From contig OY282444.1 in the NCBI GenBank assembly GCA_958296125.1, positions 4,697,266-4,761,265 of the forward strand: a stretch of 64,000 nucleotides of DNA, given 5' to 3'. The position numbers were made by a program, and so were the translations under genes. Of the stretch, positions 1 through 64,000 are shown piece by piece. A model generated the notes under the pieces. It did no database searches. It saw only the letters and a program-made list of their open reading frames with translations, and had not been told where the DNA came from. This DNA comes from an uncultured Poribacteria bacterium (GTDB lineage: Bacteria > Poribacteria > WGA-4E > PCPOR2b). How positions within the stretch are numbered: position 1 is the first letter of the stretch; each line of letters begins with the position of its first letter.

Positions 1-497
1 TCTGTGGCACCAGGGGGCTTGACAGACCGGACCTCAAACAGGTAAGCAGGTGTTTGAATACTTCCGTTGTTTCCATCGGCACCGGTGTATTTGATTGTGA
101 TTGAGGGAAGGGTATGTGTACCGATAGCGAAGGCGCGCAGGGGGTAGGTTACTTCATAGCGTGCTTTGCCTGCCGGCGTGCCTTCAGATTCGATTCGTTG
201 CACTTGAGGTTTATCTACTTCCAAATGCTCGTGATCGCTGCGGTCTATTGGATCTAAGTAGATATGCAGCTTTTCATCGGCTTCAATCTGCAGCCTTAAC
301 TGAACCGGATCCCCGACTGTAATATCGTCCGGGTTAAATTCGTGTGAAAGGATACGGATGGCTTCTTGAGCAAATGCTCCCTCAAGGGTCAAGAATGATA
401 AAACGGAGGCACTGATGAGCGAGAGGAGGTGTAAAGAAAAAAGTTGGAAGAATCGAGGGGTGGAATGGAACAATAGCGGGAAGAACCGTAGAGACAT
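1..497 (-). CDS. BatD-like periplasmic protein, N-terminal part (runs off the window)
   Basis: About 165 residues are visible; the gene continues beyond the left edge. The start is the ATG at 497-495. It opens with a long hydrophobic signal peptide, with probable cleavage after an Ala-Phe-Ala near residue 43. A beta-rich domain follows, with a Val-Gly-Asp-Pro segment and a stretch about pressure-free of charged clusters ending in a Gly-Thr-His-Thr-Leu-Pro element. This pattern resembles the repeated beta domains of BatD/aerotolerance-type proteins, and less closely the N-terminal domain of DsbD. The export signal is seen directly; the family is an inference from a partial sequence. It is on the same strand as the ferredoxin gene upstream of it (82-bp gap). 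Confidence 0.5.
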   Translation of the reverse strand, partial: MSLRFFPLLFHSTPRFFQLFSLHLLSLISASVLSFLTLEGAFAQEAIRILSHEFNPDDITVGDPVQLRLQIEADEKLHIYLDPIDRSDHEHLEVDKPQVQRIESEGTPAGKARYEVTYPLRAFAIGTHTLPSITIKYTGADGNNGSIQTPAYLFEVRSVKPPGAT

Positions 498-579
498 TTT
501 CAATTTAGAAATTTATTTTGTGATAAGCTCAAGCCACACCAATTCTGCATTCAAAAAAATCTCACATTCGCTGTCAATC

Positions 580-1188
580 TCATTGCTCCTCTGTATATTT
601 CTGAATGGGTCGGACAACAATGGATTTTGGAACCGTTGGGCATTGATACTGACAGACACCGCAACCAATACAGCCAGCGGAAAGGACTTCGACCCGTTTT
701 TCGGAATCGAGCCGAATTGCTCTTTCACCAATCGGGCAGGTATCAACACAGTAGCGACAATCGACTCCGTTGGATCGAAGACAGATGTCATAATTGACTT
801 CAGCTAAACCGATCTGAATCTCATGGACAGATAGCTTCTGCAAAGCTCCGCTTGGACACACCTGCATACATTCGAGCGAATCACAGACAACACACGGTTG
901 CTCGTCCGGATCGATGTAGGGGGTCCCAACCAGATTGGGCTGGTCACTCTGCAAGGGCTGAATGGCATCTGCAGGACAACTATCGACACAGTTACCACAG
1001 CGCAAACAGGTTTCCAAAAATGCCTCTCCCGGGAGTGCACCCGGTGGTTGTAACAGAACTTGCTCGGCGGGGAGACGTTCCTCAATCTGCGTATCTAAGT
1101 ATTCAGTGACCGGCTGGACAAGTCTTGTAAATGCTTCTCGGAAGAATGCCCGTCTGCTGTGCGGCAGCCCATCGTCAGATTCTACCAT
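580..1188 (-). CDS. 4Fe-4S ferredoxin-type protein of NapG/MauM type
   Basis: A 202-residue iron-sulfur protein. Four cysteine clusters are visible: CLRCGNCVDSCP, CVVCDSLECMQVCP, CRYCVDTCP and CIGCGVCQYQCP. This arrangement is known from NapG/MauM electron-transfer proteins that pass electrons between quinol and periplasmic reductases. An SRRAFFREAF segment near the N-terminus recalls a degraded twin-arginine signal, but no clear hydrophobic stretch follows, so location is uncertain. I chose the ATG at 1188, which has AGGGG eight bases upstream, over a GTG three codons earlier. No nap or mau partner genes lie nearby, so its redox partner is unknown. Confidence 0.8.
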   Translation of the reverse strand: MVESDDGLPHSRRAFFREAFTRLVQPVTEYLDTQIEERLPAEQVLLQPPGALPGEAFLETCLRCGNCVDSCPADAIQPLQSDQPNLVGTPYIDPDEQPCVVCDSLECMQVCPSGALQKLSVHEIQIGLAEVNYDICLRSNGVDCRYCVDTCPIGERAIRLDSEKRVEVLSAGCIGCGVCQYQCPTVPKSIVVRPIQKYTEEQ

Positions 1189-1232
1189 TTGACACACCCC
1201 TTTCGCTTTATCGCCAACAAACTATTTGCCCA

Positions 1233-2390
1233 TCAGGATTGAAGAGCACTAGGTGAAAGTGGGTAGTCGTAGATGCGATAGCGTTTATAAAGGGTCGCAC
1301 CCATGTTTTCGATTGCCCGATTCATCAATGTATTGTCTTCCAAAATCCACGACATTTCTCCCCGCCGATACCCTTTTAAAATGCCAATTTTATGAATCTC
1401 GTAGTACAGCAGGGCATCAATTCCCTGTTGACGGTATTCTTCTTTGATCCCAACCGTTAGCACCCGAGCTGTGTCAATTTTACGTTTGTGCCAGAGAAGT
1501 TTCAGGAGTCCGATCGGAAACAAGCGTCCGTTGACGTGCTTTAGTGCAACATAGAAATCGGGTAACGCAAGGATAAAGGCGACGGGGGCTCCTTCAACTT
1601 CGGCGAACAGCAGCAGATCGGGGTCAATAATCTGGACCAGCTCCTGCGCCATGTAATCGATTTCCCTGTCCGTCATTGGGACAAAGCCCCAATTTTTCCT
1701 CCATGCGGAGTTATAGATTTCCTTGACACGCTGAATTTCCTGATCAATCCGTTTTTTGACGAGGGGACGTATCGTGATTTTTTTGCGCTTTTTGACCCAT
1801 TGTACCATTCGCTCGAAACGGTCAGGCACCCACACAGCATCGGTTATCTCGTAAGCGAGCAGATCTTTTTCCTTCTTGAAACCGAAGCCTTCAATGAGAT
1901 CTGGGTAGTAGGGTGGATTGTAGGACATCATAATCGTAGGAGGGGAATCAAATCCATTGACAAGCAATCCACAATCGTCGTTTGTCGAGTAGTTCACGGG
2001 CCCGCGCATCACTTCAAGCTTGCGTGCCCGCAACCATTGAGCGGCATGGGAAAATAGTGCCGCCGAGACTTCCGGATCTTCGACGGACTCAAAGAATCCA
2101 AAGAACCCCACCTGTTCTTCGTGAAAGTCAATATGGCTATCATTTTTAATGGCGACAATTCGTCCCACAACACGCCCTTTACGTCGAGCGATTAAAAACT
2201 CAGCTTCGGCATGGTCAAAAAAGGGATAGCGGGCTTTATCGAATCGCTTCTTGAGATCACTGCGTAATGGGGGCACCCAATAGGGGTCGTTACGATAGAT
2301 TGCCCACGGCAGGTTGGTAAACGCTTTTAGATCGGCTGGGGATTGGACAGAAGTAACATCAATCTCAAGGGATTTTTTATTTAAACGCAT
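1233..2390 (-). CDS. GNAT-superfamily N-acyltransferase-like protein, candidate bacterial ceramide synthase
   Basis: A 385-residue soluble protein. Conserved-looking blocks are YRNDPYWVPPLRSD near residue 34, GFFGFFES near residue 93, RGPVNYSTN near residue 128 and MMSYNPPYYPDL near residue 153. A GNAT-like acyl-CoA-binding half follows, with a VGIKEEYRQQGID loop near residue 315. The gene lies 37 bp downstream of a serine-palmitoyltransferase-like gene on the same strand. In Caulobacter a GNAT-type protein encoded near spt acts as ceramide synthase, acylating the sphingoid base. The neighbourhood supports that role here, but it is an inference; an unrelated acetyltransferase remains possible. 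Confidence 0.7.
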   Translation of the reverse strand: MRLNKKSLEIDVTSVQSPADLKAFTNLPWAIYRNDPYWVPPLRSDLKKRFDKARYPFFDHAEAEFLIARRKGRVVGRIVAIKNDSHIDFHEEQVGFFGFFESVEDPEVSAALFSHAAQWLRARKLEVMRGPVNYSTNDDCGLLVNGFDSPPTIMMSYNPPYYPDLIEGFGFKKEKDLLAYEITDAVWVPDRFERMVQWVKKRKKITIRPLVKKRIDQEIQRVKEIYNSAWRKNWGFVPMTDREIDYMAQELVQIIDPDLLLFAEVEGAPVAFILALPDFYVALKHVNGRLFPIGLLKLLWHKRKIDTARVLTVGIKEEYRQQGIDALLYYEIHKIGILKGYRRGEMSWILEDNTLMNRAIENMGATLYKRYRIYDYPLSPSALQS

Positions 2391-2427
2391 TTCGTGAGAA
2401 GTTACCCAGTTTTTGATAAACCAGCCT

Positions 2428-3633
2428 TTAAATCAGTCCCAACTTTCTACCCACTTTGTCGAATTTTTCAAGGACAAAGTCGAGTTGTTCGTCGGTATGG
2501 CTTGCCATATAACTGGTCCGCAAGCGAGAACCACCGGGAGGCACTGCCGGACTGACAACGGGATTCGTGAAAACACCTTCATCGAATAAGTGTTTCCATA
2601 ATATGAAGGTCTTCATCTCATCGCCAACAGTCACCGGAACAACGGGGGTTTGCGTATCCCCAATGTCATATCCCATCAATCGAAGCCCCTCCTGCATTTT
2701 TCGTGCATTTTCCCATAGTCGTTTGCGCCGTTCCGGTTCGGCCTTAATGATTTCCAAAGCGGCGTGGACTGTCGCGACTGCCGATGGCGGCATACTTGCA
2801 CTAAAAAGAAAAGTGTTTGCATAGTGTTTTAAGTAATCAATGACAGCAGCTTCTGCAGCGATAAATCCACCGATACATGCAAAAGATTTGCTAAACGTCC
2901 CCATAATTAAATCGACATCATCTTCAACCCCAAAGTGTTCAGCGGTTCCGGCACCGGTTGGGCCGAGAACACCAACGCCATGTGCGTCATCAACCATCAA
3001 ACGGCACTGATATTTCCGAGCCATTTTTATGATGCCAGGAAGGTCGCCGATATCGCCTTCCATACTGTAAATTCCTTCAGTAACAATCAGTTTCGCCCGC
3101 TCAGGGCTGGCACTTTCCAATTTGCTAGCGAGATCGTCCAAATCGTTGTGTCGAAAACGCATCATCTCCCCCCAAGAGAGGCGACACCCATCAACGACAC
3201 ACGCATGGCTCAATGAGTCAATGAAAGTGATGTTCCTGCGGCCCACAAGGGCATCAATAACGCCGAGATTGACTTGAAACCCGGTGCTGAAGACCAACGC
3301 GGCTTCCTTGTGAACAAATTCGGCGAGTGCATCTTCGAGCGCAATATGGATATCAAGCGTGCCGTTCAGAAATCGGCTGCCCGTGCAACCAGAACCATAT
3401 TTCCGACCAGCCAGCTCAGCAGCTTCGAGGACTTTAGGGTGATGGGTCAATCCAAGATAATTATTCGATCCAATCATCACCTTTTTCTCGCCATTAATCA
3501 TGACTTCTGTATCCGCGGAGGATTGGATTGGAATGAAGTAAGGATAGATTCCTGCCTCGCGCACTGCTTTGTACTCTTGCCCTCGTGCGCTTATACCATT
3601 GCTAAACTCATAGCATTTTTCAAATACATCCAT
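2428..3633 (-). CDS. Serine palmitoyltransferase-like alpha-oxoamine synthase
   Basis: A 401-residue PLP enzyme of the alpha-oxoamine synthase family, which condenses an amino acid with an acyl thioester. Seen: the IGSNNYLGLTHHPKV substrate region near residue 55, GSGCTGSRFLNGT, the DDAHGVGVLG cofactor region near residue 215 and GTFSKSFACIGG holding the PLP lysine near residue 247. The family includes KBL, BioF, HemA and SPT. No biotin or heme biosynthesis genes are nearby, whereas a GNAT acyltransferase and Mla lipid-transport genes are, so SPT (serine plus acyl-CoA to 3-ketosphinganine) is the preferred reading. The ATG start has an AGGAG-type site upstream. Acyl carrier protein and ketosphinganine reductase genes are not in this window. 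Confidence 0.82.
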   Translation of the reverse strand: MDVFEKCYEFSNGISARGQEYKAVREAGIYPYFIPIQSSADTEVMINGEKKVMIGSNNYLGLTHHPKVLEAAELAGRKYGSGCTGSRFLNGTLDIHIALEDALAEFVHKEAALVFSTGFQVNLGVIDALVGRRNITFIDSLSHACVVDGCRLSWGEMMRFRHNDLDDLASKLESASPERAKLIVTEGIYSMEGDIGDLPGIIKMARKYQCRLMVDDAHGVGVLGPTGAGTAEHFGVEDDVDLIMGTFSKSFACIGGFIAAEAAVIDYLKHYANTFLFSASMPPSAVATVHAALEIIKAEPERRKRLWENARKMQEGLRLMGYDIGDTQTPVVPVTVGDEMKTFILWKHLFDEGVFTNPVVSPAVPPGGSRLRTSYMASHTDEQLDFVLEKFDKVGRKLGLI

Positions 3634-3695
3634 TCATTGGTTCTCCTGATGTCTTATGCGTTAATAAAAGATGAGTCCGTTTAGCCTCAACAGTC

Positions 3696-5021
3696 TTAAA
3701 ACAGACTGAATCCCACATACTTCTTGGGATGTGCTTCGATATCTGCAGCTAGTACCTTGAGGTTATAAATCAGTTTCGAGAGCTCTTCAGCAGTTTTCCT
3801 ATCGTTAGCAAGTTTGCTCAGTGAGCCTTCCCCATTGTTAATTTTAGCGAGCACGGTCTCTAACTGTTTCGTCGTTGCGGTCAGGTAATCGAACAATTCA
3901 GCACCCGATGTCAGTTTGTCCAGCGTGTTTCCGGGCGTATTCAGTTTGTCGGTGAGTTGGGCAATCGATTCGGTGGAAGTTGTGACAGATTTTGCTACAG
4001 ACGGATCCGAAACGAGTTTGCCAACTGTACCTTCACCCGATTGAGCCTGATCAATAAACTGCTCCATCTTTTGGGCGGTCGCGACAGATTGATCATACAG
4101 ATCGGGACGATTGATAATTCTGGCTGCCGCTCCTTCGCCGTTCTCGATTTTTTGGATGAGGGCATCGGTTGAACCGATTAGCGAATCAAGTCGATTGAAA
4201 CGTGCTTCAAGACTTTCGAGGCTTTCCAAGATGCGTTCTGTCCGATTAAAGAGGGCAGGGTCGGTACTCAGTTTTCCTAACGTGCCTTTGCCTTGAACCG
4301 CTTGTTGTCCCCACTTTGCGACCCAAGTGGTACTTTGCGTAACATTCTCAGCAATCTCCTTCTTGGAGAGGAGTTGGGGGACTAGGCCGTCCCCTTCGTT
4401 TAACTCTCCAACGAGCTCAGAGACACCATTTATCGCCTGATCCAGATTCACGTAAAGCGCTGCATCCGACAGCAATTTTGCAAAGGTCCCATCGCCGGAT
4501 TGCAATCGATTCACAAGGCTTTCAAATTGGGTCAAGGAGCTATCCATATTTTCGCTGACCGCAACTGCCTGATTCAGCAGGATGGACATTTCTGTTGGGA
4601 CAGTGCCCTGCAATATAGCACCCTCAGATACCGGGGTGCCCTGGGGTGTGCCTAATGAGATGTCTACATATCGGCTTTGAGTAAAGCCGATGGATTTTAT
4701 CTGAACGATTGAATCGCTCTTGACTCGTTGCGCGGCTTGTTGATTTAGATTGAGTTGTATTCGGACTTTTTCTACGCCATTTTGACGAACGAAGTCGACT
4801 GTCTTAATCGTTCCAACCTCAATTCCTGCTAAACGGACCACATCCCCTGATTTTAACCCGGCTGCGGAATCGACAACGGTTTGTACAGTAAACCGATTTT
4901 GAACTGCCTTTAGACCATTTCCAGCGAAAAGGATAAGCCACAGCAAAATGATACCACAAATCAACGAGAAAATTCCGACTTGTAACTGTGACCACGTGAC
5001 TTGTGTTCTCTGTAATCGCAT
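3696..5021 (-). CDS. mlaD: MlaD-type MCE-domain lipid-transport protein
   Basis: A 441-residue protein with one N-terminal membrane helix (about residues 14-36), then an MCE domain containing AAGLKSGDVVRLAGIEVGTI near residue 55. A long helical tail follows with repeated GEGTxxKL and GDGTFAKL elements, as in elongated MCE proteins. Such proteins are anchored in the inner membrane and form a periplasmic conduit for phospholipids or other lipids. I chose the ATG at 5021, with GGAGG eight bases upstream, over an in-frame GTG at 5036. It follows the ATPase gene by 47 bp on the same strand, giving the order permease, ATPase, MCE protein. The nearby sphingolipid-like genes suggest a lipid cargo, but the substrate is not shown by sequence. 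Confidence 0.9.
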   Translation of the reverse strand: MRLQRTQVTWSQLQVGIFSLICGIILLWLILFAGNGLKAVQNRFTVQTVVDSAAGLKSGDVVRLAGIEVGTIKTVDFVRQNGVEKVRIQLNLNQQAAQRVKSDSIVQIKSIGFTQSRYVDISLGTPQGTPVSEGAILQGTVPTEMSILLNQAVAVSENMDSSLTQFESLVNRLQSGDGTFAKLLSDAALYVNLDQAINGVSELVGELNEGDGLVPQLLSKKEIAENVTQSTTWVAKWGQQAVQGKGTLGKLSTDPALFNRTERILESLESLEARFNRLDSLIGSTDALIQKIENGEGAAARIINRPDLYDQSVATAQKMEQFIDQAQSGEGTVGKLVSDPSVAKSVTTSTESIAQLTDKLNTPGNTLDKLTSGAELFDYLTATTKQLETVLAKINNGEGSLSKLANDRKTAEELSKLIYNLKVLAADIEAHPKKYVGFSLF

Positions 5022-5068
5022 GAATGTTACCTCCACTAAAATACTACGGCTCGTCGCACTGCTTGCTC

Positions 5069-5827
5069 CTAAAAATGCACAAGGTCGGTTGTTCGATAAG
5101 CGCGGCTTGGCGGTTGAATGAAGCGTTGAATGTAAGGATCTTTTGCTACCATCAATTCATCGGCAGTGCCTTCAAAGATGATTTCCCCTTCATATAGAAA
5201 AATAAAATGATTGGAAATTTGAAACGCCATAGAGAGTTGATGGGTAACAAGCACTGAAGTTATACGTTGCTGGACCTGTTGCTTCTGGATGAGATTACAG
5301 ATGAGGCCTCGTGCAATTGGATCCAGACCACTGGTGGGTTCATCATAAAGAATAATTTCAGGGAAATAGGCAAGTGCCCGAGCGATGGCGATTCGCATCT
5401 GCATCCCGCCGCTGCATCTATCAATCGAGAGCTCTGCCACACCGTGCAAATCAACCATCTCCAGTAATTTCTCTGCCTCCTCCCTTACCTCTGAAAGCAG
5501 CATTGCACCCTGTTCATAAAGTGGGAAAGCAACGTTTTCCCAAGCTGTCAGCGAATCAAAGAGGGCACCATGTTGAAACACGATTGCCATTTTGCTCCGA
5601 ATTTGCTGTTGATCGGTCTTCGGAAGGGCTGTCAGGTTTTGTCCATTTATCCAGATTTCACCGTTTGTCGGTTCATTCAAACCCGCTATGATGCGAAGGA
5701 GAGTTGTCTTCCCAGATCCACTCGTTCCAATAATAGCAGTCACCTTGGCGGCTGGGATGTCAAAGGTGATGTTTTTGAGGATATGTGCATCGGTGGAGAA
5801 GAAGTTAATGTTTTTGAGTGAAATCAT
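5069..5827 (-). CDS. mlaF: MlaF-type ABC transporter ATP-binding protein
   Basis: A 252-residue ABC ATPase. Seen: Walker A GTSGSGKTT near residue 34, a Q-loop in VFQHGALF near residue 83, signature CSGGMQMR near residue 138, Walker B IILYDEPTSGLDP near residue 158 and a switch His in VTHQ. The serine-glycine signature with a cysteine in front is slightly atypical. It drives the lipid transporter formed with the adjacent MlaE permease and MlaD protein at the inner membrane. It lies between these two genes on the same strand. Confidence 0.9.
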   Translation of the reverse strand: MISLKNINFFSTDAHILKNITFDIPAAKVTAIIGTSGSGKTTLLRIIAGLNEPTNGEIWINGQNLTALPKTDQQQIRSKMAIVFQHGALFDSLTAWENVAFPLYEQGAMLLSEVREEAEKLLEMVDLHGVAELSIDRCSGGMQMRIAIARALAYFPEIILYDEPTSGLDPIARGLICNLIQKQQVQQRITSVLVTHQLSMAFQISNHFIFLYEGEIIFEGTADELMVAKDPYIQRFIQPPSRAYRTTDLVHF

Positions 5828-5883
5828 GGAAAGTCCATAGGCACCGGTTCTGTTCCCTACTGAAATGCGTAACTCCTACATCG

Positions 5884-6735
5884 CTAAAATAAATGCACGA
5901 GCGTTGTCAGGATGGAATTGGAAATAAGAATGAGAAGCACGCAAGCAACGGCCGCCTGCGACGCACCGGCTCGGACCCCCGCGGTGCCCCCTTGAACACG
6001 AAGACCATAATAACAAGCGATTGAGAGGGCAATAAAGCCAAATACAGTTGATTTGGTCAGACCCCAGAGGACATCGCCGGGGGTGATGCTGCTCAGGGAT
6101 TGATTTAGGAAAAATGATAGACTCATTGTGCCCGAAAGTTGGGCGACCAGAGCCCCTGTAAGGATTGCAGCAACACCGTTGACAGTTGCCAGCGCAGGAA
6201 ACATGAGCGTCCCAGCAGCGATGCGTGGAGTAATCAACTTCCGAAAGGGATCCACCCCCATTGTCACCAAGGCATCAATCTGCTGGCTCACCTGCATTGC
6301 GCCCAATTCGGCGGCAGCTGACGAACAAACACGGGTCGAAACAATCATCGCAGTGAATACGGGGCCTGAACCTCGTATAATCGAAAGACCTGTCAATTTT
6401 CCCAACAACACGTTTGCCCCAAAGGTCCGTAGCTCTACCAGCGTTTCCAACGTGATTAAGGCACCAATACAACCCCCTGCAATGAGTACAATCGGAATCG
6501 AGCCAACCCCCATGATGTCCATGTGATCGAAGAAGTCATGCCAATATCGAGGTTTCTTGTATAAGCCCCTTGCAGCATTCGCCATGAAAATCACAAATTC
6601 CTGCGCCTCAAGAACCCACAATTTTAACCAGTTGTTGATGGAACGTACAATTTGTTTCATGATTAGGTGGAGCGTGATGCGTACTGCCCTATTTTGCAGA
6701 TCTAACGATGACTCATGAAGATTGGCAGTGCTCAA
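5884..6735 (-). CDS. mlaE: MlaE-type lipid ABC transporter permease
   Basis: A 283-residue integral membrane protein with the MlaE/YrbE core: a GSIPIVLIAGGCIGALITLET helix region, a RGSGPVFTAMIVSTRVCSSAAAELG segment, and an E-x-x-A-L-x-x-M-G-V-D-P-like stretch seen as IDALVTMGVDPFRKL. It forms the inner-membrane channel of the Mla-type lipid transporter with the ATPase and MCE protein encoded just downstream. The longest frame begins at a TTG with no good ribosome site. An ATG at 6660 would give 258 residues, close to the usual length, and may be the true start. It is first in the permease-ATPase-MCE set. Confidence 0.88.
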   Translation of the reverse strand: MSTANLHESSLDLQNRAVRITLHLIMKQIVRSINNWLKLWVLEAQEFVIFMANAARGLYKKPRYWHDFFDHMDIMGVGSIPIVLIAGGCIGALITLETLVELRTFGANVLLGKLTGLSIIRGSGPVFTAMIVSTRVCSSAAAELGAMQVSQQIDALVTMGVDPFRKLITPRIAAGTLMFPALATVNGVAAILTGALVAQLSGTMSLSFFLNQSLSSITPGDVLWGLTKSTVFGFIALSIACYYGLRVQGGTAGVRAGASQAAVACVLLILISNSILTTLVHLF

Positions 6736-6944
6736 TAGGTCGGGGCTAGTAGCCTATCAATCGAGTATCCGTTTTCGCATCGTCGGTGAGGGCGGTGAAC
6801 ACCCAAACGCCATTGGGGCAGGCTGTAAAACGGCAGCCGGGCGGATTTTTACGTTGCACGGGCCCGCCCAGACATTTCGCGCATGGATATAGGCACAGTC
6901 TGGGGTTTCAAGGATTTAGTGATAGCACACCGTGCCACTATTAT
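6736..6944. other. Gene-free stretch holding a Cys-rich open frame without a start codon
   Basis: A GC-rich 209-bp gap between the mlaE-type gene and an AT-rich methyltransferase gene. On the minus strand a 53-codon frame (6907-6746) reads with a protein-like composition, including YPCAKCLGGP, a CRFTACPNG segment and GVWVFTALTDD, but has no ATG or GTG at its beginning. It could be the remains of a small zinc-binding protein gene, or chance. No promoter or terminator stands out. Confidence 0.3.
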
Positions 6945-7799
6945 TTAATTGTATTGAAACAAGAGTCTGGCATACACTATATTCTGCTTAAAAAAAAGCG
7001 GATCCGTTTTCTTTCTATAATAGGTATAAGCCTGTAGGGCCTTATTTATCTGCTTTCGGAAAATGAATTTAATGAACCAGCTTTTTAGAGGCGAGACCGA
7101 TGACATAAATTGACTTAACATTTTTACACCTGGATCCACATAGTTCTGCATTGATTCATATATAAAATTGATAGTCGGAAGTATGTTTTGGGTTATGTCA
7201 ACGTTCTCTACCAATAACAAGCTGTGCTTTTCGGCGGTTTTTGTATAATCTTCAATAGTATTGGGAACTTCTATAATTTTACTACTACTATCTTTTCTAA
7301 ACATCCCCGCCACAAGTAAATAGCCTTTAGGAGATAAAAATGCAGTGCATTGGCGAAACCCTATCTCGGTTGGGAAATAATTCTGAGATTCACTCATGAG
7401 AATTAAATCGAATTTGCTATCGATGTTGAAATCTTCAAATTTTGTCTGCAAGAAGGTTAATTTTGAAAGACAATCCTCAAAGTATTTTGCGTGATTAACA
7501 TCTGGTGAAATCGCTGTTACATCATATTCCAATTTTGAGAGCACTCTCGACACATCTCCAATTCCACAGCCAACATCTAGAATGCTTTTAACATTCTTAG
7601 GAATTGCTGCTATGAGCATATCTGTATATTTTTGCTGTGCATCTCGCAAACAATCAAGGGTTAGTTTTTTTCCTTCTTCTATTCGCTTTTCGCTTTCCTC
7701 CCAATATCCATAATGCAATGAGGTCAGCTTTAAGATTTCTGTGCAAAAAAACAACTCCAAATCTAATCCATCAAATTCCGTAATGTTTTGCTCACTCAT
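6945..7799 (-). CDS. SAM-dependent methyltransferase (class I)
   Basis: A 284-residue protein with a Rossmann-type methyltransferase fold. Motif I is ILDVGCGIGDVSRVL near residue 72, followed by a motif II-like VTAISPD and a motif IV-like FDLILMSESQNYF. An upstream LHYGYW segment is common in small-molecule and lipid methyltransferases of the cyclopropane-synthase/tocopherol-methyltransferase kind. The C-terminal third is helical and lysine-rich. The gene is clearly more AT-rich than its neighbours, which suggests acquisition from elsewhere. The substrate cannot be told from the sequence. It is isolated, with gene-free stretches on both sides. Confidence 0.8.
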   Translation of the reverse strand: MSEQNITEFDGLDLELFFCTEILKLTSLHYGYWEESEKRIEEGKKLTLDCLRDAQQKYTDMLIAAIPKNVKSILDVGCGIGDVSRVLSKLEYDVTAISPDVNHAKYFEDCLSKLTFLQTKFEDFNIDSKFDLILMSESQNYFPTEIGFRQCTAFLSPKGYLLVAGMFRKDSSSKIIEVPNTIEDYTKTAEKHSLLLVENVDITQNILPTINFIYESMQNYVDPGVKMLSQFMSSVSPLKSWFIKFIFRKQINKALQAYTYYRKKTDPLFFKQNIVYARLLFQYN

Positions 7800-8260
7800 A
7801 CGATTCTCCGCATTAGATGCTTTGACACTTCAACGGAGCCAGATAAAATCTGACGCGAATCGTTGCCAAACGAAATTGATTGGGCTCATCGGCCACAAGC
7901 AATTTGGATGCCATAGTTATCTTGAATCACCTGAAGGGATTGTGCAAAAAACCGAGTTTTTCGGAAAACGCTTTCTCATGGCAACTCCGCGTTTGCCTTT
8001 GGTATGTGCAGTAATCTCAAAGGGAGCGTTGTGTTCACAAAGAAACTGTTGAAACTATGCCACACCGTCGTCGCAAAAATGCTACACTGATAATTGGATG
8101 CCCCTCTTTATGTAACCCAAGTTGCTCGTTGAATATCCATGGAATTTCCATCAAGTTGCCAAACGTGCGCTGTTATAGAACTTACGCAGTTGAACGTCAA
8201 GGCCCTATAAGTTCAGTGATTTATCGCCGCAGGATACCGCTCCCAACACCCGATGCTGGA
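7800..8260. other. Gene-free stretch with decayed coding relics and small dispersed repeats
   Basis: No intact gene is seen in this 461-bp gap. On the minus strand around 8055-7925 a short frame reads coherently (EHNAPFEITAHTKGKRG, then MRKRFPKNSVF) and looks like the tail of a degraded protein gene, perhaps a transposase; this is unproven. The stretch also holds TAACCCAAGTTGCT (8113-8126), which recurs exactly at 37543-37556, and ACTTACGCAGTTG (8180-8192), whose reverse complement recurs at 34175-34187. Both other copies also lie in gene-free DNA. Confidence 0.4.
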
Positions 8261-10396
8261 CTACTTCTCAAATAATGATTCATCCACCTCGGCGTTGAAC
8301 ATGACTTCGCTGGACGTGATTTCGGCAGATTGCTCACCATTATCGACCAAAACGGTATGGAAGGCAACCATCACGCCGGAAACTTCTCGATAGTCATCCA
8401 AGAATTCCTCTCGCTCGGCGGGCCCCTGCACCGTTAACGCTTGATACTCTTTTTTTATAATATGTTTTGTTCCCTGGTCAATAAAGAGTTTAAGGGAATC
8501 TGCCGGTGTATTGCTGACCAGTATGATATCTGCCATTTTGCCTTTTACATCTTCCGCACCAAGATATTGAACAGATACCTCCTCATTAGAAATATAGGTC
8601 AGCAGGTGAACACTATCTCGAAAAATGTCTTTTCTCGTCTCTTCAACCTCTGCTGCAGGGAGGGGTTCAACCCCATGAGGCATCACCAGCCACGCCGATT
8701 GACCGTCATAGATTTGACTCATCTGCATCCCCATCGCCGGAATTGTCATATCCAACCGCGTTTTGGCAGGTAATATTATTGTTATCTCTCCATCAAACTC
8801 CATCATTCCACCGGGTGTATTCACAACCATTTTCCCTTTGGTAACGATGTTTTTTACTCGCTTTAGTTTATCAAGCCCGCCGTGCGCTTCGATAACGTGT
8901 GCAAGAATCTCCTTTGCCCTGGCAACCGCTGCTTCACCCGCATCGAGAACAGGTTCAGGGGAGGGGGGTGGAATGGTAATATCGACTTCTGTGACATCTC
9001 CGAGTGTATTCAACGGCTTATCAAAATCGCTGGCTTTGCCAACGGCGATGAGCGTGAACTTGTCTGGATCTAGGTATTCATCGGCAACACGCCTGACATC
9101 TGCTTTTGTAACCTCCCGAATCCCCGCCATGAGTTGCTCAACGAAATCCTGTGGATATTCATAGTATTCATACCGGAGTGCTCGAAACAGAATTTCTCCC
9201 TTGGTATCATAGTCAAACACAGAAGAATTCATGAAGCCATCAATGGCCTGTTTTAACTCGTCGTCGGTGACCTCTTCGATCCGCATTTTTTCGACTTCAG
9301 CCAGAATCGCTTCGATCGCTGTCACAGTCGTTTCCGACTTGGTCTCACATCTAATGCGAAAGAGTCCGGGAATATCATAACCGGCACCATAATTGTTTCC
9401 AACAGAATATGCCAGCCCTTTTTCAACTCGGATGCTGTTTATCAAGCGGCTGGAAAATCCAATTCCCAGAATTTGGGACATCACGACCAGAGCCGGATAG
9501 TCTTCATTTTTACGTAACCAGCCAATGTGTCCCATACGAATACTCGTTTGGTTCACGTCCTCCTTGTTTACTAGGGCAACTCTCTTCCCATACGCTTCCG
9601 GGATTTCAGGCTTTTCAGGGAGGTCAATCTCCGCAGGTTCCCATGCCTTGAAGGTCTCCTGAAGCTTTGCCAGCATAGTTTCGGAATTGAAGTCCCCAAG
9701 CACACCTAAAATGATGTTGTTCGGACGGAAAAATTTCTGATAAAAAATCACAAGGTCATCACGGGTGATACTGTTAATCGTATCATATTCGGTTGTGCGT
9801 GCATAAGGACTGTCCGCTCCGTAGATAAGTTTACCGAATTCTCGCCCCGTGATACCGCCCGGATTGTCATTTCGGCGCGCAATGGCACTGCGATGTTGCA
9901 CCTTTTCTAACTCGATTTTATCCTCCCGGAATGCAGGATTCATGAGAATATCGGCGAGGATGGATAGCCCCGTGTCGAGATCTTCTTTCAAAACCGACAT
10001 TGATGCCGAGCCTGAATCATCACCGATGCTCGTTTCAACGGACGCGGCTAGATTCTCCAGAATTTCATCGAGTTCATCTCCGGTTTTACTTGTGGTTCCA
10101 CCGATTCGCATGACCGATCCGGTGATTTGTGCCAACCCGACTTTGTCCGCAGGTTCGTAGATTGAACCGGTGCGAATCCGTGCGGAAATGTCGATAATTG
10201 GCAGTTCATGGTCTTCTAGGAGATAAACAATCATCCCATTATCCAATTCAAACCTATCAGGGACGGGGGGCTGCGGTTGATTTAGGGGAGGATAAACGAG
10301 TCCCTCGTGCGGCTTGTTTCGCGCCTCTCCAACAACAGTAACTAAAAGAATCAGGACAAGCCCCCATATCAGCGAGTCCAACGCGTACTTTCTCAC
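8261..10396 (-). CDS. M16-family peptidase-like protein, non-catalytic partner, with LolA-like C-terminal domain
   Basis: A 711-residue exported protein with a signal peptide at about residues 1-25. Residues 45-470 are two M16 half-domains. Where the zinc motif HxxEH should be, the sequence reads GLAQITGSVMRIGG, so this subunit lacks the metal site. A C-terminal segment (about 490-711, starting at IEAHGGLDKLKRVKNIV) resembles LolA/outer-membrane lipoprotein-sorting-type beta domains. The GTG start overlaps the stop of the upstream M16 gene by four bases and has GGAGG upstream, so the two are translationally coupled. Catalytic and inactive M16 subunits are known to form heterodimers, which fits this pair. 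Confidence 0.88.
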   Translation of the reverse strand: MRKYALDSLIWGLVLILLVTVVGEARNKPHEGLVYPPLNQPQPPVPDRFELDNGMIVYLLEDHELPIIDISARIRTGSIYEPADKVGLAQITGSVMRIGGTTSKTGDELDEILENLAASVETSIGDDSGSASMSVLKEDLDTGLSILADILMNPAFREDKIELEKVQHRSAIARRNDNPGGITGREFGKLIYGADSPYARTTEYDTINSITRDDLVIFYQKFFRPNNIILGVLGDFNSETMLAKLQETFKAWEPAEIDLPEKPEIPEAYGKRVALVNKEDVNQTSIRMGHIGWLRKNEDYPALVVMSQILGIGFSSRLINSIRVEKGLAYSVGNNYGAGYDIPGLFRIRCETKSETTVTAIEAILAEVEKMRIEEVTDDELKQAIDGFMNSSVFDYDTKGEILFRALRYEYYEYPQDFVEQLMAGIREVTKADVRRVADEYLDPDKFTLIAVGKASDFDKPLNTLGDVTEVDITIPPPSPEPVLDAGEAAVARAKEILAHVIEAHGGLDKLKRVKNIVTKGKMVVNTPGGMMEFDGEITIILPAKTRLDMTIPAMGMQMSQIYDGQSAWLVMPHGVEPLPAAEVEETRKDIFRDSVHLLTYISNEEVSVQYLGAEDVKGKMADIILVSNTPADSLKLFIDQGTKHIIKKEYQALTVQGPAEREEFLDDYREVSGVMVAFHTVLVDNGEQSAEITSSEVMFNAEVDESLFEK

Positions 10397-11943
10397 TTGC
10401 TTTCCTCCTTCTCTTTATCGGATGCCGATGTCACAATCTCTGCCACGGATCGGTTGGCATCTACAAAGTATTCATTTGCAACCCGTTTGATATCTTTATC
10501 CGTCACCTTTTCAATACGCTCAAGCGATTTAAACAGCTCCCGCCAGTCTCCCAGAAGAAACTCAGTACTGCATAACATGCCAGCCAATCCGCTGTTAGAA
10601 CGAAGGGAACGAATTAATGCTGCCTTGGCAAGCGTCTTGACTTTCTTCAGTTCCGACTCCGAAACTAAATCTGTTTTGAGACGCTCAATTTCAGCTAAAA
10701 TCATCTCTTCGTTTTTCGAGTTGGTGTGCCCTTGTGCGGGAAATGAATAGAAGAGGAAGAGATTTGGGTATTTGTCCCCCGGAAATCCCGGGAAAGCACC
10801 GGCGGAGATAGAGATCTTCTCGTCCCGAATCAATCTTTTATAAAGGCGTGATGTTCGGCCCGAAGCCAAAATATTTGTTATTGCACCAAATACCGCGTTG
10901 TCTGGGTGTCTGACCTCCGGTTTATGGTAAGCAATAGCGATGAATGGCTGCGTTTGTTCTACAATTTTGAGTCGCCGTTCCCCTAACTGTTTTGGCTCAA
11001 CAGTCTCAACGCGGGGCGGATTTGGGCGAGCAGGCATTCTGCCAAAGTATTTCTCTGCCATCTGAATAACTTCATCCGTATTTACATCGCCAACAATTGC
11101 AGCAACCATATTGCCAGGAATATAGTGTTCCTCAAAAAACTGAAGGGCTTCTGCTCGCGTCGTCGTGTTAATATCTGACATGTGACCAATGGTTGGATGA
11201 CTATAGGGATGCGCCAGATATGCAAGTCCTTGGAGTTCCTCAATTAATCTGCCGATGGGACTGCTTTCAGTCCTCATCCGCCGCTCTTCTTTGATGACCT
11301 CTTTCTCCTTGAAAAACTCTCGCATCACAGGATCAATAAATCGCTCCGATTCAAGGGCCATCCACAACTCAATCTTATTTGAAGGGAGACTATAGAAATA
11401 TGCAGTCCAATCAGCGGATGTGCCCGCATTGAGGCCGACAGCCCCCTCCTGCTCTAAGATTTTCGTATATTCTTCGCCATCAGAATATTGAGAGGCTTCC
11501 TCCTGAAGACGCTCAAAGTCTGCCTCTAATTGCTCTAGCTTTTCCGCATCGGCGTGGCTTCCCTTCGCCCACTCGGCTCTGAGTTGATCAAACACGGCAT
11601 CCATTTTGTCCATAATCGCTTTTTCTTGATCATACCCTTTTGTTCCGAGCGTCGTTGTTCCCTTGAATGCCATGTGCTCAAAGACATGGGCAATCCCAGT
11701 GTTTCCATATACTTCGTCAACGCTGCCAACGTTGACATAGATATACCCGGAAAACACCGGTGCTTCATGCCGCTCAAGGATGATAAATTTCATGCCGTTG
11801 GACAAAACATGCGCTCTGATTTTTTGCTGGACATCTTCAAATCCGGCTGCATACAATGTCGCTGCACACAAAGTAAATAATATACAAACAAGGCAGCGCA
11901 ATCTTTTTTGAGCCTCAGTTGCAGTCATTCTGGACCATCGCAT
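10393..11943 (-). CDS. M16-family zinc metallopeptidase, catalytic subunit
   Basis: A 516-residue exported peptidase with a signal peptide at residues 1-33. The zinc-binding and catalytic motif HVFEHMAFKGT is near residue 86, and the distal glutamate is in a KEVIKEERRMRTESS helix near residue 215. A charged helical insertion of about 60 residues follows the zinc motif and makes the first half-domain longer than usual. It probably degrades peptides in the periplasm together with the inactive partner encoded immediately downstream. The ATG has a GGAGAA site. Substrate specificity is not visible. Confidence 0.9.
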   Translation of the reverse strand: MRWSRMTATEAQKRLRCLVCILFTLCAATLYAAGFEDVQQKIRAHVLSNGMKFIILERHEAPVFSGYIYVNVGSVDEVYGNTGIAHVFEHMAFKGTTTLGTKGYDQEKAIMDKMDAVFDQLRAEWAKGSHADAEKLEQLEADFERLQEEASQYSDGEEYTKILEQEGAVGLNAGTSADWTAYFYSLPSNKIELWMALESERFIDPVMREFFKEKEVIKEERRMRTESSPIGRLIEELQGLAYLAHPYSHPTIGHMSDINTTTRAEALQFFEEHYIPGNMVAAIVGDVNTDEVIQMAEKYFGRMPARPNPPRVETVEPKQLGERRLKIVEQTQPFIAIAYHKPEVRHPDNAVFGAITNILASGRTSRLYKRLIRDEKISISAGAFPGFPGDKYPNLFLFYSFPAQGHTNSKNEEMILAEIERLKTDLVSESELKKVKTLAKAALIRSLRSNSGLAGMLCSTEFLLGDWRELFKSLERIEKVTDKDIKRVANEYFVDANRSVAEIVTSASDKEKEESK

Positions 11944-12040
11944 TCCAGTTCTCCTTTTTTCATATTGAAAACCTGCCAGCTCTAAAAAAGCCCAGAGCCA
12001 ACGTCTCTGAGCATCTCAGTTGCCGACGAGTTGCCGTGTC

Positions 12041-12613
12041 TTACTCGTCATCTCCATCTTCTTTGACGACATCAAAATCGTGAATATCCCTGCCAGCTTC
12101 GGCCGAGAGAATGCTTAACGCCGCTGCGGCACCCTCGCCGGCGGAAATAATCGCTTGTGTCCGCTGGCCACGAGTCAGCCAACCGATGACATAGAGGTTT
12201 TCAATGGCGGTCTTCCCCTCTCGATCGGCAATGATAGCGTTATCATTATCACTATCCGTGCCAAGCCCGAGGGCTTCGACCAATGCTTCCTCAAAACCGG
12301 TTGCAACGATAAGGTATTTGCCTTGATGCTTATCATCTGCTGCTGTACTCACGGAAAATTCAGCTTCGCCTGTCTCGATCTCGGTCACTGCGACATCAAG
12401 AATTCTGCCGCCGAATCCCTCAACCTGTTTACGAGAAATCTCTTGAAATTCAGTTCCGGTCATCTTAGGAATGCCTAAGTAATTGTAGAGCATCGCGTCG
12501 TGCATAAAGGTTTTATTCTGACCAAAAACAGTTACGTCCATGTCGTTTTTGGCTAGGAACAGTGCGGCACTTAAACCGCCGGGCCCATCACCTATAATTA
12601 GAACATCTGCCAT
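12041..12613 (-). CDS. Short thioredoxin-reductase-like FAD/NAD(P) oxidoreductase
   Basis: A 190-residue flavoprotein-like protein. The FAD-binding GDGPGGLSAALFLA motif is near residue 8, and the second FAD motif is seen as ENLYVIGWLTRGQRTQAIISAGEGAAAA near residue 139. It is much shorter than thioredoxin reductase (about 310 residues). It lacks the inserted NADPH-binding domain and the CxxC active site. It may be a small reductase of the YpdA/thioredoxin-reductase-like kind or act with a partner. The start has AAGGAAG upstream. It is a single gene on the same strand as the M16 pair. Confidence 0.78.
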   Translation of the reverse strand: MADVLIIGDGPGGLSAALFLAKNDMDVTVFGQNKTFMHDAMLYNYLGIPKMTGTEFQEISRKQVEGFGGRILDVAVTEIETGEAEFSVSTAADDKHQGKYLIVATGFEEALVEALGLGTDSDNDNAIIADREGKTAIENLYVIGWLTRGQRTQAIISAGEGAAAALSILSAEAGRDIHDFDVVKEDGDDE

Positions 12614-12944
12614 CGTATTCTTCCTTCGTATTGCTTTAGAGTTGAGTGTTAATCGCGCTCACACGCAAGCCTAGATTAGAATTTATCTTTGACCGCTTTT
12701 GTTAAAACCGTTTGAAGATAGCGAACTGATTTTAGCACACCTCATTCAGGAATGCAAGCACTAAATTAACACAAGTGTGACAGACCCCTGAAGAAGAGGG
12801 AGCCGTCATCTGCAAATGTTGAGGGCACGGTATGGGTATCATCAACGTAAGGATTTGCCTCCTTAAACGGAACAAATTTTGATGTGGATATGGGTTCATT
12901 AGAATGGACCCATGAACGCTTGAACTATGAGGAACCCGCCCGCA
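12614..12944. other. Gene-free stretch, nothing recognised
   Basis: This 331-bp gap lies between the flavoprotein gene and the exporter ATPase gene, both on the minus strand. It should hold the promoter of the flavoprotein gene near 12620-12700, but no convincing -35/-10 pair or hairpin was found. Confidence 0.3.
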
Positions 12945-13619
12945 CTATACCGATACAATTTGCCCATCTTTCATCTGAATCACCCGATCCGCATCCTTCT
13001 TTAAACCCTCGTGATGCGTCACAATTGCAATCGTGGTCCGGTGTTCATGGCGAAGCTCACGAACAAGGTTCATCAGGTTCATCCCCTGCCGACTGTCAAG
13101 ATTCGCGGTGGGTTCATCGGCAAAGATGATTTTGGGATGGTTGGCAAGGGCACGCGCAAAAGAGACACGCTGCTTTTCGCCGCCCGAAAGCTGTGCAGGT
13201 CGATGGTGCAAACGCTGGTCCAACCCAACCTGAGTGAGAAGTTCTGCCGCACGCTTCTCCGCCTCATCGTGCCTCAGGCCGGCAATATCCATGGCAACCA
13301 TCACATTTTCTATCGCCGTTAGGTACGGGATAAGGTTAAACAGTTGAAATACAAAGCCAATCTTCTCGCTGCGAAGTTGGGACAGATCGTGATTTGCGTA
13401 ATCGATCTGTTCCCCATCAATCCAAACATCACCTTCGCTCGGTGTGAGGATACAACCGAGTAAACTAATCAGTGTCGTCTTACCACACCCGCTGTCGCCC
13501 ATGAACATCACCAACTCGCTCTCCTCAATCGCGATATCAACATGGTCAACAGCCACGACCCTCGCATCGCCCTCGCCAAAATGTTTTGTTAATCCTTTGC
13601 CTTCAACAACGCTTCCCAT
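12945..13619 (-). CDS. LolD/MacB-type ABC exporter ATP-binding protein
   Basis: A 224-residue ABC ATPase of the family that works with FtsX-fold permeases. Walker A is GDSGCGKTT near residue 41, the Q-loop is FVFQLFNLIPYLTAIENV, the signature is LSGGEKQR near residue 145 and Walker B is IIFADEPTANLDS. It powers a mechanotransmission-type transporter with the FtsX-fold protein encoded upstream. The start has GGGAGG upstream. A 142-bp gap with a small hairpin separates the two genes, which is unusually long for a coupled pair. Confidence 0.9.
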   Translation of the reverse strand: MGSVVEGKGLTKHFGEGDARVVAVDHVDIAIEESELVMFMGDSGCGKTTLISLLGCILTPSEGDVWIDGEQIDYANHDLSQLRSEKIGFVFQLFNLIPYLTAIENVMVAMDIAGLRHDEAEKRAAELLTQVGLDQRLHHRPAQLSGGEKQRVSFARALANHPKIIFADEPTANLDSRQGMNLMNLVRELRHEHRTTIAIVTHHEGLKKDADRVIQMKDGQIVSV

Positions 13620-13667
13620 TAAGTTCCTCCCTATCCCCTTGGCAATTCGTGTGCCGCTCCTCTTGGT

Positions 13668-13685
13668 TTCCCCAACTTTGGGGAA
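13668..13685. other. Short perfect hairpin between exporter permease and ATPase genes
   Basis: TTCCCCA and TGGGGAA pair around a four-base loop. No T-run follows on the minus strand, so it is more likely an attenuating or RNA-stabilising element than a full terminator. Confidence 0.3.
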
Positions 13686-13761
13686 GATACAGAGCGGAGC
13701 AACAGTTCACACTCAATCCAAACCGAAAATTGATTCATCTTTTGTGCGACACTTTCGCAGC

Positions 13762-14910
13762 TCACATCTCTCCTCTAAATGCAACCATTGGATCAACAGC
13801 AATCGCTTTTCGGCCAGCGAGGTAACCGCCGGCGCAACACACGACAAAACTGATTAGCACAACAATACCCGATTCGATCGGGTGAATTGAAACGAAGATT
13901 GGTGCAGCAACAGCAAAGATGTACGACAAAATCAGTCCACAAATGACACCGATTACCGACATCAGAATGACCTGCTTGCTTATCAACGCCGCAACGTAAA
14001 AATTGGACGCACCTATCGCTTTAAGGACACCAATCTCTTGCGTCTTTTCGAGTGTCGTGACGTAGGTAATCATTCCGACGATAAGCCCCGCGGCAAGCCA
14101 GAGCATCACCCGCAGGAATTGAACAGCCTTCATCGGTTCATCCACATAGGTATCAATAATATCCCCAAGTGTTTGCTCAAGGGTACGCACATCAATCGTT
14201 TTGAACTCTGCATCGAAGGCTTCGAGCTCTTTTGCGGCTCGCTCAGGAGTAAACCCCTTTGCTGTTTGGGCTATCACCATATTGACGTGAAGCGAGTTTT
14301 TTAGTAGCACTTCTTGTGCTGTGCGAAGATCCATGAACAGTAGCGGCGTGTCGAGGACAAACATCAGGCTCTTTGCCTTTCCAACCACTTTGAGGTCTTT
14401 GTTCCCGATCAGAATCCGTTCCCCGATTTCAAGGTCCATCTTTTCATCAACGACAACTTCGCGCAGCGGAATATCCGCTTCCGCCCATTCTTCATATTCG
14501 CTGGCAGTAAATAATCGCCCCTCAGTTAATTCAAACTGTGTCGGGCCGCCCAACTTGCCCGACTTATACCCCACGACAATCGCTTTGCCAAGTTTTCCGC
14601 GAATCACAGGCCGTGCTTGTGCAAAAACGAGCGGTGACGCGGATTTTGGCTTCAAAGGCAGGGCATGGTCAAGATAAGGAAGGTGCTCTGGGACAAGCAG
14701 TGAAAAACCGATAAATGCGCTGCCAGAGCCTTCTGCGGAGATCCAAATATTCGCCCCTGTAAATTTAGGGTACTGCTGAGCTTGGATGCGCATACCGTTC
14801 ATGATTCCTCCTAACATCAAAATGAGGGCTATCAACACAGTGATGCCAATCGTGGTCAGAATAACTCTCGCCTTGCGATAGGCCATGTCTTTCAAAAATA
14901 TGCTGTTCAA
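13762..14910 (-). CDS. FtsX/MacB-fold ABC exporter permease
   Basis: A 382-residue membrane protein with one N-terminal membrane helix (about residues 17-40). A large periplasmic domain (about 45-260) follows, then three C-terminal helices with the FtsX-type core near ATLEKTQEIGVLKAIGAS, seen here as TYVTTLEKTQEIGVLKAIG. This four-helix topology with a big loop is typical of DevC/MacB/LolC-type permeases. It pairs with the ATPase encoded downstream. The start appears to be a TTG with AGGAG eight bases upstream. Membrane-fusion and outer-membrane partners are not in the window, so the exported substrate is unknown. Confidence 0.88.
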   Translation of the reverse strand: MNSIFLKDMAYRKARVILTTIGITVLIALILMLGGIMNGMRIQAQQYPKFTGANIWISAEGSGSAFIGFSLLVPEHLPYLDHALPLKPKSASPLVFAQARPVIRGKLGKAIVVGYKSGKLGGPTQFELTEGRLFTASEYEEWAEADIPLREVVVDEKMDLEIGERILIGNKDLKVVGKAKSLMFVLDTPLLFMDLRTAQEVLLKNSLHVNMVIAQTAKGFTPERAAKELEAFDAEFKTIDVRTLEQTLGDIIDTYVDEPMKAVQFLRVMLWLAAGLIVGMITYVTTLEKTQEIGVLKAIGASNFYVAALISKQVILMSVIGVICGLILSYIFAVAAPIFVSIHPIESGIVVLISFVVCCAGGYLAGRKAIAVDPMVAFRGEM

Positions 14911-15492
14911 TTTTCATTCTCCTTTCCATGCCCACCCGCACGTGGGATGGCACATGATGAGACCGTCCGATGATACGAAACGGTTGAAACACTATAGGTA
15001 TCCTGCCAGCAAAGACTATACCATCGAGCGAATGAACAAATTGCTAGGGGTCTTGAGCTTTCTCGGTGGCTGCACATTGAGCGAATATCCTCAATTCCCC
15101 AACTATCGGGACAATTTAAATCGGTTACGATTGATGCAGCATCGGGGGATTTTCGACTTATTTTGACGGATTGCAGCCATCTCCGTTCCAAGAGTCCTTG
15201 AGCTGATGTCCCTTGAGACGACTCCGGACTTCTGTAGGTTGATTTTCCAAAATCGACAATAACACGGTCGCCCCGTCTCGATAAGATTGGGATTCAAACT
15301 GGCTTTCGGTCATTTGGACCACTGGCATTCTATACACATATCGCTCCTCTGGCGCGAATCGGTTGCGGCGATAGTGTTGGGGAGATACCCTTCAACACGC
15401 TTAATGACAACCATTCTCACAACCCTAACTGCTCTAAACCCCTCAAATCTATACCCTTGAAAAGCTGGGGGTAAATGAGGACAGTAATACTA
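14911..15492. other. Gene-free stretch between divergent genes
   Basis: This gap of about 580 bp separates the minus-strand exporter permease from the plus-strand thioredoxin promoter. Short open frames exist on both strands, but none has a ribosome site or a recognisable protein sequence. It may hold the exporter promoter; no strong candidate was found. Confidence 0.3.
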
Positions 15493-15521
15493 TTGACTCT
15501 CTCGGTTTTGTAGGGTATCAT
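15493..15521 (+). promoter_or_regulatory. Sigma70-like promoter of the thioredoxin gene
   Basis: TTGACT and TATCAT are separated by exactly 17 bases and lie about 40 bases before the thioredoxin ATG, which has AAGGAG upstream. It could also transcribe the Kdo transferase gene 21 bp after trxA. Confidence 0.6.
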
Positions 15522-15563
15522 ATTAATGTTTTTTTAATTACTTTGTTCCTAAGGAGATAACTC

Positions 15564-15890
15564 ATGGTTGAGAATATTTTAGAAATCACCGATAATAACT
15601 TTGAAGAAACTGTTTTGAATTCCGAGACACCAGTTGTTGTTGATTTTTGGGCGGAATGGTGCGGCCCGTGCAAAATGATTGCCCCGACGCTTGAACAACT
15701 TGCTGATGAGTATGTTGGCACATTCAAGGTGGGTAAGCTGAATGTGGATGACAATCGCGAGACTGCAATGAAATATGGCATTCGTAGTATCCCAACGCTC
15801 CTAGTAATTAAGGAGGGAGCCGTTGCAGAACAGATTGTCGGTGCACATCCAAAAGATACGCTCAAAAACAAAATTCTCTCTGCACTATAA
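15564..15890 (+). CDS. trxA: Thioredoxin
   Basis: A 108-residue classical thioredoxin. The active site WAEWCGPCKM is near residue 31, the cis-proline loop is IRSIPTLLV near residue 73, and the length is that of the E. coli protein. It is a cytoplasmic dithiol reductant for ribonucleotide reductase, methionine sulfoxide reductase and other targets. AAGGAG lies upstream of the ATG. The Kdo transferase gene follows after 21 bp on the same strand. An MsrB gene, a typical client, lies elsewhere in the window at 38331. Confidence 0.96.
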   Translation: MVENILEITDNNFEETVLNSETPVVVDFWAEWCGPCKMIAPTLEQLADEYVGTFKVGKLNVDDNRETAMKYGIRSIPTLLVIKEGAVAEQIVGAHPKDTLKNKILSAL

Positions 15891-15911
15891 GCGTGCCGCA
15901 TACATAACACC

Positions 15912-17231
15912 ATGCTTTGGAAAACGTTCTATAATACACTTGTAATTCCCGCGCTAACTGTTGGGTTTTACACCGCCGCCCGGTTTAGTCCCAAGATTCG
16001 TGAAGGGCTCGACGGGCGGCGAAGCGTTTTCGACTCAATTGAAGATCAATTGAGTTCAGCGCGAGCACTGAATCAAACGGCGTGGTTTCATTTCACCTCT
16101 GTCGGAGAATTTGAGCAAGCCAAGCCACTCATTGAAGTGCTCAAAGCTGATGTGCGTATCGTCTTAACTTACTTCTCACCCTCCGTTCACCCCAACGTCG
16201 CAAAATATCCCCACTACGATGCCGCTATCTACCTTCCGCTGGATACCTCCCGAAACGCGGAACGTCTCCTTCAAATTATCAAGCCATCTCTTCTCGTCTT
16301 TTCCAAGTTTGACATCTGGCCCAATTTGGTTTGGGGTGCCGCTAAGCATAGGGTCCCGATCGCGCTCATCGCGGGAACGCTGCACCCAAAGTCCAAACGG
16401 TTAGCGTCCTTTGCACGCCCTTTTTTCAGAGATGTCCATCGGCACATCACGGTGCATTGTGTGATTTCGGAGAACGATGCACAACGGTTTCGCCTGATTT
16501 GTCCACCGTGTGCACAGATCGAGATAACAGGAGATACCCGCTTTGATCGCGTCTACCAACGGGCAATCGCTGTTAATGAAGTGGTCGAATTCTTCCCGGG
16601 CCAATCAACCTTACAACGTCCAATCCTGATTGCAGGAAGCACTTACTTAGAGGATGAGCGGGTAGTGCTTGAAGCCTGCTGCCGCTTACGTGAGAACGCG
16701 TTACACACCCCTGATTGCTCGGGGATTCAGAACAACCTGCCACATTTAATCCTTGTTCCTCACGAACCAACGGCGGAACGAATTGACGAGATTCAAACGC
16801 AGCTTGACCATCTGGGCATGTCGCGGGTATCTTTTTCAGAATTACGAGAAGGCGTTGATCTGAGCCAAATTGATGTTATTGTGATTGACACCGTAGGTTT
16901 GCTGGCACAACTTTATCAGTTGGGGGATGTCGCTTTCGTCGGCGGGAGCTTCCACGGAAGCGTTCACAACGTGATGGAGCCAGCAACGATGGCAAAACCG
17001 ATTCTATTCGGGCCCACAATTCATAACGCCTATGAAGCGGGTATCCTGAAAGCACGAGGGGCGGCTCAGTTGGTTAATAACGCCCAAGAGATGGTAGAGG
17101 TGCTCACATCGCTGCTTTCCGATACAGCAAAACGGACCCGAATGGGACAAATCGGAAAGCAGACCATTGAGGAAAATTTGGGGGCATCTGAGCGAACACT
17201 ATCTCATATAAAATCTTATTTGACAACGTAA
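15912..17231 (+). CDS. waaA: 3-deoxy-D-manno-octulosonic acid (Kdo) transferase
   Basis: A 439-residue GT30-type glycosyltransferase that adds Kdo from CMP-Kdo to lipid A precursor at the inner membrane. An N-terminal hydrophobic anchor is present. The catalytic-glutamate motif is seen as FTSVGEFEQAKPL near residue 58, the WPNLVWGA segment is near residue 135, and the nucleotide-binding half contains VGGSFHGSVHNVMEPATMAKPILFG-like sequence near residue 340. It shows that the organism makes a lipopolysaccharide and so has an outer membrane. No clear ribosome site precedes the ATG, so translation may depend on trxA upstream. Confidence 0.93.
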   Translation: MLWKTFYNTLVIPALTVGFYTAARFSPKIREGLDGRRSVFDSIEDQLSSARALNQTAWFHFTSVGEFEQAKPLIEVLKADVRIVLTYFSPSVHPNVAKYPHYDAAIYLPLDTSRNAERLLQIIKPSLLVFSKFDIWPNLVWGAAKHRVPIALIAGTLHPKSKRLASFARPFFRDVHRHITVHCVISENDAQRFRLICPPCAQIEITGDTRFDRVYQRAIAVNEVVEFFPGQSTLQRPILIAGSTYLEDERVVLEACCRLRENALHTPDCSGIQNNLPHLILVPHEPTAERIDEIQTQLDHLGMSRVSFSELREGVDLSQIDVIVIDTVGLLAQLYQLGDVAFVGGSFHGSVHNVMEPATMAKPILFGPTIHNAYEAGILKARGAAQLVNNAQEMVEVLTSLLSDTAKRTRMGQIGKQTIEENLGASERTLSHIKSYLTT

Positions 17232-17251
17232 CCGGTGTTTCACCCCACAGA

Positions 17252-18307
17252 TTAATCGTTATTTTCTACCCTTGTCCGATACCGAATCTTTAGCACAGGC
17301 CGGCGGATCTCATCGGGATGCTCTTTGGAGGAGAAACGGACCGGTGCCCTACCATCCCGCAGCGCAAACAGGTAGCCGTAGCTATAATCGGGGTTGGCAA
17401 GCCAAAAACGTGCGGCATCTGTCACCGGAGTACCTTTCCAGATATATCGCGTTTCAGCCGCTCCGATTTCTGTCAACCCATCGATTCGATATGCGACATC
17501 CTCCGAACCATTGTAATCGCTCGCTTCTTCACCGTTAACCCCTTCCAACATTGCTTGCGCCGGTGGTTTATTCCACGGAAAGTTTTGGTGCATCGCACTG
17601 TTATAAGTGAGTTCATTTTCTTGCGCTGGCTGCGATTGTTGCACGCCCTCATGCCAAGGGAGTAGAACACGCCGAATAATAATCTGCTGGGGGGAATCAT
17701 TCCCGACGGACTCCGCATAAAGGCTAATCGATGCCTCCAAGATGCTAGACTCTCGTGTAATACCGATTTCCTCAAACGCCTCCATAATGTCAAAAGCGAC
17801 AAAGAAGATGCCGCCGATAGGTGTACACAGCAGAAATTCTTCTCCACCGGCGTTGTAGTTTCTCTCCTTCTTTTGCGGATGGACGATCAAGGTTGTATCC
17901 CGCGAGACCCCTGAAAACGTCACCTCCTGACCTTCGCCAAAAGTTATCTCCATCCGCTCCGGCAGGGTAATAGGGACAGCTTGCTTTAGGTCAATTATCC
18001 CCTGAATGCTTAGGGTATATCTCTTGTCAATTTCGAGCGGACTGGTGTATAAATTTACAATGTTCATCCGTGCATCAAGGATGGCCCATTCAATCTCAAT
18101 CCTTGGCTCGATTCGGTAGTTTGACGGGTTCTCTGCTGATGTTGGGTCTAGCGTCTGGTTAAATCGTAACTGAACCGCGGTTGGGGACAGTGGGGTTGCG
18201 GAGATAAGACGTAGCACCTCCCCCAAAGCCACGGGGATCTCACGCCCAAAGAGACAACTCGAAAAGAGGATAAAGACGGATGTTAGCAGTCGCTGTCGAT
18301 TTGACAT
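17252..18307 (-). CDS. Exported Ig-like plus DNRLRE-like surface protein of unknown role
   Basis: About 351 residues, with a signal peptide at residues 1-30. An Ig-like segment (about 30-120) contains LSPTAVQLRFNQTLDPTSAENPSNY, which matches the pattern of bacterial SbsA-type domains. The second half (about 140-350) has beta strands and a FDIMEAFEEIGITRESSILEASISLY segment like DNRLRE domains of extracellular proteins. I chose the ATG at 18307 because the longer frame would overlap the upstream PhyH gene. This leaves a 14-bp gap and suggests an operon with it. Function is unknown. Confidence 0.65.
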   Translation of the reverse strand: MSNRQRLLTSVFILFSSCLFGREIPVALGEVLRLISATPLSPTAVQLRFNQTLDPTSAENPSNYRIEPRIEIEWAILDARMNIVNLYTSPLEIDKRYTLSIQGIIDLKQAVPITLPERMEITFGEGQEVTFSGVSRDTTLIVHPQKKERNYNAGGEEFLLCTPIGGIFFVAFDIMEAFEEIGITRESSILEASISLYAESVGNDSPQQIIIRRVLLPWHEGVQQSQPAQENELTYNSAMHQNFPWNKPPAQAMLEGVNGEEASDYNGSEDVAYRIDGLTEIGAAETRYIWKGTPVTDAARFWLANPDYSYGYLFALRDGRAPVRFSSKEHPDEIRRPVLKIRYRTRVENND

Positions 18308-18321
18308 TTTGCTCTCAGCTC

Positions 18322-19143
18322 TCACACACGCCCCGGCCACGATTTGCCTCGCACCTGCTTGAAGGGGGGCATCTTCGGCGCATCGGTTACCGATTCATCT
18401 TTTCGGGAGGTTGCGCGCATGTAGTGCACAGCGTAGCCGCGGCGACGTGTGTTGGAGTTGTTAGCACCGCTTTGATGCAGCGTGAGGCTGTGGTGGAAGC
18501 TAATGCTACCGGGTCTCAACGGCACAGGGATAATCGGCCATTGGTCGGTTCCTAAGTCTTCTAGAAACGGTGCCAACTGTTCGCCACGCATCATGCCCCA
18601 ACGGTGTGTTCCGGGAACGAAATTCAGACATCCGTTCTCCATCGTTGCGTGGTCAATGGCTGTCCATGCCGTAACCAAATCTTTCGGGAAGATATCGCGC
18701 CATGAGGCGGAATCTTGGTGCCAGCGTTGCGCCGTGCCGACTCCCTCCGGCGCTTTCATGAATAGCTGATCGCCGTACATCTTGATATCATCGGCACCCA
18801 ATAGTGCTGCTATAATGTTCACGATTTTCGGGTTACAGACATGCGCCCACATCACCTTGTCGTAGACAGCTAAGTTGTATAGTTTGCGGACCGATAAGAC
18901 CTGATCCGTGACAGGCTTTGAGCCTTCGCGGAAAACCGCCTCAAGTTGAATACTGGTCCCCGGGATGCTTTCTGCCTTACCGGCAGCGATTAGGTCGGTA
19001 TGGGTGGCGAGGGTTTCCACCTCTTCTTCCGACAAAACATCCTCGACCACGAGGAAACCGTTGAGTTTGAACTGTGTAATCTGGTCCTCAGTTAGACTGA
19101 AGGCCTCCGGTTTATCGGAGCCGCGTGACGCTATTTTGGTCAT
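18322..19143 (-). CDS. Phytanoyl-CoA dioxygenase-family Fe(II)/2-oxoglutarate oxygenase
   Basis: About 273 residues with a double-stranded beta-helix oxygenase fold. The iron-binding HxD is in QRWHQDSASW and the distal His is in ISFHHSLTLHQSG, followed by an arginine-rich NTRRRGYAVHYM that would bind 2-oxoglutarate. Such enzymes hydroxylate lipids, amino acids or natural products, and the substrate cannot be told here. The ATG at 19143 has GGAG nine bases upstream and is preferred over upstream GTG and ATG codons. It lies in a minus-strand run after the CehA/McbA gene and is one of three PhyH-family genes in the window. Confidence 0.9.
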   Translation of the reverse strand: MTKIASRGSDKPEAFSLTEDQITQFKLNGFLVVEDVLSEEEVETLATHTDLIAAGKAESIPGTSIQLEAVFREGSKPVTDQVLSVRKLYNLAVYDKVMWAHVCNPKIVNIIAALLGADDIKMYGDQLFMKAPEGVGTAQRWHQDSASWRDIFPKDLVTAWTAIDHATMENGCLNFVPGTHRWGMMRGEQLAPFLEDLGTDQWPIIPVPLRPGSISFHHSLTLHQSGANNSNTRRRGYAVHYMRATSRKDESVTDAPKMPPFKQVRGKSWPGRV

Positions 19144-19261
19144 GGACGAAATCTCCATTATTCCTGTGTCTTTTCTCACTCGGGTTGAATCGGTTTTGAG
19201 GTTTACAATAGCTGCATACGGAGAAATATATTACGCATTACATTTCACACATCACGTTTCA

Positions 19262-21736
19262 CTAATGCGCTATCCCCAGTTGATGCATCCGTCGGTGAAT
19301 TGCTGCACGGGCTTCGACGAAGGGACGTTCTAGGTAGGTGAGATGATTATCCTCACCATGATGGTGAGTCGCCGTACCGGGCGCGTGTCGAGCAGCGGTT
19401 TGACGGATGTAGGTGAGGTTGCCATCAATGAGTGTGAGCATATACTGAGCAGCTGCCTTATCGAACATCCACCACTCTCCACCGCAGGCGACATAAACCG
19501 GGGAGGTGTGGGCAAATATTCCTCGGCCCCAGCCATCGTGATGCGGAACGCTGGTATAGTTGGGCGCACCACATCGAGCAGCAATCCATGTGTGTCCCTC
19601 CACCTTCACCTGCGCCTTCAACTCCAGTCGGCGTGTGCCTTTGCTATCTTCTGTCGAGGCAACAACACGTCCAGCTTGAACGATTTCGAGCGTATGAATC
19701 GGGAAGATGCTCTCCGCCCACGCTTCAACCTCCACCGTACCAGCCCCTGACAACTGCATTGTATCACCGATATTGTGTCCATCCACCGTGAGGTTAATGA
19801 TAGGACCACCGCTGTGAAATGTTCGTCCCTGCGATACACTTTGGCACCAGTTCTCGTAGGTGAACTCTTGGTCGGGTAGATAGGCGTAGGTGCGGTAGAT
19901 GCCGACAGGTACATCGCTACTCATCTTATCCGTTCCGCCAACCAGCGGCAAGCGATAACCGCAGTTGAGGTAACGGTAGTATTCAAGGTGATTGAACGGT
20001 GCATGACGCAGCATCTCCACACCATCCACGCGACCGGTGGCAATCAGTGCCGCAGGTTCGCCGTTCGGGTTGGGGAGGTGCGGGATGATGACTGAGCCGC
20101 CCTGTGCATGACACTGATCTGCCCAATCACTCATCGTAATTTCCAGCGTCCCACCGAGCTCAGACTCACCGGGCCCATCGCTGCACCACGGCATCACTGG
20201 CTCCTTGAGACCCCAGAGGATGAGATGCCCTAGAAAGTGCTGCCGATTCTCCTGACCGACATAAACGATGTTATTACCATCTTGCGAGATACTCGGCTTG
20301 CCTGTGAAGTCCTCCGTGTTTGTGAAAAGGTTGCCCCACTGCGATGGGAGTAGGTTCACGATGTTGAGGTCTTCGCCTTGGGACTCTGTATGACTGCCCT
20401 GTGTCGAGAGGAAGTGAACGTGAGAATCGCCGCTATACCAACCGTCCGCGTTCATGTGAACCCATCGTTTGAGGCGCAAAGTTAGTTCGCGTTGCCCCGG
20501 TTCAATATTCACCCGGGTCCGTAGCGGTTCATACTCAAATCCCCGCGCGATGTCTACGATAACTTCGCCGCGCGGTAGCCATCCCTGACAACGACCGTCG
20601 ATGTATGCGTAGGTGATTTGTCCGAGTCGGAGATCACCGCCGATGTCAATATGCCAACTGCCGAGATTAGAATTAACCTGATTGTGATGTCCGTATGGCT
20701 GATAGGGGATGCCTTCCGGTGAGCGGAAATGGACGCGGCAAGGGACTGGGTTGCCTGTATCATCATCAAGGATAGTGACGTGAACCCAATTCCGTCCACG
20801 ATCCAAAAGTTCCACACGCATTCGTGGGGTTTCGACCACCTTTTTCTCCTCAACATCACCCCACTTGACCTCCCCCACCTTTTCCTCACCCTGCTTCACC
20901 GTCACCTTTGCTGACGGAATGGCGGCAACCTCGACGTAGGCCGGGGTTGACTTCGGATTCTGTTCTTCCCCCCAACCGGCGAAATCATCGTTAACAAAAT
21001 CGTCGGATGATGCTTCGGGCAACGGATGGACATAAGTCGCTATCCCCCGGTCAACTTCCACGTTGAGGTCAAACGGTTTTTCTGCGTCTTCAGGGTGGGT
21101 CAGGATTAGGCGTGCTTCGCGCTTCCCCTGTCGGACAAAGGGATGCTCGTCTAGGTGCGAAAGTGTGACCCCTGCGACGATAAAACGGGGACCACTCGGA
21201 ATAATCTCCAGCGATTCGACCGTGCGGTCTAGATGCGGATTCTCCCAAGCCCACAGATAGTAACCGCGGGCTGTGCCCCGCGATACTTCGGTCTGACGTC
21301 GCCCCATATCCTCCCATTTCCCCTCATGACGCGGCATCAGTTGATCGTTCTGATCCGGGAGGGCGTGGAATGGTGCCCCCCCACCGGAAAGATCCGCAAT
21401 TTCAAATCGTTCACGGATAGGGATACGGATTTCGGCACCGTCTGCTAGATGGAACACATAGTCCGCGACAGGATTCCCTAGCACCCCGCCTTCCATCAGG
21501 TCAGATTCTAGCAAGCGGTGTGCGATGATAACACGGTGTGCGGATTGGTTGATGGGAATCGTCACGCTTCCCGAAGCATCATTAAGGGCGATGAAACACT
21601 TTGAACGGTCCGCGCTTACCAAAAATGGAAGGCCACGGAAGGCTTGTTTGCCAATCGGTGCATCCGTATTCACACCTAAAACTTCCAGTCCTGCGTTGCA
21701 TAACGTTGACAAATCGAGCGGTTGATAGTCTGCCAT
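19262..21736 (-). CDS. CehA/McbA-family metallohydrolase (PHP-type)
   Basis: About 824 residues. The N-terminal 350 residues are beta-rich. The metal-binding motif WYSGDSHVHFLSTQG is near residue 430, and a PHP/CehA-type hydrolase region extends to about residue 700, with an H-x-P-style RVDGVEMLRHAPFNHLEYYR stretch and a GTDKMSSD loop. The C-terminus is another beta domain. CehA/McbA proteins include carbaryl hydrolase, but most members are uncharacterised. I chose the ATG at 21736, with AGGAG nine bases upstream, over a frame 30 codons longer. It lies in a catabolic gene run. Confidence 0.82.
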   Translation of the reverse strand: MADYQPLDLSTLCNAGLEVLGVNTDAPIGKQAFRGLPFLVSADRSKCFIALNDASGSVTIPINQSAHRVIIAHRLLESDLMEGGVLGNPVADYVFHLADGAEIRIPIRERFEIADLSGGGAPFHALPDQNDQLMPRHEGKWEDMGRRQTEVSRGTARGYYLWAWENPHLDRTVESLEIIPSGPRFIVAGVTLSHLDEHPFVRQGKREARLILTHPEDAEKPFDLNVEVDRGIATYVHPLPEASSDDFVNDDFAGWGEEQNPKSTPAYVEVAAIPSAKVTVKQGEEKVGEVKWGDVEEKKVVETPRMRVELLDRGRNWVHVTILDDDTGNPVPCRVHFRSPEGIPYQPYGHHNQVNSNLGSWHIDIGGDLRLGQITYAYIDGRCQGWLPRGEVIVDIARGFEYEPLRTRVNIEPGQRELTLRLKRWVHMNADGWYSGDSHVHFLSTQGSHTESQGEDLNIVNLLPSQWGNLFTNTEDFTGKPSISQDGNNIVYVGQENRQHFLGHLILWGLKEPVMPWCSDGPGESELGGTLEITMSDWADQCHAQGGSVIIPHLPNPNGEPAALIATGRVDGVEMLRHAPFNHLEYYRYLNCGYRLPLVGGTDKMSSDVPVGIYRTYAYLPDQEFTYENWCQSVSQGRTFHSGGPIINLTVDGHNIGDTMQLSGAGTVEVEAWAESIFPIHTLEIVQAGRVVASTEDSKGTRRLELKAQVKVEGHTWIAARCGAPNYTSVPHHDGWGRGIFAHTSPVYVACGGEWWMFDKAAAQYMLTLIDGNLTYIRQTAARHAPGTATHHHGEDNHLTYLERPFVEARAAIHRRMHQLGIAH

Positions 21737-21835
21737 GGGAGGTAGCTCCTTTCTGTTGCGAACTTCGGTGACGGGGTTTGAGGAGTGGTGAATCAAATCC
21801 GATGGGTCATGAATCACACTCCTCATGTATTATGC

Positions 21836-23470
21836 CTAAAATCCCATTGAAAAGTCGGTTTCCTCGCGTGTAATGATTTCAAGCAGGGCAGGTTTGCCCA
21901 CCTCTGTCTCTTTCTGGGCGCGATGGATAGCGGGGATAATGTCCGCCGGATCCTCAACCTTTTCGCTGTACCCTCCCAATCCTTCCGCGACCTTTGCATA
22001 ATCACCGGACAGAAACTTTGTACGGAAGCGTTCGGTGGCAACAGGCATGTGTTTCTCGTAGCCTCCAAGTGCCGAGTTATTGAACATAATTGTCAGGATA
22101 GGGATGCGCTCCCGGGCAGCGGTTTCAAAGTCCATTCCCGCCATACCAAAGGCGGCATCTCCCATGATATTGACAGCGAGTTTTTCCGGCGCAGCTAGTT
22201 TCGCCCCCATGATTAACCCAAGTCCATATCCCAACTGCGTGGACTTGCCCCAACCGATGTAGCCGTGCGGGGTAATCGCTTCATAGAAGGGAAGGGTCTG
22301 ATCTCGCGGATTCCCTGAGTCGTGGGTGACAATCGTTTGCGTCTGGTTGACCGCCTGCATCAGGTCCCAAACAACGCGATAAGGGTTGATAGGAATTTCA
22401 TCCGAGGTCAATTTCGGCATCCACTCCGCCAGCCATTGTTCCTTCACAGCTCTGATTTCTCCCACGACTGCGTCATCGTTGCGTTTACCTCCACTCAGCT
22501 GCTTCTTCGCTTCATCAATCAGTTGTCTCAAGACAATTTTCGCATCGCCAATAATTGCATAATCGGCGGCGTAATCTTTGTTGATGTCCAGTTCATCGAT
22601 TGAGTTGTGGATTAACACCTTCCCATCAGGAATCGGGGTGGCCATGACCGACTGTGACAGGCTACACCCAAGACCAAAGACGAGGTCGGCTTTTCCCAGA
22701 AAATGCTTAACCATTCCAGTGCCCGTATGTCCACTAGCACCGAGAGATAACGGATGGTTCTCAGGGAACGCACTTTTGCCAGCCAGTGTTGTCATCACAG
22801 GGACCCCCACCAATTCTGCAAATTCAATCAGTTCATCCGTCCCGCCAGCGTAGAGGACCCCCTGGCCCGCATGGAGGATTGGAGATTCTGCAGCAAGGGT
22901 GGCTTTCACCGATGCTTCGATGTCACTGGGATTGCCGGCGGGTTTGATTTTCTCAGGCGGTCTGTAGCTGAAGCCATCATCAATATCTTCGCTAGCGACA
23001 TCGGTCGGAATCTCGAGCATCACCGGCGCGGGATGTCCCGTCCGCAGCAGACTAAACGCGCGACGCAGCATGGCTGGAATCCGATCCGCAAAGTTTACTT
23101 GAGCGACCCATTTCGTGACACCGCCGTAATTTGGGACCGCCTCAAAATGAGTGGGAATGCCGTGGACGCGGCGGCCAACCCCGCCCGGTAGCATCAGAAT
23201 TGGGACAGAGTCAGAAAACGCTTGGGCGACTCCACCGAACGCATTTTCGCTACCGGGCCCTGACTGAACACATGCAACGCCCAAACGGTCACCGCTGGAA
23301 ATGCGACTGAATCCATCTGCCATATTGATCAGCGTCCGTTCTGTTCGGGCCATAATCGGCCGGATACCGACCCTCGCACAAGCGTCGATGAGGCTGTTCG
23401 CTGGGAAACAGAACAGGTTTTCAACACCTTCAGTCTTCAAGATTTGTGCAACGGCATCAATAGCTTGCAT
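21836..23470 (-). CDS. ThDP-dependent enzyme of the acetolactate synthase/benzoylformate decarboxylase family
   Basis: A 544-residue protein with the three-domain layout of ThDP enzymes: N-terminal PYR domain with the SGPGSENAFGGVAQAF region near residue 70, middle domain, and C-terminal PP domain with the ThDP/Mg motif NIMGDAAFGMAGMDFETAARERIPILTIMFNN near residue 437. The GDAA...NN spacing matches the family signature. The substrate (pyruvate, 2-oxoacid or oxalyl-CoA type) is not determined. AAGGAG precedes the ATG. A second, different ThDP enzyme lies at 34266. Confidence 0.88.
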   Translation of the reverse strand: MQAIDAVAQILKTEGVENLFCFPANSLIDACARVGIRPIMARTERTLINMADGFSRISSGDRLGVACVQSGPGSENAFGGVAQAFSDSVPILMLPGGVGRRVHGIPTHFEAVPNYGGVTKWVAQVNFADRIPAMLRRAFSLLRTGHPAPVMLEIPTDVASEDIDDGFSYRPPEKIKPAGNPSDIEASVKATLAAESPILHAGQGVLYAGGTDELIEFAELVGVPVMTTLAGKSAFPENHPLSLGASGHTGTGMVKHFLGKADLVFGLGCSLSQSVMATPIPDGKVLIHNSIDELDINKDYAADYAIIGDAKIVLRQLIDEAKKQLSGGKRNDDAVVGEIRAVKEQWLAEWMPKLTSDEIPINPYRVVWDLMQAVNQTQTIVTHDSGNPRDQTLPFYEAITPHGYIGWGKSTQLGYGLGLIMGAKLAAPEKLAVNIMGDAAFGMAGMDFETAARERIPILTIMFNNSALGGYEKHMPVATERFRTKFLSGDYAKVAEGLGGYSEKVEDPADIIPAIHRAQKETEVGKPALLEIITREETDFSMGF

Positions 23471-23633
23471 ATATAATCTCCTTGTACAATCAAAATCTAT
23501 TGTGAGTTTTTCTATTCAACCGAAATTGGTTCACAATTTTCCATAATCAATTGATCTTAGATGGGCAACGCAAGCCTAAAGCAGTTTGTTCGCATTGGTT
23601 CATTAATGAACTAATCAACTCTTCAACTCAATT

Positions 23634-24695
23634 CTACTGGTAGAACCAATCTATCGAAAAGATTTTCAGTTTGACCGATTCGCCGTAGGTTGCGATGGAA
23701 CGGGTGTAATAGGTGACGAGGGCTTCAGTGCCAACGAAGGTCACCGCGGCATAAGCACTGTCATATCCCAAATGGTTTTCGATGTCCTTGATATGTTCCC
23801 ATGTCTGCCCTTCGTTTTTGGAAATGGCTGCTGTCAACGGGTTTCTATCACCCTGATGGGGGTGGTCCAGGGCAGCGGTGTGGTTCCAGATGAGCAGCAG
23901 ATCGCCCGTGGTCGGAATCTGCTTTAACAGAGGTGGGGATGCCGGTGCTGCTAAGCCCGTTGATTCGGGGGATGCCCAACTCTCCCCACTATCGTTGGAA
24001 TAGGACTTGTAAACTGTGCCTAGACTGTTCCTGATGACTGCGAGGAGCGAACCGTCTTGCAACTCCACAATGGAAGGTTCTTCTGCGCCCCGTTTCGGCA
24101 GGTCCATCTTTACTTCGCTCGGTTTCCATGTGTGCCCATCGTCGTCGGAGTAGTAACAGAGCCCCTGATAGTGATCTCCTCTGCCGTGGAATGCGCCATG
24201 ATGTGCGGGGAGCAGGATTCTACCGGAACGGAGTTGAAGGATGTGGTCACAATTGGTGAAATTCATTCCCGACAGCGAGGAAATTTGAAGAGAGTCGCTC
24301 CATGTTTCACATTCATCGGTAGAGCGTTTCATGTAAATCCTTAAATCGGAAACAGAATTGCGGACAGTATAGGTGAATAGAATCTCGTTTGACGGGAGTC
24401 GGAGCAGGTTTGGGTGTTTCACGTTCATTTTACCGACATTATCTTGCAGGGTAAATGTATCACTCCAACTCCGTCCAACATCGGAGGATATTTTAGCTGA
24501 GATGCGGCATGACATGTTATCCCCAATCCGCCGGTGGGTGTATGGTACATCCATGACAAGTGAAGGGCTGTCCGCATAGTATTCACACCAGACCAGCATC
24601 AGCCGGCCATCTTTCATCGGGAAGATAAGTTGGTGATCATTCCGCGGATACCCGGGTGTCCATGGACAGACGATTAGCTCGTAGATTTCGTTCAT
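23634..24695 (-). CDS. Sialidase-like exo-glycosidase with Asp-box repeats
   Basis: A 353-residue six-bladed-propeller protein. Five Asp-box (BNR) repeats are visible: SSDVGRSWSD, STDECETWSD, SDDDGHTWKP, SNDSGESWAS and SKNEGQTWEH. This is the fold of exo-alpha-sialidases and related glycosidases that trim glycans. No signal peptide is seen, so it may act in the cytoplasm on imported sugars, or the N-terminus may be missed. It lies between the aldolase and ThDP enzyme genes on the same strand. True sialidase activity cannot be assumed, since many propeller relatives act on other sugars. Confidence 0.83.
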   Translation of the reverse strand: MNEIYELIVCPWTPGYPRNDHQLIFPMKDGRLMLVWCEYYADSPSLVMDVPYTHRRIGDNMSCRISAKISSDVGRSWSDTFTLQDNVGKMNVKHPNLLRLPSNEILFTYTVRNSVSDLRIYMKRSTDECETWSDSLQISSLSGMNFTNCDHILQLRSGRILLPAHHGAFHGRGDHYQGLCYYSDDDGHTWKPSEVKMDLPKRGAEEPSIVELQDGSLLAVIRNSLGTVYKSYSNDSGESWASPESTGLAAPASPPLLKQIPTTGDLLLIWNHTAALDHPHQGDRNPLTAAISKNEGQTWEHIKDIENHLGYDSAYAAVTFVGTEALVTYYTRSIATYGESVKLKIFSIDWFYQ

Positions 24696-24755
24696 CGGTG
24701 TGCCTTTGATAGGTTTCCCACTAACGGATATTGGGGCTTGGAAAGCAGCAATGGA

Positions 24756-25892
24756 TTACAACCGGCTGCCTTCAAGGGCAGCACGAAAGGTGGCGAACAA
24801 TGTCTCAACATCCTGCCTCAATATGGTAGTATTCACCCTGAGTGTGCTCCGCCTCTGATCTGGATTGCCCAGAGAAACAGATACCGACTGCTCTCGAAGC
24901 ATTTTCACAAACTTGTCTAAATCCAGATCTCGGGACAAATCCATTGGGAAGATGTTGGAGCCGTTCTCGAAACGTCCGACGTGGATACCCCCCAATGTGT
25001 TGAGTTTGTCAAAGAGCGTTATGGCACTTTTTATGGCGGTATTGAAGCGTTCTTCAAACCCCTCCACGCCCTTCAACGCCAGTGCCGCCGCAAAATTGGC
25101 GGATGCCAGCCCCCCTCCGAACATACGGCGGTCATGGTATAGTCCATCACAGAATTGGGAGGTTCCCACCAGCACTGATCCGAAGGGAGCACCGAAATAT
25201 TTATACAGCGACACATACACCGTATCAAATAGCGATGCGTATGTCTTCGCGGAAATACCCGTTGCGCCCGACATCATGTAGAGGCGTGCTCCATCGAGAT
25301 GAGTACCAATTCCTCGTTCCCGACAATAGTCGGTTATCGCCTGCATTTCGCCGAAGGGCACAACCTTACCATCCTGACGGCGGACCGGACTCTCAATCAT
25401 CAACGCACCGACCGGGGTCAGGACGCGCCCTTCCTCCGACTGTTCGACCACCCGTTTCAGTTCTTCGACTGTAAAATGAGCGCGATCTTTCGCCAATGGC
25501 ACAAGGTTGATATTGCTGAGACGGGAGACGCAGTCGCCGCTGTCTTGATACAGATGACTCTGCTCCTGCACGATTGCACGGGGCTTGTCTCCGCAGAGTT
25601 TCCGAACAGCCAGATGGTTGGCGAGGGTGCCGGTCGGCATAAAGACCGCCGCTTCCATCCCTAACATCTCTGCAAACTTTTCCTCAATCCGTTGAACATT
25701 GCCGCCCAGGGAATAACTGTCTGCTTCAAAACCGACCTCCTCCTCGAATTCGATTAAAGTCTGAAGCATAGTGCGAGGCGATTTGGGTTCGCCGTCACCG
25801 CTGAAATTAACGAGTTTGTCCGGGAGGGGGGCTTCAATGGGAATGCGAGTTGCCTGTGTTGGCTGAGCGGTGTCTGTAGGAATGGTGTGCAT
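24756..25892 (-). CDS. Threonine aldolase-like PLP lyase
   Basis: About 378 residues of the beta-eliminating lyase/threonine aldolase fold. Seen: SYSLGGNVQRIEEKFAEMLG near residue 50, HLDGARLYM (the cofactor Asp) near residue 195 and VSLYKYFGAPFGSVLVG with the PLP lysine near residue 223. Members split threonine or allo-threonine into glycine and acetaldehyde, or related beta-hydroxy amino acids. I chose the ATG at 25892, with GAGAGG upstream; the longer frame would overlap the lactonase gene. The genes are 26 bp apart and probably co-transcribed. Confidence 0.85.
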   Translation of the reverse strand: MHTIPTDTAQPTQATRIPIEAPLPDKLVNFSGDGEPKSPRTMLQTLIEFEEEVGFEADSYSLGGNVQRIEEKFAEMLGMEAAVFMPTGTLANHLAVRKLCGDKPRAIVQEQSHLYQDSGDCVSRLSNINLVPLAKDRAHFTVEELKRVVEQSEEGRVLTPVGALMIESPVRRQDGKVVPFGEMQAITDYCRERGIGTHLDGARLYMMSGATGISAKTYASLFDTVYVSLYKYFGAPFGSVLVGTSQFCDGLYHDRRMFGGGLASANFAAALALKGVEGFEERFNTAIKSAITLFDKLNTLGGIHVGRFENGSNIFPMDLSRDLDLDKFVKMLREQSVSVSLGNPDQRRSTLRVNTTILRQDVETLFATFRAALEGSRL

Positions 25893-25918
25893 GAAGTTTG
25901 ACCTCTCATACTGAAAGT

Positions 25919-26992
25919 TTATGGGGACGTGGACCTTATCTTCAGACATACAGGCATCGGTACACTAGTCACATGCCCCGTTGCCGTGAGCAGCCCTGTG
26001 TCTGAGTCAATCCGGAATGTGACGATGGTATCTGTCCCTTGGTTTTCGGCAAATAGGAAGCTTCCCGTCGGATCAATGGCGAAATTTCGCGGCGTTTCAC
26101 CCTGTGTTGACTCATAACCGACATGGGTGAGGGTGCCCGTTTCTGAGTCGATGGCGAAAATCACAATGCTGTCATGGCCTCGATTGGAACCGTAGAGGAA
26201 CTTCCCCGACGGAGAGATATGGACATCGGCGGTGTGACTCGTCCCATCAAAATCGTCGGGCAGCGTTGAAATCGTTTGGATCTCTGCAAGTGCACCGCTC
26301 GTTTCATCATAGGTGAACGCGGTCACTGTATTGCCCATTTCATTGATGACATAGGCATATTTTCGGTTGGGATGGAAATCGAAATGACGGGGCCCTCCCC
26401 CCGGCGCGACCTCTACCCACGGTGGGTCATTCGGAACCAGTTTCCCGCCTGTCAGGTCAAGTTTGTAAATCAAGACCTTATCAAGCCCCAGATCCGGTGT
26501 GAAGGCGTACCGATTGGCTGGATCAATCACGATTGAATGTGCATGCGGCCCCTGCTGGCGGCCCGTATCGATACTTGAACCTTCATGTTGAATGAAGTCG
26601 GTTGCCTCCCCCAATGTTCCGTCGTCTTGTATCGGGAGCATACAAACGCTTCCACCACCATAATTTGCCACCAGCACAAATTTCCCTGTCGCATCGACGC
26701 TCAGGTGGCATGGCCCCGGGCCAATCGTCGATTGCTGATTTAAGAGGGTCAGCTCCCCAGTCTCCTCATTGATAGAAAATGCGGCGATCGATCCGCCTGA
26801 CTCCCCATCAAACTCCGAAATTTCATTTATCGCATAGAGATAGGGTTTATGAGGATGAAGGTCTAAAAAGGAGGGGTTATCCACACCTGTCGCTACACTG
26901 ACGTATTCGAGAGCACCAGAGGCTGTGTCTAGACGGTAGACGTAAATCCCTTCACTCTCCCCCTGCGTGTAAGTTCCGATATAAACGAGCAT
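25919..26992 (-). CDS. Lactonase, 7-bladed beta-propeller (6-phosphogluconolactonase type)
   Basis: A 357-residue propeller protein of the YbhE/lactonase family, starting MLVYIGTYTQGESEGIYVYRL-like. Repeated blades carry HxxxIDPANRYAF, GGGPRHFDFHPNRKYAYV and VHISPSGKFLYGSNRGHDSI. Family members hydrolyse 6-phosphogluconolactone or other sugar lactones in the cytoplasm. It is first in a short minus-strand run with the aldolase-like and sialidase-like genes, which fits sugar catabolism. Confidence 0.88.
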   Translation of the reverse strand: MLVYIGTYTQGESEGIYVYRLDTASGALEYVSVATGVDNPSFLDLHPHKPYLYAINEISEFDGESGGSIAAFSINEETGELTLLNQQSTIGPGPCHLSVDATGKFVLVANYGGGSVCMLPIQDDGTLGEATDFIQHEGSSIDTGRQQGPHAHSIVIDPANRYAFTPDLGLDKVLIYKLDLTGGKLVPNDPPWVEVAPGGGPRHFDFHPNRKYAYVINEMGNTVTAFTYDETSGALAEIQTISTLPDDFDGTSHTADVHISPSGKFLYGSNRGHDSIVIFAIDSETGTLTHVGYESTQGETPRNFAIDPTGSFLFAENQGTDTIVTFRIDSDTGLLTATGHVTSVPMPVCLKIRSTSP

Positions 26993-27277
26993 TTTTCGTG
27001 ATACTCCTGTGTTATCGTTGATGATGAGTCTTGATCACTAAACTGACCTGTCGCGCAATTTTTGCCGGATTCCTCCTCTAAATCATACAATAGATGTGGA
27101 CAATCCCTTTCTTCAAAAATTGTGATTATCAAGCCCTATCGAGACGCTTTCAAGTCTATTATAATGCTATCGGTATTTCTTGTCAAGATTCATTTTCCGT
27201 CAATGCTGATTATGGGAGGTTTGAGACGAAATGAACGATTCAAGTCCGCTAACATAGCAGATTCCGTAAAAACAGGC
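26993..27277. other. AT-rich divergent intergenic stretch
   Basis: It separates the minus-strand lactonase gene from the plus-strand antitoxin/methyltransferase pair. It is clearly more AT-rich than the surroundings and holds no supported gene. The lactonase promoter should lie here, but no single candidate stands out. Confidence 0.3.
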
Positions 27278-27306
27278 TCGACAAAAACCTTGAAATTCGC
27301 TATATT
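27278..27306 (+). promoter_or_regulatory. Sigma70-like promoter of the antitoxin-methyltransferase pair
   Basis: TCGACA and TATATT are 17 bases apart, and the -10 ends 29 bases before the antitoxin ATG, which has AGGAG upstream. Phd-type antitoxins often bind their own promoter, so autoregulation here is possible. Confidence 0.5.
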
Positions 27307-27335
27307 ACCTAATATGGACCTAAATAGGAGACACT

Positions 27336-27506
27336 ATGCCTACAAGAACAATCACTTCAACTGAAGCCCAGAATAACTTTGGCCAAATTATTGATGCTGT
27401 TGTTCAGGAACACACCCGTTATATTATTAAACGCCGTAATGTGCCGCAGGCAATAATGATGAGCTTGTCAGACTTTCGGCAACTGCTATCGGATGCTGAG
27501 GAATAA
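27336..27506 (+). CDS. Phd/YefM-type antitoxin
   Basis: A 56-residue protein. It starts PTRTITSTEAQNNFGQIIDA, the typical Phd/YefM DNA-binding N-terminus, then has RYIIKRRNVPQAIMMSLSDF, the beta-hairpin that dimerises antitoxins. It is shorter than most (80-90 residues), because the toxin-binding C-terminal tail stops soon after LLSDAEE. No RelE, Doc or PIN toxin gene follows; instead a DNA methyltransferase gene begins 51 bp downstream. It could be an orphan regulator of that gene. Confidence 0.8.
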   Translation: MPTRTITSTEAQNNFGQIIDAVVQEHTRYIIKRRNVPQAIMMSLSDFRQLLSDAEE

Positions 27507-27557
27507 CCTATTAAATTTAGGAATGACTCTAGCAGGTATTCAGAAGGATTCGTTAAT

Positions 27558-28631
27558 ATGACAGATGAACGGATTATTTCTAAGGTCATTGATGAAAATC
27601 AGGTATACGGATTATTGACAGGGAATTGTGAGGATATCTTGGCTAAAATCCCCGATGATAGTATTGATTGTGTTATTACTTCTCCTCCATATTGGCATAT
27701 GCGAGAGTATAGCATAACCGAAGAAGACTGCGATTCCGTCATTGGCACCGAAACAACACCTGAACAATATGTGATGAGACTTACCCGAATTTTTAGCCAG
27801 CTCCGAAGAGTCTTGAAAGTCGATGGATCTGTATGGTTGAATCTAGGCGATAAATACCATAACAAAAATCTGATGGGGATGCCTTGGCGGGTTGCACTGG
27901 CTATGCAGGAGGAGGGGTGGGTCCTGAGGAATGATATAATCTGGCATCAGATGAAGGGGACACAAAGTGCGAAAGATAGACTTAGGGACGTGCATGAACA
28001 CGTTTTTCACTTTGTAAAAAGCAAGAAATACTATTATGATACCGATAGTATAAGAATTAAACCGAGCAAACTGCCGATAATCAATGACAAGGAGACTATA
28101 TCGGCTACAGGGGTAAACGGAAAAAAATACCGCAGCCAAATTCTTACGTCTAAAGACCTAAATGAGGATGAACGAGCTCAAGCACTTAAAGCACTCGACG
28201 ACACTTTGGAGAAAATAAGGATCGGGGAGCTGGTCGATTTTAGAATGACAATCAGAGGGGCACAGCGTACCTACCATAGCAATAACTCTAAAATCAGTGG
28301 GCGTGCCAAAGAATTAGCAACGAAGGGTTTTTTTATCCTGACCAGCAAAGCCAAAGGCTATCTGCCATCGGATGTCTGGAATATTGTGCCAGAAGATGAA
28401 TGGAGGAAGGATGTGCATTATGCGGTGTTTCCCACTGAATTGCTTCAGGTGCCCATCAAAGCGACTTGTCCTGTTGGGGGAATTGTCCTTGACCCATTCA
28501 TGGGAACAGGCAGCACTTTGATTGCAGCTAATCAACTGAATAGGCGCGGGCTTGGAATCGAAATCAGTGAAGAATATATGAAAATTGCAAAAAGTAGATT
28601 AGAGACTCCTCAACTGTGCTTCAGCATTTAA
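27558..28631 (+). CDS. DNA methyltransferase, beta class (N4-cytosine or N6-adenine)
   Basis: A 357-residue DNA modification enzyme. Motif IV, DCVITSPPYWHMREY, lies near residue 38 and motif I, VLDPFMGTGSTLIAA, near residue 312. This order (IV before I) defines the beta class. The SPPY form is most common in N4-cytosine methyltransferases, though not exclusive to them. No restriction endonuclease gene is adjacent, so it appears to be an orphan. Its last four bases overlap the convergent oxidoreductase gene. The gene and its antitoxin neighbour are AT-rich, which suggests horizontal acquisition. Confidence 0.9.
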   Translation: MTDERIISKVIDENQVYGLLTGNCEDILAKIPDDSIDCVITSPPYWHMREYSITEEDCDSVIGTETTPEQYVMRLTRIFSQLRRVLKVDGSVWLNLGDKYHNKNLMGMPWRVALAMQEEGWVLRNDIIWHQMKGTQSAKDRLRDVHEHVFHFVKSKKYYYDTDSIRIKPSKLPIINDKETISATGVNGKKYRSQILTSKDLNEDERAQALKALDDTLEKIRIGELVDFRMTIRGAQRTYHSNNSKISGRAKELATKGFFILTSKAKGYLPSDVWNIVPEDEWRKDVHYAVFPTELLQVPIKATCPVGGIVLDPFMGTGSTLIAANQLNRRGLGIEISEEYMKIAKSRLETPQLCFSI

Positions 28632-29590
28632 TCGATCCGATTCCGGTAAATCTCCTGAACTAGGTCCATTGTCTTGACCGCATCTGCAAAACAGGTATCC
28701 GGCTGTCGGTCTGCTTGAATGCAATCCACGAAATGACGATTTTCGCCGTAGAACCCATAAGCCTTGTGATTGGCATCCGTTCCAGCAGCTTCAACGGTCG
28801 TGATCGCTTTGACACCTTCACTGCTGTGAATAACAGCACTGCCTCCCACGTCCGGATTTATATACGCGGAGATGCCGAAAGCGTGCATCTCAAAGATATG
28901 GATTCGCCCGCCGACTGCCCAGTTAGTACACAGATACCCCGACGCACCACTGTCAAATTTCACGATGGCGTTGAAACTATTTTCCCGATCCGAACCGAAA
29001 CTGTTAATATCGCTCGCCACCCCCCTGACTTCCCCGCCCCCCATCCAACGGAGCGCATCGACAGCGTGGATAGCATCACAGGTCAGCACATCAATGATAC
29101 CATCGTAGTATAGGGCATCTGGGGTATTTTTGTGGAACGTAGACATACACTGGATGACGGGTCCTTTTTCTTCGACGATTGCCTTGACCTGACGCATCAG
29201 CGGAATAAACCGTCGATTGAATCCAACCATCGTCTTGCAATTATGCTTCTCGGCGACCAGTGTCATCTCTTGGATTTGATGGAGTGTTAAGCCGGGAGGT
29301 TTCTCGATAAAAACGTGGTGCCCCTGTGATAGGCAATGAACGACGGGAGCAAATAGATGCTGCGGCGGCATCAAGATATACACAGCATCCGGGCTTGTTG
29401 CTTCTAGCATCTGTTTGTAGTCTGTGAAGGTCTCTTCAATCTGAAACCGCTCGGCTGTCGCACCCAACTTTGATGGGACCAAATCGCACAAGCCTACCAG
29501 TTCCACATCGTCAAACGCTGCAAGGGAAGGGTAGTGAACCCCATTTGCCATACCACCGCCACCGATGAGAGCGATCCTGATTTTGTTCAT
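28628..29590 (-). CDS. Gfo/Idh/MocA-family NAD(P)-dependent sugar oxidoreductase
   Basis: About 320 residues. The Rossmann motif IALIGGGGMANGVHYPSL is at the N-terminus, the characteristic HVFIEKPPGLT (EKP motif) near residue 95, and a C-terminal alpha/beta substrate domain follows. Such enzymes oxidise or reduce inositols, glucose derivatives and amino sugars. AGGAGA precedes the ATG at 29590; a longer frame 14 codons upstream lacks a site. It is last in a minus-strand run with two UxuA-like proteins, a PhyH enzyme and a lyase, which points to catabolism of an unusual sugar-containing compound. Confidence 0.9.
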   Translation of the reverse strand: MNKIRIALIGGGGMANGVHYPSLAAFDDVELVGLCDLVPSKLGATAERFQIEETFTDYKQMLEATSPDAVYILMPPQHLFAPVVHCLSQGHHVFIEKPPGLTLHQIQEMTLVAEKHNCKTMVGFNRRFIPLMRQVKAIVEEKGPVIQCMSTFHKNTPDALYYDGIIDVLTCDAIHAVDALRWMGGGEVRGVASDINSFGSDRENSFNAIVKFDSGASGYLCTNWAVGGRIHIFEMHAFGISAYINPDVGGSAVIHSSEGVKAITTVEAAGTDANHKAYGFYGENRHFVDCIQADRQPDTCFADAVKTMDLVQEIYRNRID

Positions 29591-29652
29591 AGATTTCTCC
29601 TGAACTGATACCGAAATGGAAATAGGTTCCAACTTGGATTATGGGATGTCCG

Positions 29653-30624
29653 CTACGGAAATTTTTCGACCATCTGCATCAGGGCCTTCATGTATCCCAG
29701 CGCGAATGTTACCCCCTGCCGCCGATGGTCGCTATCGCCTGCCACACGGGGGGCATGGTCGGGGATGATTACTCCATCGAAGCCCACCTCTTTATACGCA
29801 CGCATAGCTTCAAACATATCGACATCCCCTTCGTCAATGAACACTTCATCGAACTTTGGAAATTGTCCTCGAACGTTGCGGAAGTGGACGTAGAAGATTT
29901 TTCCCTGCCCACCAAAGTAGCGGATGGCATCTACTGCCCGGTCAGGGCCCATCTCCGCGACTGTTCCTTGGCAGAATTCCAGCCCACTGTTCGGACTTGG
30001 GACCGTTTCAATCAACCGCTTCATTCCCTCGTGACTTGTCAGGAGTCGTCCCGTCCCGCGCAATTCCTCTGCCGGCGGATCATCCTGATGTGCTGCCAAT
30101 TTGACACCGGCACGCTCCGCAACCGGCACGACGCGCTCCAGAAAGTACGCCAACCGTTCCCACATCTCCTCAACACTCACCCGCCCGGTCTCCACAACCG
30201 GCGCATCTTTCACAAGGTCGTAATCGAAGCTCTTGAGTCCGGCATCGCCACGTCCACCGCCACTATCGTAGGCGCGCCAATGTCCCCACACCCCTGCGAT
30301 GCTAAAATAGTAGCCAAGGATTGGGATGCCTGCCCTGCCCATGTTCTCAATCGTTTCACAAACCTTTTTGAGCTGTTCATCGCGCCCGGGTGCACCGTGC
30401 AGGACCTTATCCCAATGATCTGCTGGCAGATTTTCGATACCCGCCACTTCGAGACCGTGCGATTCAATGAATGTTCGGACCTTCAGTAATTCAGTGAACT
30501 CCAGAACACCCTGCTCCCCAAAGCGGGGCCCGTGTATGATGACGTGGGTTACACCGAGCTGTTTGGCGTACTGAAGGTTCTCCTCCGTCAGGGCAGCCTG
30601 ACCGAACCCAATTCCGAGTTTCAT
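29653..30624 (-). CDS. Mannonate dehydratase-like (UxuA-family) TIM-barrel protein
   Basis: A 323-residue TIM barrel. Residues typical of UxuA are visible: KLAAHQDDPPAEELRG near residue 176, LEFCQGTVAEMG near residue 215, YVHFRNVRGQFPKFDEVFIDEGDVDM near residue 246 and IIPDHAPRVAGD near residue 289. UxuA removes water from D-mannonate to give 2-keto-3-deoxygluconate in hexuronate breakdown. The metal ligands (His, Cys, His, Asp) appear retained. GAGGAG precedes the ATG. No uxaC, uxuB or kdgK lies nearby, so the natural substrate may differ. Confidence 0.85.
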   Translation of the reverse strand: MKLGIGFGQAALTEENLQYAKQLGVTHVIIHGPRFGEQGVLEFTELLKVRTFIESHGLEVAGIENLPADHWDKVLHGAPGRDEQLKKVCETIENMGRAGIPILGYYFSIAGVWGHWRAYDSGGGRGDAGLKSFDYDLVKDAPVVETGRVSVEEMWERLAYFLERVVPVAERAGVKLAAHQDDPPAEELRGTGRLLTSHEGMKRLIETVPSPNSGLEFCQGTVAEMGPDRAVDAIRYFGGQGKIFYVHFRNVRGQFPKFDEVFIDEGDVDMFEAMRAYKEVGFDGVIIPDHAPRVAGDSDHRRQGVTFALGYMKALMQMVEKFP

Positions 30625-30674
30625 AGTTGTATTCTCCTCATTTTTCGGTTCAAAGAGGACAGCCTTATCAACGG

Positions 30675-31460
30675 TCAGACGAGGTATTCGCCTGGTTCTC
30701 GCGTCGCTTCGTATTGGGCATTCGGGTCGCGGTTTTTGATGACTTTAGGCACGTCGCCGATCCAATAGTCCGGTGGCATCGGTGGACGATTGTGCCAACC
30801 GAGCAGCAGTGTGCGCCGTTGATCACTCTGGTTTCCTCGCGCCGCGTGCAGCACCCGGCCTTCCGCAATCACGAGCGAGCCCGCTTTCACCGGCAGGTCA
30901 ATTGCGTCGGGATGATCGTAGAACATATCCGGATCATCCTCCTCTACATAGTAGCCCCCCTGTGCGTGGGCCTGCACCAGCCGCTCGTGCAGCGGGATAC
31001 GCTTCAGGTGCGTGCCGGGGATAATCCGGAAACAGCCATTTTCAAGACTGGTATCAATCAGGTAGTAGGAGAGAAAGAGATACTGGGGCCACGGGGCGGT
31101 GCTGATTGGGTCGTTCCACCCCATCCAATCTTGATGCCAATAGAGGGGCGGTCCCCCGGGCGGTTTGCTCAGGATGATAAATCCGCCACTCGACTTGAAA
31201 TCACCCAAACCCATCTCCTCCAAAGTGTCGCGTGTCGGTTGCCAGTGAATTAACCGATCAATTACCGACTCATCGATGCCTCTTACGTGAATGTCTGATC
31301 CTTGGTATTTCCAATGTGGTGGATGTTCCACAGCGTCGAGCATCCGATCCGACTCTCGCCGCAGTTCTTCGAGAAAGTCTTGGGTCAAAATGTCGTCAAC
31401 GACACAATATCCATCCTTAATCAACTGATTGCGCTTCTCAAGTGCTACATCGGATGTCAT
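30675..31460 (-). CDS. Phytanoyl-CoA dioxygenase-family oxygenase
   Basis: About 261 residues with the PhyH fold. The iron HxD is in PLYWHQDWMGWND near residue 108 and the distal His in VLHAARGNQSDQRRTLLLGWH near residue 206, where the Arg would contact 2-oxoglutarate. I chose the ATG at 31460, with AGGAGG eight bases upstream; the longer frame overlaps the upstream lyase gene. It lies within the UxuA-like/lyase run on the minus strand. The substrate is unknown. Confidence 0.9.
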   Translation of the reverse strand: MTSDVALEKRNQLIKDGYCVVDDILTQDFLEELRRESDRMLDAVEHPPHWKYQGSDIHVRGIDESVIDRLIHWQPTRDTLEEMGLGDFKSSGGFIILSKPPGGPPLYWHQDWMGWNDPISTAPWPQYLFLSYYLIDTSLENGCFRIIPGTHLKRIPLHERLVQAHAQGGYYVEEDDPDMFYDHPDAIDLPVKAGSLVIAEGRVLHAARGNQSDQRRTLLLGWHNRPPMPPDYWIGDVPKVIKNRDPNAQYEATREPGEYLV

Positions 31461-31536
31461 GATATTTTGCCTCCTGTTAATGTCCCGTGTTGTGTATTGC
31501 ATCCTACGTTGTAAACCTGAGAGATTAATGAGTATA

Positions 31537-32826
31537 TCACCTTGCGTACGAAGCACCCTTTTCCCGGCCCTGAACTTTGCCGTGCTTCACCCCCCTGACA
31601 ACTTCAGCCAGATCGCGCAGGTAATCATCGACGATGAAGGCGTGCGACATATCCAAGAACAGGTGGATGGATGGGGGGGCTACCAAGCGACTGCTCAACC
31701 AACCACGATCGGTCATACCCTCATCGACCGCGAAGATATCAACGACTCTAGAGCCGAAGGCGATAAGGTATGCCTGTGGCTCACCCCAAATCTCCAATTC
31801 GTTAATCCCCCGGATGCTGTCAAGGAATCGCTCTCTGGTATCAAGGATCTTGCTCACCCGCTCAAGGTAGCCCTCCTCGCCGAGGTAGTTCATTACCGCC
31901 CAAGCAGATGCCAGGCCGCCCCCCGAACGTGAGCCCATCAGGTTCTGCGTGGAATACGTGCCGGAGGGCCAATCCTCAAAAGTATATCGCTGGTAGGTCT
32001 CCAAGCTTGCAGCGCGCAATAGCAGCGTGGACACCCCCTTGTTGGCATAGCCCAACTTGTGCACATCCACAGAGATCGACGTGACACCAGGAACCGCGAA
32101 GTCGTAGGCGGGAATGGAGTAGCCCAGTTTGCGTGCGAAAGGGAAGATGAAACCGCCATGGCAGGCATCTACATGCAGCCACAGACCATGTTTCTCAGCT
32201 AGGGAAGCAATTTCGGGGATGGGATCAATAACACCAAACGGATAGGAAGGGGCAGAGGCTGCGAGCATGATGGTGTTGTCGTTGATGGAGCGTTCAATCG
32301 CTTCGAGATCCGCGCGGAAGTCAGGGCTCTGGGTCATACGCACAACCTTGATCCCCATCAGATGCGCGGTCTTATCAAAGGCAGGATGTGCCGCGTGAGG
32401 GACCACAATTTCGGGTGCAGTTGCCCCCGGACGGTGGTCGTGAGCCCATGCGTGCGCTGTTTTTACTGCCATAATCAAGCTCTCGGTGCCGCCCGTGGTG
32501 ATACTACCACTCGCCCCTATTGGGGCGTTCATCATCTCTAGTAAGGTGCCAACAATATCGGTCTCGTAGCGGACCAGGCTGGGAAATACCTTTGTGGCGT
32601 AGAGCGCGTTGTAATTGATATACATCTGATACGCTTCATTCGCCACCTCGACAACGTCCTCGCCACCAAAATAGCTGCCCCCAATGAACATGCGTTCGCT
32701 GTGCCAAGGGGAGTCGTCCTTTTGCGCCACTTCCATCTCGGCTTTGACTTTTTCCCAAGTGCGTCCGTGGGGAGGTAATTGATTGTTGGACATATTTTCG
32801 GCTTCTAAATCCCTGCGCTTTTTCAC
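31537..32826 (-). CDS. Sphingosine-1-phosphate lyase-like PLP-dependent decarboxylase/lyase
   Basis: A 429-residue fold-type I PLP enzyme of group II decarboxylases. Seen: GSITTGGTESLIMAVKTA near residue 82, WLHVDACHGGFIFPF (cofactor Asp) near residue 215, SISVDVHKLGYANKGVSTLLL with the PLP lysine near residue 253 and MGSRSGGGLASAWAVMNYLGEEGYLE near residue 293. The last two blocks resemble sphingosine-1-phosphate lyase more than glutamate decarboxylase. The GTG start has AGGAA seven bases upstream; an ATG 11 codons later is possible. It lies 20 bp after a UxuA-like gene. Its true substrate is open. Confidence 0.83.
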   Translation of the reverse strand: MKKRRDLEAENMSNNQLPPHGRTWEKVKAEMEVAQKDDSPWHSERMFIGGSYFGGEDVVEVANEAYQMYINYNALYATKVFPSLVRYETDIVGTLLEMMNAPIGASGSITTGGTESLIMAVKTAHAWAHDHRPGATAPEIVVPHAAHPAFDKTAHLMGIKVVRMTQSPDFRADLEAIERSINDNTIMLAASAPSYPFGVIDPIPEIASLAEKHGLWLHVDACHGGFIFPFARKLGYSIPAYDFAVPGVTSISVDVHKLGYANKGVSTLLLRAASLETYQRYTFEDWPSGTYSTQNLMGSRSGGGLASAWAVMNYLGEEGYLERVSKILDTRERFLDSIRGINELEIWGEPQAYLIAFGSRVVDIFAVDEGMTDRGWLSSRLVAPPSIHLFLDMSHAFIVDDYLRDLAEVVRGVKHGKVQGREKGASYAR

Positions 32827-32846
32827 TCTGGTTCCTGTAACGGAAT

Positions 32847-33833
32847 TTAATCCTCATCCATGACCGCTTGCATCATCGCTTTGATATAACCGAACTCATA
32901 AGCAAATGCCTGACGACCGCTCTCCGGGTCTTTATGTCCCGGCGCGTGATCGGGGACAACCATGTGTGGATAGCCGACCTCTTTGAGGGCTTGCATGTTC
33001 CAACGCATATTCATCACCCCTTCGTCGGGCCAAACCTCCTGAAACTTGTTGCGGGCACCGATGATGTTACGGAAATGGCAGAGGAATATTTTCTTCCGAG
33101 AGCCGAAGTAGCGGATAATATCGGGCACCTCATTCCGGGGGTCTAGCACACTTTCTGCCATACAGCCGAGGCACAGGTTGACACCGTGATAGGGACTGGG
33201 GCAAATTTCAATGAAACGCTTGAAACCCTCGAATCCTCCCATCACCCGATCGACACCACGGTAGCCGGGCGGCAGCCACGGATCACAAGGGTGGCAAGCC
33301 ATTCGGATTTTGTACTCGGTTGCCACAGGGATAACGCGCTCAAGGAAGTAAGTAATCCGTGCCCAGTTCATTTCGGCGGTGACCGGCTCATCGAATCTCG
33401 GTGTGGTGGAATCCGCTGCCTCTAGATTCCATGTGCTATATCGAGAGCCTCCCCGCCCGGGCGGTTCGCTTTCCGTGCGCTGATTCTCCATGGCACAGAG
33501 GAAATACTTGATCGCCGGTATCCCAGCCTCGGCTACCTGTCGAATCATATTACAGACAAGCTCGATCTCCTTATCGCCTTCCTCATAGTTACCGAGCATG
33601 AAATTAGGGATGCTGCCCCCATTGACGTTCAGGTGAGCAAGAGGAATCGCGACCATCTCCATCTCAATACCGAATTTAGCGCACTTTTCCTTTTTCTCTA
33701 TCAACTCGTCCACATCCCAACCGTATGCTCGGTGGAATGTGATAAAGTTCTCATTTTTGTTGAAAACCCCGTGTCTTGCCAAGTATTCCAGATCTTCATC
33801 TGATGTGTTAAATTGTTGTGTGCCTACGTGCAT
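32847..33833 (-). CDS. Second UxuA-like TIM-barrel protein
   Basis: A 328-residue protein paralogous to the one at 29653. Matching blocks are IRMACHPCDPWLPPGYRG near residue 181, VNLCLGCMAESV near residue 218, FLCHFRNIIGARNKFQEVWPDEGVMNM near residue 249 and MVVPDHAPGHKDPESG near residue 291. The HQDDPP segment of UxuA reads HPCDPW here, so the two paralogues may act on different substrates. GAGGAGG precedes the ATG. It is the first gene of the minus-strand run ending at 28628. Confidence 0.82.
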   Translation of the reverse strand: MHVGTQQFNTSDEDLEYLARHGVFNKNENFITFHRAYGWDVDELIEKKEKCAKFGIEMEMVAIPLAHLNVNGGSIPNFMLGNYEEGDKEIELVCNMIRQVAEAGIPAIKYFLCAMENQRTESEPPGRGGSRYSTWNLEAADSTTPRFDEPVTAEMNWARITYFLERVIPVATEYKIRMACHPCDPWLPPGYRGVDRVMGGFEGFKRFIEICPSPYHGVNLCLGCMAESVLDPRNEVPDIIRYFGSRKKIFLCHFRNIIGARNKFQEVWPDEGVMNMRWNMQALKEVGYPHMVVPDHAPGHKDPESGRQAFAYEFGYIKAMMQAVMDED

Positions 33834-34265
33834 CTGCTCCTCCTCACGGTTATATGGGCAGCAAAAAGTGGTTGTGCGATTTGTGTGGATTTAGATAATA
33901 ACTTACAAGAATCATGAAACAGAATACAAGACTCAGTTGACCCCATTCACGGATTCAGTAGTTTTGAAGACAGCGGCGACATCCGGATCAAGAACGATTA
34001 TCAGCTGGTCCTGCCCAATCTGCGACGCAAAACGGTCTTGATGTTTCAATCTTCGGGGATGATAGGCGATTTCGAGGAAATTATCAAGGAAAAAATGTGG
34101 AACTTGATCGATAGTTGATTACAAAGGCCTATCCAACCAGAAGTTAGCTCAGGGCTGAGGACGATACTTTATATCAACTGCGTAAGTCCTGAGCGATTTA
34201 GAAGTGCAACCCGTGAAAGACCACCGTTCCCTACTTCCTCCTTTTGCGAATCACACTATCAACTG
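33834..34265. other. Gene-free stretch holding a gene remnant and a small repeat
   Basis: It separates two minus-strand genes. It contains a plus-strand coding remnant (listed separately) and CAACTGCGTAAGT at 34175-34187, an inverted copy of a 13-mer found in the gap at 8180-8192. The promoter of the UxuA-like run should lie near 33840-33900, but no clear element is visible. Confidence 0.35.
33918..34118 (+). pseudogene. Decayed 3' end of an unrecognised protein gene
   Basis: A 66-codon frame with no start codon ends in a stop at 34116. Its composition is protein-like (for example GFSSFEDSGDIRIKNDYQ, then LVLPNLRRKTVLMFQSSG and DFEEIIKEKMWNLIDS). It looks like the C-terminal part of a lost gene. 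I do not recognise the family. Confidence 0.35.
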
Positions 34266-35912
34266 CTATATCGGACAAGCAATAGTTCCCAAACGCTCTG
34301 TCAACAAGGAATTTTCCCGATAATCGATGGGAATAACAATAAGCACCGGGCTATCAGCACGAAATGCCTTATCCAAGGCGGGAGCGAGCTCCGCAGCGCT
34401 CTCGACTCGAACTCCCTCCCAGCCAAAGGATTCCGCCAACTTAACAAAGTCCGGGTTGCCGAACGAAAGATTGGTGTGGCGGTTGAACTGGTTATCCTGT
34501 TTCCAAGAGATGAGACCGTAGCCGCCATCTTCCCACACCATAGCCACAATGTTCGTCCCCAAACGTTTGGCGGTCTCCATCTCCTGAACATTCATCAAAA
34601 AACCACCGTCGCCACAAATAGCGAGCACACGATGTTCTGGAAACACCATCTTCGCGGCGATAGCCCCCGGTAGCGCAAATCCCATGGAACAGAAGCCGTT
34701 GGAAATAAAACAGGTATTCGGCTCATCACATTGGTAATAACGCGCGACCCACATTTTATGCGCCCCCACATCGCTCAACAAAATATCGTGGGGCCCTAAC
34801 GCTTCGCGCACATCCCAAAGCACCTTTTGGGGACGGATAATCCCGACTGTTTCATCATCTTTGTGTCTGGCAAACTCACCTAACATCTCCTCTCGAATCG
34901 TCTGGTGTTGATGCCCATTGAACTGAAGGGGGTTGCCTTTAACTCGCTCGTTGAGCATCCACAGTGTGTGCGCGAGATCCCCAATAACCTCGACATCAAC
35001 GCGGTAATCTTCATCTACTTCCGCCGGCAAGAAATCGATGTGCACGATTTTCTTGTGACTTCCGTGATTCCATAGGCGGGGATGGTATTCCACCAAATCG
35101 TAGCCAAGGGTTATCACCAAATCAGCAGCATCAACGGCACAGGCGACGAGGTCTTTCGCCTGTAAACCGATGGTAAATAAACTATAGGGGGCATGGCGAG
35201 AGACCGCGCCTTTTCCCATAAAGGTGTTAATAACGCCAATGCTAGTGGCTTCAGCAAACTCGCGCAACTGTTTGCTCGCTCGTTTCCGGATTGCACCGTT
35301 GCCTGCAAGGATTACCGGACGTTTCGCTTGGCGGATCAGATCCATGGCTTGGTCGACAATTTTATCGTCCGGCACAGCGCGGCGAAGACGCCTCCTCGGA
35401 ATGGGGACGTTGCTGGTTGATTGGGAGGCGATGTCCTCCGCGAGTTCAATGTGACAGGCCCCCGGCTTCTCTGTTTCAGCCAGCTTAAAAGCCTTGCGAA
35501 CCACTTCAGGGATATTCTCCGGGTTAATGATAGGGCTTGCCCATTTGGTGACCGGCTGGAACATCCTCACCACATCCATGTTTTGGTGACTTTCTTTGTG
35601 CTGCCGCCGGCTGTCTGCCTGTCCGGTGACGACAACCATCGGCGCACGATCCATGTTGGCATCTGCAACACCGGTCATCAGATTGGTTGCCCCCGGTCCC
35701 AACGTCCCAAGGCAGACACTGGCTCTGCCGGTCAATCTGCCATAGACATCAGCCATAAAAGCAGCACCCTGTTCATGGCGAGTGAGAATAAACGGTATTG
35801 AAGAGTCCTCTAACGCCATCATGAAATGGGCGTTTTCCTCACCCGGTACACCGAAAACATACTCCACTTCTTCAGTTTCTAAACATTTCACAAATAGCTG
35901 TGCAACATTCAT
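34266..35912 (-). CDS. Acetolactate synthase-like ThDP-dependent enzyme
   Basis: About 548 residues, full length for the family. The PYR domain carries the catalytic Glu in VFGVPGEENAHFMMALED near residue 30 and the ILTRHEQGAAFMADVYGR motif near residue 50. The PP domain carries AICGDGGFLMNVQEMETAKRLGTNIVAMVWEDGGYGLI near residue 430. It probably condenses 2-oxoacids or acts on pyruvate, as in catabolic acetolactate synthases. No ilvN-type regulatory subunit is adjacent, which favours a catabolic role. The ATG at 35912 has AGGAGG upstream. Confidence 0.88.
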   Translation of the reverse strand: MNVAQLFVKCLETEEVEYVFGVPGEENAHFMMALEDSSIPFILTRHEQGAAFMADVYGRLTGRASVCLGTLGPGATNLMTGVADANMDRAPMVVVTGQADSRRQHKESHQNMDVVRMFQPVTKWASPIINPENIPEVVRKAFKLAETEKPGACHIELAEDIASQSTSNVPIPRRRLRRAVPDDKIVDQAMDLIRQAKRPVILAGNGAIRKRASKQLREFAEATSIGVINTFMGKGAVSRHAPYSLFTIGLQAKDLVACAVDAADLVITLGYDLVEYHPRLWNHGSHKKIVHIDFLPAEVDEDYRVDVEVIGDLAHTLWMLNERVKGNPLQFNGHQHQTIREEMLGEFARHKDDETVGIIRPQKVLWDVREALGPHDILLSDVGAHKMWVARYYQCDEPNTCFISNGFCSMGFALPGAIAAKMVFPEHRVLAICGDGGFLMNVQEMETAKRLGTNIVAMVWEDGGYGLISWKQDNQFNRHTNLSFGNPDFVKLAESFGWEGVRVESAAELAPALDKAFRADSPVLIVIPIDYRENSLLTERLGTIACPI

Positions 35913-36281
35913 CGCTTGCCTCCTCTTTTGCTTCCTCAATCGGTACTGAATTGGGTATGGTTTGTGTATAAGCTTCTTGATTTTTTCTGCACAAGTAATC
36001 GTTTGCAGCACTTGAATCTGAATCGTCTGTAGGGTATCATTTATAAGCAAGACCTCAGAAGTTACTTACATTTCCGCTATATTGCCAAATCTAACCCTGC
36101 CCCTGCGCTCAAAGGATATTACATTCTGGGTGTGGCAATTCCAGACGAGCAGGAAGTAGTAACAGAGTTTTAATGCGCAACAAATCAACCCTAGCGGTGA
36201 ATTATACCCGATTGCACAATCTCAAGTCCAAGAATTAGGCGCACCGTAAGGTTTGATTTCTGATAGTGACAGGAGATTTCT
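35913..36281. other. Divergent intergenic stretch with a startless coding remnant
   Basis: It separates the ThDP enzyme gene from the plus-strand amidohydrolase gene. A plus-strand frame at 36033-36173 reads 46 codons without a start, including YIAKSNPAPALKGYYILGV and a PDEQEVVTEF tail. This looks like the end of a lost gene. Promoters of both flanking genes must be here; none was clear. Confidence 0.3.
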
Positions 36282-37415
36282 ATGGAAACCGCACAAAAGC
36301 AATCTACTATCGACACACAAACAATCAATATTATTGACTGTGACTTACACCATTCGACGAAGAAGCAGGAAGATCTGTTCCCTTACTTGCCTCGGCATTA
36401 TGTGGAGCACATCAAAGACTTTGGAACGATGATGCCCGGGGTTGGATATACAAACATGCCACGTGGGGGAGTCCGTGCTGAACTGTGGGAGGGGCAAGAC
36501 GAACATCCCAGCGGCAACATTGACCTCGCGCGAGAGAAGCACTTGGATGTCTATGGGATTGACATCGCTGTTCTGTCAGGATCTACTGTGTATGGTGCAG
36601 CGGTCCATCCAAATTCCGATTATGGCGCGGCGATGTGTCGCGCTTTCAACGACTGGACACTTGAAACTTGGATTAAGGCGGATTCCCGCTTCAAGGCATC
36701 TATTGCCATCGCTCCGACGGATCCACAACAGGCAGCCGAAGAAATTCATCGACTTGGCAAACATCCATCAGTTTTTCAGGTGATTATGCCTGCCGGTGCG
36801 CGTATGCCCTTCGGCAATCGGTTCTATCATCCAATCTACGAAGCCGCTCAAGAACACGGCTTGCCGGTGTGCGTGCACTTCGGCGCGGAGGGTGCCGGTA
36901 TCGCCAATGCTCCAACTGCCGCCGGATACCCATCATACTATCTAGAGATGCGGATGGCACGCCCGCAGATTGCGATGGCGCACACAGTTAGTCTAATCTG
37001 TGAGGGAGTTTTTGAAAAGTTTCCAGATTTTAGGTTCCTCTTCATCGAGCACGACACCTTTTGGCTGCCGGGGTTGATGTGGCACATGGATGCCGACTGG
37101 AAATCAACGCGGGATTATACACCATGGGTCAAGCGACTGCCGAGTGAGTATATTCGCCAGCACATCCGCTTCGGTACTCAACCGATGGAACAACCGCCAA
37201 CCCGTGCAGACCGAAATAAGTTTCTCGAATGGCTACATGCCGATGAAATCCTCGTTTATGCAAGCGATTACCCCCACTGGGATTGGGATGATCCAACGAC
37301 CGTCCTGCCCGGAATTTCCCCAGAACTCAAACGACGTGTCTTCGCTGAGAACGCTTGTGAACTCTATGCACATCGCTTGCAGATGGTAGAAACGGTTGCG
37401 GAGCAGGCGGCGTAG
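36282..37415 (+). CDS. Amidohydrolase-2-family metal-dependent hydrolase/decarboxylase
   Basis: A 377-residue TIM-barrel protein of the family containing ACMSD and resorcylate decarboxylases. The N-terminal metal motif reads IIDCDLHHS (usually DxHxH). Later come LPVCVHFGAEGAG near residue 205, FRFLFIEHDTFWLPGLMWHMD near residue 250 and ILVYASDYPHWDWDDP near residue 324. The substrate could be an aromatic acid or amidohydrolase-type compound. The Rieske protein encoded 502 bp downstream on the same strand hints at aromatic degradation, but the gap makes this weak. Confidence 0.87.
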   Translation: METAQKQSTIDTQTINIIDCDLHHSTKKQEDLFPYLPRHYVEHIKDFGTMMPGVGYTNMPRGGVRAELWEGQDEHPSGNIDLAREKHLDVYGIDIAVLSGSTVYGAAVHPNSDYGAAMCRAFNDWTLETWIKADSRFKASIAIAPTDPQQAAEEIHRLGKHPSVFQVIMPAGARMPFGNRFYHPIYEAAQEHGLPVCVHFGAEGAGIANAPTAAGYPSYYLEMRMARPQIAMAHTVSLICEGVFEKFPDFRFLFIEHDTFWLPGLMWHMDADWKSTRDYTPWVKRLPSEYIRQHIRFGTQPMEQPPTRADRNKFLEWLHADEILVYASDYPHWDWDDPTTVLPGISPELKRRVFAENACELYAHRLQMVETVAEQAA

Positions 37416-37730
37416 TATGTGATAAGCGAAGACGTTTTGTTGATGCCGAGCTTAACGAAACAGTTATTTTGCGTACTTGGCGGCTTGTGCTAGTGCTTTT
37501 AAGGACAGAATAACGGTAAAACGACTTTCTAATGTGATATAATAACCCAAGTTGCTAGATACGGAGATCTCCGTTCCCTACGAATTCGGTTGTTTCTATG
37601 TCCCGGTGGGGACTATGGTAGCCCCTGCTAGCGTTTGCCGAATTGGGAACATCAAAATGTCAACACGCCCTAGGTATTCCAGGCAGTCAAATTGCTTATT
37701 TCGACCCGATAGTTGGTAGGGTGGGTTTTC

Positions 37731-37762
37731 TAGCCTACTCCAACCTTCCCCATAATTTGTAG
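37731..37762. repeat. 32-bp direct repeat, copy 1
   Basis: It matches 30 of 32 bases with 37805-37836. The core CTCCAACCTT is followed by ATAATTTGTAG in both copies. Confidence 0.6.
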
Positions 37763-37804
37763 ACCGCAAGGGTTGGCGTATCTGCCTTTTCAAAAAGCGT
37801 TTTT

Positions 37805-37836
37805 TAGCCCACTCCAACCTTCTCCATAATTTGTAG
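37805..37836. repeat. 32-bp direct repeat, copy 2
   Basis: The second copy of the repeat at 37731, 74 bp further on. A perfect hairpin follows: TCGGGCT and AGCCCGA (37838-37855) around a four-base loop. Confidence 0.6.
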
Positions 37837-37917
37837 GTCGGGCTTCCTAGCCCGATCCCAAAGCCCCAGCGAAGCGATGGGTGGGAACTTGCGTTATAAT
37901 AAAGGGATAGATTCACA

Positions 37918-38274
37918 ATGCAGCGTCATATCGTTGGAAAAGTGGACGAGTTGCCTCCCGGGGAACGGAAAATTATACAGGTAGGAGGGAAGGGCGGAAT
38001 CGGTGTGTTTAACGTTGACGGAACGTTTTATGCACTAAGGAACATGTGTCCGCACAAAGGCGGGCCTCTCTGCCAAGGGCGACTCCGACCGCACGTAATT
38101 TCTGACGAAACCTATCATGTCGATTTTGAACGTGAAGGCGAGATTATCAAGTGTTCATGGCACCAATGGGAATTTGACATCAAAACCGGAGCCGCACTTT
38201 ATGATTCGCGGCTGCGCGTCAAAACTTACCCCGTTACTATAGATGGGGATGAAATTATCTTACATCTCGATTAG
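37918..38274 (+). CDS. Rieske [2Fe-2S] protein
   Basis: A 118-residue stand-alone Rieske ferredoxin-like protein. The two ligand boxes are MCPHKGGPLCQG near residue 43 and CSWHQWEFD near residue 79. The gap between them is longer than in classical Rieske ferredoxins, as in some oxygenase-linked members. It would pass electrons to an oxygenase or act as a redox subunit; no oxygenase alpha subunit is nearby. No convincing ribosome site precedes the ATG. The MsrB gene begins 56 bp downstream. Confidence 0.9.
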   Translation: MQRHIVGKVDELPPGERKIIQVGGKGGIGVFNVDGTFYALRNMCPHKGGPLCQGRLRPHVISDETYHVDFEREGEIIKCSWHQWEFDIKTGAALYDSRLRVKTYPVTIDGDEIILHLD

Positions 38275-38330
38275 CCTTGGAGGTGCTCCATTTGCTCCGA
38301 CCAAGGTAGTTATAACAGAAAGGAGTAAGC

Positions 38331-38735
38331 ATGTCTGAGAAAGTCAAAAAAACAGATGCAGAATGGCAACAACAATTGACCCCGGAGCAATATTATGTAA
38401 CTCGGCAAAAAGGCACGGAACGCCCCTTCACAGGCACATACAACAACGCTAAAGGGGAGGGGGTATACCGATGTGTCTGTTGTAGGGTTGACCTATTCAG
38501 TTCAGAAACCAAGTTTGATTCTGGCACCGGTTGGCCCAGTTTTTGGGCACCGATTGCAGAGGAAAGCATTGAAACCGAGACCGATACCAGCTACGGTATG
38601 GTCAGAACGGAGGCTACGTGCGACAGATGTGATGCACACCTTGGCCATATTTTTAACGATGGCCCTCCGCCGACAGGACTTCGCTATTGCATGAATTCTG
38701 CCGCCCTCGACTTCGTTGAGAAAGAGGAGGAATAA
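38331..38735 (+). CDS. msrB: Peptide methionine-R-sulfoxide reductase
   Basis: A 134-residue MsrB. Zinc-binding CxxC pairs are visible as CVCCRVDLF and CDRCDAHLG. The substrate region is [11 protein letters not shown] and the catalytic cysteine is in [13 protein letters not shown] near the C-terminus. It repairs the R-epimer of methionine sulfoxide in the cytoplasm, usually using thioredoxin. AAAGGAG precedes the ATG. Confidence 0.96.
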
Positions 38736-38741
38736 GGGGAT

Positions 38742-38791
38742 GGGGACACTTGGAGAGAGCAAATCTCCTCGCTCCCTTGTCTTTGTGTCCC
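38742..38791 (+). terminator. Possible hairpin terminator after msrB
   Basis: GGGACAC and GTGTCCC form an outer stem with a nested GGAGA/TCTCC hairpin inside, starting six bases after the msrB stop. The T-run behind it is poor, so this is tentative. Confidence 0.3.
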
Positions 38792-38890
38792 TAGTTTTGT
38801 AAACTTAGCTAAGCCGTTTCTCGTTTGGATCGGTTGTAAATGCTACAGTTTTATCACTCCCTTGAGAAGCGATGTAAGGAGATATCAAGA

Positions 38891-40033
38891 ATGAAGCGAG
38901 TAGATGTTTTATACACAGTTGTTTTATTACTACTCATGACGATTTCAATTGCCCCCCCTGTATCGGCAGGACCAGGGACAACTGCTGCTAAAATCCTCGA
39001 TCTCGGTGGTGGCACGCGGGCTGCCGCATTAGGCGATGCGTTCTCGGCGATGAATAACGATGTTACCGCTGCTTTATGGAATCCGAGTGGGCTGGGGATT
39101 ATGGACAATAAACAAGCCGCGATTTCGTATTTAGACCGTACCCAAATTTTCGGAGAGGCGGGCGAGGGGTTATACTATGCTTTCTTCGCCGGTGCTTTGC
39201 CACTCGGCGATCCGGGAACACTCGGCACCATGCTTCAGCTCGAAGGGCAAGGAACAATTGATGTGACAATCGATTCCCCGGAGCCAATACGGACAGAGAA
39301 TCTCGGAACAAACTGGGTGTGGACGGTCTCTTATGCGGATAAATTGGCGAAAGGACTGTTAGGAGGGATCAGCGGCAAAATTATCAGCCTGAAATTGGGC
39401 GAAGAAAGTGGACGAGCATACGCCATAGATCTGGGCTTGCAATACAACCTACCCTCAACACCTATTCCCATCCAGATCGGGGCGGCTGTGCAGAATTGGG
39501 GAACACGGATACATTTCATAGATGAAAACCAGAGTGACCCACTCCCTCGTATGTTCAGGTTTGGAACAGCGGTAACACTCTATAATCAAGGAAACCACCA
39601 GTTCAGGTTGATTGGTGATCTGACGGCATCTATCCATAAATTGAGAGAGGATGAGGATGAATTAGAGGCGGATTTACTTCGGCTAAATGAAGCCATAAAA
39701 GAGAAAAATGAACAGAGACTAGCGGAAGAACGGGAACTGGAGCCTGAATTCACACGCGAAGGGTTGCTTTCGGATCGAGGGGTCGGCGTAAGTGCCTTTG
39801 AATGGAGGCATTTGCAGAAGAGTGTTGGACTTGAATATTGGCTGGGAAGTTTCTTGGCGCTCCGTGTTGGCTACAAGGAGGAACCCGGTATCGACCTGCT
39901 TAATTTTACTGACCACTTGACCTACGGTTTGGGGGTTCGATTGCTCAACTATCAGCTTGACTTCGCACAACTTCCCGGCGGCGGTCCAGAGCAGCAGCGG
40001 TTAAATGTCTTTGCTCTCATCCTGCAATTCTAA
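38891..40033 (+). CDS. PorV/PorQ-like outer-membrane beta-barrel protein
   Basis: About 380 residues with a signal peptide at residues 1-26. It opens with the hallmark of the PorV/UPF0164 family: AAKILDLGGGTRAAALGDAF, then MNNDVTAALWNPSGLG. The rest is amphipathic strands with a short charged coiled-coil-like insertion near residue 255 (EDELEADLLRLNEA region). The family forms FadL-like outer-membrane barrels, some linked to type IX secretion. I chose the ATG at 38891 because AAGGAG lies before it. The DUF5683 gene follows after 67 bp. Confidence 0.82.
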   Translation: MKRVDVLYTVVLLLLMTISIAPPVSAGPGTTAAKILDLGGGTRAAALGDAFSAMNNDVTAALWNPSGLGIMDNKQAAISYLDRTQIFGEAGEGLYYAFFAGALPLGDPGTLGTMLQLEGQGTIDVTIDSPEPIRTENLGTNWVWTVSYADKLAKGLLGGISGKIISLKLGEESGRAYAIDLGLQYNLPSTPIPIQIGAAVQNWGTRIHFIDENQSDPLPRMFRFGTAVTLYNQGNHQFRLIGDLTASIHKLREDEDELEADLLRLNEAIKEKNEQRLAEERELEPEFTREGLLSDRGVGVSAFEWRHLQKSVGLEYWLGSFLALRVGYKEEPGIDLLNFTDHLTYGLGVRLLNYQLDFAQLPGGGPEQQRLNVFALILQF

Positions 40034-40100
40034 GCATTTCCGAAATTACCCCTTCAGGTCGGGGTTGATAAAACCTGTAACCACCTGCAAAGGAAAACGA

Positions 40101-40982
40101 ATGAAACATACACGTTGCTTTGAATCCCGATTTTATTGGGGCTGGATTCTGCTCGTGGCACTGCTCGGTATTGGGATTTTTGCACAGCTGGGGAGTGCGT
40201 CGACGGGGTCTGACATCAAGCAAAACTCCAAAATTTTACCTCTATCGGAAAAATCATCTGAGAATTTTCAGGATACATCTTTTCGGCTCATCTCTGCGCT
40301 GGGGATGCAGACACTGCCGACCGAGCAAAGCGAAATATCGGCTGTTGAGGGACTCCAAGAACCACTGAATCTGGATCCGACGAAATCTCCAACAAAGGCG
40401 TTTCTGTACTCGGCACTTGTTCCTGGATCGGGTCAACTCTACATCGGTGCGAAGCGTGGCTATCTTCAGATTGCAGCGGAGGTGGGGTTTCTTGCCGCCT
40501 ATTTCATCACACGCAGTAACGCGCAAAGCATCCGGGAGGACTACCGCGAACAGGTAAGACAGCACGTTATTTTTGAAGGGCCTACAAAGTTCGATGGTTG
40601 GGACCCTATCGAAGACTTTGAACACGCAACGCTGTTTGATAATTGGCACAATGTTTATACGGATAACAATGGTGAACCGCTTGAAAGGGTTGGCAAATGG
40701 TATTGGGAAGATCGAAAGGCGTTCAAAGATGAAGAACGGATGCTCCACGATTCGCCACAACGTGAAGTTGCCAAGCAGCTACGGCTGGATGCCAACGACA
40801 AATTCCAGTTGGCAAAGACTTTTCTGGGAATCACAATTCTGAATCACGTTGTCAGTGCAATTGATGCCCGCATCGCTGCGAAAAGCTACAATAAAAAACA
40901 CAGCCCCTTTGAATTAGGACTGGAAACGACCCTTTCTCCCCATAACATTCAGAGCTGGGTGGTATTGCAGAAACGGTTTTGA
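40101..40982 (+). CDS. DUF5683-domain membrane protein
   Basis: About 293 residues. An N-terminal signal or anchor helix (about 12-32) is followed by a DUF5683-type core, KAFLYSALVPGSGQLYIGAKRG then YLQIAAEVGFLAAYFI, near residue 100. A soluble charged region and a final hydrophobic segment follow, LAKTFLGITILNHVVSAIDA. The family is common in Bacteroidota-related phyla and its role is unknown. AAAGGA precedes the ATG at 40101. Its position after the PorV-like gene suggests a shared envelope function. Confidence 0.72.
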   Translation: MKHTRCFESRFYWGWILLVALLGIGIFAQLGSASTGSDIKQNSKILPLSEKSSENFQDTSFRLISALGMQTLPTEQSEISAVEGLQEPLNLDPTKSPTKAFLYSALVPGSGQLYIGAKRGYLQIAAEVGFLAAYFITRSNAQSIREDYREQVRQHVIFEGPTKFDGWDPIEDFEHATLFDNWHNVYTDNNGEPLERVGKWYWEDRKAFKDEERMLHDSPQREVAKQLRLDANDKFQLAKTFLGITILNHVVSAIDARIAAKSYNKKHSPFELGLETTLSPHNIQSWVVLQKRF

Positions 40983-41015
40983 GTTGTCCGCTTTCACTCA
41001 CTCACCTGCCGCAGC

Positions 41016-42518
41016 CTATTGGGATGCTGCCGCTAGCCGTAGTCCCCTCGGAATAATCAGGCGTTCTAGACCGTCAAAGCAGACCTGAACCAAAATCGCC
41101 AGTAACGCCGCCGGAACAGCACCCTGTAGAATAACCTCGGTATTGTCGAGAGCGAGGCCGCTGATAATCGGTTCGCCGAGTCCGCCCGCTCCGATGAGTG
41201 CAGCGAGCGTAGCGGTCCCAACGTTGATGATCACACTGGTCTTGATACCCGCAAGGATTGTCCGCGATGCCATCGGTAAATACACCTTCGTCAGTTGTGC
41301 AGCCGGTTCAAGGCCCAACGCAGCCGCAGATTCCCGCAACGGTGTCGGGATGTTCTGAAGCCCGGTAGCGGTGTTCCGAACAATCGGCAAGAGACTGTAG
41401 AGAAAAAGTGCGACAATCGCTGTCGTTGGACTTATACCGAGCATCGGCACCGGCACGAGTAGCGCGAGTAGTGCCAACGACGGCACGGTTTGCATAATCC
41501 CTGGTATCCCAATGATGATTTGGCTGAGGATTCCGGGCCGGCTCGCGCGTATGCCGAGCGGGATGCTGACCACAATAGCAATTACCATCGAAATGCCTAC
41601 GAGCATCAGATGTCGTGCCGTCCATCGTAGCAGTTTGGACATAAAGGATTGGGAAACGACTTCTACCGCTCTGTTTTCTACTTCGCTGAAGTAAAGTGAG
41701 GTGGCGGCTGTGAAGTTATTTGTGCGTTCGGCTTCGGCGTTCAATCGCGTCATCAACCCTTCATCAATGGTGCCATCCAACTTACGAATCGCGTCAATGG
41801 CTGCCTGATCGGTGTCCAATCGGTATAGGAACACAGCGTTATACTTCGGGAAAAAATGCAGATCATCTTCCAACACGGTTAGGTCATATTCAGCGAGTTT
41901 CGCATCGGTGGAGTAGGCATCCATCAGGTCAATCTCACCGGTGTTCAGCGCGACATAAGCTAGAGCGTGTTCCATCCCGCGGGGTTTAATCTGTAAGCCG
42001 TAACGGCGACTTAACGGTTCCCAACCATCCCTGCGTGCCAGAAACTCATGCGTCAACCCAGCTTTGATATTTGGGTGGTCCCGCAGATCGGAAATTTTGT
42101 GTATGTTCCGAGAATCGCTATCCCCCCGGCGCATGGCGAGCGCGTAGGTGTTGTTGAAGCCTAACTCACCTGCCATGCCGATACCATATTCGGCGAGCGC
42201 ACTCCGCATCTGTTCAGAAGTCATTGGGGTCGCCGATTTCACAATCGTCTCTTGAATGGTGCCGGTGTAGTCAGGATACAGGGCGATGTCGCCATTCTTC
42301 AGTGCCTCCCACACAATAATAGTGCCGCCCATCCCCTGCTTAAATTCCACATGATAGCCCGCATCTTCCAGCAATTTCTTTGCTATTTCACCCAAGACAT
42401 AAGACTCCGTGAATCGCTTGGAACCAACGCTGATTTTCTGAGCATCGGCGGAAGACAGGATGTAAATGAGCAGAAGTGCAGATAGTGTGTAAAACGTGAG
42501 GCGTGAAACGTGATTCAT
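41016..42518 (-). CDS. ABC transporter substrate-binding protein-permease fusion, candidate ergothioneine transporter EgtU
   Basis: A 500-residue fusion. A signal peptide or anchor (1-26) is followed by an OpuCC-type substrate-binding domain (about 27-275) with VGSKRFTESYVLGEIA, GGTIIVWEALKNGDIALYPDYTGTI and GEIDLMDAYSTDAKLAEYDL. A permease domain (about 290-495) contains IPGIMQTVPSLALLALLVP and the coupling loop ALGLEPAAQLTKVYLPMA. The fold is that of osmoprotectant transporters, but EgtU, an ergothioneine importer, shares it. Its probable ATPase at 44937 follows egtB and egtD directly. The domain order (binding domain first) is the reverse of the described pneumococcal EgtU. AAAGGAG precedes the ATG. 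Confidence 0.85.
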   Translation of the reverse strand: MNHVSRLTFYTLSALLLIYILSSADAQKISVGSKRFTESYVLGEIAKKLLEDAGYHVEFKQGMGGTIIVWEALKNGDIALYPDYTGTIQETIVKSATPMTSEQMRSALAEYGIGMAGELGFNNTYALAMRRGDSDSRNIHKISDLRDHPNIKAGLTHEFLARRDGWEPLSRRYGLQIKPRGMEHALAYVALNTGEIDLMDAYSTDAKLAEYDLTVLEDDLHFFPKYNAVFLYRLDTDQAAIDAIRKLDGTIDEGLMTRLNAEAERTNNFTAATSLYFSEVENRAVEVVSQSFMSKLLRWTARHLMLVGISMVIAIVVSIPLGIRASRPGILSQIIIGIPGIMQTVPSLALLALLVPVPMLGISPTTAIVALFLYSLLPIVRNTATGLQNIPTPLRESAAALGLEPAAQLTKVYLPMASRTILAGIKTSVIINVGTATLAALIGAGGLGEPIISGLALDNTEVILQGAVPAALLAILVQVCFDGLERLIIPRGLRLAAASQ

Positions 42519-42602
42519 AGCATGTCTCCTTTCCCTCTTGTGCTGATTTTCAACTTATGCTATAATTTCTGAGAGTATTCAAGTAAAAATAGATAAAACC
42601 AT

Positions 42603-42839
42603 TTGCTGATGATAGGAATATCTCCAATCGCTAACGACGAAATACTTGTGAATCGTCTATCAAGCAAAGCGGTGTATCTATGCAGTGATAATGATACCGC
42701 AGGAAAGCGAGCCGAAGAGAAACTCGCAAAGGCAATCGGACGAAAAGGCGGCGAGATTTATTTCATACCAGAGCCGACTGCAAAAGACCCCGCCGAAGCA
42801 GCAAGACAAGCACAGGACGTGAACAATGAAAGAAATTAA
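42603..42839 (+). pseudogene. Toprim-domain fragment (primase-like)
   Basis: A 78-codon frame holding only the second half of a Toprim domain. AVYLCSDNDTAGKRAEEKL carries the DxD metal motif and KDPAEAARQA the following Lys-Asp element. This is as in DnaG-type or phage primases and Toprim nucleases. The upstream part of the domain is missing, and neither TTG nor ATG at the beginning has a ribosome site, so it is probably a truncated gene. It overlaps the start of the TPR gene by 14 bp. Confidence 0.55.
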
Positions 42840-44763
42840 GTTTGACAAATGTAAACTGTGGATATCAGAAACCGAACCGAAGCATCCAGATGTCCGAACG
42901 GACATCAAAGATGAAAATGATGCCCGTTCCTATTATAATCGTGGAGCGGCTTACCATAAAAATGGGGATTATGATAACGCTGCCTCCGATTACACCCAAG
43001 CGATAGAACTGAGCCTTGATGGTGCTTATTACGCTTACCTTGGACGTGCGGATGCTTGCCGTGACAAAGGGGATTATGCCAATGCCATTACAGATTATAC
43101 CCAAGCGATACGCCTGAAGCCCGATGATGCTTATGCCTATTTCAGTCGTGGATTGTCTTACTTTATCAAAGGGGATTATAACAATGCTATCTCTGACTAC
43201 ACCCAAGCGATTAAACTGAACCCCGACTATGCCACCGCCTTTGTTCGCGGGTGGGCTTATTATGCCAAAGGGGATTATGATAATGCCATCGTAGATTATA
43301 CACGAGTGATACGCCTGAAGCCCGATTTTGCGGATGCCTATTTCAGTCGTGGGCGTACTTATGATGACAAAGGAGATTATGCCAATGCCATTTCTGACTT
43401 TACCCAAGCGATAGAACTGAACCCCGATTATACAGAAGCCTATTTCTGGCTTGCCAGCGCCTATTTCAATCGTGGATATGCTTACTATGCCAAAGAAGAT
43501 TACGACAATGCCATTTCTGACTTTACCCAAGCGATAGAACTGAACCCCGATTATACAGAAGCCTATTTCTGGCTTGCCAGCGCCTATCGTCGCCGCGGTA
43601 GGGCTTACCGTGCCAAAGGGGATTATGACAATGCTATCTCTGACTACACCCAAGTGATAGAACTAAAACCCGATGATGCCGCTTATTTTTGGCGCGGAGC
43701 GGCTTACTATGCCATTGCAGATTACGATAATGCCATTGCAGATTACGACAAGGCCATTGCAGATTATACCCAAGTGATAGAACTGAACCCTGATTATACA
43801 AGAGCTTGTTTCTGGCTTGCCAGAGCCTATCGTCGCCGCGGTAGGGCTTACTATGCCAAAGGGGATTATGACAATGCTATCTCTGACTACACCCAAGTGA
43901 TAGAACTAAATCCCAATGGTGCTTATGCCTATTTCGATCGTGGATACGCTTACTATGCCAAAGAAGATTACGACAATGCCATTGCAGATTATACCAAAGC
44001 GATAGAACTGAACCCCAATTATACAAAAACCTATCTCTGGCTTGCCAGAGCCTATCGTCGCCGCGGAGAGGCTAACTATAAAAAAGGGGATTACGACAAC
44101 ACTATCGCAGAAGTCTATTCTCAGCTTGCCGATGCCTATTATCGGCGCGGGGAAGTTTACTATGCCAAAGAGGATTACGACAAGGCCATTGCAAATTATA
44201 CCCAAGTGATAAAACTGAAGCCTGATTTTGCTGATGCCTACTCTCAGCTTGCTGATGCCTATTACAATCGCGGAGTGGAGGCTTGCTATAACTGCTATGA
44301 CATAGAGGATTATGACAATGCCATCACAGATTACACCCAAGCGATAAAACTGAAGCCTGATTTTGCTGATGCCTACTCTCAGCTTGCTGATGCCTATTAC
44401 AATCGCGGAGTGGAGGCTTGCTATAACTGCTATGACATAGAGGATTATGACAATGCCATCGCAGATTACACCCAAGCGATAAAACTAAACCCCGATTTTG
44501 CTGATGCCTGCTCTCAGCTTGCTGATGCCTATTACAATCGCGGGGAGATTTACTATTATAAAGGGGATTATGATAATGCCATTGCAGATTACATCCACGC
44601 AATAGAATTGAACCCTGATTTTGCCGATGCCTACTACAATCGCGGAGAGGCTTACTATGACATAGAGAATTATGACGAGGCCTATGACAATGCCATCGCA
44701 GATTACCTAAATGATAAAACTAAACCCCTGATCTTGCGGATGCCTATTACAATCGTGGACTAA
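42826..44763 (+). CDS. Tetratricopeptide-repeat protein
   Basis: A 645-residue protein made almost entirely of TPR-type repeats, roughly 16-17 units. Each has the pattern YYNRGxAYxxKGDYDNAIxDYTQAIxLxPD, with lengths from about 33 to 45 residues. No signal peptide or membrane segment is visible, so it is probably a cytoplasmic scaffold. Units are very alike in DNA, including an almost exact 135-bp tandem duplication. The C-terminus is disturbed: a two-base loss and a one-base gain near 44706-44729 shift the frame, and another TPR unit continues in the new frame to 44897. It sits in opposite orientation between two genes of one transporter. Confidence 0.85.
   Translation: MKEIKFDKCKLWISETEPKHPDVRTDIKDENDARSYYNRGAAYHKNGDYDNAASDYTQAIELSLDGAYYAYLGRADACRDKGDYANAITDYTQAIRLKPDDAYAYFSRGLSYFIKGDYNNAISDYTQAIKLNPDYATAFVRGWAYYAKGDYDNAIVDYTRVIRLKPDFADAYFSRGRTYDDKGDYANAISDFTQAIELNPDYTEAYFWLASAYFNRGYAYYAKEDYDNAISDFTQAIELNPDYTEAYFWLASAYRRRGRAYRAKGDYDNAISDYTQVIELKPDDAAYFWRGAAYYAIADYDNAIADYDKAIADYTQVIELNPDYTRACFWLARAYRRRGRAYYAKGDYDNAISDYTQVIELNPNGAYAYFDRGYAYYAKEDYDNAIADYTKAIELNPNYTKTYLWLARAYRRRGEANYKKGDYDNTIAEVYSQLADAYYRRGEVYYAKEDYDKAIANYTQVIKLKPDFADAYSQLADAYYNRGVEACYNCYDIEDYDNAITDYTQAIKLKPDFADAYSQLADAYYNRGVEACYNCYDIEDYDNAIADYTQAIKLNPDFADACSQLADAYYNRGEIYYYKGDYDNAIADYIHAIELNPDFADAYYNRGEAYYDIENYDEAYDNAIADYLNDKTKPLILRMPITIVD
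44211..44480 (+). repeat. Tandem duplication of a 135-bp TPR unit
   Basis: Two adjacent 135-bp blocks (44211-44345 and 44346-44480) are nearly identical, each encoding 45 residues including EACYNCYDIEDYDNAI. They point to recent repeat expansion by slippage or unequal recombination. Confidence 0.75.
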
Positions 44764-44897
44764 CCTACTTTGCCAAAGCCAATTATGACTGTGCTATTGC
44801 TGATTTAACCCATGCGATACGACTGGCACCCATTAATACCAAAGCTCATAATTTGCGTAGGCAGGTTTATAAACGAAAAGATGATTCTAAAAGATGA
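44764..44897 (+). pseudogene. Frameshifted terminal TPR unit
   Basis: In the frame shifted relative to the TPR gene, sequence from about 44727 to the TGA at 44895 reads as another complete TPR: LADAYYNRGLTYFAKANYDC then AIADLTHAIRLAP. It is the displaced C-terminal end of the gene. A further scrap (HAIADSDKA) follows after 44897. Confidence 0.7.
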
Positions 44898-44936
44898 TTC
44901 TAAACACGCCATTGCAGACAGTGACAAAGCTACTGC

Positions 44937-45686
44937 TCACAACTGGACCAAACTCCGTTGCGCGGTGATGAATTCCGAAACGAATTTGTCAGCCGGTTGC
45001 TCTCGGAGGTCATCAAGCGTGCCCTGTTGGACAACCCGCCCTTCTCGCATGAGGACGATGCTGTTTCCGATATAGCCCGCTTCTGCCATGTCGTGGGTGA
45101 CAATAATGACAGTTTTACCAAGGCGGTTGAAAATTTCTTTCAATTCTGTTTGTAGGGACGCACGAACCATCGGGTCCAACGCTCCAAGCGGTTCGTCGAG
45201 CAGGAGAACGTCAGGATCTAAAGCAAGTGCTCGCATCAGACTGACACGCTGACGCTGTCCACCGGAAAGTTCGACAGCATAGCGAGCGAGGCCCTCTTTC
45301 GGGAAGCGAGTCATTTCACAGAGTTCGTCCAGTTTTGCTTGAATTTCGTCCTCTTGAAAGGTTTGGAGATGCTTCGCTATGAGGGTCACATTTTGGGCAG
45401 CAGTCAGATGCGGAAACAGGCCACCATCCTGAATTACGTAACCCATCCGCCGCCGTAGCGTAAGGATATTATTCTGCGAAATCGGCTCCCCTTCAAATTC
45501 GACTGCGCCAGATGTTGGCGTTAACAAACCGATGATTAGCCGCAAAACCGTGGACTTACCACAACCGCTCGGACCGATTAACACCGTCGTTTGCCCTGTC
45601 GCGATCTGCAGGTTGGTTGAATGGAGCGCGACAACATCGCCAAAACGCATCTCAACATCCTTCAGTGCTATTTTGCTTTCGTTCAT
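44937..45686 (-). CDS. ABC transporter ATP-binding protein (OpuCA/EgtV-like)
   Basis: About 249 residues. Walker A is GPSGCGKST near residue 39, the Q-loop is YVIQDGGLFPHL, the signature is LSGGQRQR near residue 135 and Walker B is VLLLDEPLGALDP. It is the energising subunit of an osmoprotectant-type importer and ends without the CBS domains found on some OpuCA and EgtV proteins. I chose the ATG at 45686, with GGAGG upstream. It starts four bases after egtD ends, so it is transcribed with the ergothioneine genes. Its cognate fusion permease probably is the gene at 41016. Confidence 0.9.
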   Translation of the reverse strand: MNESKIALKDVEMRFGDVVALHSTNLQIATGQTTVLIGPSGCGKSTVLRLIIGLLTPTSGAVEFEGEPISQNNILTLRRRMGYVIQDGGLFPHLTAAQNVTLIAKHLQTFQEDEIQAKLDELCEMTRFPKEGLARYAVELSGGQRQRVSLMRALALDPDVLLLDEPLGALDPMVRASLQTELKEIFNRLGKTVIIVTHDMAEAGYIGNSIVLMREGRVVQQGTLDDLREQPADKFVSEFITAQRSLVQL

Positions 45687-45690
45687 ACGC

Positions 45691-46695
45691 CTATCCTCCG
45701 CTGCTTTTGCGAAATACTCCCACCGCAAACCAGCCACGCTCATCAAGATAGTATTCCTGCATCTTCATCCCCGCCGCTGCACAAAGGGAACCAAACCCTT
45801 CAAGCGTATACTTGTAGCTGTTTTCCGTATGGATATATTCGCCTTCCTCAAAATCGAACCCTTGACCAAGACACTCCACGTGAACCCGTTGAGCACACCG
45901 ACTTATCAGGCGCATTTCGATGCGAGAATGTTCCTCGACAAATGGCGCGTAATGGTCGAACAGATTTAAATCGAATTCTCCGACCAATTCACGATTAATC
46001 CGCACCAGTAGGTTTTTGTTGAACGCAGCCGTTACCCCCGCCTCGTCGTTGTAAGCGTCGAAAAGCACCTGACGGTCTTTCACCAAATCAAAGCCTATCA
46101 GCAGGCGGTCCTCCTCACGCATTCGATGGCAAATCTGTCCAATGAAACTGATTGCTTCTTCCCGCTCAGAATTACCGATGTTGCTACCGAGGAACAGAAA
46201 AAGACGGGATTGATTACCTGCTTCGGGTAATAGCCGAAGTGCATCGCTGTGCTCGGCTGCAATTGCTGTGATCGATAACGGCTCATACTCGCTTTTGAGG
46301 GCAATCGACGATTCGAGCAGGAAGTCGGCGGAAATGTCGGTCGGTATGTAGTGGAGATGGGTTTGATTGGCGAGAGTTGCGTCGATAAGAACCCGTGTTT
46401 TGGAGGAACTCCCACTGCCAAGTTCCACAAGTTCCACTTCGCCGGCAAATGTTTCGATGATGGCCCGCGCATTATCTGTCAAGATTTTTTGCTCGGTTCG
46501 CGTTGGATAGTATTCAGGGAGTTTGCAGATCTGCTCAAAAAGTTGCGAACCAGCTGTATTGTAAAAGAAGAGTGGGGGGATACTCTTCGGAGTTTTTTTA
46601 AGTCCTTCTGCAACCGCATCTTTTAACGATTGCTGCGAATCGTGCTTGGGTGCCTTCATCAGGTTGACACCGGCCGGTAGCCCTTGTTTCATCAT
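45691..46695 (-). CDS. egtD: L-histidine N-alpha-trimethyltransferase (EgtD)
   Basis: About 334 residues of the histidine-specific SAM-dependent methyltransferase family. Seen: LFFYNTAGSQLFEQICKLPEYYPTRTE near residue 42, typical of EgtD, SAM motif I VELGSGSSSKTRVLID near residue 90, FLFLGSNIGN near residue 165 and the C-terminal EYIHTENSYKYTLEGF segment near residue 283. It trimethylates histidine to hercynine, the first step of ergothioneine synthesis. EgtB is encoded 87 bp upstream and the ABC ATPase directly downstream. Two ATGs and a TTG compete as start; none has a clear ribosome site. Confidence 0.94.
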   Translation of the reverse strand: MMKQGLPAGVNLMKAPKHDSQQSLKDAVAEGLKKTPKSIPPLFFYNTAGSQLFEQICKLPEYYPTRTEQKILTDNARAIIETFAGEVELVELGSGSSSKTRVLIDATLANQTHLHYIPTDISADFLLESSIALKSEYEPLSITAIAAEHSDALRLLPEAGNQSRLFLFLGSNIGNSEREEAISFIGQICHRMREEDRLLIGFDLVKDRQVLFDAYNDEAGVTAAFNKNLLVRINRELVGEFDLNLFDHYAPFVEEHSRIEMRLISRCAQRVHVECLGQGFDFEEGEYIHTENSYKYTLEGFGSLCAAAGMKMQEYYLDERGWFAVGVFRKSSGG

Positions 46696-46782
46696 CAATT
46701 TGCCATAAGGTGAAGGTAATAAACGCCGAGTCTTACGGGCGTTTCAGCCCTGACTCAACATTCATCAAGTTCAGTTGCTAAT

Positions 46783-48078
46783 TCAAATCGCACAGGTCCG
46801 AAAGCCCGCCAACACATCCCGCCGATCCGGTGTATAGAAGTTACGCCATGTATTTCGGAGGAGACGCGAGCGGGTCGTCCAACAGCCACCGCGTAGAACC
46901 TTACGGGTTTCAAACCACGGTTCCGAATACTCTTTGTAGGGGTCAATTTCAAAGCCCGGATAGGGGCGGAAGGGGGTGCTAGTCCATTCCCAAACGTTAC
47001 CAATCATCTGCCGGCAGCCGAAGGCACTATCGCTTTTTGGACATGCTCCTACGTCAATGCAACCCATTGATTGCCAGTCGAGGTTGGCGTGTTCTGGCGT
47101 TGGGGGTTCATCGCCCCACGGGAAGCGACGCTTCTGTGAAGAGAACCCGCTCCCTGCTAGATTTGGCTCGACAGCGGCGGCTGCCTCCCATTCCGCTTCT
47201 GTTGGAAGGCGGCGACCCGCCCAACGGCAGTATGCTTCGGCTTCATAATAGTTGACATGAACAACCGGAAGGTGTGGCTCAAGTGGGGACCATTTGTCGA
47301 AATGCCGACGCAGCCAACCGTTATTTGAGACCTCCCAGTAGACGGGGTGTATTGCGTTTACGGACTCTCGCCATTCCCATCCCTCCGCACCCCACAATTC
47401 CTTTCGACGATAGCCGTTATCCTCGGTAAACGCGGCAAACTCGGATTGAGTCACAGCGGCACGCGCAATGGCGAACGGCTCAATTTCGACCGGGTGCGCC
47501 CACTTCTCATTGTCAAATACGAAAGGTTCGTCAAGCGTAGCACCTAGCATCAACGTGCCGCCAGGGACTTCGGCATCACCCGACAATGGACCGCCTCCGG
47601 TATCGCGAGGATCTTCAGGAACAGCAGAAAAGCGTGGTGGCGGGTATTCCAAAGTCTGTCGTGTATACGTAAACGCCTCATTGTGCATGTCTTCATGGTA
47701 GGTGGTATAGCGCACAAAATACGCCAGTTCTTCACTCGGCTCCTCGCGCTGAAGCCTGTTCAGAATCTGGTCCCTTACCTCTCGCATATACGCTAACGTT
47801 CCTTCGCGAGAGGGCAACGGCAGATCCCACCGTGTTTCATGGGGGATTGCAATCGAATCCCAAAGAGCATCGGCATCATCACGAATCGGTTTCGCTTGGC
47901 ATGTATCTCGCAGCACCCACTTCTCTTGAAACCACGCCACATGGCCGATTTCCCACAACAGTGGATTGACAATCGAGAGGTAGGGGCTCATTATCTGTTC
48001 ATCGGTGAGATCTGCAACAATATCAAAGGTGCGCTGACGGGCATCAATCACCCACCCAGCAAGTTCGTTGGAGGTCAT
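46783..48078 (-). CDS. egtB: Ergothioneine biosynthesis sulfoxide synthase (EgtB)
   Basis: A 431-residue non-heme iron enzyme. The N-terminal DinB-like domain has iron ligands in IGHVAWFQEKW near residue 46 and in TYHEDMHNEAF near residue 133. The C-terminal formylglycine-generating-enzyme-like domain has PVVHVNYYEAEAYCRWAGRRLPTEAEWEAAA near residue 275 and GNVWEWTSTPF near residue 365. It joins hercynine to cysteine or gamma-glutamylcysteine and oxidises it to the sulfoxide. No egtA, egtC or egtE is in the window; a two-substrate type using free cysteine would need only a C-S lyase elsewhere. A selenoneine-type synthase is a less likely alternative. Confidence 0.93.
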   Translation of the reverse strand: MTSNELAGWVIDARQRTFDIVADLTDEQIMSPYLSIVNPLLWEIGHVAWFQEKWVLRDTCQAKPIRDDADALWDSIAIPHETRWDLPLPSREGTLAYMREVRDQILNRLQREEPSEELAYFVRYTTYHEDMHNEAFTYTRQTLEYPPPRFSAVPEDPRDTGGGPLSGDAEVPGGTLMLGATLDEPFVFDNEKWAHPVEIEPFAIARAAVTQSEFAAFTEDNGYRRKELWGAEGWEWRESVNAIHPVYWEVSNNGWLRRHFDKWSPLEPHLPVVHVNYYEAEAYCRWAGRRLPTEAEWEAAAAVEPNLAGSGFSSQKRRFPWGDEPPTPEHANLDWQSMGCIDVGACPKSDSAFGCRQMIGNVWEWTSTPFRPYPGFEIDPYKEYSEPWFETRKVLRGGCWTTRSRLLRNTWRNFYTPDRRDVLAGFRTCAI

Positions 48079-48163
48079 AGTTTTCTCAACCTATTAAAGC
48101 AGCTCTTCAGTCCCGGCCTTATTGTAAGGGGAAATTCGTTGCTGTTTCTGCCGAAACTTGAAG

Positions 48164-49777
48164 TTATGGTGAAGCAAGGTTAGATAGTTCTCCTTTGCAA
48201 CAGGCTTTGTGAGTGTAGGAGTAGCCATCTCGCCGTTGAAATCTTTTGAGTTCTTTTGTATTGCCACTGATGCGCGGGTCCCTCTTTTCAAGGGTGGCAC
48301 CTTCCACGCGCACCTTACGCGGCGCACCTTTTTTCGGTGTGTGGTCAAAGCAATTGATAACTCCAACATGGCGGACGCTGACCTTGGTCTTGGAGGGCGT
48401 CGCGTTGCTTGGGAAGGGGAGCAAGAGTTGATTCGGATTTGTCTTCGAGGTTTTGGGCATTGCATCTTCGCTGACCTCCCCGGTTTTCGGGACGGGCTTG
48501 GGTGCGGGGGAACGAGCCTTTTTGGACATGATCACGTGGTCATATTTCCGAAAGCCATCGCCGCCCGAGCGTTTTCTGTTGCCATAGTTGAAACCATGTT
48601 TTTTCTTTTTTGCGTTGCGTTTGCCAACAAGCCTTGTTATGTTCTTGTTCTCGCCTGCCGAAAAAGAAAACAGGTCTCGTTGACCGTAACCCTTCGCTTT
48701 GATGTGGAGGACGGGCAAATGACTGGCGGGCGGCTTCACGGTATCTGCGACGCAAGCGGCATCAAAATGGTGGGTTTTGGGCAGGCCCGACTTGGTGCGA
48801 TTGTGTTTAGTCTGACCGCCTGAACCGTAAACGATCGGGAGACCTGTCCCTTGCAACGTCTCGACTATCTTCCACCGAATCGTATTCACAGCAGCTGCAT
48901 CTGTGAGAGGTTTCTTTGCTTTAGCCATCGCCTTTTTAACTGCTTTTCGGAGATCTTCATCTTTGATTTCATCAGGAAGCCGATTCCCTTTTTTCTCATT
49001 GCAGTGTCGGCATGCGAGGGTTAGGTTATCCACTCGACTACTCCCGCCTTTTGCTTTAGGGATAATATGCTCGATCTGGCTACCGATGCCGCCGCAATAC
49101 GCACATTTGCGTTTGTTTTTCTCTAAGAGATACTCACGGATATTATATCCGAGTAAAGTCCCCTGTTGATACTCAACACCCTTTATTTCAGGGTTATCCA
49201 TCAGCTGCATATCAAACTTGACATGCTCCACTGCAATGGTTGATATCGGATACAGACGACAGAGACGCCCGACAATCGTGTGGATGTTGTAAACACGAGA
49301 CATTAAACTTGGAGCCACCCACCCCTTGCCGTCACCGAACCCTTTTATCCCTTCCCCCATCTTCACTCGACGCATCACCCATGCGCCGTTCTCGAATATC
49401 GGGACAGCCCTTTTGCGATTTTTCCATCTCACCGGCCTGTATCGCAGATTGCGAGTTCTTCTGCCTCGACGGAAGCCTGAACGGTCGGTCAACCTTTTTT
49501 TAATAACCTGACCGCGGTGTTCGATTTCAGCGGCGAAGATGATATTTCGATCGGGGTCGACGAGAGCGATTCCTGTCATCTTGGATCCAGGGTCAACGCA
49601 TACCTGGCAAGCCTTCGTTTTGACGGTATCGGGTGGGATGGCACGCTTGAGGATAATAGTGAAGGGATAGCGTCGCCAGACTGCGGCTTTCCCCGCTTTA
49701 AGCAACTTGCGTGCGCGTGCGGGTCGGCAGGGTTCTAAGATTTGTTGATTTGTATCTAAAACAGCCACTTTCGACAT
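48164..49777 (-). CDS. iscB: IscB: RNA-guided HNH/RuvC nuclease of the Cas9 ancestor family, CRISPR-associated
   Basis: A 537-residue IscB. Domains in order: PLMP/RRXRR domain (1-45, LEPCRPARARKLLKAGKA), RuvC-I with Asp62 (VDPGSKMTGIAL), arginine-rich bridge helix (about 95-123), RuvC-II with Glu184 (IAVEHVKFD), HNH (224-267; zinc pairs Cys225/Cys228 and Cys256/Cys259, Glu236-His237, Asn251), RuvC-III (THHFDAACVAD, His336/Asp339), then a target-adjacent-motif-recognition-type C-terminus. All catalytic residues appear intact. It is longer than most IscBs, mainly through a Pro/Ser/Lys-rich linker (about 415-465). I chose the ATG at 49777 because the PLMP domain begins there. A CRISPR array lies upstream on the same strand; no tnpA transposase is present. 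egtB follows after 85 bp. Confidence 0.95.
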   Translation of the reverse strand: MSKVAVLDTNQQILEPCRPARARKLLKAGKAAVWRRYPFTIILKRAIPPDTVKTKACQVCVDPGSKMTGIALVDPDRNIIFAAEIEHRGQVIKKRLTDRSGFRRGRRTRNLRYRPVRWKNRKRAVPIFENGAWVMRRVKMGEGIKGFGDGKGWVAPSLMSRVYNIHTIVGRLCRLYPISTIAVEHVKFDMQLMDNPEIKGVEYQQGTLLGYNIREYLLEKNKRKCAYCGGIGSQIEHIIPKAKGGSSRVDNLTLACRHCNEKKGNRLPDEIKDEDLRKAVKKAMAKAKKPLTDAAAVNTIRWKIVETLQGTGLPIVYGSGGQTKHNRTKSGLPKTHHFDAACVADTVKPPASHLPVLHIKAKGYGQRDLFSFSAGENKNITRLVGKRNAKKKKHGFNYGNRKRSGGDGFRKYDHVIMSKKARSPAPKPVPKTGEVSEDAMPKTSKTNPNQLLLPFPSNATPSKTKVSVRHVGVINCFDHTPKKGAPRKVRVEGATLEKRDPRISGNTKELKRFQRRDGYSYTHKACCKGELSNLASP

Positions 49778-50206
49778 GAAAAAAAATACCTTTCGGTATA
49801 ACACTTTCTCAAAAAGAAGTAATGTGCGCTTCGCCAATGTTGTAAACGCTTGCTATTAATGAATAGTCGTCCTGGGGTCCACCGCCTCACCTTGACAAGA
49901 GACTTTTAAGTTGCCCCGACAGTTGCTCCCGACTAGCGCTATTCTCTGCGGAATACATCTGGAGGTGTCATAACGTAAACAACGTAGTAAACGAATACTT
50001 AGGCTAGATTGAGATTATAGGTTGTCCAATACACCGTAATGGAGGACAACCCTCCATCAAAAAATGATGGATAACATGGTAGCGGTGCAATCGGTTTGTC
50101 GTCAACATCCCAGTGATTTTGCGCGACTGGACGTTGACGACAAAATCGGAGAGCTTTCGCACACTCGATCCAAGTATAGCTTGAAAAACTTGGACCGAAA
50201 AACGGG
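49778..50206 (-). ncRNA. Putative scaffold RNA (omega/tracr-like) of the CRISPR-IscB locus
   Basis: This 429-bp gene-free stretch lies between the array and iscB, where IscB omega RNAs are normally encoded. On the iscB strand it holds, in order: a 10-bp stem with one G-U pair (50197-50166); a long hairpin with a perfect 9-bp base GTCGTCAAC/GTTGACGAC and an inner CCAGT/ACTGG stem (50141-50098); an anti-repeat (50090-50073); a perfect 7-bp hairpin TCCATCA/TGATGGA (50071-50053); and a perfect 8-bp hairpin GGTTGTCC/GGACAACC (50051-50020). A TATTC/GAATA hairpin (49955-49940) follows. The ends of the RNA are not known. Structure by eye, not by folding software. Confidence 0.7.
50073..50090 (-). other. 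Anti-repeat complementary to the CRISPR repeat
   Basis: On the iscB strand this reads TTGCACCGCTACCATGTT. It can pair with the 3' part of the repeat as transcribed on the same strand at 16 of 18 positions, counting one G-U pair. It matches the plus-strand repeat sequence at 15 of 18 bases but is not followed by spacer-repeat periodicity. This is how a tracrRNA anti-repeat relates to its array. Confidence 0.75.
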
Positions 50207-50762
50207 TTGCAACGCTAACATGCTCAAGCTCAAACTTTGCTTACTTTGGTGGCAAGACCTGCTTGCTGTGGTTGCAACGCTAACATGCTCAAGCTCAAAC
50301 GGGCAATTCTGATTATCGTGAGATTGGTGGTGTATCGTTGCAACGCTAACATGCTCAAGCTCAAACGAGGGACACAAAGCTTCAAGGGAAGCGATAGCCC
50401 ATTTGCAACGCTAACATGCTCAAGCTCAAACTTGTATAGAACCTACACAAATCTGATAAAATGTATTCTTGCAACGCTAACATGCTCAAGCTCAAACACA
50501 TTCCCATACGACCGATCGGCTATCAAGTCGCCCTTTGCAACGCTAACATGCTCAAGCTCAAACTCACTCTCAATTTCTATATCGATCAAAACGCAGTTAT
50601 GTTGCAACGCTAACATGCTCAAGCTCAAACATGAATCCCGAGTGAATTTCCTTGCCTATCTGCTCATTGCAACGCTAACATGCTCAAGCTCAAACAAGGG
50701 CATGTCCTTTCCGCCTTCGGGGTTTTTTTATGGTTGCAACGCTAACATGCTCAAGCTCAAAC
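50207..50762 (-). CRISPR. CRISPR array, 9 identical 29-bp repeats and 8 spacers, next to iscB
   Basis: Plus-strand repeat begins TTGCAACGCTAACATG and ends CTCAAGCTCAAAC. On the proposed sense (minus) strand it begins GTTTGAGCTTGAGC, like many type II repeats. Repeat starts: 50207, 50272, 50338, 50403, 50469, 50535, 50602, 50667 and 50734. All nine copies are identical. Spacers are 36-38 bp and all different. The side at 50763-50835 is AT-rich like a leader and carries a promoter directed into the array. The other side leads to the scaffold region and iscB. No cas1 or cas2 lies in the window. Confidence 0.97.
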
Positions 50763-50778
50763 CAACCAAACGGTAACA

Positions 50779-50807
50779 ATTGTAACATATAGTTTAACAA
50801 CAATCAA
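50779..50807 (-). promoter_or_regulatory. Sigma70-like promoter directed through the array towards iscB
   Basis: On the minus strand TTGATT (50807-50802) and TACAAT (50784-50779) are separated by exactly 17 bases. Transcription would start near 50772, about ten bases before the first repeat (50762). It would run through array, scaffold region and iscB. It lies just past the end of the molybdenum-enzyme gene. Confidence 0.65.
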
Positions 50808-50837
50808 GCAAAAATTGTAGCTTGACTCCGTTCAACC

Positions 50838-53150
50838 CTAAACGGATGTGTTACCAATCGCATCGACAACCCGCTCTGGTGTCATCGGGAGTTCCGTTAT
50901 CCGGACACCCACTGCGTCGGCAACGGCATTCGCCATCGTTGCCAAGGTAGGCGTGATGGGAGGCTCACCGACACCTTTCGCACCAAACGGTCCGTTGGGG
51001 GCTTCCACTTCAACGATGATCGACTCCACAGTAGGCAAGTCTGCGGTAGTCGGCACACGGTAATCGACGAAACCCGGATTCACGCTCCCGTTCTCGTCAT
51101 ACTGCATCTCCTCCATGGTCGCCCAAGCATAGCCTTGTACCGTACCGCCCTCAATCTGTCCCTCAACTGCCATCGGGTTGATAGCAAAGCCGACATCCTG
51201 TGAGGACACCATTTTCAGCACCTTGATTCTGCCGGTCTGCGGATCGACTTCGATCTTAGCGATTTGTGCGGCGAGGGCCGGTGTCGTCGGTTGCCGTGCG
51301 AATGAACCTTTGCCAATGATGGGACCCCCTGTTGTCGAGAGACTGTATGCGGCCAACTCACCGAATCCAATCGATTTCGGCGGGTCACCGACCCCTGTGG
51401 TCACCCTGCCCCCATCCAGTTTGAGGTTCTCGACCTCGGTATTCAACCGTTCGGCAGCGAGTTCAAGGATACGTTTGCGCGTATCTTCAGCCGCGATCTT
51501 GGCGGTGTTCCCCATCGTGAAGGTAACAACACTACCGCCAGAGCCGGTGGCATAAGGTGCGGAATCGGTATCGCCACGGGTGATTGCGACCTGATCGTAG
51601 GGGAGGGTCAACACTTCGGCAACAATCTGGGTAATTGCGGTATCGGTGCCGCTGATGTCCATCGAGCCGTGGAAGATTCGCGCACTCCCATCTTCGTGGA
51701 TAGAGACGAACATCCCGCCCGGTCCACAACCATTTGTCCAATCACCAATCGCCACACCCCACCCTTGATTTGGGCCCGTGGTCCGGTGCTGCCAGTCAAC
51801 GGCATCGGCGACCGCTTGCAGGGTTTGCTTATAGCCGACCTTCGGTTCTCTGGATCCGCCGCGCTGACCGCCGCCAGGGATGGGATCACCCTCTTCACGC
51901 ATATTTTTGAGCCGAAATTCAACCGGATCCATGCCAAGTTTGCGTGCAATATCATCGAGTTGGGATTCGCCGGCGAAGGCAGCTTGAGGTGTACCAGGTG
52001 CGCGATAGGCAGCGGTCCCAGACTTATTTGTGTAGACACCATACGCATCAACCTTTAGGTGCGGGATTTTATAAACGCCACGGACGCGAAGGGTGCTACC
52101 AATCGATGCGCCCGATACGGAACCAGAATCCCAAAAGGCAAGTGCCTGACGGGCGACGATTTGACCATCATTCTTAACCCCCGTTTTTAGCGTGATTACG
52201 CAACCCGGTGCCGGACGGCCATCAGTAAACTCCTCTTCGCGGGTCATCTGAATCTTCACCGGACGTCCCGTCTTTTGGGAAAGGAGAACGGCGGGCACAT
52301 GCGTCAGCACGACACCAAAACGTCCACCAAATCCGCCGCCCATCGTCGTTGCAATCACATTAACCTGATTGAGGGGAATGCCGAGCGTGCCCGCTATGCC
52401 GGATCGGATGGCGAAGGGACCCTGTGTGCTTGCCCATACTGTGACCTTGCCGGTGGACTCGACATCCGCAACAGAGACGTGAGGTTCCATGTAGGTCTGA
52501 TGCACCCGTGGAATGACGTAAGTATTTTCGACAACAAGGTCTGATTCGGCGAAGCCCACCTCTACATCGCCAACCGCTGTGTGCGTTTCGGCAGAGATGT
52601 TGTAATAGACCTCATCTTCAATGGCTTCCAACCGTGCGTTTAACTCGGCAATCTCTGCACTGTGGTCTTGCGATTCGTCCCGTTCAAGTTTTCTCAAGTC
52701 AGTTTTAATCGCTCGACGGGCGGGTCCATCTTTCAGATCATCGCTGTGCAGGCGTGGGGCAGTCGGCTGGATAGACTCGGTCACGTCTTGAACAACGGGT
52801 AGCACTTCATAGTTGACATGGATTAGGTCTGCGGCTTCCTCCGCGATGTCGGGATCTGTTGCCGCAACCGCTGCAATCGGTTCACCGAGATATAGGACTT
52901 TGTCAGAAGCAAAGACCCGTCGTCCACTCTCGACATCGTCTTGGGTGATGATAGCTCGTACACCGGGCAGCTTTTCAGCTTCACTGGTGTCGATACTAAC
53001 AATCTTTGCATGTGGGTGTTTGCTGCGAACAAATTTACCGTGAAGCATACCGGGCAGGTGAACATCTGCCCCATATTGCGCCGCACCTGTCACTTTTTCA
53101 AGGGCATCGACTCTGGGCACTCTTTTGCCAAGGACTGTATATTCTGACAT
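50838..53150 (-). CDS. Xanthine dehydrogenase-family molybdopterin-binding subunit
   Basis: A 770-residue large subunit. The N-terminal aldehyde-oxidase a/b hammerhead-type domain starts GKRVPRVDALEKVTGAAQYGAD. The molybdopterin-binding motif TMGGGFGGRFG is near residue 270, the cofactor-contact AYRAPGTPQAAFAGE near residue 382 and the catalytic glutamate in GAKGVGEPPITP near residue 728. It lacks the VAYRCSFR loop of CO dehydrogenase, so it is a hydroxylase for purines, aldehydes or N-heterocycles. A helical insertion around residues 145-175 is unusual. The FeS and FAD subunits are not adjacent; a NuoE/NuoF-like gene lies 207 bp upstream on the same strand. Confidence 0.92.
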   Translation of the reverse strand: MSEYTVLGKRVPRVDALEKVTGAAQYGADVHLPGMLHGKFVRSKHPHAKIVSIDTSEAEKLPGVRAIITQDDVESGRRVFASDKVLYLGEPIAAVAATDPDIAEEAADLIHVNYEVLPVVQDVTESIQPTAPRLHSDDLKDGPARRAIKTDLRKLERDESQDHSAEIAELNARLEAIEDEVYYNISAETHTAVGDVEVGFAESDLVVENTYVIPRVHQTYMEPHVSVADVESTGKVTVWASTQGPFAIRSGIAGTLGIPLNQVNVIATTMGGGFGGRFGVVLTHVPAVLLSQKTGRPVKIQMTREEEFTDGRPAPGCVITLKTGVKNDGQIVARQALAFWDSGSVSGASIGSTLRVRGVYKIPHLKVDAYGVYTNKSGTAAYRAPGTPQAAFAGESQLDDIARKLGMDPVEFRLKNMREEGDPIPGGGQRGGSREPKVGYKQTLQAVADAVDWQHRTTGPNQGWGVAIGDWTNGCGPGGMFVSIHEDGSARIFHGSMDISGTDTAITQIVAEVLTLPYDQVAITRGDTDSAPYATGSGGSVVTFTMGNTAKIAAEDTRKRILELAAERLNTEVENLKLDGGRVTTGVGDPPKSIGFGELAAYSLSTTGGPIIGKGSFARQPTTPALAAQIAKIEVDPQTGRIKVLKMVSSQDVGFAINPMAVEGQIEGGTVQGYAWATMEEMQYDENGSVNPGFVDYRVPTTADLPTVESIIVEVEAPNGPFGAKGVGEPPITPTLATMANAVADAVGVRITELPMTPERVVDAIGNTSV

Positions 53151-53357
53151 GACAATACTCCTTTATTTTTGACCTCTGTTCAGTTAATCTCCGATTCCTA
53201 TGCGATTCTGCTTTCTTTAGGTGATCTAGGACAGCTACCTGGTTTTTTGGCCGGTAGATCAATAATCACAGCGTTTTCCAAATTCGCGACAACGATTTGA
53301 ATTCCCTTTTGTATATAATGAATTAGGGCTCATGGAGCACCCAATCCCTGCCGGACC

Positions 53358-55037
53358 CTATGTCTTGCGGCTCACATGATGTTCAACCTGTTGTGGGAAA
53401 TACTTCATCAAGCTCTCGGTGATATTTGGCGCAGCTGTTCCGAGACTACACGCACTCGTTGCTTGCATGGTCGCGCCGATGTCACTAACCTCACTCCTCC
53501 ACTGTGTTAGGTCGCTAGGTCCTGTCTCGCCAGTGAGCCGTTCGGTGAGACGTTGCGTGCCGATACGGCAAGGGAAACACTTACCACATGATTCTTCAGC
53601 GAAAAATTCCATCGCGTGACGCGCCATCTGAATTATATCCCGACTGTCATCGAACACTATAATCCCAGCAGCACCGAGCATTGCCCCCACCTTCCCGATG
53701 CTTGGTTCATCAAGCGTTACATCAAGGTCTTTGCCAGCGAGGAAGCCGCCGGAGAGCCCCGCCATTGTGATTGCCTGAATCGAACGCCCTTCCTGTGTTC
53801 CACCCGCCCAGCCGTAGAGCAGCGTTTTCAACGGCAATCCAAATGGCACCTCATAGTTGCCCGGTCTCTGGATGTCGCCGGAGAGACTGATGACCTTCGT
53901 GCCCGCATGACCGTTCATTCCGAGCCCACGATACCAATCCGCGCCCCGGCGCATAATCTGCGGCGCAGCTGCAAGGGTTTCAACATTGTTGACAACCGTT
54001 GGCAGATTGTCGTAGCCGTGGGTCACAGGGTAAGGGGGACGATTGCGCGGGAAGGGATGCTTGCCTTCGAGACTATTCAGAAGCGAGCCTTCTTCACCAC
54101 AGATGTAAGCACCGGCACCGCGTCTAAGATGGATATGGAAGCTAAAATCCGTGTCAAGAATCTGGCTCCCAAGGAACCCCGCTTCCTCCGCTTCGGCGAT
54201 TGCCTCTGCTAGCGTGTTGAGGGTTTCGGGATACTCATATCGGAGGTAGATGAAGCCGCGTGTTGCATCGGTAGCGTAGGCTGCGAGCACCATCGCCTCA
54301 ATTACTGCGTGTGGGTCGTGGTCGAGAATTGCGCGGTCTTTGAAACAACCGGGCTCCCCCTCATCCGCGTTGCATACAATAGTTTTTGGGTTGCCGGGTG
54401 CTTCAGCAACTGCCTGCCACTTGAGTCCGGTGGGGAAGCCTGCCCCTCCCCGGCCCGCGAGCTTGCTCTCTATGATAACTTCAACCACTTCAGCTGGGCG
54501 CATCTCCTGCACCGCGCGTGTAAGCCCCTCGTATCCACCGGTACGGCAGTAACCCTCAATGTTGGATCGATTCGGCTCACGAATTGCGCCAAAGACACAT
54601 TCATCAATTCCACCCGGATTTGGCGGCGGCAAGGGAGAAGGTTTGACTGCGAGTGTATCCGGATTCACACCGATGAGCACTTGGTGCCCCTTGAGAACCG
54701 GCACGAAATCGTCACAGCGACCGGCACACGGCATCGGCGTTGCGCCATCCGCCTTGAGTGCAGCAAGGAGCTCATTTCCACCGACCAAGCAGCAAACGGG
54801 GCCCGTGCAAACGCGGGACGCACTTTGCCCCGGCGGTGTGCGGGAGAAGTGATGGTAGAACGTAACGGTGCCGAAGAGGTCTGCGAGCGGAATCCTGAGC
54901 CCCACCGCTATATCGCGGAGCGCGTCATCAGAAATGAAACCATCTCGGTCGTGGAAGGCATGGAGCAGCGGGAGCAGCGGTGCTAGCTCGTTACGCCAGC
55001 ACTCAATCAACTCTTGGTTTGTTGGAGTTGCCATCAT
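53358..55037 (-). CDS. Fused NuoE/NuoF-type NADH dehydrogenase module
   Basis: A 559-residue fusion. The N-terminal NuoE-like thioredoxin fold (about 1-145) has 2Fe-2S cysteines in CTGPVCC and CAGRCDD. The NuoF-like part has the NADH/FMN motifs GRGGAGFPTGLKW near residue 195, CNADEGEPGCFKDRAI near residue 221 and GAYICGEEGSLLNSLEGK near residue 311, and the 4Fe-4S ligands in ESCGKCFPCRIGTQ near residue 486. Such modules serve NAD-linked formate dehydrogenases, hydrogenases and complex I. No other complex I genes are here. It may couple to the molybdenum enzyme encoded downstream. GGAGGAT precedes the ATG. Confidence 0.9.
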   Translation of the reverse strand: MMATPTNQELIECWRNELAPLLPLLHAFHDRDGFISDDALRDIAVGLRIPLADLFGTVTFYHHFSRTPPGQSASRVCTGPVCCLVGGNELLAALKADGATPMPCAGRCDDFVPVLKGHQVLIGVNPDTLAVKPSPLPPPNPGGIDECVFGAIREPNRSNIEGYCRTGGYEGLTRAVQEMRPAEVVEVIIESKLAGRGGAGFPTGLKWQAVAEAPGNPKTIVCNADEGEPGCFKDRAILDHDPHAVIEAMVLAAYATDATRGFIYLRYEYPETLNTLAEAIAEAEEAGFLGSQILDTDFSFHIHLRRGAGAYICGEEGSLLNSLEGKHPFPRNRPPYPVTHGYDNLPTVVNNVETLAAAPQIMRRGADWYRGLGMNGHAGTKVISLSGDIQRPGNYEVPFGLPLKTLLYGWAGGTQEGRSIQAITMAGLSGGFLAGKDLDVTLDEPSIGKVGAMLGAAGIIVFDDSRDIIQMARHAMEFFAEESCGKCFPCRIGTQRLTERLTGETGPSDLTQWRSEVSDIGATMQATSACSLGTAAPNITESLMKYFPQQVEHHVSRKT

Positions 55038-55063
55038 ATCCTCCGATACGTTCAGTATATCCG

Positions 55064-55858
55064 TTAATAACCTGCGAGCAGGGCGCGTAGGTAGCTAGCG
55101 GCTTTCCGGACCTGATCGATACGATCTTCATGCTGACCTTCGTAGACAATGGAGATGCAGCCGTTGTAGTTAACCTTTTTCAGAATCTCTGCGATTCGTT
55201 CATAATCCAGCCATTCCTCTTTGCCGCTTTCGACTTTGTAAAATTTTGTGCGGACATACAGGGCATACGGCGCAGCCTGCTCCATAAACTGGTAAAAGTC
55301 AATATCCGGATCTGTCTCTCCCTTTGGCCCGGATCCAGGTGAGCCAACCCATTGACCCGTGTCCATGATAAAAGAGAAGTTTTCTCGATCTGTCTCGCGC
55401 CGGATACGCAGCATATCGTCGCCTGTAGATGGGTGATTCTGTAACCCTACAGCGATGCCTTTCAGGGCTGCATAGTCGGCAACCTCCTGATACCCCCTGA
55501 TCATCGCGGGCCAAGGATCATCGCCATCGCCGTTCTTTTCAGGTATCACGGCGCAGAACACGCGGATGAGCGGGGAACCGAGAAACGCAGCGAGGTCAAC
55601 CGCATTTCTGCAATCTTGAGCGTGTTCCTCCCGTTCCGCCGCATTCCCAACGAACAGACCACTCACACCGATGTAACCGATAGGTAAGCCGTGTCTGAGG
55701 CACATCAGCTTGATATTGCCGAGATATTCTGGATCCGTTGAGGTGAACGCCCGGTAGTGGAAGTCAACGATGTCCATTCTTAAATCGTGGGCGACTTCGA
55801 TGAAGGTCTCAACATCTGTATTGTGCAGACTTAGAAAGTTACAGCCAATTTTGATCAT
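55064..55858 (-). CDS. Sugar phosphate isomerase/epimerase-family TIM-barrel protein
   Basis: About 264 residues of the AP endonuclease-2/xylose isomerase-like fold. It starts KIGCNFLSLHN and carries VDFHYRAFTSTDPEYL near residue 33, an active-site region GIAVGLQNHPSTGDDM near residue 150, and NYNGCISIVYEGQHED near the C-terminus. Metal-binding Glu and His residues are visible, but the exact substrate is not. I chose the ATG at 55858, as the longer frame begins in unlikely sequence. The NuoE/F-type gene starts 26 bp downstream on the same strand. Confidence 0.82.
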   Translation of the reverse strand: MIKIGCNFLSLHNTDVETFIEVAHDLRMDIVDFHYRAFTSTDPEYLGNIKLMCLRHGLPIGYIGVSGLFVGNAAEREEHAQDCRNAVDLAAFLGSPLIRVFCAVIPEKNGDGDDPWPAMIRGYQEVADYAALKGIAVGLQNHPSTGDDMLRIRRETDRENFSFIMDTGQWVGSPGSGPKGETDPDIDFYQFMEQAAPYALYVRTKFYKVESGKEEWLDYERIAEILKKVNYNGCISIVYEGQHEDRIDQVRKAASYLRALLAGY

Positions 55859-56001
55859 GTTGTTTATTTTCCTTTCATTTTGATGACTGCCATTGCAGCC
55901 CATTAAATTACAAGCGGTTATCCTAACTTGAAGCCTGACGCTGTTATCACGGTTTCCAATCAAAAACCTATGCTACTATACATACCACAAGAAGTCAATG
56001 A

Positions 56002-57510
56002 TTAATCCCCCCATGAATAACTGAACAGTTTCGCATTTTGAAGTGTAAAGCGGAGTTTTACTCGCTGACCAATCAAATCGTTGAAGGGCTTTGAGAAGGA
56101 GATGGGAGCCTCAATATCATCTCCTCGGATCGACTGGGAATGCTCGTAACCTTTCAGTAGACGGCCTCGCTCTGTCAGCACGCTGACTGTCAATTCACCA
56201 CCTGTGGCATCAAGGTTGACTAGTAAACGCTTATCGCTCACAGTCAGTGCTTTCGTAGTTACACGCCCGGCACGATTGCCCGCCTCTAGGGAGATGTAAC
56301 GGTCAGGTCGAAAGCGCACACAACCGATCGTTTGCAACGGGTGTCGTTTTCCCGCTTCAATCAGTCTTTGCTGCTCACGTAGCCACTGTTGGTCTACGGA
56401 AGGATGCGGAAGATTGCCAGCGGAGTAGTACTGGTACATCCAGTTCCCCACACGTATTGGCACGCTGTCGAAGTGTATCATCGCACAATCTTGTTCGCCG
56501 ACTTCACCCCTTGCAATCCACGGTTGGCGATCCCCAAGCCGATCCCAATGCACCAGATCGCGGCTGTATACCAGTTGCGTCTCTATGATCCCGTGCTGAT
56601 TCCACATGCTATGTTTGTACATATCCATGCTGACATCGAAGATATAAAGTGCGCCAAGAAAAACGTTGCCTACCGTCCACGGCTGCATGGCGTAAAATTC
56701 GCAGTGCTGATCTACCGGATCATTGTAGTGGATGATTCCCGCCGCGTAAGCGGTATCTAAGCGTTCACGAGCCATTTCATCGTCAACCAGATCCGGGGCG
56801 AGAACGAGGCAGGGACGGGGCCAATCCAGCATCAGTCGGGCGCGATTGGGTAGGGAATTAGCGAATGTCATCCCTACAGACCGGCGGCGGAAACGACCAA
56901 CGGTAGCGTGGAGCCGTGGGAAGGCGACATAGCGGCCGGGCACATCGTCGCGCATCATAGGGAAAGCCTCGTCGGCGACCAAAAAGGTGCCGGTATCGCC
57001 TACGCCATCGCTGATGCCCGGCTCATCGTCCGCGTTTTCCGCTGTATGCCAAGTGAATCCATCCGGACTGAAAATTGGCAGGTATCGCTGACTCCATTCG
57101 CCATGGGGGATCCACGAAACTGTTCGGTATAGCGTGTCTTCACCCTCAGAAAGGGTGGATTCAGGACAGTAAAAAACTGATCCGGGGCCAATCCGCCCTG
57201 GTGTCTTAACTTTGTTGTTCTCGGTGCTACCATCGATTTCCGATAGATGGAGAATCGGCTTCTCCCAGTGAAGACCATCCTCGCTTGTCGCGTAAAGGTC
57301 GTTAAGCCCGTCTTTTGAGTTCCAATACCACATTTTGGATGTCCCCTCCGGATCACGGATAACCATAGGACAGGCACAGCCAAACTTATCTTCCCAGGGC
57401 CGATCCGGTTGGAGGACTGTGCCAACCTTTTCTGGTGGATGGAACCTTCGCTTGAGGTTCTGTTTGGACTCAATCTCGAAATCGTCAATAAACAGACGCT
57501 TGTTTTCCAT
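56002..57510 (-). CDS. Glycoside hydrolase-like five-bladed-propeller protein
   Basis: A 502-residue protein with features of GH32/GH43-like propellers: a WEDKFGCACPMVIRDPEG opening blade with the first acidic residue, MWYWNSKDGLNDLYATSEDGLHWEK, and later QLVYSRDLVHWDRLGDRQPWI. A C-terminal beta domain (about 395-502) resembles the non-catalytic modules of GH32 enzymes. It probably trims or binds a plant- or algal-type glycan. No signal peptide is visible. A -10-like TATAAT lies upstream near 57543 on the minus strand. It is divergent from the PhyH gene at 57668. Confidence 0.68.
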   Translation of the reverse strand: MENKRLFIDDFEIESKQNLKRRFHPPEKVGTVLQPDRPWEDKFGCACPMVIRDPEGTSKMWYWNSKDGLNDLYATSEDGLHWEKPILHLSEIDGSTENNKVKTPGRIGPGSVFYCPESTLSEGEDTLYRTVSWIPHGEWSQRYLPIFSPDGFTWHTAENADDEPGISDGVGDTGTFLVADEAFPMMRDDVPGRYVAFPRLHATVGRFRRRSVGMTFANSLPNRARLMLDWPRPCLVLAPDLVDDEMARERLDTAYAAGIIHYNDPVDQHCEFYAMQPWTVGNVFLGALYIFDVSMDMYKHSMWNQHGIIETQLVYSRDLVHWDRLGDRQPWIARGEVGEQDCAMIHFDSVPIRVGNWMYQYYSAGNLPHPSVDQQWLREQQRLIEAGKRHPLQTIGCVRFRPDRYISLEAGNRAGRVTTKALTVSDKRLLVNLDATGGELTVSVLTERGRLLKGYEHSQSIRGDDIEAPISFSKPFNDLIGQRVKLRFTLQNAKLFSYSWGD

Positions 57511-57667
57511 GTCGTTTTTTCTACGCTCCTTTGCACTATATTATAGCATGTTTGGGTCTTATTGGCATCTACTTCTAAAAAATGTCTGGCATTGACGCTC
57601 CAAATCGGGTATCCTCTTAATAGGAACTGTTTAACACGAGCTGCAAATTCAAGAGCTGGAGGGAGAA

Positions 57668-58498
57668 ATGTCACTTCAAAACGATTTGACTGGTTACGCG
57701 GTCTTGACTTCGGAACAACAGGAGTTCGTTGATGCCAACGGATACCTGGTAATCGAAAATGCACTAGAACCGGACGTAGTTGCTGAAATTGACGCAGCAA
57801 TTGATGAGCTTCATGAACGCGAAGAAAAGGCTGGGAATCTGGAAGCTGATGGCAGGCTGAATATGCGTAACTGCATCACCGAACACGATGCCTTTTTTCA
57901 ACTTCTCGATTGGCCCAAAACAGCACCGCTCGCTTGGGGCATCCTGAATTGGAATATCCAGATGATTACGTCACACCTGCTTGTTCTTCCATCAAAGGAT
58001 GAGCCTCCACCGAAGGTCAAGGAGAGGATCGGTCTGCACCGCGATGGTGGTACGTCACCCGGCGAGATGCAAGAGCCCCATCCCAGAATCCTGCTCAAGA
58101 TTGCTTATGCCATCAGCGATCAGTCGGATCCGGCTTCAGGCGCGACGGTACTTGTCCCCGGCAGCAACAGGCTCAACGGCACACCCGCTGTGGATACGGA
58201 AACCGGGAACGCAAGGGGGGCTATCTCTATGAATGTGAAAGCGGGAGACGCGTTCATCTTTGAGCAGCGGACTTGGCACGGTCCAGGACATAACTGGTCT
58301 GGTAAGCCGAGAAAAACAATCTTCATGGGCTATGCTTATCGGTGGGTCAAACCGATGGATTATATCGCGATGCCCAACGAACTGATTGCTAAGTGCACAA
58401 CCCCTCTACAGAAACAGCTGATCGGCGTGGTCAGCGATCCGTTGAGTTATTATCTTCCTAAGGATGAAGATGTACCTTTGAGAGCGTTGTTGAGTTGA
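57668..58498 (+). CDS. Phytanoyl-CoA dioxygenase-family oxygenase
   Basis: A 276-residue PhyH-fold enzyme. The iron motif HRDGGTSPGEM (HxD) is near residue 118 and the distal His and Arg are in TWHGPGHNWSGKPRKTIFMGYAY-type sequence near residue 200. It differs clearly from the other two PhyH proteins here. GGAGGG precedes the ATG. It stands alone on the plus strand between a glycosidase-like gene and a TRAP permease gene. Confidence 0.9.
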   Translation: MSLQNDLTGYAVLTSEQQEFVDANGYLVIENALEPDVVAEIDAAIDELHEREEKAGNLEADGRLNMRNCITEHDAFFQLLDWPKTAPLAWGILNWNIQMITSHLLVLPSKDEPPPKVKERIGLHRDGGTSPGEMQEPHPRILLKIAYAISDQSDPASGATVLVPGSNRLNGTPAVDTETGNARGAISMNVKAGDAFIFEQRTWHGPGHNWSGKPRKTIFMGYAYRWVKPMDYIAMPNELIAKCTTPLQKQLIGVVSDPLSYYLPKDEDVPLRALLS

Positions 58499-58545
58499 AC
58501 AGGGCTCAAGGATAATCGGGGAAATCCCCAAACTTCTGATACATT

Positions 58546-60432
58546 TCATACCCGTTTCTGAATGAAATACACGGTGGCAAATAATCCGAGTGCGATCCCG
58601 AAAGTATAGATATTGTAGATATATGCTAAGAAAGCGGCAACTGCGAGGATAATCCATTCTATCCATGTCGTTTTGCGGAGGAAGTATCCCATCGTAACGA
58701 TTGAAAAGATGAATGTGCCCACCACAGCCGTTACAACGGACAGGGCATTTTGTAGCAGGGTGCCATCAAACAGGATGTGAGTATAAGCGAACAGCAGCGG
58801 CATGATATACAGGAACTTGGCGAATTTGAAACATGCCCAGCCGGTTTTCCACGGATCCGCACGCGCCACCGCAGCCCCGGCGTACGCGCCAAGGGCGACG
58901 GGCGGCGTGATATTGGAATCTTGACTGAGCCAGAAGACAATCAGGTGTGCTGCAATTAGGGGTACTCCCATCGAATCACTTGTGAGGATTGGGACAGCGA
59001 GTTCGGAGGTAATCAGATAGGCAGCAGTAACGGGGATGCCCATTCCCAAGATAAGGGACGCACCGGCGAGCAATAGGATAGCGATTACGCGGCTATCCCC
59101 AGCGACGGAGAGAACGAGGTCAGGAAAGATTCTACCAAGTCCGGTGAGATCAATTACAGCAATAATGATTCCGATGCTGCCCACCGCTCCACCGATGGCA
59201 AGCGAGTTCTTCGCACCGCTGACCATCGCCTCCCAGAGGCGTTTAGGTGTGAGGTGTGTCTCTGGTCGAAGGTAACTGACACCGATTGTGGTCAAGATGG
59301 CAAAGAACGCCGCTTGTGATGCTGTGCGGCCCGCGATCAGTATCGCGACCAATACAATTAACGGCATCAAGCAGTACCATTGGCTTTTGAGAAGTGTGGA
59401 CAGGTGCGGCAGCTCTACCTTCGGCAGCCCTTCGATGCCCTCCTTTTTTGCCTCAAAGTGTACCATCACCCACACTGAAAAGAAATAGAGCAGTGCCGGG
59501 ATGACCGATAGCAGTGCTATATGGCTATACGGCATCTCGGTGCGTTCAGCCATGATAAACGCACCGGCTCCCATCACCGGCGGCAGAAACTGGCCACCGA
59601 CTGATGCCGTTGCTTCAACGGCACCGGCGACGTGGGATCGAAAACCGGTGCGCTTCATCAACGGGATGGTAAACGCGCCGGTGGCTACCGTGTTTGCGAT
59701 GGCACTCCCGGCAACCGATCCGAAGAATCCGGAGGCAATGACTGCCACTTTCGCAGGACCTCCCACCAACCGTCCTGCCACCGCCATCGGGAGGTCAATG
59801 AAAAACTGTCCCACCCCTGACTTTTCCAAGAATGCGCCGAAGAAGATGAACAGAACGACATACGTCGCCATGACGTTTGCCATGATGCCGAAGATGCCCG
59901 CTTGGCTGAAGAAACTGTATTCAAAGATTCGGCGTAACGGGAATCCCCTGTGGGCGATAACGGACGGCATCGACTGACCAAACAAGGCATACAAAATGCC
60001 AACCGTAGCGATTATGGTCAACGCCCAACCGACTGTCCGCCGACTATATTCGAGGCTCAAGATTACCGCCACCGCTCCAACGCATACATCGAGCTGGCTA
60101 TATGCCCCCGCCCGGTCCGCAAGCGTTTTGTATTCGACAATCCAATATCCAATCACGAAAATAGTCAAGCCGACGAGTATCAGATCTACCATTGACGGAC
60201 GCGATTGGGGTGAGCTCCGCCTAAACTGATAGAATGTGCCGGTCAAGACGAATGTCAGGAGCAGGTACAATCCGACGTGATACTGTTCACCCGACGTTCC
60301 AAAACCCGCACCGTAGATGTAAAAGAGCACAAAGCTGATGGCGATACTCTCAAAAATCCAATTCCATACACCTTTCAAATCTCGACCCGGGCGTTCAAAT
60401 TTTTTCAATGTTTGCGTTTCTATATCTGCCAT
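58546..60432 (-). CDS. TRAP transporter fused permease (DctQ-DctM type)
   Basis: A 628-residue membrane protein with about 16 helices. The first 200 residues form a small-subunit-like part. The large-subunit core has FGSVAGSAIANTVATGAFTIPLMKR and GGQFLPPVMGAGAFIMAE near residue 280, and LGMGIPVTAAYLIT and DSNITPPVALGAYAGAAVA near residues 460-520. TRAP permeases import organic acids or sialic acid with sodium, using a periplasmic binding protein. No DctP/TAXI binding protein gene is present in the window. The sialidase-like gene at 23634 is far away, so a sialic acid link is not supported. Confidence 0.92.
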   Translation of the reverse strand: MADIETQTLKKFERPGRDLKGVWNWIFESIAISFVLFYIYGAGFGTSGEQYHVGLYLLLTFVLTGTFYQFRRSSPQSRPSMVDLILVGLTIFVIGYWIVEYKTLADRAGAYSQLDVCVGAVAVILSLEYSRRTVGWALTIIATVGILYALFGQSMPSVIAHRGFPLRRIFEYSFFSQAGIFGIMANVMATYVVLFIFFGAFLEKSGVGQFFIDLPMAVAGRLVGGPAKVAVIASGFFGSVAGSAIANTVATGAFTIPLMKRTGFRSHVAGAVEATASVGGQFLPPVMGAGAFIMAERTEMPYSHIALLSVIPALLYFFSVWVMVHFEAKKEGIEGLPKVELPHLSTLLKSQWYCLMPLIVLVAILIAGRTASQAAFFAILTTIGVSYLRPETHLTPKRLWEAMVSGAKNSLAIGGAVGSIGIIIAVIDLTGLGRIFPDLVLSVAGDSRVIAILLLAGASLILGMGIPVTAAYLITSELAVPILTSDSMGVPLIAAHLIVFWLSQDSNITPPVALGAYAGAAVARADPWKTGWACFKFAKFLYIMPLLFAYTHILFDGTLLQNALSVVTAVVGTFIFSIVTMGYFLRKTTWIEWIILAVAAFLAYIYNIYTFGIALGLFATVYFIQKRV

Positions 60433-60505
60433 CTCCTCCCATGCCTCTCAAACCGACAGGTGCAAAAATTCGCATTGCATAACGACGAATTTAATTCTAC
60501 ATACT

Positions 60506-61369
60506 TCACGATGTACGATGCCGCAGTTCAATCTCAAGTTGGCGAATCCGCTCCTCTGCGTCAATACGGGCTTGGGCTTCTTCAGCAGCGCGGTTCTCTG
60601 CGTCAATACGGGCTTGGGCTTCTTCGGCAGCGCGGTTCTCTGCGTCAATGCGGGCTTGGGCTTCTTCGGCAGCACGAGCCGACACACCTACATAATCTTG
60701 TATCAAATTGCCCGCTTCATCATAACAAACGAGATTTTCGTCCTCCAAGCCGATCCAAAGGTTGACAGGATCAAGCCAAAGCCATCCGTCCGCATTGGGA
60801 CTCAACTCCTCATAGCCATCCGGTGTGAGTCGATATCCCACCAACTCTCGCACCATGACCCCCCGTCGCTCAAATCGATCTACGATGATGTAGTTCGGTA
60901 CGCCGACCCGCGCATAGTGGTCAACCTTCTTGACAACATCGACTGAACGGGTCGAAGGTGAAACGATTTCGATAATCAGGCTAGGCTTCGTCCCCTCTTC
61001 TACTTCCGAGAAGGTACTCCAGTTGATGTGTCGCCGGACGTTGAAAATCACCGCAATGTCGGGGCCATGGGCTCTCAAAGAAGGGTGTGCCCACGCCACG
61101 CGCAGGTCATGCAAGACCACGGCATCCGGTTCATCTGCAATCCGGGCTGACAATACATTGTAGAGATAGTTACAAAATCGTTCATGTTCATCGGAGTGCA
61201 TTCGGTAATCTCCCACCTGGGGGTGAAGGATATCTTCAAGTGTCAGGGGTGTCCGTTCCTCGATTTCTGTTCCGTCTGGCAAAGTCCGTATTGCTTCACG
61301 CCACCCGTAGCGATAAGGGTCTTTCTTATCAAGGATTTCTCCGTTGGCTGGGAGGGTTACTATTTTCAT
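60506..61369 (-). CDS. Uma2-family (DUF820) putative endonuclease with alanine-rich repeat tail
   Basis: A 287-residue protein. The Uma2/PD-(D/E)XK-like core (about 40-190) shows AHGPDIAVIFNVRR, the KPSLIIEIVSPSTRSVD motif with the acidic residues, and VDHYARVGVPNYIIVD. The C-terminal tail (about 233-287) is three 14-residue repeats of type AAEEAQARIDAEN, a probable coiled coil. Uma2 proteins are abundant in cyanobacteria and other phyla and often multiply in genomes; their role is not settled. AAGGAG precedes the ATG. Confidence 0.85.
   Translation of the reverse strand: MKIVTLPANGEILDKKDPYRYGWREAIRTLPDGTEIEERTPLTLEDILHPQVGDYRMHSDEHERFCNYLYNVLSARIADEPDAVVLHDLRVAWAHPSLRAHGPDIAVIFNVRRHINWSTFSEVEEGTKPSLIIEIVSPSTRSVDVVKKVDHYARVGVPNYIIVDRFERRGVMVRELVGYRLTPDGYEELSPNADGWLWLDPVNLWIGLEDENLVCYDEAGNLIQDYVGVSARAAEEAQARIDAENRAAEEAQARIDAENRAAEEAQARIDAEERIRQLEIELRHRTS
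60558..60683 (-). repeat. Three 42-bp tandem repeats inside the Uma2-family gene
   Basis: Units at 60558-60599, 60600-60641 and 60642-60683 are nearly identical and in frame, so copy-number change would lengthen or shorten the coiled tail without a frameshift. Confidence 0.8.
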
Positions 61370-61410
61370 GGCAATCTCCTTCTCTTAGTGGGTAATAACT
61401 CACAAGTCCG

Positions 61411-62982
61411 TTAGTGATAATAAATCGAAACCGTCACATCCTTCAGCATCAACAGTTCACGGCGTGCCGACTGAGGTTTCACCTGTCGAATTTCCAGTTC
61501 GTTGATTCCCTGTTTCAGGGGCGGGTTGCCGATGTCAAATTCAAAGGTATCGCCGGAAACCGCCACCTCTTGAGTCCGAGAGGGGTATTGGTTCCACCCC
61601 GGTTCATACTCCACGCGAGTTTTGTTGCCCGAAGCAGCCACGCGGGTGTTCCAAGGAATCGGTGTTTGGTTCAGGCGTATTTCAAACACATCTTCAGCGG
61701 TTAGCCCCTCAAATCCCAGACCGAGCGTACAGCTGTTCAAACCCCCATCAGAAGGTGCTGATTCTAGGTCGTCAGCGATATCCAGCTGGAGGCTTACACC
61801 ACGGTCATAAAAAGTCTGATTGAGCTGAACTGGAAGTTGTGCCGCAGGAATGGCATTAAGGAACGAATAGCCGAGCTGGGATGTCGGTTGATGCCGATTG
61901 GAGTGGTCTAACTCGTAGCACTTGTTCAGTCGTCGGAGCCCTGTGGGGTCAGCCAGTTGATTCAAGACATTTCGCCGCCAGTCGTTCGACATGCTATAGT
62001 AGTTAAAAAAATAGAGCCCATCTACGCCAGCTTCCCAGTATCGGAGCGCGAGTGCCCTGAGCAATTTTTCGTCCAGAAATGGTCTGAGGGCTTCAAAACA
62101 ACCGTAGATTTTACAACCGGTGCCTTCAGCAGCTTCAACCCATTCCCGGATTGGCATTTCAAACGGAATGAATCCACCGCCTGCGATGAGCATGTCCACC
62201 ATACCTTCTCTCATCCACACTTCAGCGTCGAGCCCAATTCGTTTAGCATCTGCTAGGGTTGGTGGCACTCGCACTGCAAGATCAAGGTGTTTCTCCCTTT
62301 TTTGGCTGACTTCGTCTAACTTTGCCCGCACACCGTATACAAAATCTGTCATTAGGTATCGGTATTGGTATGCTTCTGCAACGCGGAAGAAGGCGGGATG
62401 GCGCATAAAGTCCAACTCGATGCCATCAATATCAAAGCGTTCAATTAGCTCGAAGATAATTCGGGCCATGTGGGCACGTACTTCCGGAAATGCGTAGTTC
62501 AACCCAGTTCGGATGCCCCATTCAAGGCTGCCATGCGGTATTGATTCCTCGGGGCGACCGATACACAATTCAGGATGGTCTCGACGGAGTCGCCCGTAAC
62601 TCGGAGATGCTTCGTCCATATCGTAATGCTCGTTCATTCTGACGGACGGGAAAAACGCCATATCCGCCTCATGACACAACTGCGCGATAACCGTCACTGG
62701 ACCACCGTGTGTGTTTATCAGCTGACGGAGATTTTCAGACTTCCTTTGTTGTTCGGCATCAAGGGCTTGATACCCAGCACCGAATCGTTCTCCAACTTCG
62801 GTTTCGTAGTCGTAAACCTCGTGTCCTCCAATAGACCAGAGGAAAACATCAACCGGCGATCCTGCGTAGGGAGCAATCATTTTGGCACGCATATCGTCTG
62901 GAGTCAATGGGGGACCGTAGGCACCCATTATCCAACCGTCATCATTGCTGAGTACCCGCCACTGCTTCTGCGCTGTTGTCAT
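61411..62982 (-). CDS. Glycosyl hydrolase-like TIM-barrel protein (GHL10-like)
   Basis: About 523 residues. The TIM-barrel part (about 10-370) has VRAHMARIIFELIERFDIDGIELDFMRHP near residue 195, which is characteristic of GHL10/YngK-type glycosidase-like proteins with an acidic pair after a barrel strand. WEAGVDGLYFFNYYS lies near residue 330. A C-terminal beta-sandwich follows. No signal peptide is visible. The ATG at 62982 has AAGGAG eight bases upstream. An ATG 20 codons earlier (63042) with AGGTGA is an alternative. Substrate unknown. Confidence 0.72.
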   Translation of the reverse strand: MTTAQKQWRVLSNDDGWIMGAYGPPLTPDDMRAKMIAPYAGSPVDVFLWSIGGHEVYDYETEVGERFGAGYQALDAEQQRKSENLRQLINTHGGPVTVIAQLCHEADMAFFPSVRMNEHYDMDEASPSYGRLRRDHPELCIGRPEESIPHGSLEWGIRTGLNYAFPEVRAHMARIIFELIERFDIDGIELDFMRHPAFFRVAEAYQYRYLMTDFVYGVRAKLDEVSQKREKHLDLAVRVPPTLADAKRIGLDAEVWMREGMVDMLIAGGGFIPFEMPIREWVEAAEGTGCKIYGCFEALRPFLDEKLLRALALRYWEAGVDGLYFFNYYSMSNDWRRNVLNQLADPTGLRRLNKCYELDHSNRHQPTSQLGYSFLNAIPAAQLPVQLNQTFYDRGVSLQLDIADDLESAPSDGGLNSCTLGLGFEGLTAEDVFEIRLNQTPIPWNTRVAASGNKTRVEYEPGWNQYPSRTQEVAVSGDTFEFDIGNPPLKQGINELEIRQVKPQSARRELLMLKDVTVSIYYH

Positions 62983-63042
62983 GTCAGGGGCTCCTTGATC
63001 GGCAAATTCCCGCGCCGCTTTGTGCTTTATCGGTGCAAACAT

Positions 63043-63356
63043 GAATCACCTAAAAATCGATCTATTATAACACGCGCTAAGTTTTCCATCCACGAAAAAA
63101 TAGGGATTCAACGAGGGGGTGATGAATTGGTAAACTGCTTTGGGAAAGATTGAAAATGGGATGTTGATTGTGATATACTCATTGTTGATGCGGAAGATCT
63201 GAAGTTATTGTAGAGTTGTGAGTTAGATAAAACTGGTTCCGCCTTCCTGCTAAAGCACCATTGACCTACACCACCAATGGTTGGATGTACTTCGACAGGA
63301 TTTGTTAATATGTTACGCATTACGCTTCACGTTTGTGGGAAAGTAGATAGATAACA
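63043..63356. other. Divergent intergenic stretch with a dispersed repeat
   Basis: It separates the GHL10-like gene from the ABC exporter gene. It contains ACGCATTACGCTTCACGTTT (63315-63334), related to sequences near 19233-19256 and, inverted, near 42489-42512. No gene is supported. Confidence 0.35.
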
Positions 63357-64000
63357 ATGAAACCGTTTATGGAAGCCTTGCCTCCTGAAGTGAATACTAA
63401 GCTGAAACGGGTCAAGCCGCCCGAGGAACAGGTACTTTTCCAAGTTGCCACAGATCTCATCAACGATCAATTATTCGGGGAAAGGTGGCTGGTGGTAACC
63501 GATCGGCACTTGCTGTTTATACCGACTGAGGGCGTGGATGGCACTGTGGAAGTGTCCCTCGCAGCGGTTCAGGAAGCAAGGACAGAGGAGCTCGTTGGGG
63601 GAGGCCGTCTGGCGGTAGAACGCAAGGTGGGGGAACCTGTCTATCTACACTATTCCAGCTCATTAGCACCCAAATTTGCTGAGGTCGCCGAAGGCATTCA
63701 GCAGCTCTCCAAAGGGGAAACGCTCGAATTGCCAACGGAGATGGAGCGCACACGGTGTGAAAAGTGTGGACGGCTGCTCGCAGAGAAGGATGGCAAATGT
63801 ATTAATTGTGCGAAGAAGCGGGATACATTCTGGCGGATTATCAGCTACGTTAGACCTTATCGCCTGCAACTTATACTCGTTTTTGGGATTACGACAGTTG
63901 CTGCGCTCATCGATCTATTACCACCCCTTATCACGGAGCGCATTATTGACGATGTGCTCACACCGAAAGCAAACTTGGGGCTTCTAGCTTGGCTTGCGTT
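63357..64000 (+). CDS. ABC exporter (MsbA-like) with PH-like and zinc-ribbon N-terminus, partial
   Basis: The first 214 codons are visible; the gene runs off the right edge. Residues 1-125 form a soluble domain with a strand pattern such as ERWLVVTDRHLLFIPTEG, resembling bacterial PH-like/GRAM domains. A zinc ribbon CEKCGRLLAEKDGKCINC lies at about 134-151. The first membrane helices then start (FWRIISYVRPYRLQLILVFG, DLLPPLITERIIDDVL), which is the usual start of type IV ABC exporters. The domain order is unusual for this family. No strong ribosome site is seen before the ATG. Confidence 0.85.
   Translation, partial: MKPFMEALPPEVNTKLKRVKPPEEQVLFQVATDLINDQLFGERWLVVTDRHLLFIPTEGVDGTVEVSLAAVQEARTEELVGGGRLAVERKVGEPVYLHYSSSLAPKFAEVAEGIQQLSKGETLELPTEMERTRCEKCGRLLAEKDGKCINCAKKRDTFWRIISYVRPYRLQLILVFGITTVAALIDLLPPLITERIIDDVLTPKANLGLLAWLA

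What the first reader, a model, noticed from the sequence alone, without database searches (positions are those of the whole stretch)
48164..50807. Compact CRISPR-IscB locus: one nuclease, a scaffold region and a nine-repeat array
Seen: an IscB protein with intact PLMP, RuvC, bridge-helix and HNH motifs; a 429-bp gene-free region; and nine identical 29-bp repeats with eight distinct spacers, all in one orientation. Established: IscB is the ancestor family of Cas9, most IscBs are transposon-associated with a single-guide omega RNA, and only a small minority have been reported with CRISPR arrays. Inference: this is a multi-guide RNA-directed nuclease midway between transposon IscB and type II CRISPR. 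A functional example from this lineage would bear directly on how Cas9 systems arose.
Basis: partly seen in the sequence, partly recalled or inferred. Interest (0 to 1): 0.96.

Follow-up and report, generated by a model that had tools for sequence, protein, structure and literature searches.

The report
CRISPR-armed IscB nuclease in Poribacteria
A small ancestor-type relative of Cas9 in a Poribacteria genome carries its own CRISPR array, and the repeats pair with its scaffold RNA in a way that has co-evolved across related genomes, so it most likely cuts DNA with many interchangeable guides and offers a natural model of how transposon nucleases became CRISPR systems.

Summary
In detail: a 537-aa IscB (48164-49777, -), a 429-bp gene-free stretch and nine identical 29-nt repeats with eight distinct 36-38-nt spacers (50207-50762).

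The gene-free stretch holds the IscB scaffold RNA (Rfam HEARO/omega RNA, 49819-50058, E 2.4e-12) and, just 5' of it, an anti-repeat. Six other loci in five Poribacteria genomes have an array beside iscB, each with repeat and anti-repeat; two more have a single repeat. Repeat and anti-repeat change together (covariation 0.711 against 0.220 shuffled, 0/500), even where the sequences differ completely. The repeat's first base corresponds to omega-RNA position 1, so spacers sit where the OMEGA guide sits.

Best reading: a CRISPR-IscB with a split crRNA plus tracrRNA-like omega RNA. These IscBs form one clade (98/100) next to array-less OMEGA IscBs. The locus entered as one unit; five same-genus genomes have the empty site. 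No cas1/cas2 or tnpA is beside it, and no spacer target was found.

CRISPR-associated IscBs are already a reported kind. The value here is a graded natural series: omega RNA, one repeat, array. It looks like a parallel to Cas9 rather than its direct ancestor. Expression and cleavage are untested.

The parts
48164..49777 (-). iscB, 537 aa, ATG start; PLMP-type N-terminus, RuvC-I/II/III, arginine-rich bridge helix, HNH, about 29-aa REC-like linker
49819..50058 (-). omega RNA scaffold (Rfam HEARO RF02033), 64.3 bits, E 2.4e-12; below the curated 83 bits, with non-standard pairs in its 5' guide-adaptor stem
   Evidence: cis fold z -4.4
50007..50013 (-). CUCAAUC, pairs with the first 7 nt of the repeat (GUUUGAG); equivalent of the descending strand of the omega RNA guide-adaptor stem, next to the nexus
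   Evidence: covariation 0.711 vs 0.220 shuffled; HEARO alignment register
50075..50090 (-). anti-repeat UUGCACCGCUACCAUG, pairs with the 3' half of the repeat
50095..50144 (-). hairpin (16-nt arms, 94% complementary) between array and anti-repeat, in the same place as a TTGCTGTC...GACAGCAA hairpin in L055, L057, L058 and L059
50207..50762 (-). CRISPR array: nine 29-nt repeats GTTTGAGCTTGAGCATGTTAGCGTTGCAA (iscB strand), eight spacers of 36-38 nt
50779..50807 (-). promoter-like site TTGATT-N17-TACAAT pointing into the array; similarly placed sites in L056, L057 and L058
   Evidence: each match alone is at chance frequency
48106..50829 (.). approximate extent of the inserted unit, absent from the xdh-egtB junction in five same-genus genomes

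Best explanation
This is a CRISPR-IscB. The array is transcribed in the iscB direction into spacer-repeat units. The repeat is the ascending strand of the omega-RNA guide-adaptor stem, copied into an array. Each crRNA (spacer then repeat) base-pairs with an anti-repeat at the 5' end of the neighbouring HEARO/omega-RNA scaffold, which thereby acts as a tracrRNA fused to a full-size omega scaffold. The duplex loads IscB, which uses the spacer, lying directly 5' of the stem, to find and cut DNA with RuvC and HNH. The last repeat is in cis with the scaffold and could act as a one-piece guide. New spacers are probably added at the iscB-proximal end by a Cas1-Cas2 working in trans. Shown from sequence: the protein, the scaffold RNA, the array, linkage, covariation, clade and insertion as a unit. 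Inferred: transcription, processing, cleavage, spacer acquisition, targets and a defence role.
For: Arrays lie beside iscB in seven loci of six genomes (window, L052, L055, L056, L057, L058, L059), with 74 distinct spacers. A HEARO scaffold lies between array and gene in the window, L052, L055, L057, L058 and L059. Repeat 5' end against the nexus-adjacent strand: 84% paired, covariation 0.711 vs 0.220 shuffled (0/500), slid controls at most 0.19. Repeat 3' half against the anti-repeat: 0.250 vs 0.123 (1/500). Own-repeat duplexes exceed shuffles in most loci: 0/500 in L056 and L054, 1/500 in L058 and L059, 4/500 in L052. The unconstrained cis fold of the window RNA forms the repeat:anti-repeat stem. 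All IscBs with repeat plus anti-repeat form one clade, 98/100. The unit is missing as a whole at the empty site in five same-genus genomes. Degenerate repeats lie at the iscB-distal end in L057, L058 and L059, with promoter-like sites upstream of that end in 4 of 5 loci. The published structure equates the IscB guide-adaptor hairpin with the Cas9 repeat:anti-repeat duplex (PMC9640706).
Against: No RNA data. The window's own duplex is the weakest: 68/500 shuffles do as well when its position is left free. In the covariation test I cut out the 8-nt segments by hand; for L056 and L055 the place was guided by complementarity. HEARO in the window is under Rfam's curated cut-off and was not found at E up to 0.01 in L056. 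No convincing protospacer was found. There is no adjacent cas1/cas2, and the complete genome G083 has no cas1 at all.
Confidence: 0.87

Rival explanations
1. A conventional OMEGA IscB whose guide comes from one fixed place; the array is an ordinary orphan CRISPR array of a type I/III system that landed beside it.
For: The host genome has three full CRISPR-Cas loci, one with 30-nt repeats and period 66-67 like this array. One-repeat members exist (L053, L054).
Against: The repeat is not used by any other locus of the genome at up to 3 mismatches. Array and iscB are linked in seven loci with different repeats, and the repeats co-vary with the IscB scaffold RNA. The unit is missing as a whole in same-genus genomes. 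G083 keeps the array without any cas1.
Confidence: 0.06
2. The array is a cis device only: one long transcript in which just the last spacer, next to the scaffold, is used, and upstream spacers are inert remnants of earlier guides.
For: The last repeat folds in cis onto the anti-repeat. One-repeat loci exist. G083 has no cas1.
Against: Repeats remain identical along arrays of 9 to 20, which suggests each copy is kept working or is recent. Decay is limited to the distal end.
Confidence: 0.15
3. The array grows by Cas1-independent duplication or recombination, or serves regulation or element maintenance rather than immunity.
For: No cas1 beside any locus, none in complete G083; no phage or plasmid protospacers found; spacer 5 resembles a dispersed Poribacteria repeat over 22 nt.
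Against: 74 spacers share no 14-mer and are mostly 35-38 nt, as expected of integrase capture; five of six genomes have cas1 elsewhere.
Confidence: 0.25

Closest known systems
CRISPR-associated IscB (reported as a small minority of IscBs; Altae-Tran et al. 2021 and Zhang F. et al. 2025, Nat Commun 16:10693, known here only from citations and memory, neither text held)
   Same: IscB protein next to a CRISPR array; one such system is reported in its title as engineered for genome editing (title seen).
   Different: Could not be compared in detail. Here a Poribacteria clade with covarying repeat/anti-repeat, one-repeat members and a growing REC-like linker.
OMEGA IscB with HEARO/omega RNA (KraIscB/OgeuIscB type)
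   Same: Protein family, HEARO scaffold, guide position directly 5' of the guide-adaptor stem.
   Different: The guide-adaptor stem is split and its ascending strand repeated as a CRISPR array; the clade's members have a 25-130-aa linker absent from L060-L062 and L018.
Type II CRISPR-Cas9 (II-D Cas9d, II-C)
   Same: Array plus tracrRNA-like anti-repeat; spacer 5' of repeat; degenerate repeat at the transcription-start end, as I recall for II-C.
   Different: Protein is IscB with a PLMP-type N-terminus and no REC lobe; full-size omega scaffold kept; 30-nt repeats with 36-38-nt spacers; no adjacent cas1/cas2.

Membership tests
IscB (guided_IscB, NF040563) | Score over the curated cut-off | tested here: met
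   375 vs 175 bits
IscB (guided_IscB, NF040563) | PLMP-type N-terminus, split RuvC, bridge helix, HNH with catalytic residues | tested here: met
   Invariant D62, E184, H237, H336, D339; RRXRR match
OMEGA system | HEARO/omega RNA 5' of the gene | tested here: met
   E 2.4e-12 though below the curated score; above it in L058
OMEGA system | Single-molecule guide adjoining a transposon end | tested here: not met
   The spacer-repeat unit is separated from the scaffold; array inside the inserted unit
OMEGA system (IS200/IS605) | TnpA beside iscB | tested here: not met
   Y1 transposases at genome positions 355745 and 4411522 only, far from the locus at 4.745 Mb; many IscBs lack tnpA too
CRISPR-associated IscB | IscB linked to a CRISPR array | tested here: met
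   Seven loci
CRISPR-associated IscB | Array-derived RNA bound by IscB | not testable with these tools
   Needs RNA sequencing or pull-down
Type II CRISPR-Cas9 | Cas9 family score | tested here: not met
   Cas9d 46.7 vs 375 bits; Csn1 26 vs 100 bits
Type II CRISPR-Cas9 | tracrRNA-like anti-repeat pairing with the repeat | tested here: met
Type II CRISPR-Cas | cas1/cas2 in the locus | tested here: not met
   Nearest intact cas1 more than 1 Mb away; a 53-residue fragment 131 kb away

The most novel reading that the evidence does not exclude
A second, independent OMEGA-to-CRISPR transition caught in steps within one phylum: ancestral one-piece omega RNA, then an extended split stem with one repeat, then an array grown by Cas1-Cas2 borrowed from type I systems, with a REC-like linker enlarging in parallel. 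It would replay how Cas9 arose without being its ancestor.
Probability: 0.45. Interest if true: 0.88.

Novelty: new member of a known kind. Interest (0 to 1): 0.72.

Why it matters
Cas9 is thought to derive from IscB by splitting the omega RNA into crRNA and tracrRNA and by gaining a REC lobe. Here the split is visible in living loci, with the homologous stem, co-variation and both one-repeat and many-repeat relatives in one clade. That makes the order of events testable at the bench and gives compact, naturally multi-guide IscBs.

Tried and rejected
Orphan type I/III array: rejected, because the repeat is unique in the genome and co-varies with the scaffold RNA. Spacer targets: none in phage and plasmid records or Poribacteria genomes, and no exact match of four spacers in IMG/VR. 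One L057 spacer matches a gut phage at 89% over 36 nt (E 0.03), too weak to use. Spacer 5 matches dispersed Poribacteria repeats over 22 nt only; no site within 3 mismatches over 30 nt outside the array itself. AlphaFold on four sequences failed (mean pLDDT 40), so no fold search was made. The two key papers on CRISPR-associated IscB are not held, so novelty against them rests on memory. PADLOC hits reflect the HNH domain only.

Full report
What is there. The window lies in a 5.16-Mb single-contig genome. On the minus strand, 48164-49777 encodes a 537-aa IscB. Upstream come 429 bp without a gene and then nine identical 29-nt repeats with eight spacers. The repeat occurs nowhere else in the genome within 3 mismatches, and there is no second full IscB.

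The gene-free stretch. Rfam's HEARO model, the omega RNA of IscB, matches 49819-50058 on the iscB strand over its full length (64.3 bits, E 2.4e-12), below its curated score, with several non-standard pairs in its 5' guide-adaptor stem. In array-less relatives L060, L061, L062 and Ktedonobacter L018 the same RNA scores 134-148 bits. Between array and scaffold lies an anti-repeat: UUGCACCGCUACCAUG (50075-50090) pairs with the 3' half of the repeat, and CUCAAUC (50007-50013), next to the nexus, pairs with its first seven bases. In the HEARO alignment CUCAAUC falls in the register of the descending strand of the guide-adaptor stem, so repeat base 1 corresponds to omega-RNA base 1. In the solved IscB complex the guide lies directly 5' of that base, and the hairpin is equated with the Cas9 repeat:anti-repeat duplex (PMC9640706). 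The unconstrained fold of this RNA forms the repeat:anti-repeat stem, with energy 4.4 standard deviations below shuffles.

Related loci. A search of 85 genomes of the phylum and one scan of public genomes gave eight further loci of this IscB lineage. Arrays sit upstream of iscB in L056 and L057 (one genome, same contig, about 20 kb apart, different repeats), L058 (the same locus as L017), L059, L055 (four copies) and L052 (about five partly degenerate copies). L053 and L054 have one repeat. All have an anti-repeat, that of L053 being the most altered. In L052 the repeat (GTTTCAGGCACGAGTT...) is unrelated in sequence, and so is its anti-repeat (AACTCGTGCCTGAATC). Counted over 11 rows, including the homologous stem of four array-less omega RNAs, the 5' helix has 84% standard pairs and a covariation score of 0.711 against 0.220 for shuffles (0 of 500), while slid registers reach at most 0.19. 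The 3' helix over six rows gives 0.250 against 0.123. Limits: the rows were cut by hand, and for L056 and L055 complementarity guided the cut. The window's own duplex taken alone, with position free, is matched by 68 of 500 shuffles; its support comes from its conserved position and the family.

Protein tree. All nine IscBs with repeat and anti-repeat form one group (98/100), and the array-less ones fall outside it. The linker between bridge helix and RuvC-II is nearly absent in L060-L062 and L018, about 29 aa in the window, about 75 in L017 and L057, and about 130 in L059. This is the place where Cas9 gained its REC lobe. The protein is IscB, not Cas9. TbaIscB, described as the founding IscB of the Cas9 lineage (PMC13180657), does not join this group, but its branch is too long to place it safely.

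Mobility and adaptation. In five same-genus genomes the flanking xdh-like and egtB genes adjoin directly; the window has a 2.7-kb insert (about 48106-50829) holding array, scaffold and iscB together. No tnpA is near. No cas1 is near any of these loci; five of six genomes have cas1 elsewhere, and complete G083 has none. The host's own type I-B-like locus has 30-nt repeats and period 66-67, the same measures as these arrays, so capture in trans is plausible but not shown. Degenerate repeats lie at the iscB-distal end in L057, L058 and L059, and promoter-like sites point into that end in four of five loci (none in L059). This suggests transcription from the distal end and spacer addition next to the scaffold, as I recall for type II-C.

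Targets. Nothing convincing was found. Sponge-associated viruses are probably poorly represented in these collections (my inference), so this is weak evidence either way.

Mechanism and verdict. The best-supported mechanism is a split-guide CRISPR-IscB. Its interest is the natural series from omega RNA to one repeat to array, with the homologous stem traced base by base.

Noticed in passing
window 50432-50468 (spacer 5); L095, L097, L100, L101, L102: 22-nt part of spacer 5 (AATACATTTTATCAGATTTGTG) matches a dispersed, possibly non-coding repeat in several Poribacteria genomes; no full protospacer.
   Followed up: partly
L065, L066, L067 (host genome): Three further CRISPR-Cas loci with cas1 in the same genome; L066 looks like type I-B with over 70 repeats of 30 nt at period 66-67.
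   Followed up: partly
G083 (L059): Complete 5.8-Mb genome with a CRISPR-IscB array but no cas1 anywhere: an orphan or borrowed-adaptation case.
   Followed up: partly
L056 and L057 (G026 contig C137): Two CRISPR-IscB loci about 20 kb apart on one contig with different repeats and spacers.
   Followed up: no
L109:1780-3168: Viral contig with an array-less IscB lying between what look like ribonucleotide reductase subunit genes, like a homing nuclease.
   Followed up: no
L103 (G018 empty site): Short palindrome GTAGGGAACGCAGATCTGCGTTCCCTAC at the empty xdh-egtB site, perhaps a small mobile element.
   Followed up: no
L052:7293-7857: A second array with about 37-nt repeats and period 73-76 lies close to the L052 IscB array; it resembles the repeats of a host locus (L067).
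   Followed up: no
window 42826-44763: 645-aa tetratricopeptide-repeat protein made of many near-identical units.
   Followed up: no
L033-L051: Many 330-400-aa proteins matching only the N-terminal third of IscB, several copies per genome; possibly IsrB-like or HNH-less relatives.
   Followed up: no

Follow-up and report, generated by a model that had tools for sequence, protein, structure and literature searches.

In the stretch of Poribacteria DNA that we have analyzed (64,000 nucleotides, hereafter the window), the minus strand carries a gene for the nuclease IscB beside a CRISPR array, together with an intervening region whose predicted RNA can pair with the repeats of the array. This locus most likely encodes a CRISPR-associated IscB with a split guide, composed of a crRNA and a tracrRNA-like scaffold. 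Our direct observations concern the anatomy of the locus, the pairing, its co-variation among relatives, the conserved catalytic residues and the clade structure of the proteins; in the absence of RNA or activity data, transcription, processing, RNP formation, cutting and immunity are inferred. In the order of transcription, the features of the locus are the following.

50207-50762, minus strand: CRISPR array of nine identical 29-nt repeats, GTTTGAGCTTGAGCATGTTAGCGTTGCAA, and eight spacers of 36-38 nt
50146-50206, minus strand: leader-like stretch from the last repeat to the long hairpin, partly conserved (by eye) in the sequence of relatives
50095-50145, minus strand: long conserved hairpin in the interval from array to anti-repeat, with paired changes among loci
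50073-50090, minus strand: anti-repeat, complementary to the 3' portion of the repeat
50054-50070, minus strand: one of two hairpins between the two anti-repeat blocks
50020-50051, minus strand: the other hairpin between the two anti-repeat blocks
50015-50017, minus strand: 3 nt in the middle that pair, in the co-fold, with positions 9-11 of the repeat
50007-50013, minus strand: second anti-repeat block, CTCAATC, pairing with nucleotides 1-7 of the repeat (GTTTGAG)
49819-50006, minus strand: omega-RNA-like core matching the HEARO model RF02033
48164-49777, minus strand: iscB, 537 amino acids from ATG, with PLMP, RuvC, bridge helix and HNH, matching profile NF040563

A previous, sequence-only reading had proposed that the element at 50073-50090, which is AACATGGTAGCGGTGCAA on the plus strand and TTGCACCGCTACCATGTT on the strand of iscB, can pair with the 3' part of the repeat at 16 of 18 positions. 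When the window is read again, both the position and the letters prove exact, and the pairing consists of 15 Watson-Crick pairs plus one G-U pair, with two C-U mismatches. The element also stands isolated, as had been claimed, outside the 65-67 nt periodicity of the array, and is inverted relative to it; no other site on the iscB strand of the 64-kb window has the same score. Dinucleotide shuffles give p = 0.017 for the best ungapped complement of the repeat within the 429 nt interval between array and iscB, the score of the anti-repeat being matched by 33 of 2000 shuffled repeats. Alone this value is only suggestive, and it is the conservation and co-variation in relatives that render the anti-repeat convincing. 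As a control, nine repeats score on average 22.1 against five upstream regions of ordinary omega loci and 31.9 against their own regions; the repeat of the window reaches 31 against the omega region of G008a, near the 32 it has against its own region.

IscB proteins are found at E<=1e-20 in 8 of 84 genomes of the Poribacteria phylum, and larger surrounding regions were examined for 12 loci from seven genomes other than that of the window. All nine repeat-bearing loci, distributed among six genomes of Poribacteria, share the order of repeat (or repeats), anti-repeat, omega-RNA-like core and iscB. In seven of them, counting the window, the omega core and iscB are directly preceded by an array, while G074a and G074b have one repeat each; ordinary omega RNA without any repeat is present in G008 (two loci) and in G007, of which a second locus (L057) ends inside iscB and had its upstream region left out of the counts. 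The best complement of the repeat falls between the end of the array and the omega core in each of the nine, with p values of 0.001 for G075, 0.002 for G074b, 0.007 for G070a, 0.011 for G040 and 0.025 for G074c, besides the value given above for the window; the remaining three are not significant when taken alone (G074a, 0.071; G045, 0.083; G070b, 0.139). The anti-repeat is present in every repeat-bearing locus found and changes along with the repeats, the relation of tracrRNA type that the earlier reading had claimed; that reading had set conservation and co-variation in relatives beforehand as a test able to refute it, and both were found. Chance complementarity, for which the window alone gave no firm rejection, is rejected on the same conservation and co-variation, and on this decisive comparative evidence the anti-repeat at 50090-50073 is real as a sequence element.

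Arrays of these loci contain up to 21 mostly identical repeats, and five of the seven have degenerate repeats at the end distal to iscB, which makes it likely that they grow at the proximal end. Exclusion of one spacer with an N (G070a) and of one of 19 nt (G075) left 65 spacers. In G075, two successive arrays with different 37-nt repeats lie upstream of iscB (L046, 8929-9849), and the anti-repeat matches the nearer one only. A cobalamin riboswitch is located upstream of an omega-type iscB in G008 (L043, 897-1090).

The Rfam model for HEARO (RF02033) matches the window at 50058-49819 with 64.3 bits (E 5.1e-12), without reaching the gathering score of 83; the core scores 40-83 bits in the nine repeat-bearing loci, eight of which miss the gathering score, and 134-148 bits in all three ordinary omega loci. 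Directly before this core, nucleotides 1-7 of the repeat pair with the block at 50013-50007. This block had escaped the earlier reading, whose anti-repeat consequently holds for the 3' part of the repeat but is incomplete as a description of the whole. The block stands where an omega RNA has the 3' strand of its guide-adaptor stem P1, and ordinary omega RNA of the phylum does have the 3' strand of its post-guide stem there (GTCAACT...AGTTGAC in G008a). From this match in position it follows that the repeat begins where an omega scaffold would, and that the spacer is the counterpart of the omega guide; and since the block lies where omega RNAs close their guide-adaptor stem, the repeat appears to have taken over one strand of it.

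Starts of the repeats and their blocks read GTTTGAG/CTCAATC in the window, GTTACCG/CGGTATC in G045, GTTTCCG/CGGAATC in G070b, GTCATCG/CGATGAT in G070a and GTTTCAG/CTGAATC in G075. Across the nine loci, 53 of the 63 positions of the P1 block are paired, a number equaled in 12 of 20,000 permutations; four of the seven pairs are altered on both sides, in 12 cells, and the co-variation score was reached by none of 500 shuffles. This co-variation amounts to 0.70, falling to between near zero and 0.18 when the partner is slid, and is better than that of the half at 50073-50090; pair 2 of P1 is mismatched in seven of eight rows. The long hairpin between array and anti-repeat is seen in seven of the nine loci, G075 and G074a being without it. 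In the six loci compared, 6 of its 16 pairs have changed on both sides, and 2 of 500 shuffles gave as many.

Energies of the predicted duplexes between repeats and scaffolds sum to -263.8 for own partners and to a mean of -197.5 for permuted ones, with only 1 of 20,000 permutations as low. Exceptions occur in this exchange of repeats and scaffolds: the repeat of the window comes third in its row, and for the scaffold of G040 the repeat of G045 is a stronger partner (-40.7) than its own repeat (-32.6). When the repeat and the scaffold of the window are co-folded without constraints, 25 of the 29 nucleotides are paired and both blocks are used, with the two hairpins between them. The same two-block form, including two hairpins, is obtained for G045 and G070b, and a single near-continuous anti-repeat for G040, G070a, G074a, G074b, G074c and G075. 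Shuffled repeats did as well in 1 of 500 cases for the window and in no case, of 500 each, for the remaining eight loci. These last figures lean towards structure, because the scaffold regions used for co-fold and duplex permutation had been delimited after the pairing had been seen; the permutation across loci leans less, yet the loci are interrelated, and in some rows or columns an exchanged partner pairs better than the own one.

Regarding the protein, the IscB of the window matches NF040563 with 375 bits (cut-off 175) and meets neither the Cas9d model (46.7 bits, cut-off 375) nor that of Csn1/Cas9 (26 bits, cut-off 100). Residues D62, E184, H237, H336 and D339 are invariant across 14 aligned IscBs; a structure model with mean pLDDT of 68 served only to confirm the IscB fold. 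Repeat-bearing IscBs form a single clade (support 100/100) apart from the omega-type IscBs of the phylum, and possess an insertion between the bridge helix and RuvC-II, small in the window and of roughly 110 aa in G040, that the omega-type relatives do not have. REC-like parts of IscBs and Cas9s sit in this same place according to PMC13180657, which puts TbaIscB at the founding of the Cas9 lineage. A special tie of the repeat-bearing clade to that lineage is rejected, on evidence that we consider moderate given the long branches: the clade groups with ordinary IscBs of its own phylum and of Ktedonobacter, leaving TbaIscB outside; the AU test against joining it with TbaIscB gives p 0.03; and an omega-type neighbor matches TbaIscB and Cas9d at least as strongly.

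How might such a locus work? The RNA of the array would be cut into units, each constituting a crRNA in which the spacer, as guide, is followed by the repeat. The putative scaffold would be encoded from about 50145 to 49819, comprising hairpin, anti-repeat, two hairpins, second block and omega core, and the repeat of the crRNA would pair with it over nearly its full length, in two blocks. In the guide-adaptor stem known from omega RNA, the 5' end of the repeat would substitute for the 5' strand, bringing the spacer to the position of the omega guide, and IscB would bind the complex of crRNA and scaffold as it does omega RNA, cutting the DNA matched by the spacer. New spacers would probably enter at the end proximal to iscB, as inferred from the degenerate distal repeats, and their uptake, if any, would rely on adaptation proteins encoded elsewhere.

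The claim of the sequence-only reading that the guide RNAs are separate is supported as an inference, given eight distinct spacers and one anti-repeat, but does not dispose of cis pairing by the last repeat. In such a case the last repeat alone would pair within one transcript, the product would be a naturally fused omega RNA whose guide-adaptor arm is long, and the remaining spacers would be inactive or used only after recombination. Array and scaffold indeed lie on one strand, with 116 nt from the last repeat to the anti-repeat; two loci of G074, which bear on the question of separate RNAs, consist of a single repeat with its anti-repeat; and G075 has a truncated proximal repeat near the anti-repeat. 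That the 5' strand matching 50013-50007 is found in the repeats does not exclude this possibility either. We consider it unlikely nonetheless, for the long arrays of mostly identical repeats have been kept, implying that the other units are used or that growth is recent, and the nine repeats of the window are identical. A regulatory function, in which the anti-repeat would pair with pre-crRNA to control processing or the expression of iscB, outside the effector guide, would fit its location in the 5' region of the gene; long natural tracrRNA variants do regulate Cas9 in some type II systems. The exact coincidence of the second block with the omega guide-adaptor stem, and the omega core that comes directly after it, make this alternative appear very improbable.

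We find it harder still to believe that the array is part of an ordinary CRISPR-Cas system, of type I or III, with iscB as no more than a neighbor and the complementarity accidental. Elsewhere in the source genome there are three cas1 matches of full length and three cas2 matches, and arrays occur close to the cas1 genes. However, the arrays linked to cas1 carry different repeats, the reason for rejecting an origin from another CRISPR system, and a query with the array did not find the repeat of the iscB locus anywhere else in its own genome. The order of array, scaffold and iscB, moreover, recurs in seven loci with co-varying pairing, and the single-contig genome G040 (L053) has an IscB array of nine repeats, degenerate at the far end, without a cas1 or cas2 match in the genome. 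No cas1 or cas2 adjoins the iscB locus of the window, all matches in the source genome (G000) being outside the window and the nearest cas1 match a fragment at 4.879 Mb. The 3' 19-21 nt of six of the eight window spacers had 0 matches among viral contigs, the array stretch had none among phages and plasmids, and among the 84 phylum genomes it matched only itself and the array of G045, without any spacer target; this lack weighs against the split-guide reading.

The notion of a CRISPR-associated IscB ('CasIscB'), likewise an IscB beside a CRISPR array, is already in print; Altae-Tran 2021 is reportedly its first description. Another paper calls HEARO systems not CRISPR-associated (PMC9755519), and further IscB-related literature includes PMC10910872, PMC12991159 and PMC8730458. 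In searches that left out most subscription journals, nothing was found on IscB, CRISPR and Poribacteria together, which proves little, and the split-guide arrangement was not found described in what was available on IscB with CRISPR array and anti-repeat. Our locus shares the protein family with OMEGA IscB and, as judged from a match below the gathering score, the core of its HEARO/omega RNA (RF02033), but an ordinary omega RNA is one molecule that holds the guide as well as the two strands of the adaptor stem, whereas here the 5' strand appears to lie in the CRISPR repeats. As in the crRNA:tracrRNA of type II Cas9, the spacer is 5' of the repeat, the anti-repeat scaffold is encoded between array and nuclease, and, at the level of sequence only, an array occurs with a co-varying anti-repeat in a predicted scaffold RNA; unlike type II, the nuclease is IscB, the putative scaffold retains a full omega-RNA-like core, and cas1 and cas2 are not adjacent.

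In the origin of Cas9, the step by which a one-piece transposon guide RNA gave way to crRNA plus tracrRNA has yet to be explained. One source equates the repeat:anti-repeat duplex of Cas9 with the guide-adaptor hairpin of IscB (PMC9640706), and another derives the CRISPR array, as a proposal, from strands of the omega adaptor stem (PMC9581776). The Poribacteria loci look like this step of guide splitting, in a lineage retaining the full omega core, in which single-repeat, short-array and long-array forms coexist and co-variation pinpoints the nucleotides to test; they may also yield compact nucleases with naturally separable guides. We tentatively suggest, without regarding it as the likelier outcome, that a dual-RNA guide arose in one IscB lineage of Poribacteria separately from that of Cas9. 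The 5' strand of the guide-adaptor stem in omega RNA would have become a CRISPR repeat and multiplied into arrays, leaving the remaining omega RNA as tracrRNA; the protein insertion at the REC position would have grown alongside, and resident systems of type I or III would have lent their adaptation proteins for spacer uptake. Repeats and spacers of the iscB arrays are indeed close in size to those of resident arrays (mostly 29-30-nt repeats with a period of about 65-69, and 37-nt in G075).

Beyond Poribacteria, of 301 genomes from the Ktedonobacter phylum 6 have strong matches, with no array-spaced repeats in the eight loci examined there. None of 57 IscB loci on viral contigs has array-like repeats close to iscB; on one such contig (L099), array-like repeats (six copies of an 18-mer) are located about 2 kb upstream of iscB. 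The single-repeat locus G074b (L048, iscB at 9608-11023) has upstream sequence identical to that of L096 on contig IMGVR_UViG_2744054414_000001, which IMG/VR calls viral; the single-repeat IscB on that contig has an intact anti-repeat and lies near genes for ParB-like, DNA methyltransferase-HNH and DprA-like proteins, and a phage-borne version with one guide is possible.

Elsewhere in the window, the plus strand contains an ORF of 645 aa (42826-44763) with tandem repeats resembling TPR units. On the minus strand at 45694-48078, a gene for a histidine-specific methyltransferase adjoins one for an FGE-sulfatase/DinB_2 protein, presumably a pair as in ergothioneine synthesis. A 42-bp tandem repeat of 2.9 copies is present at 60554-60673.
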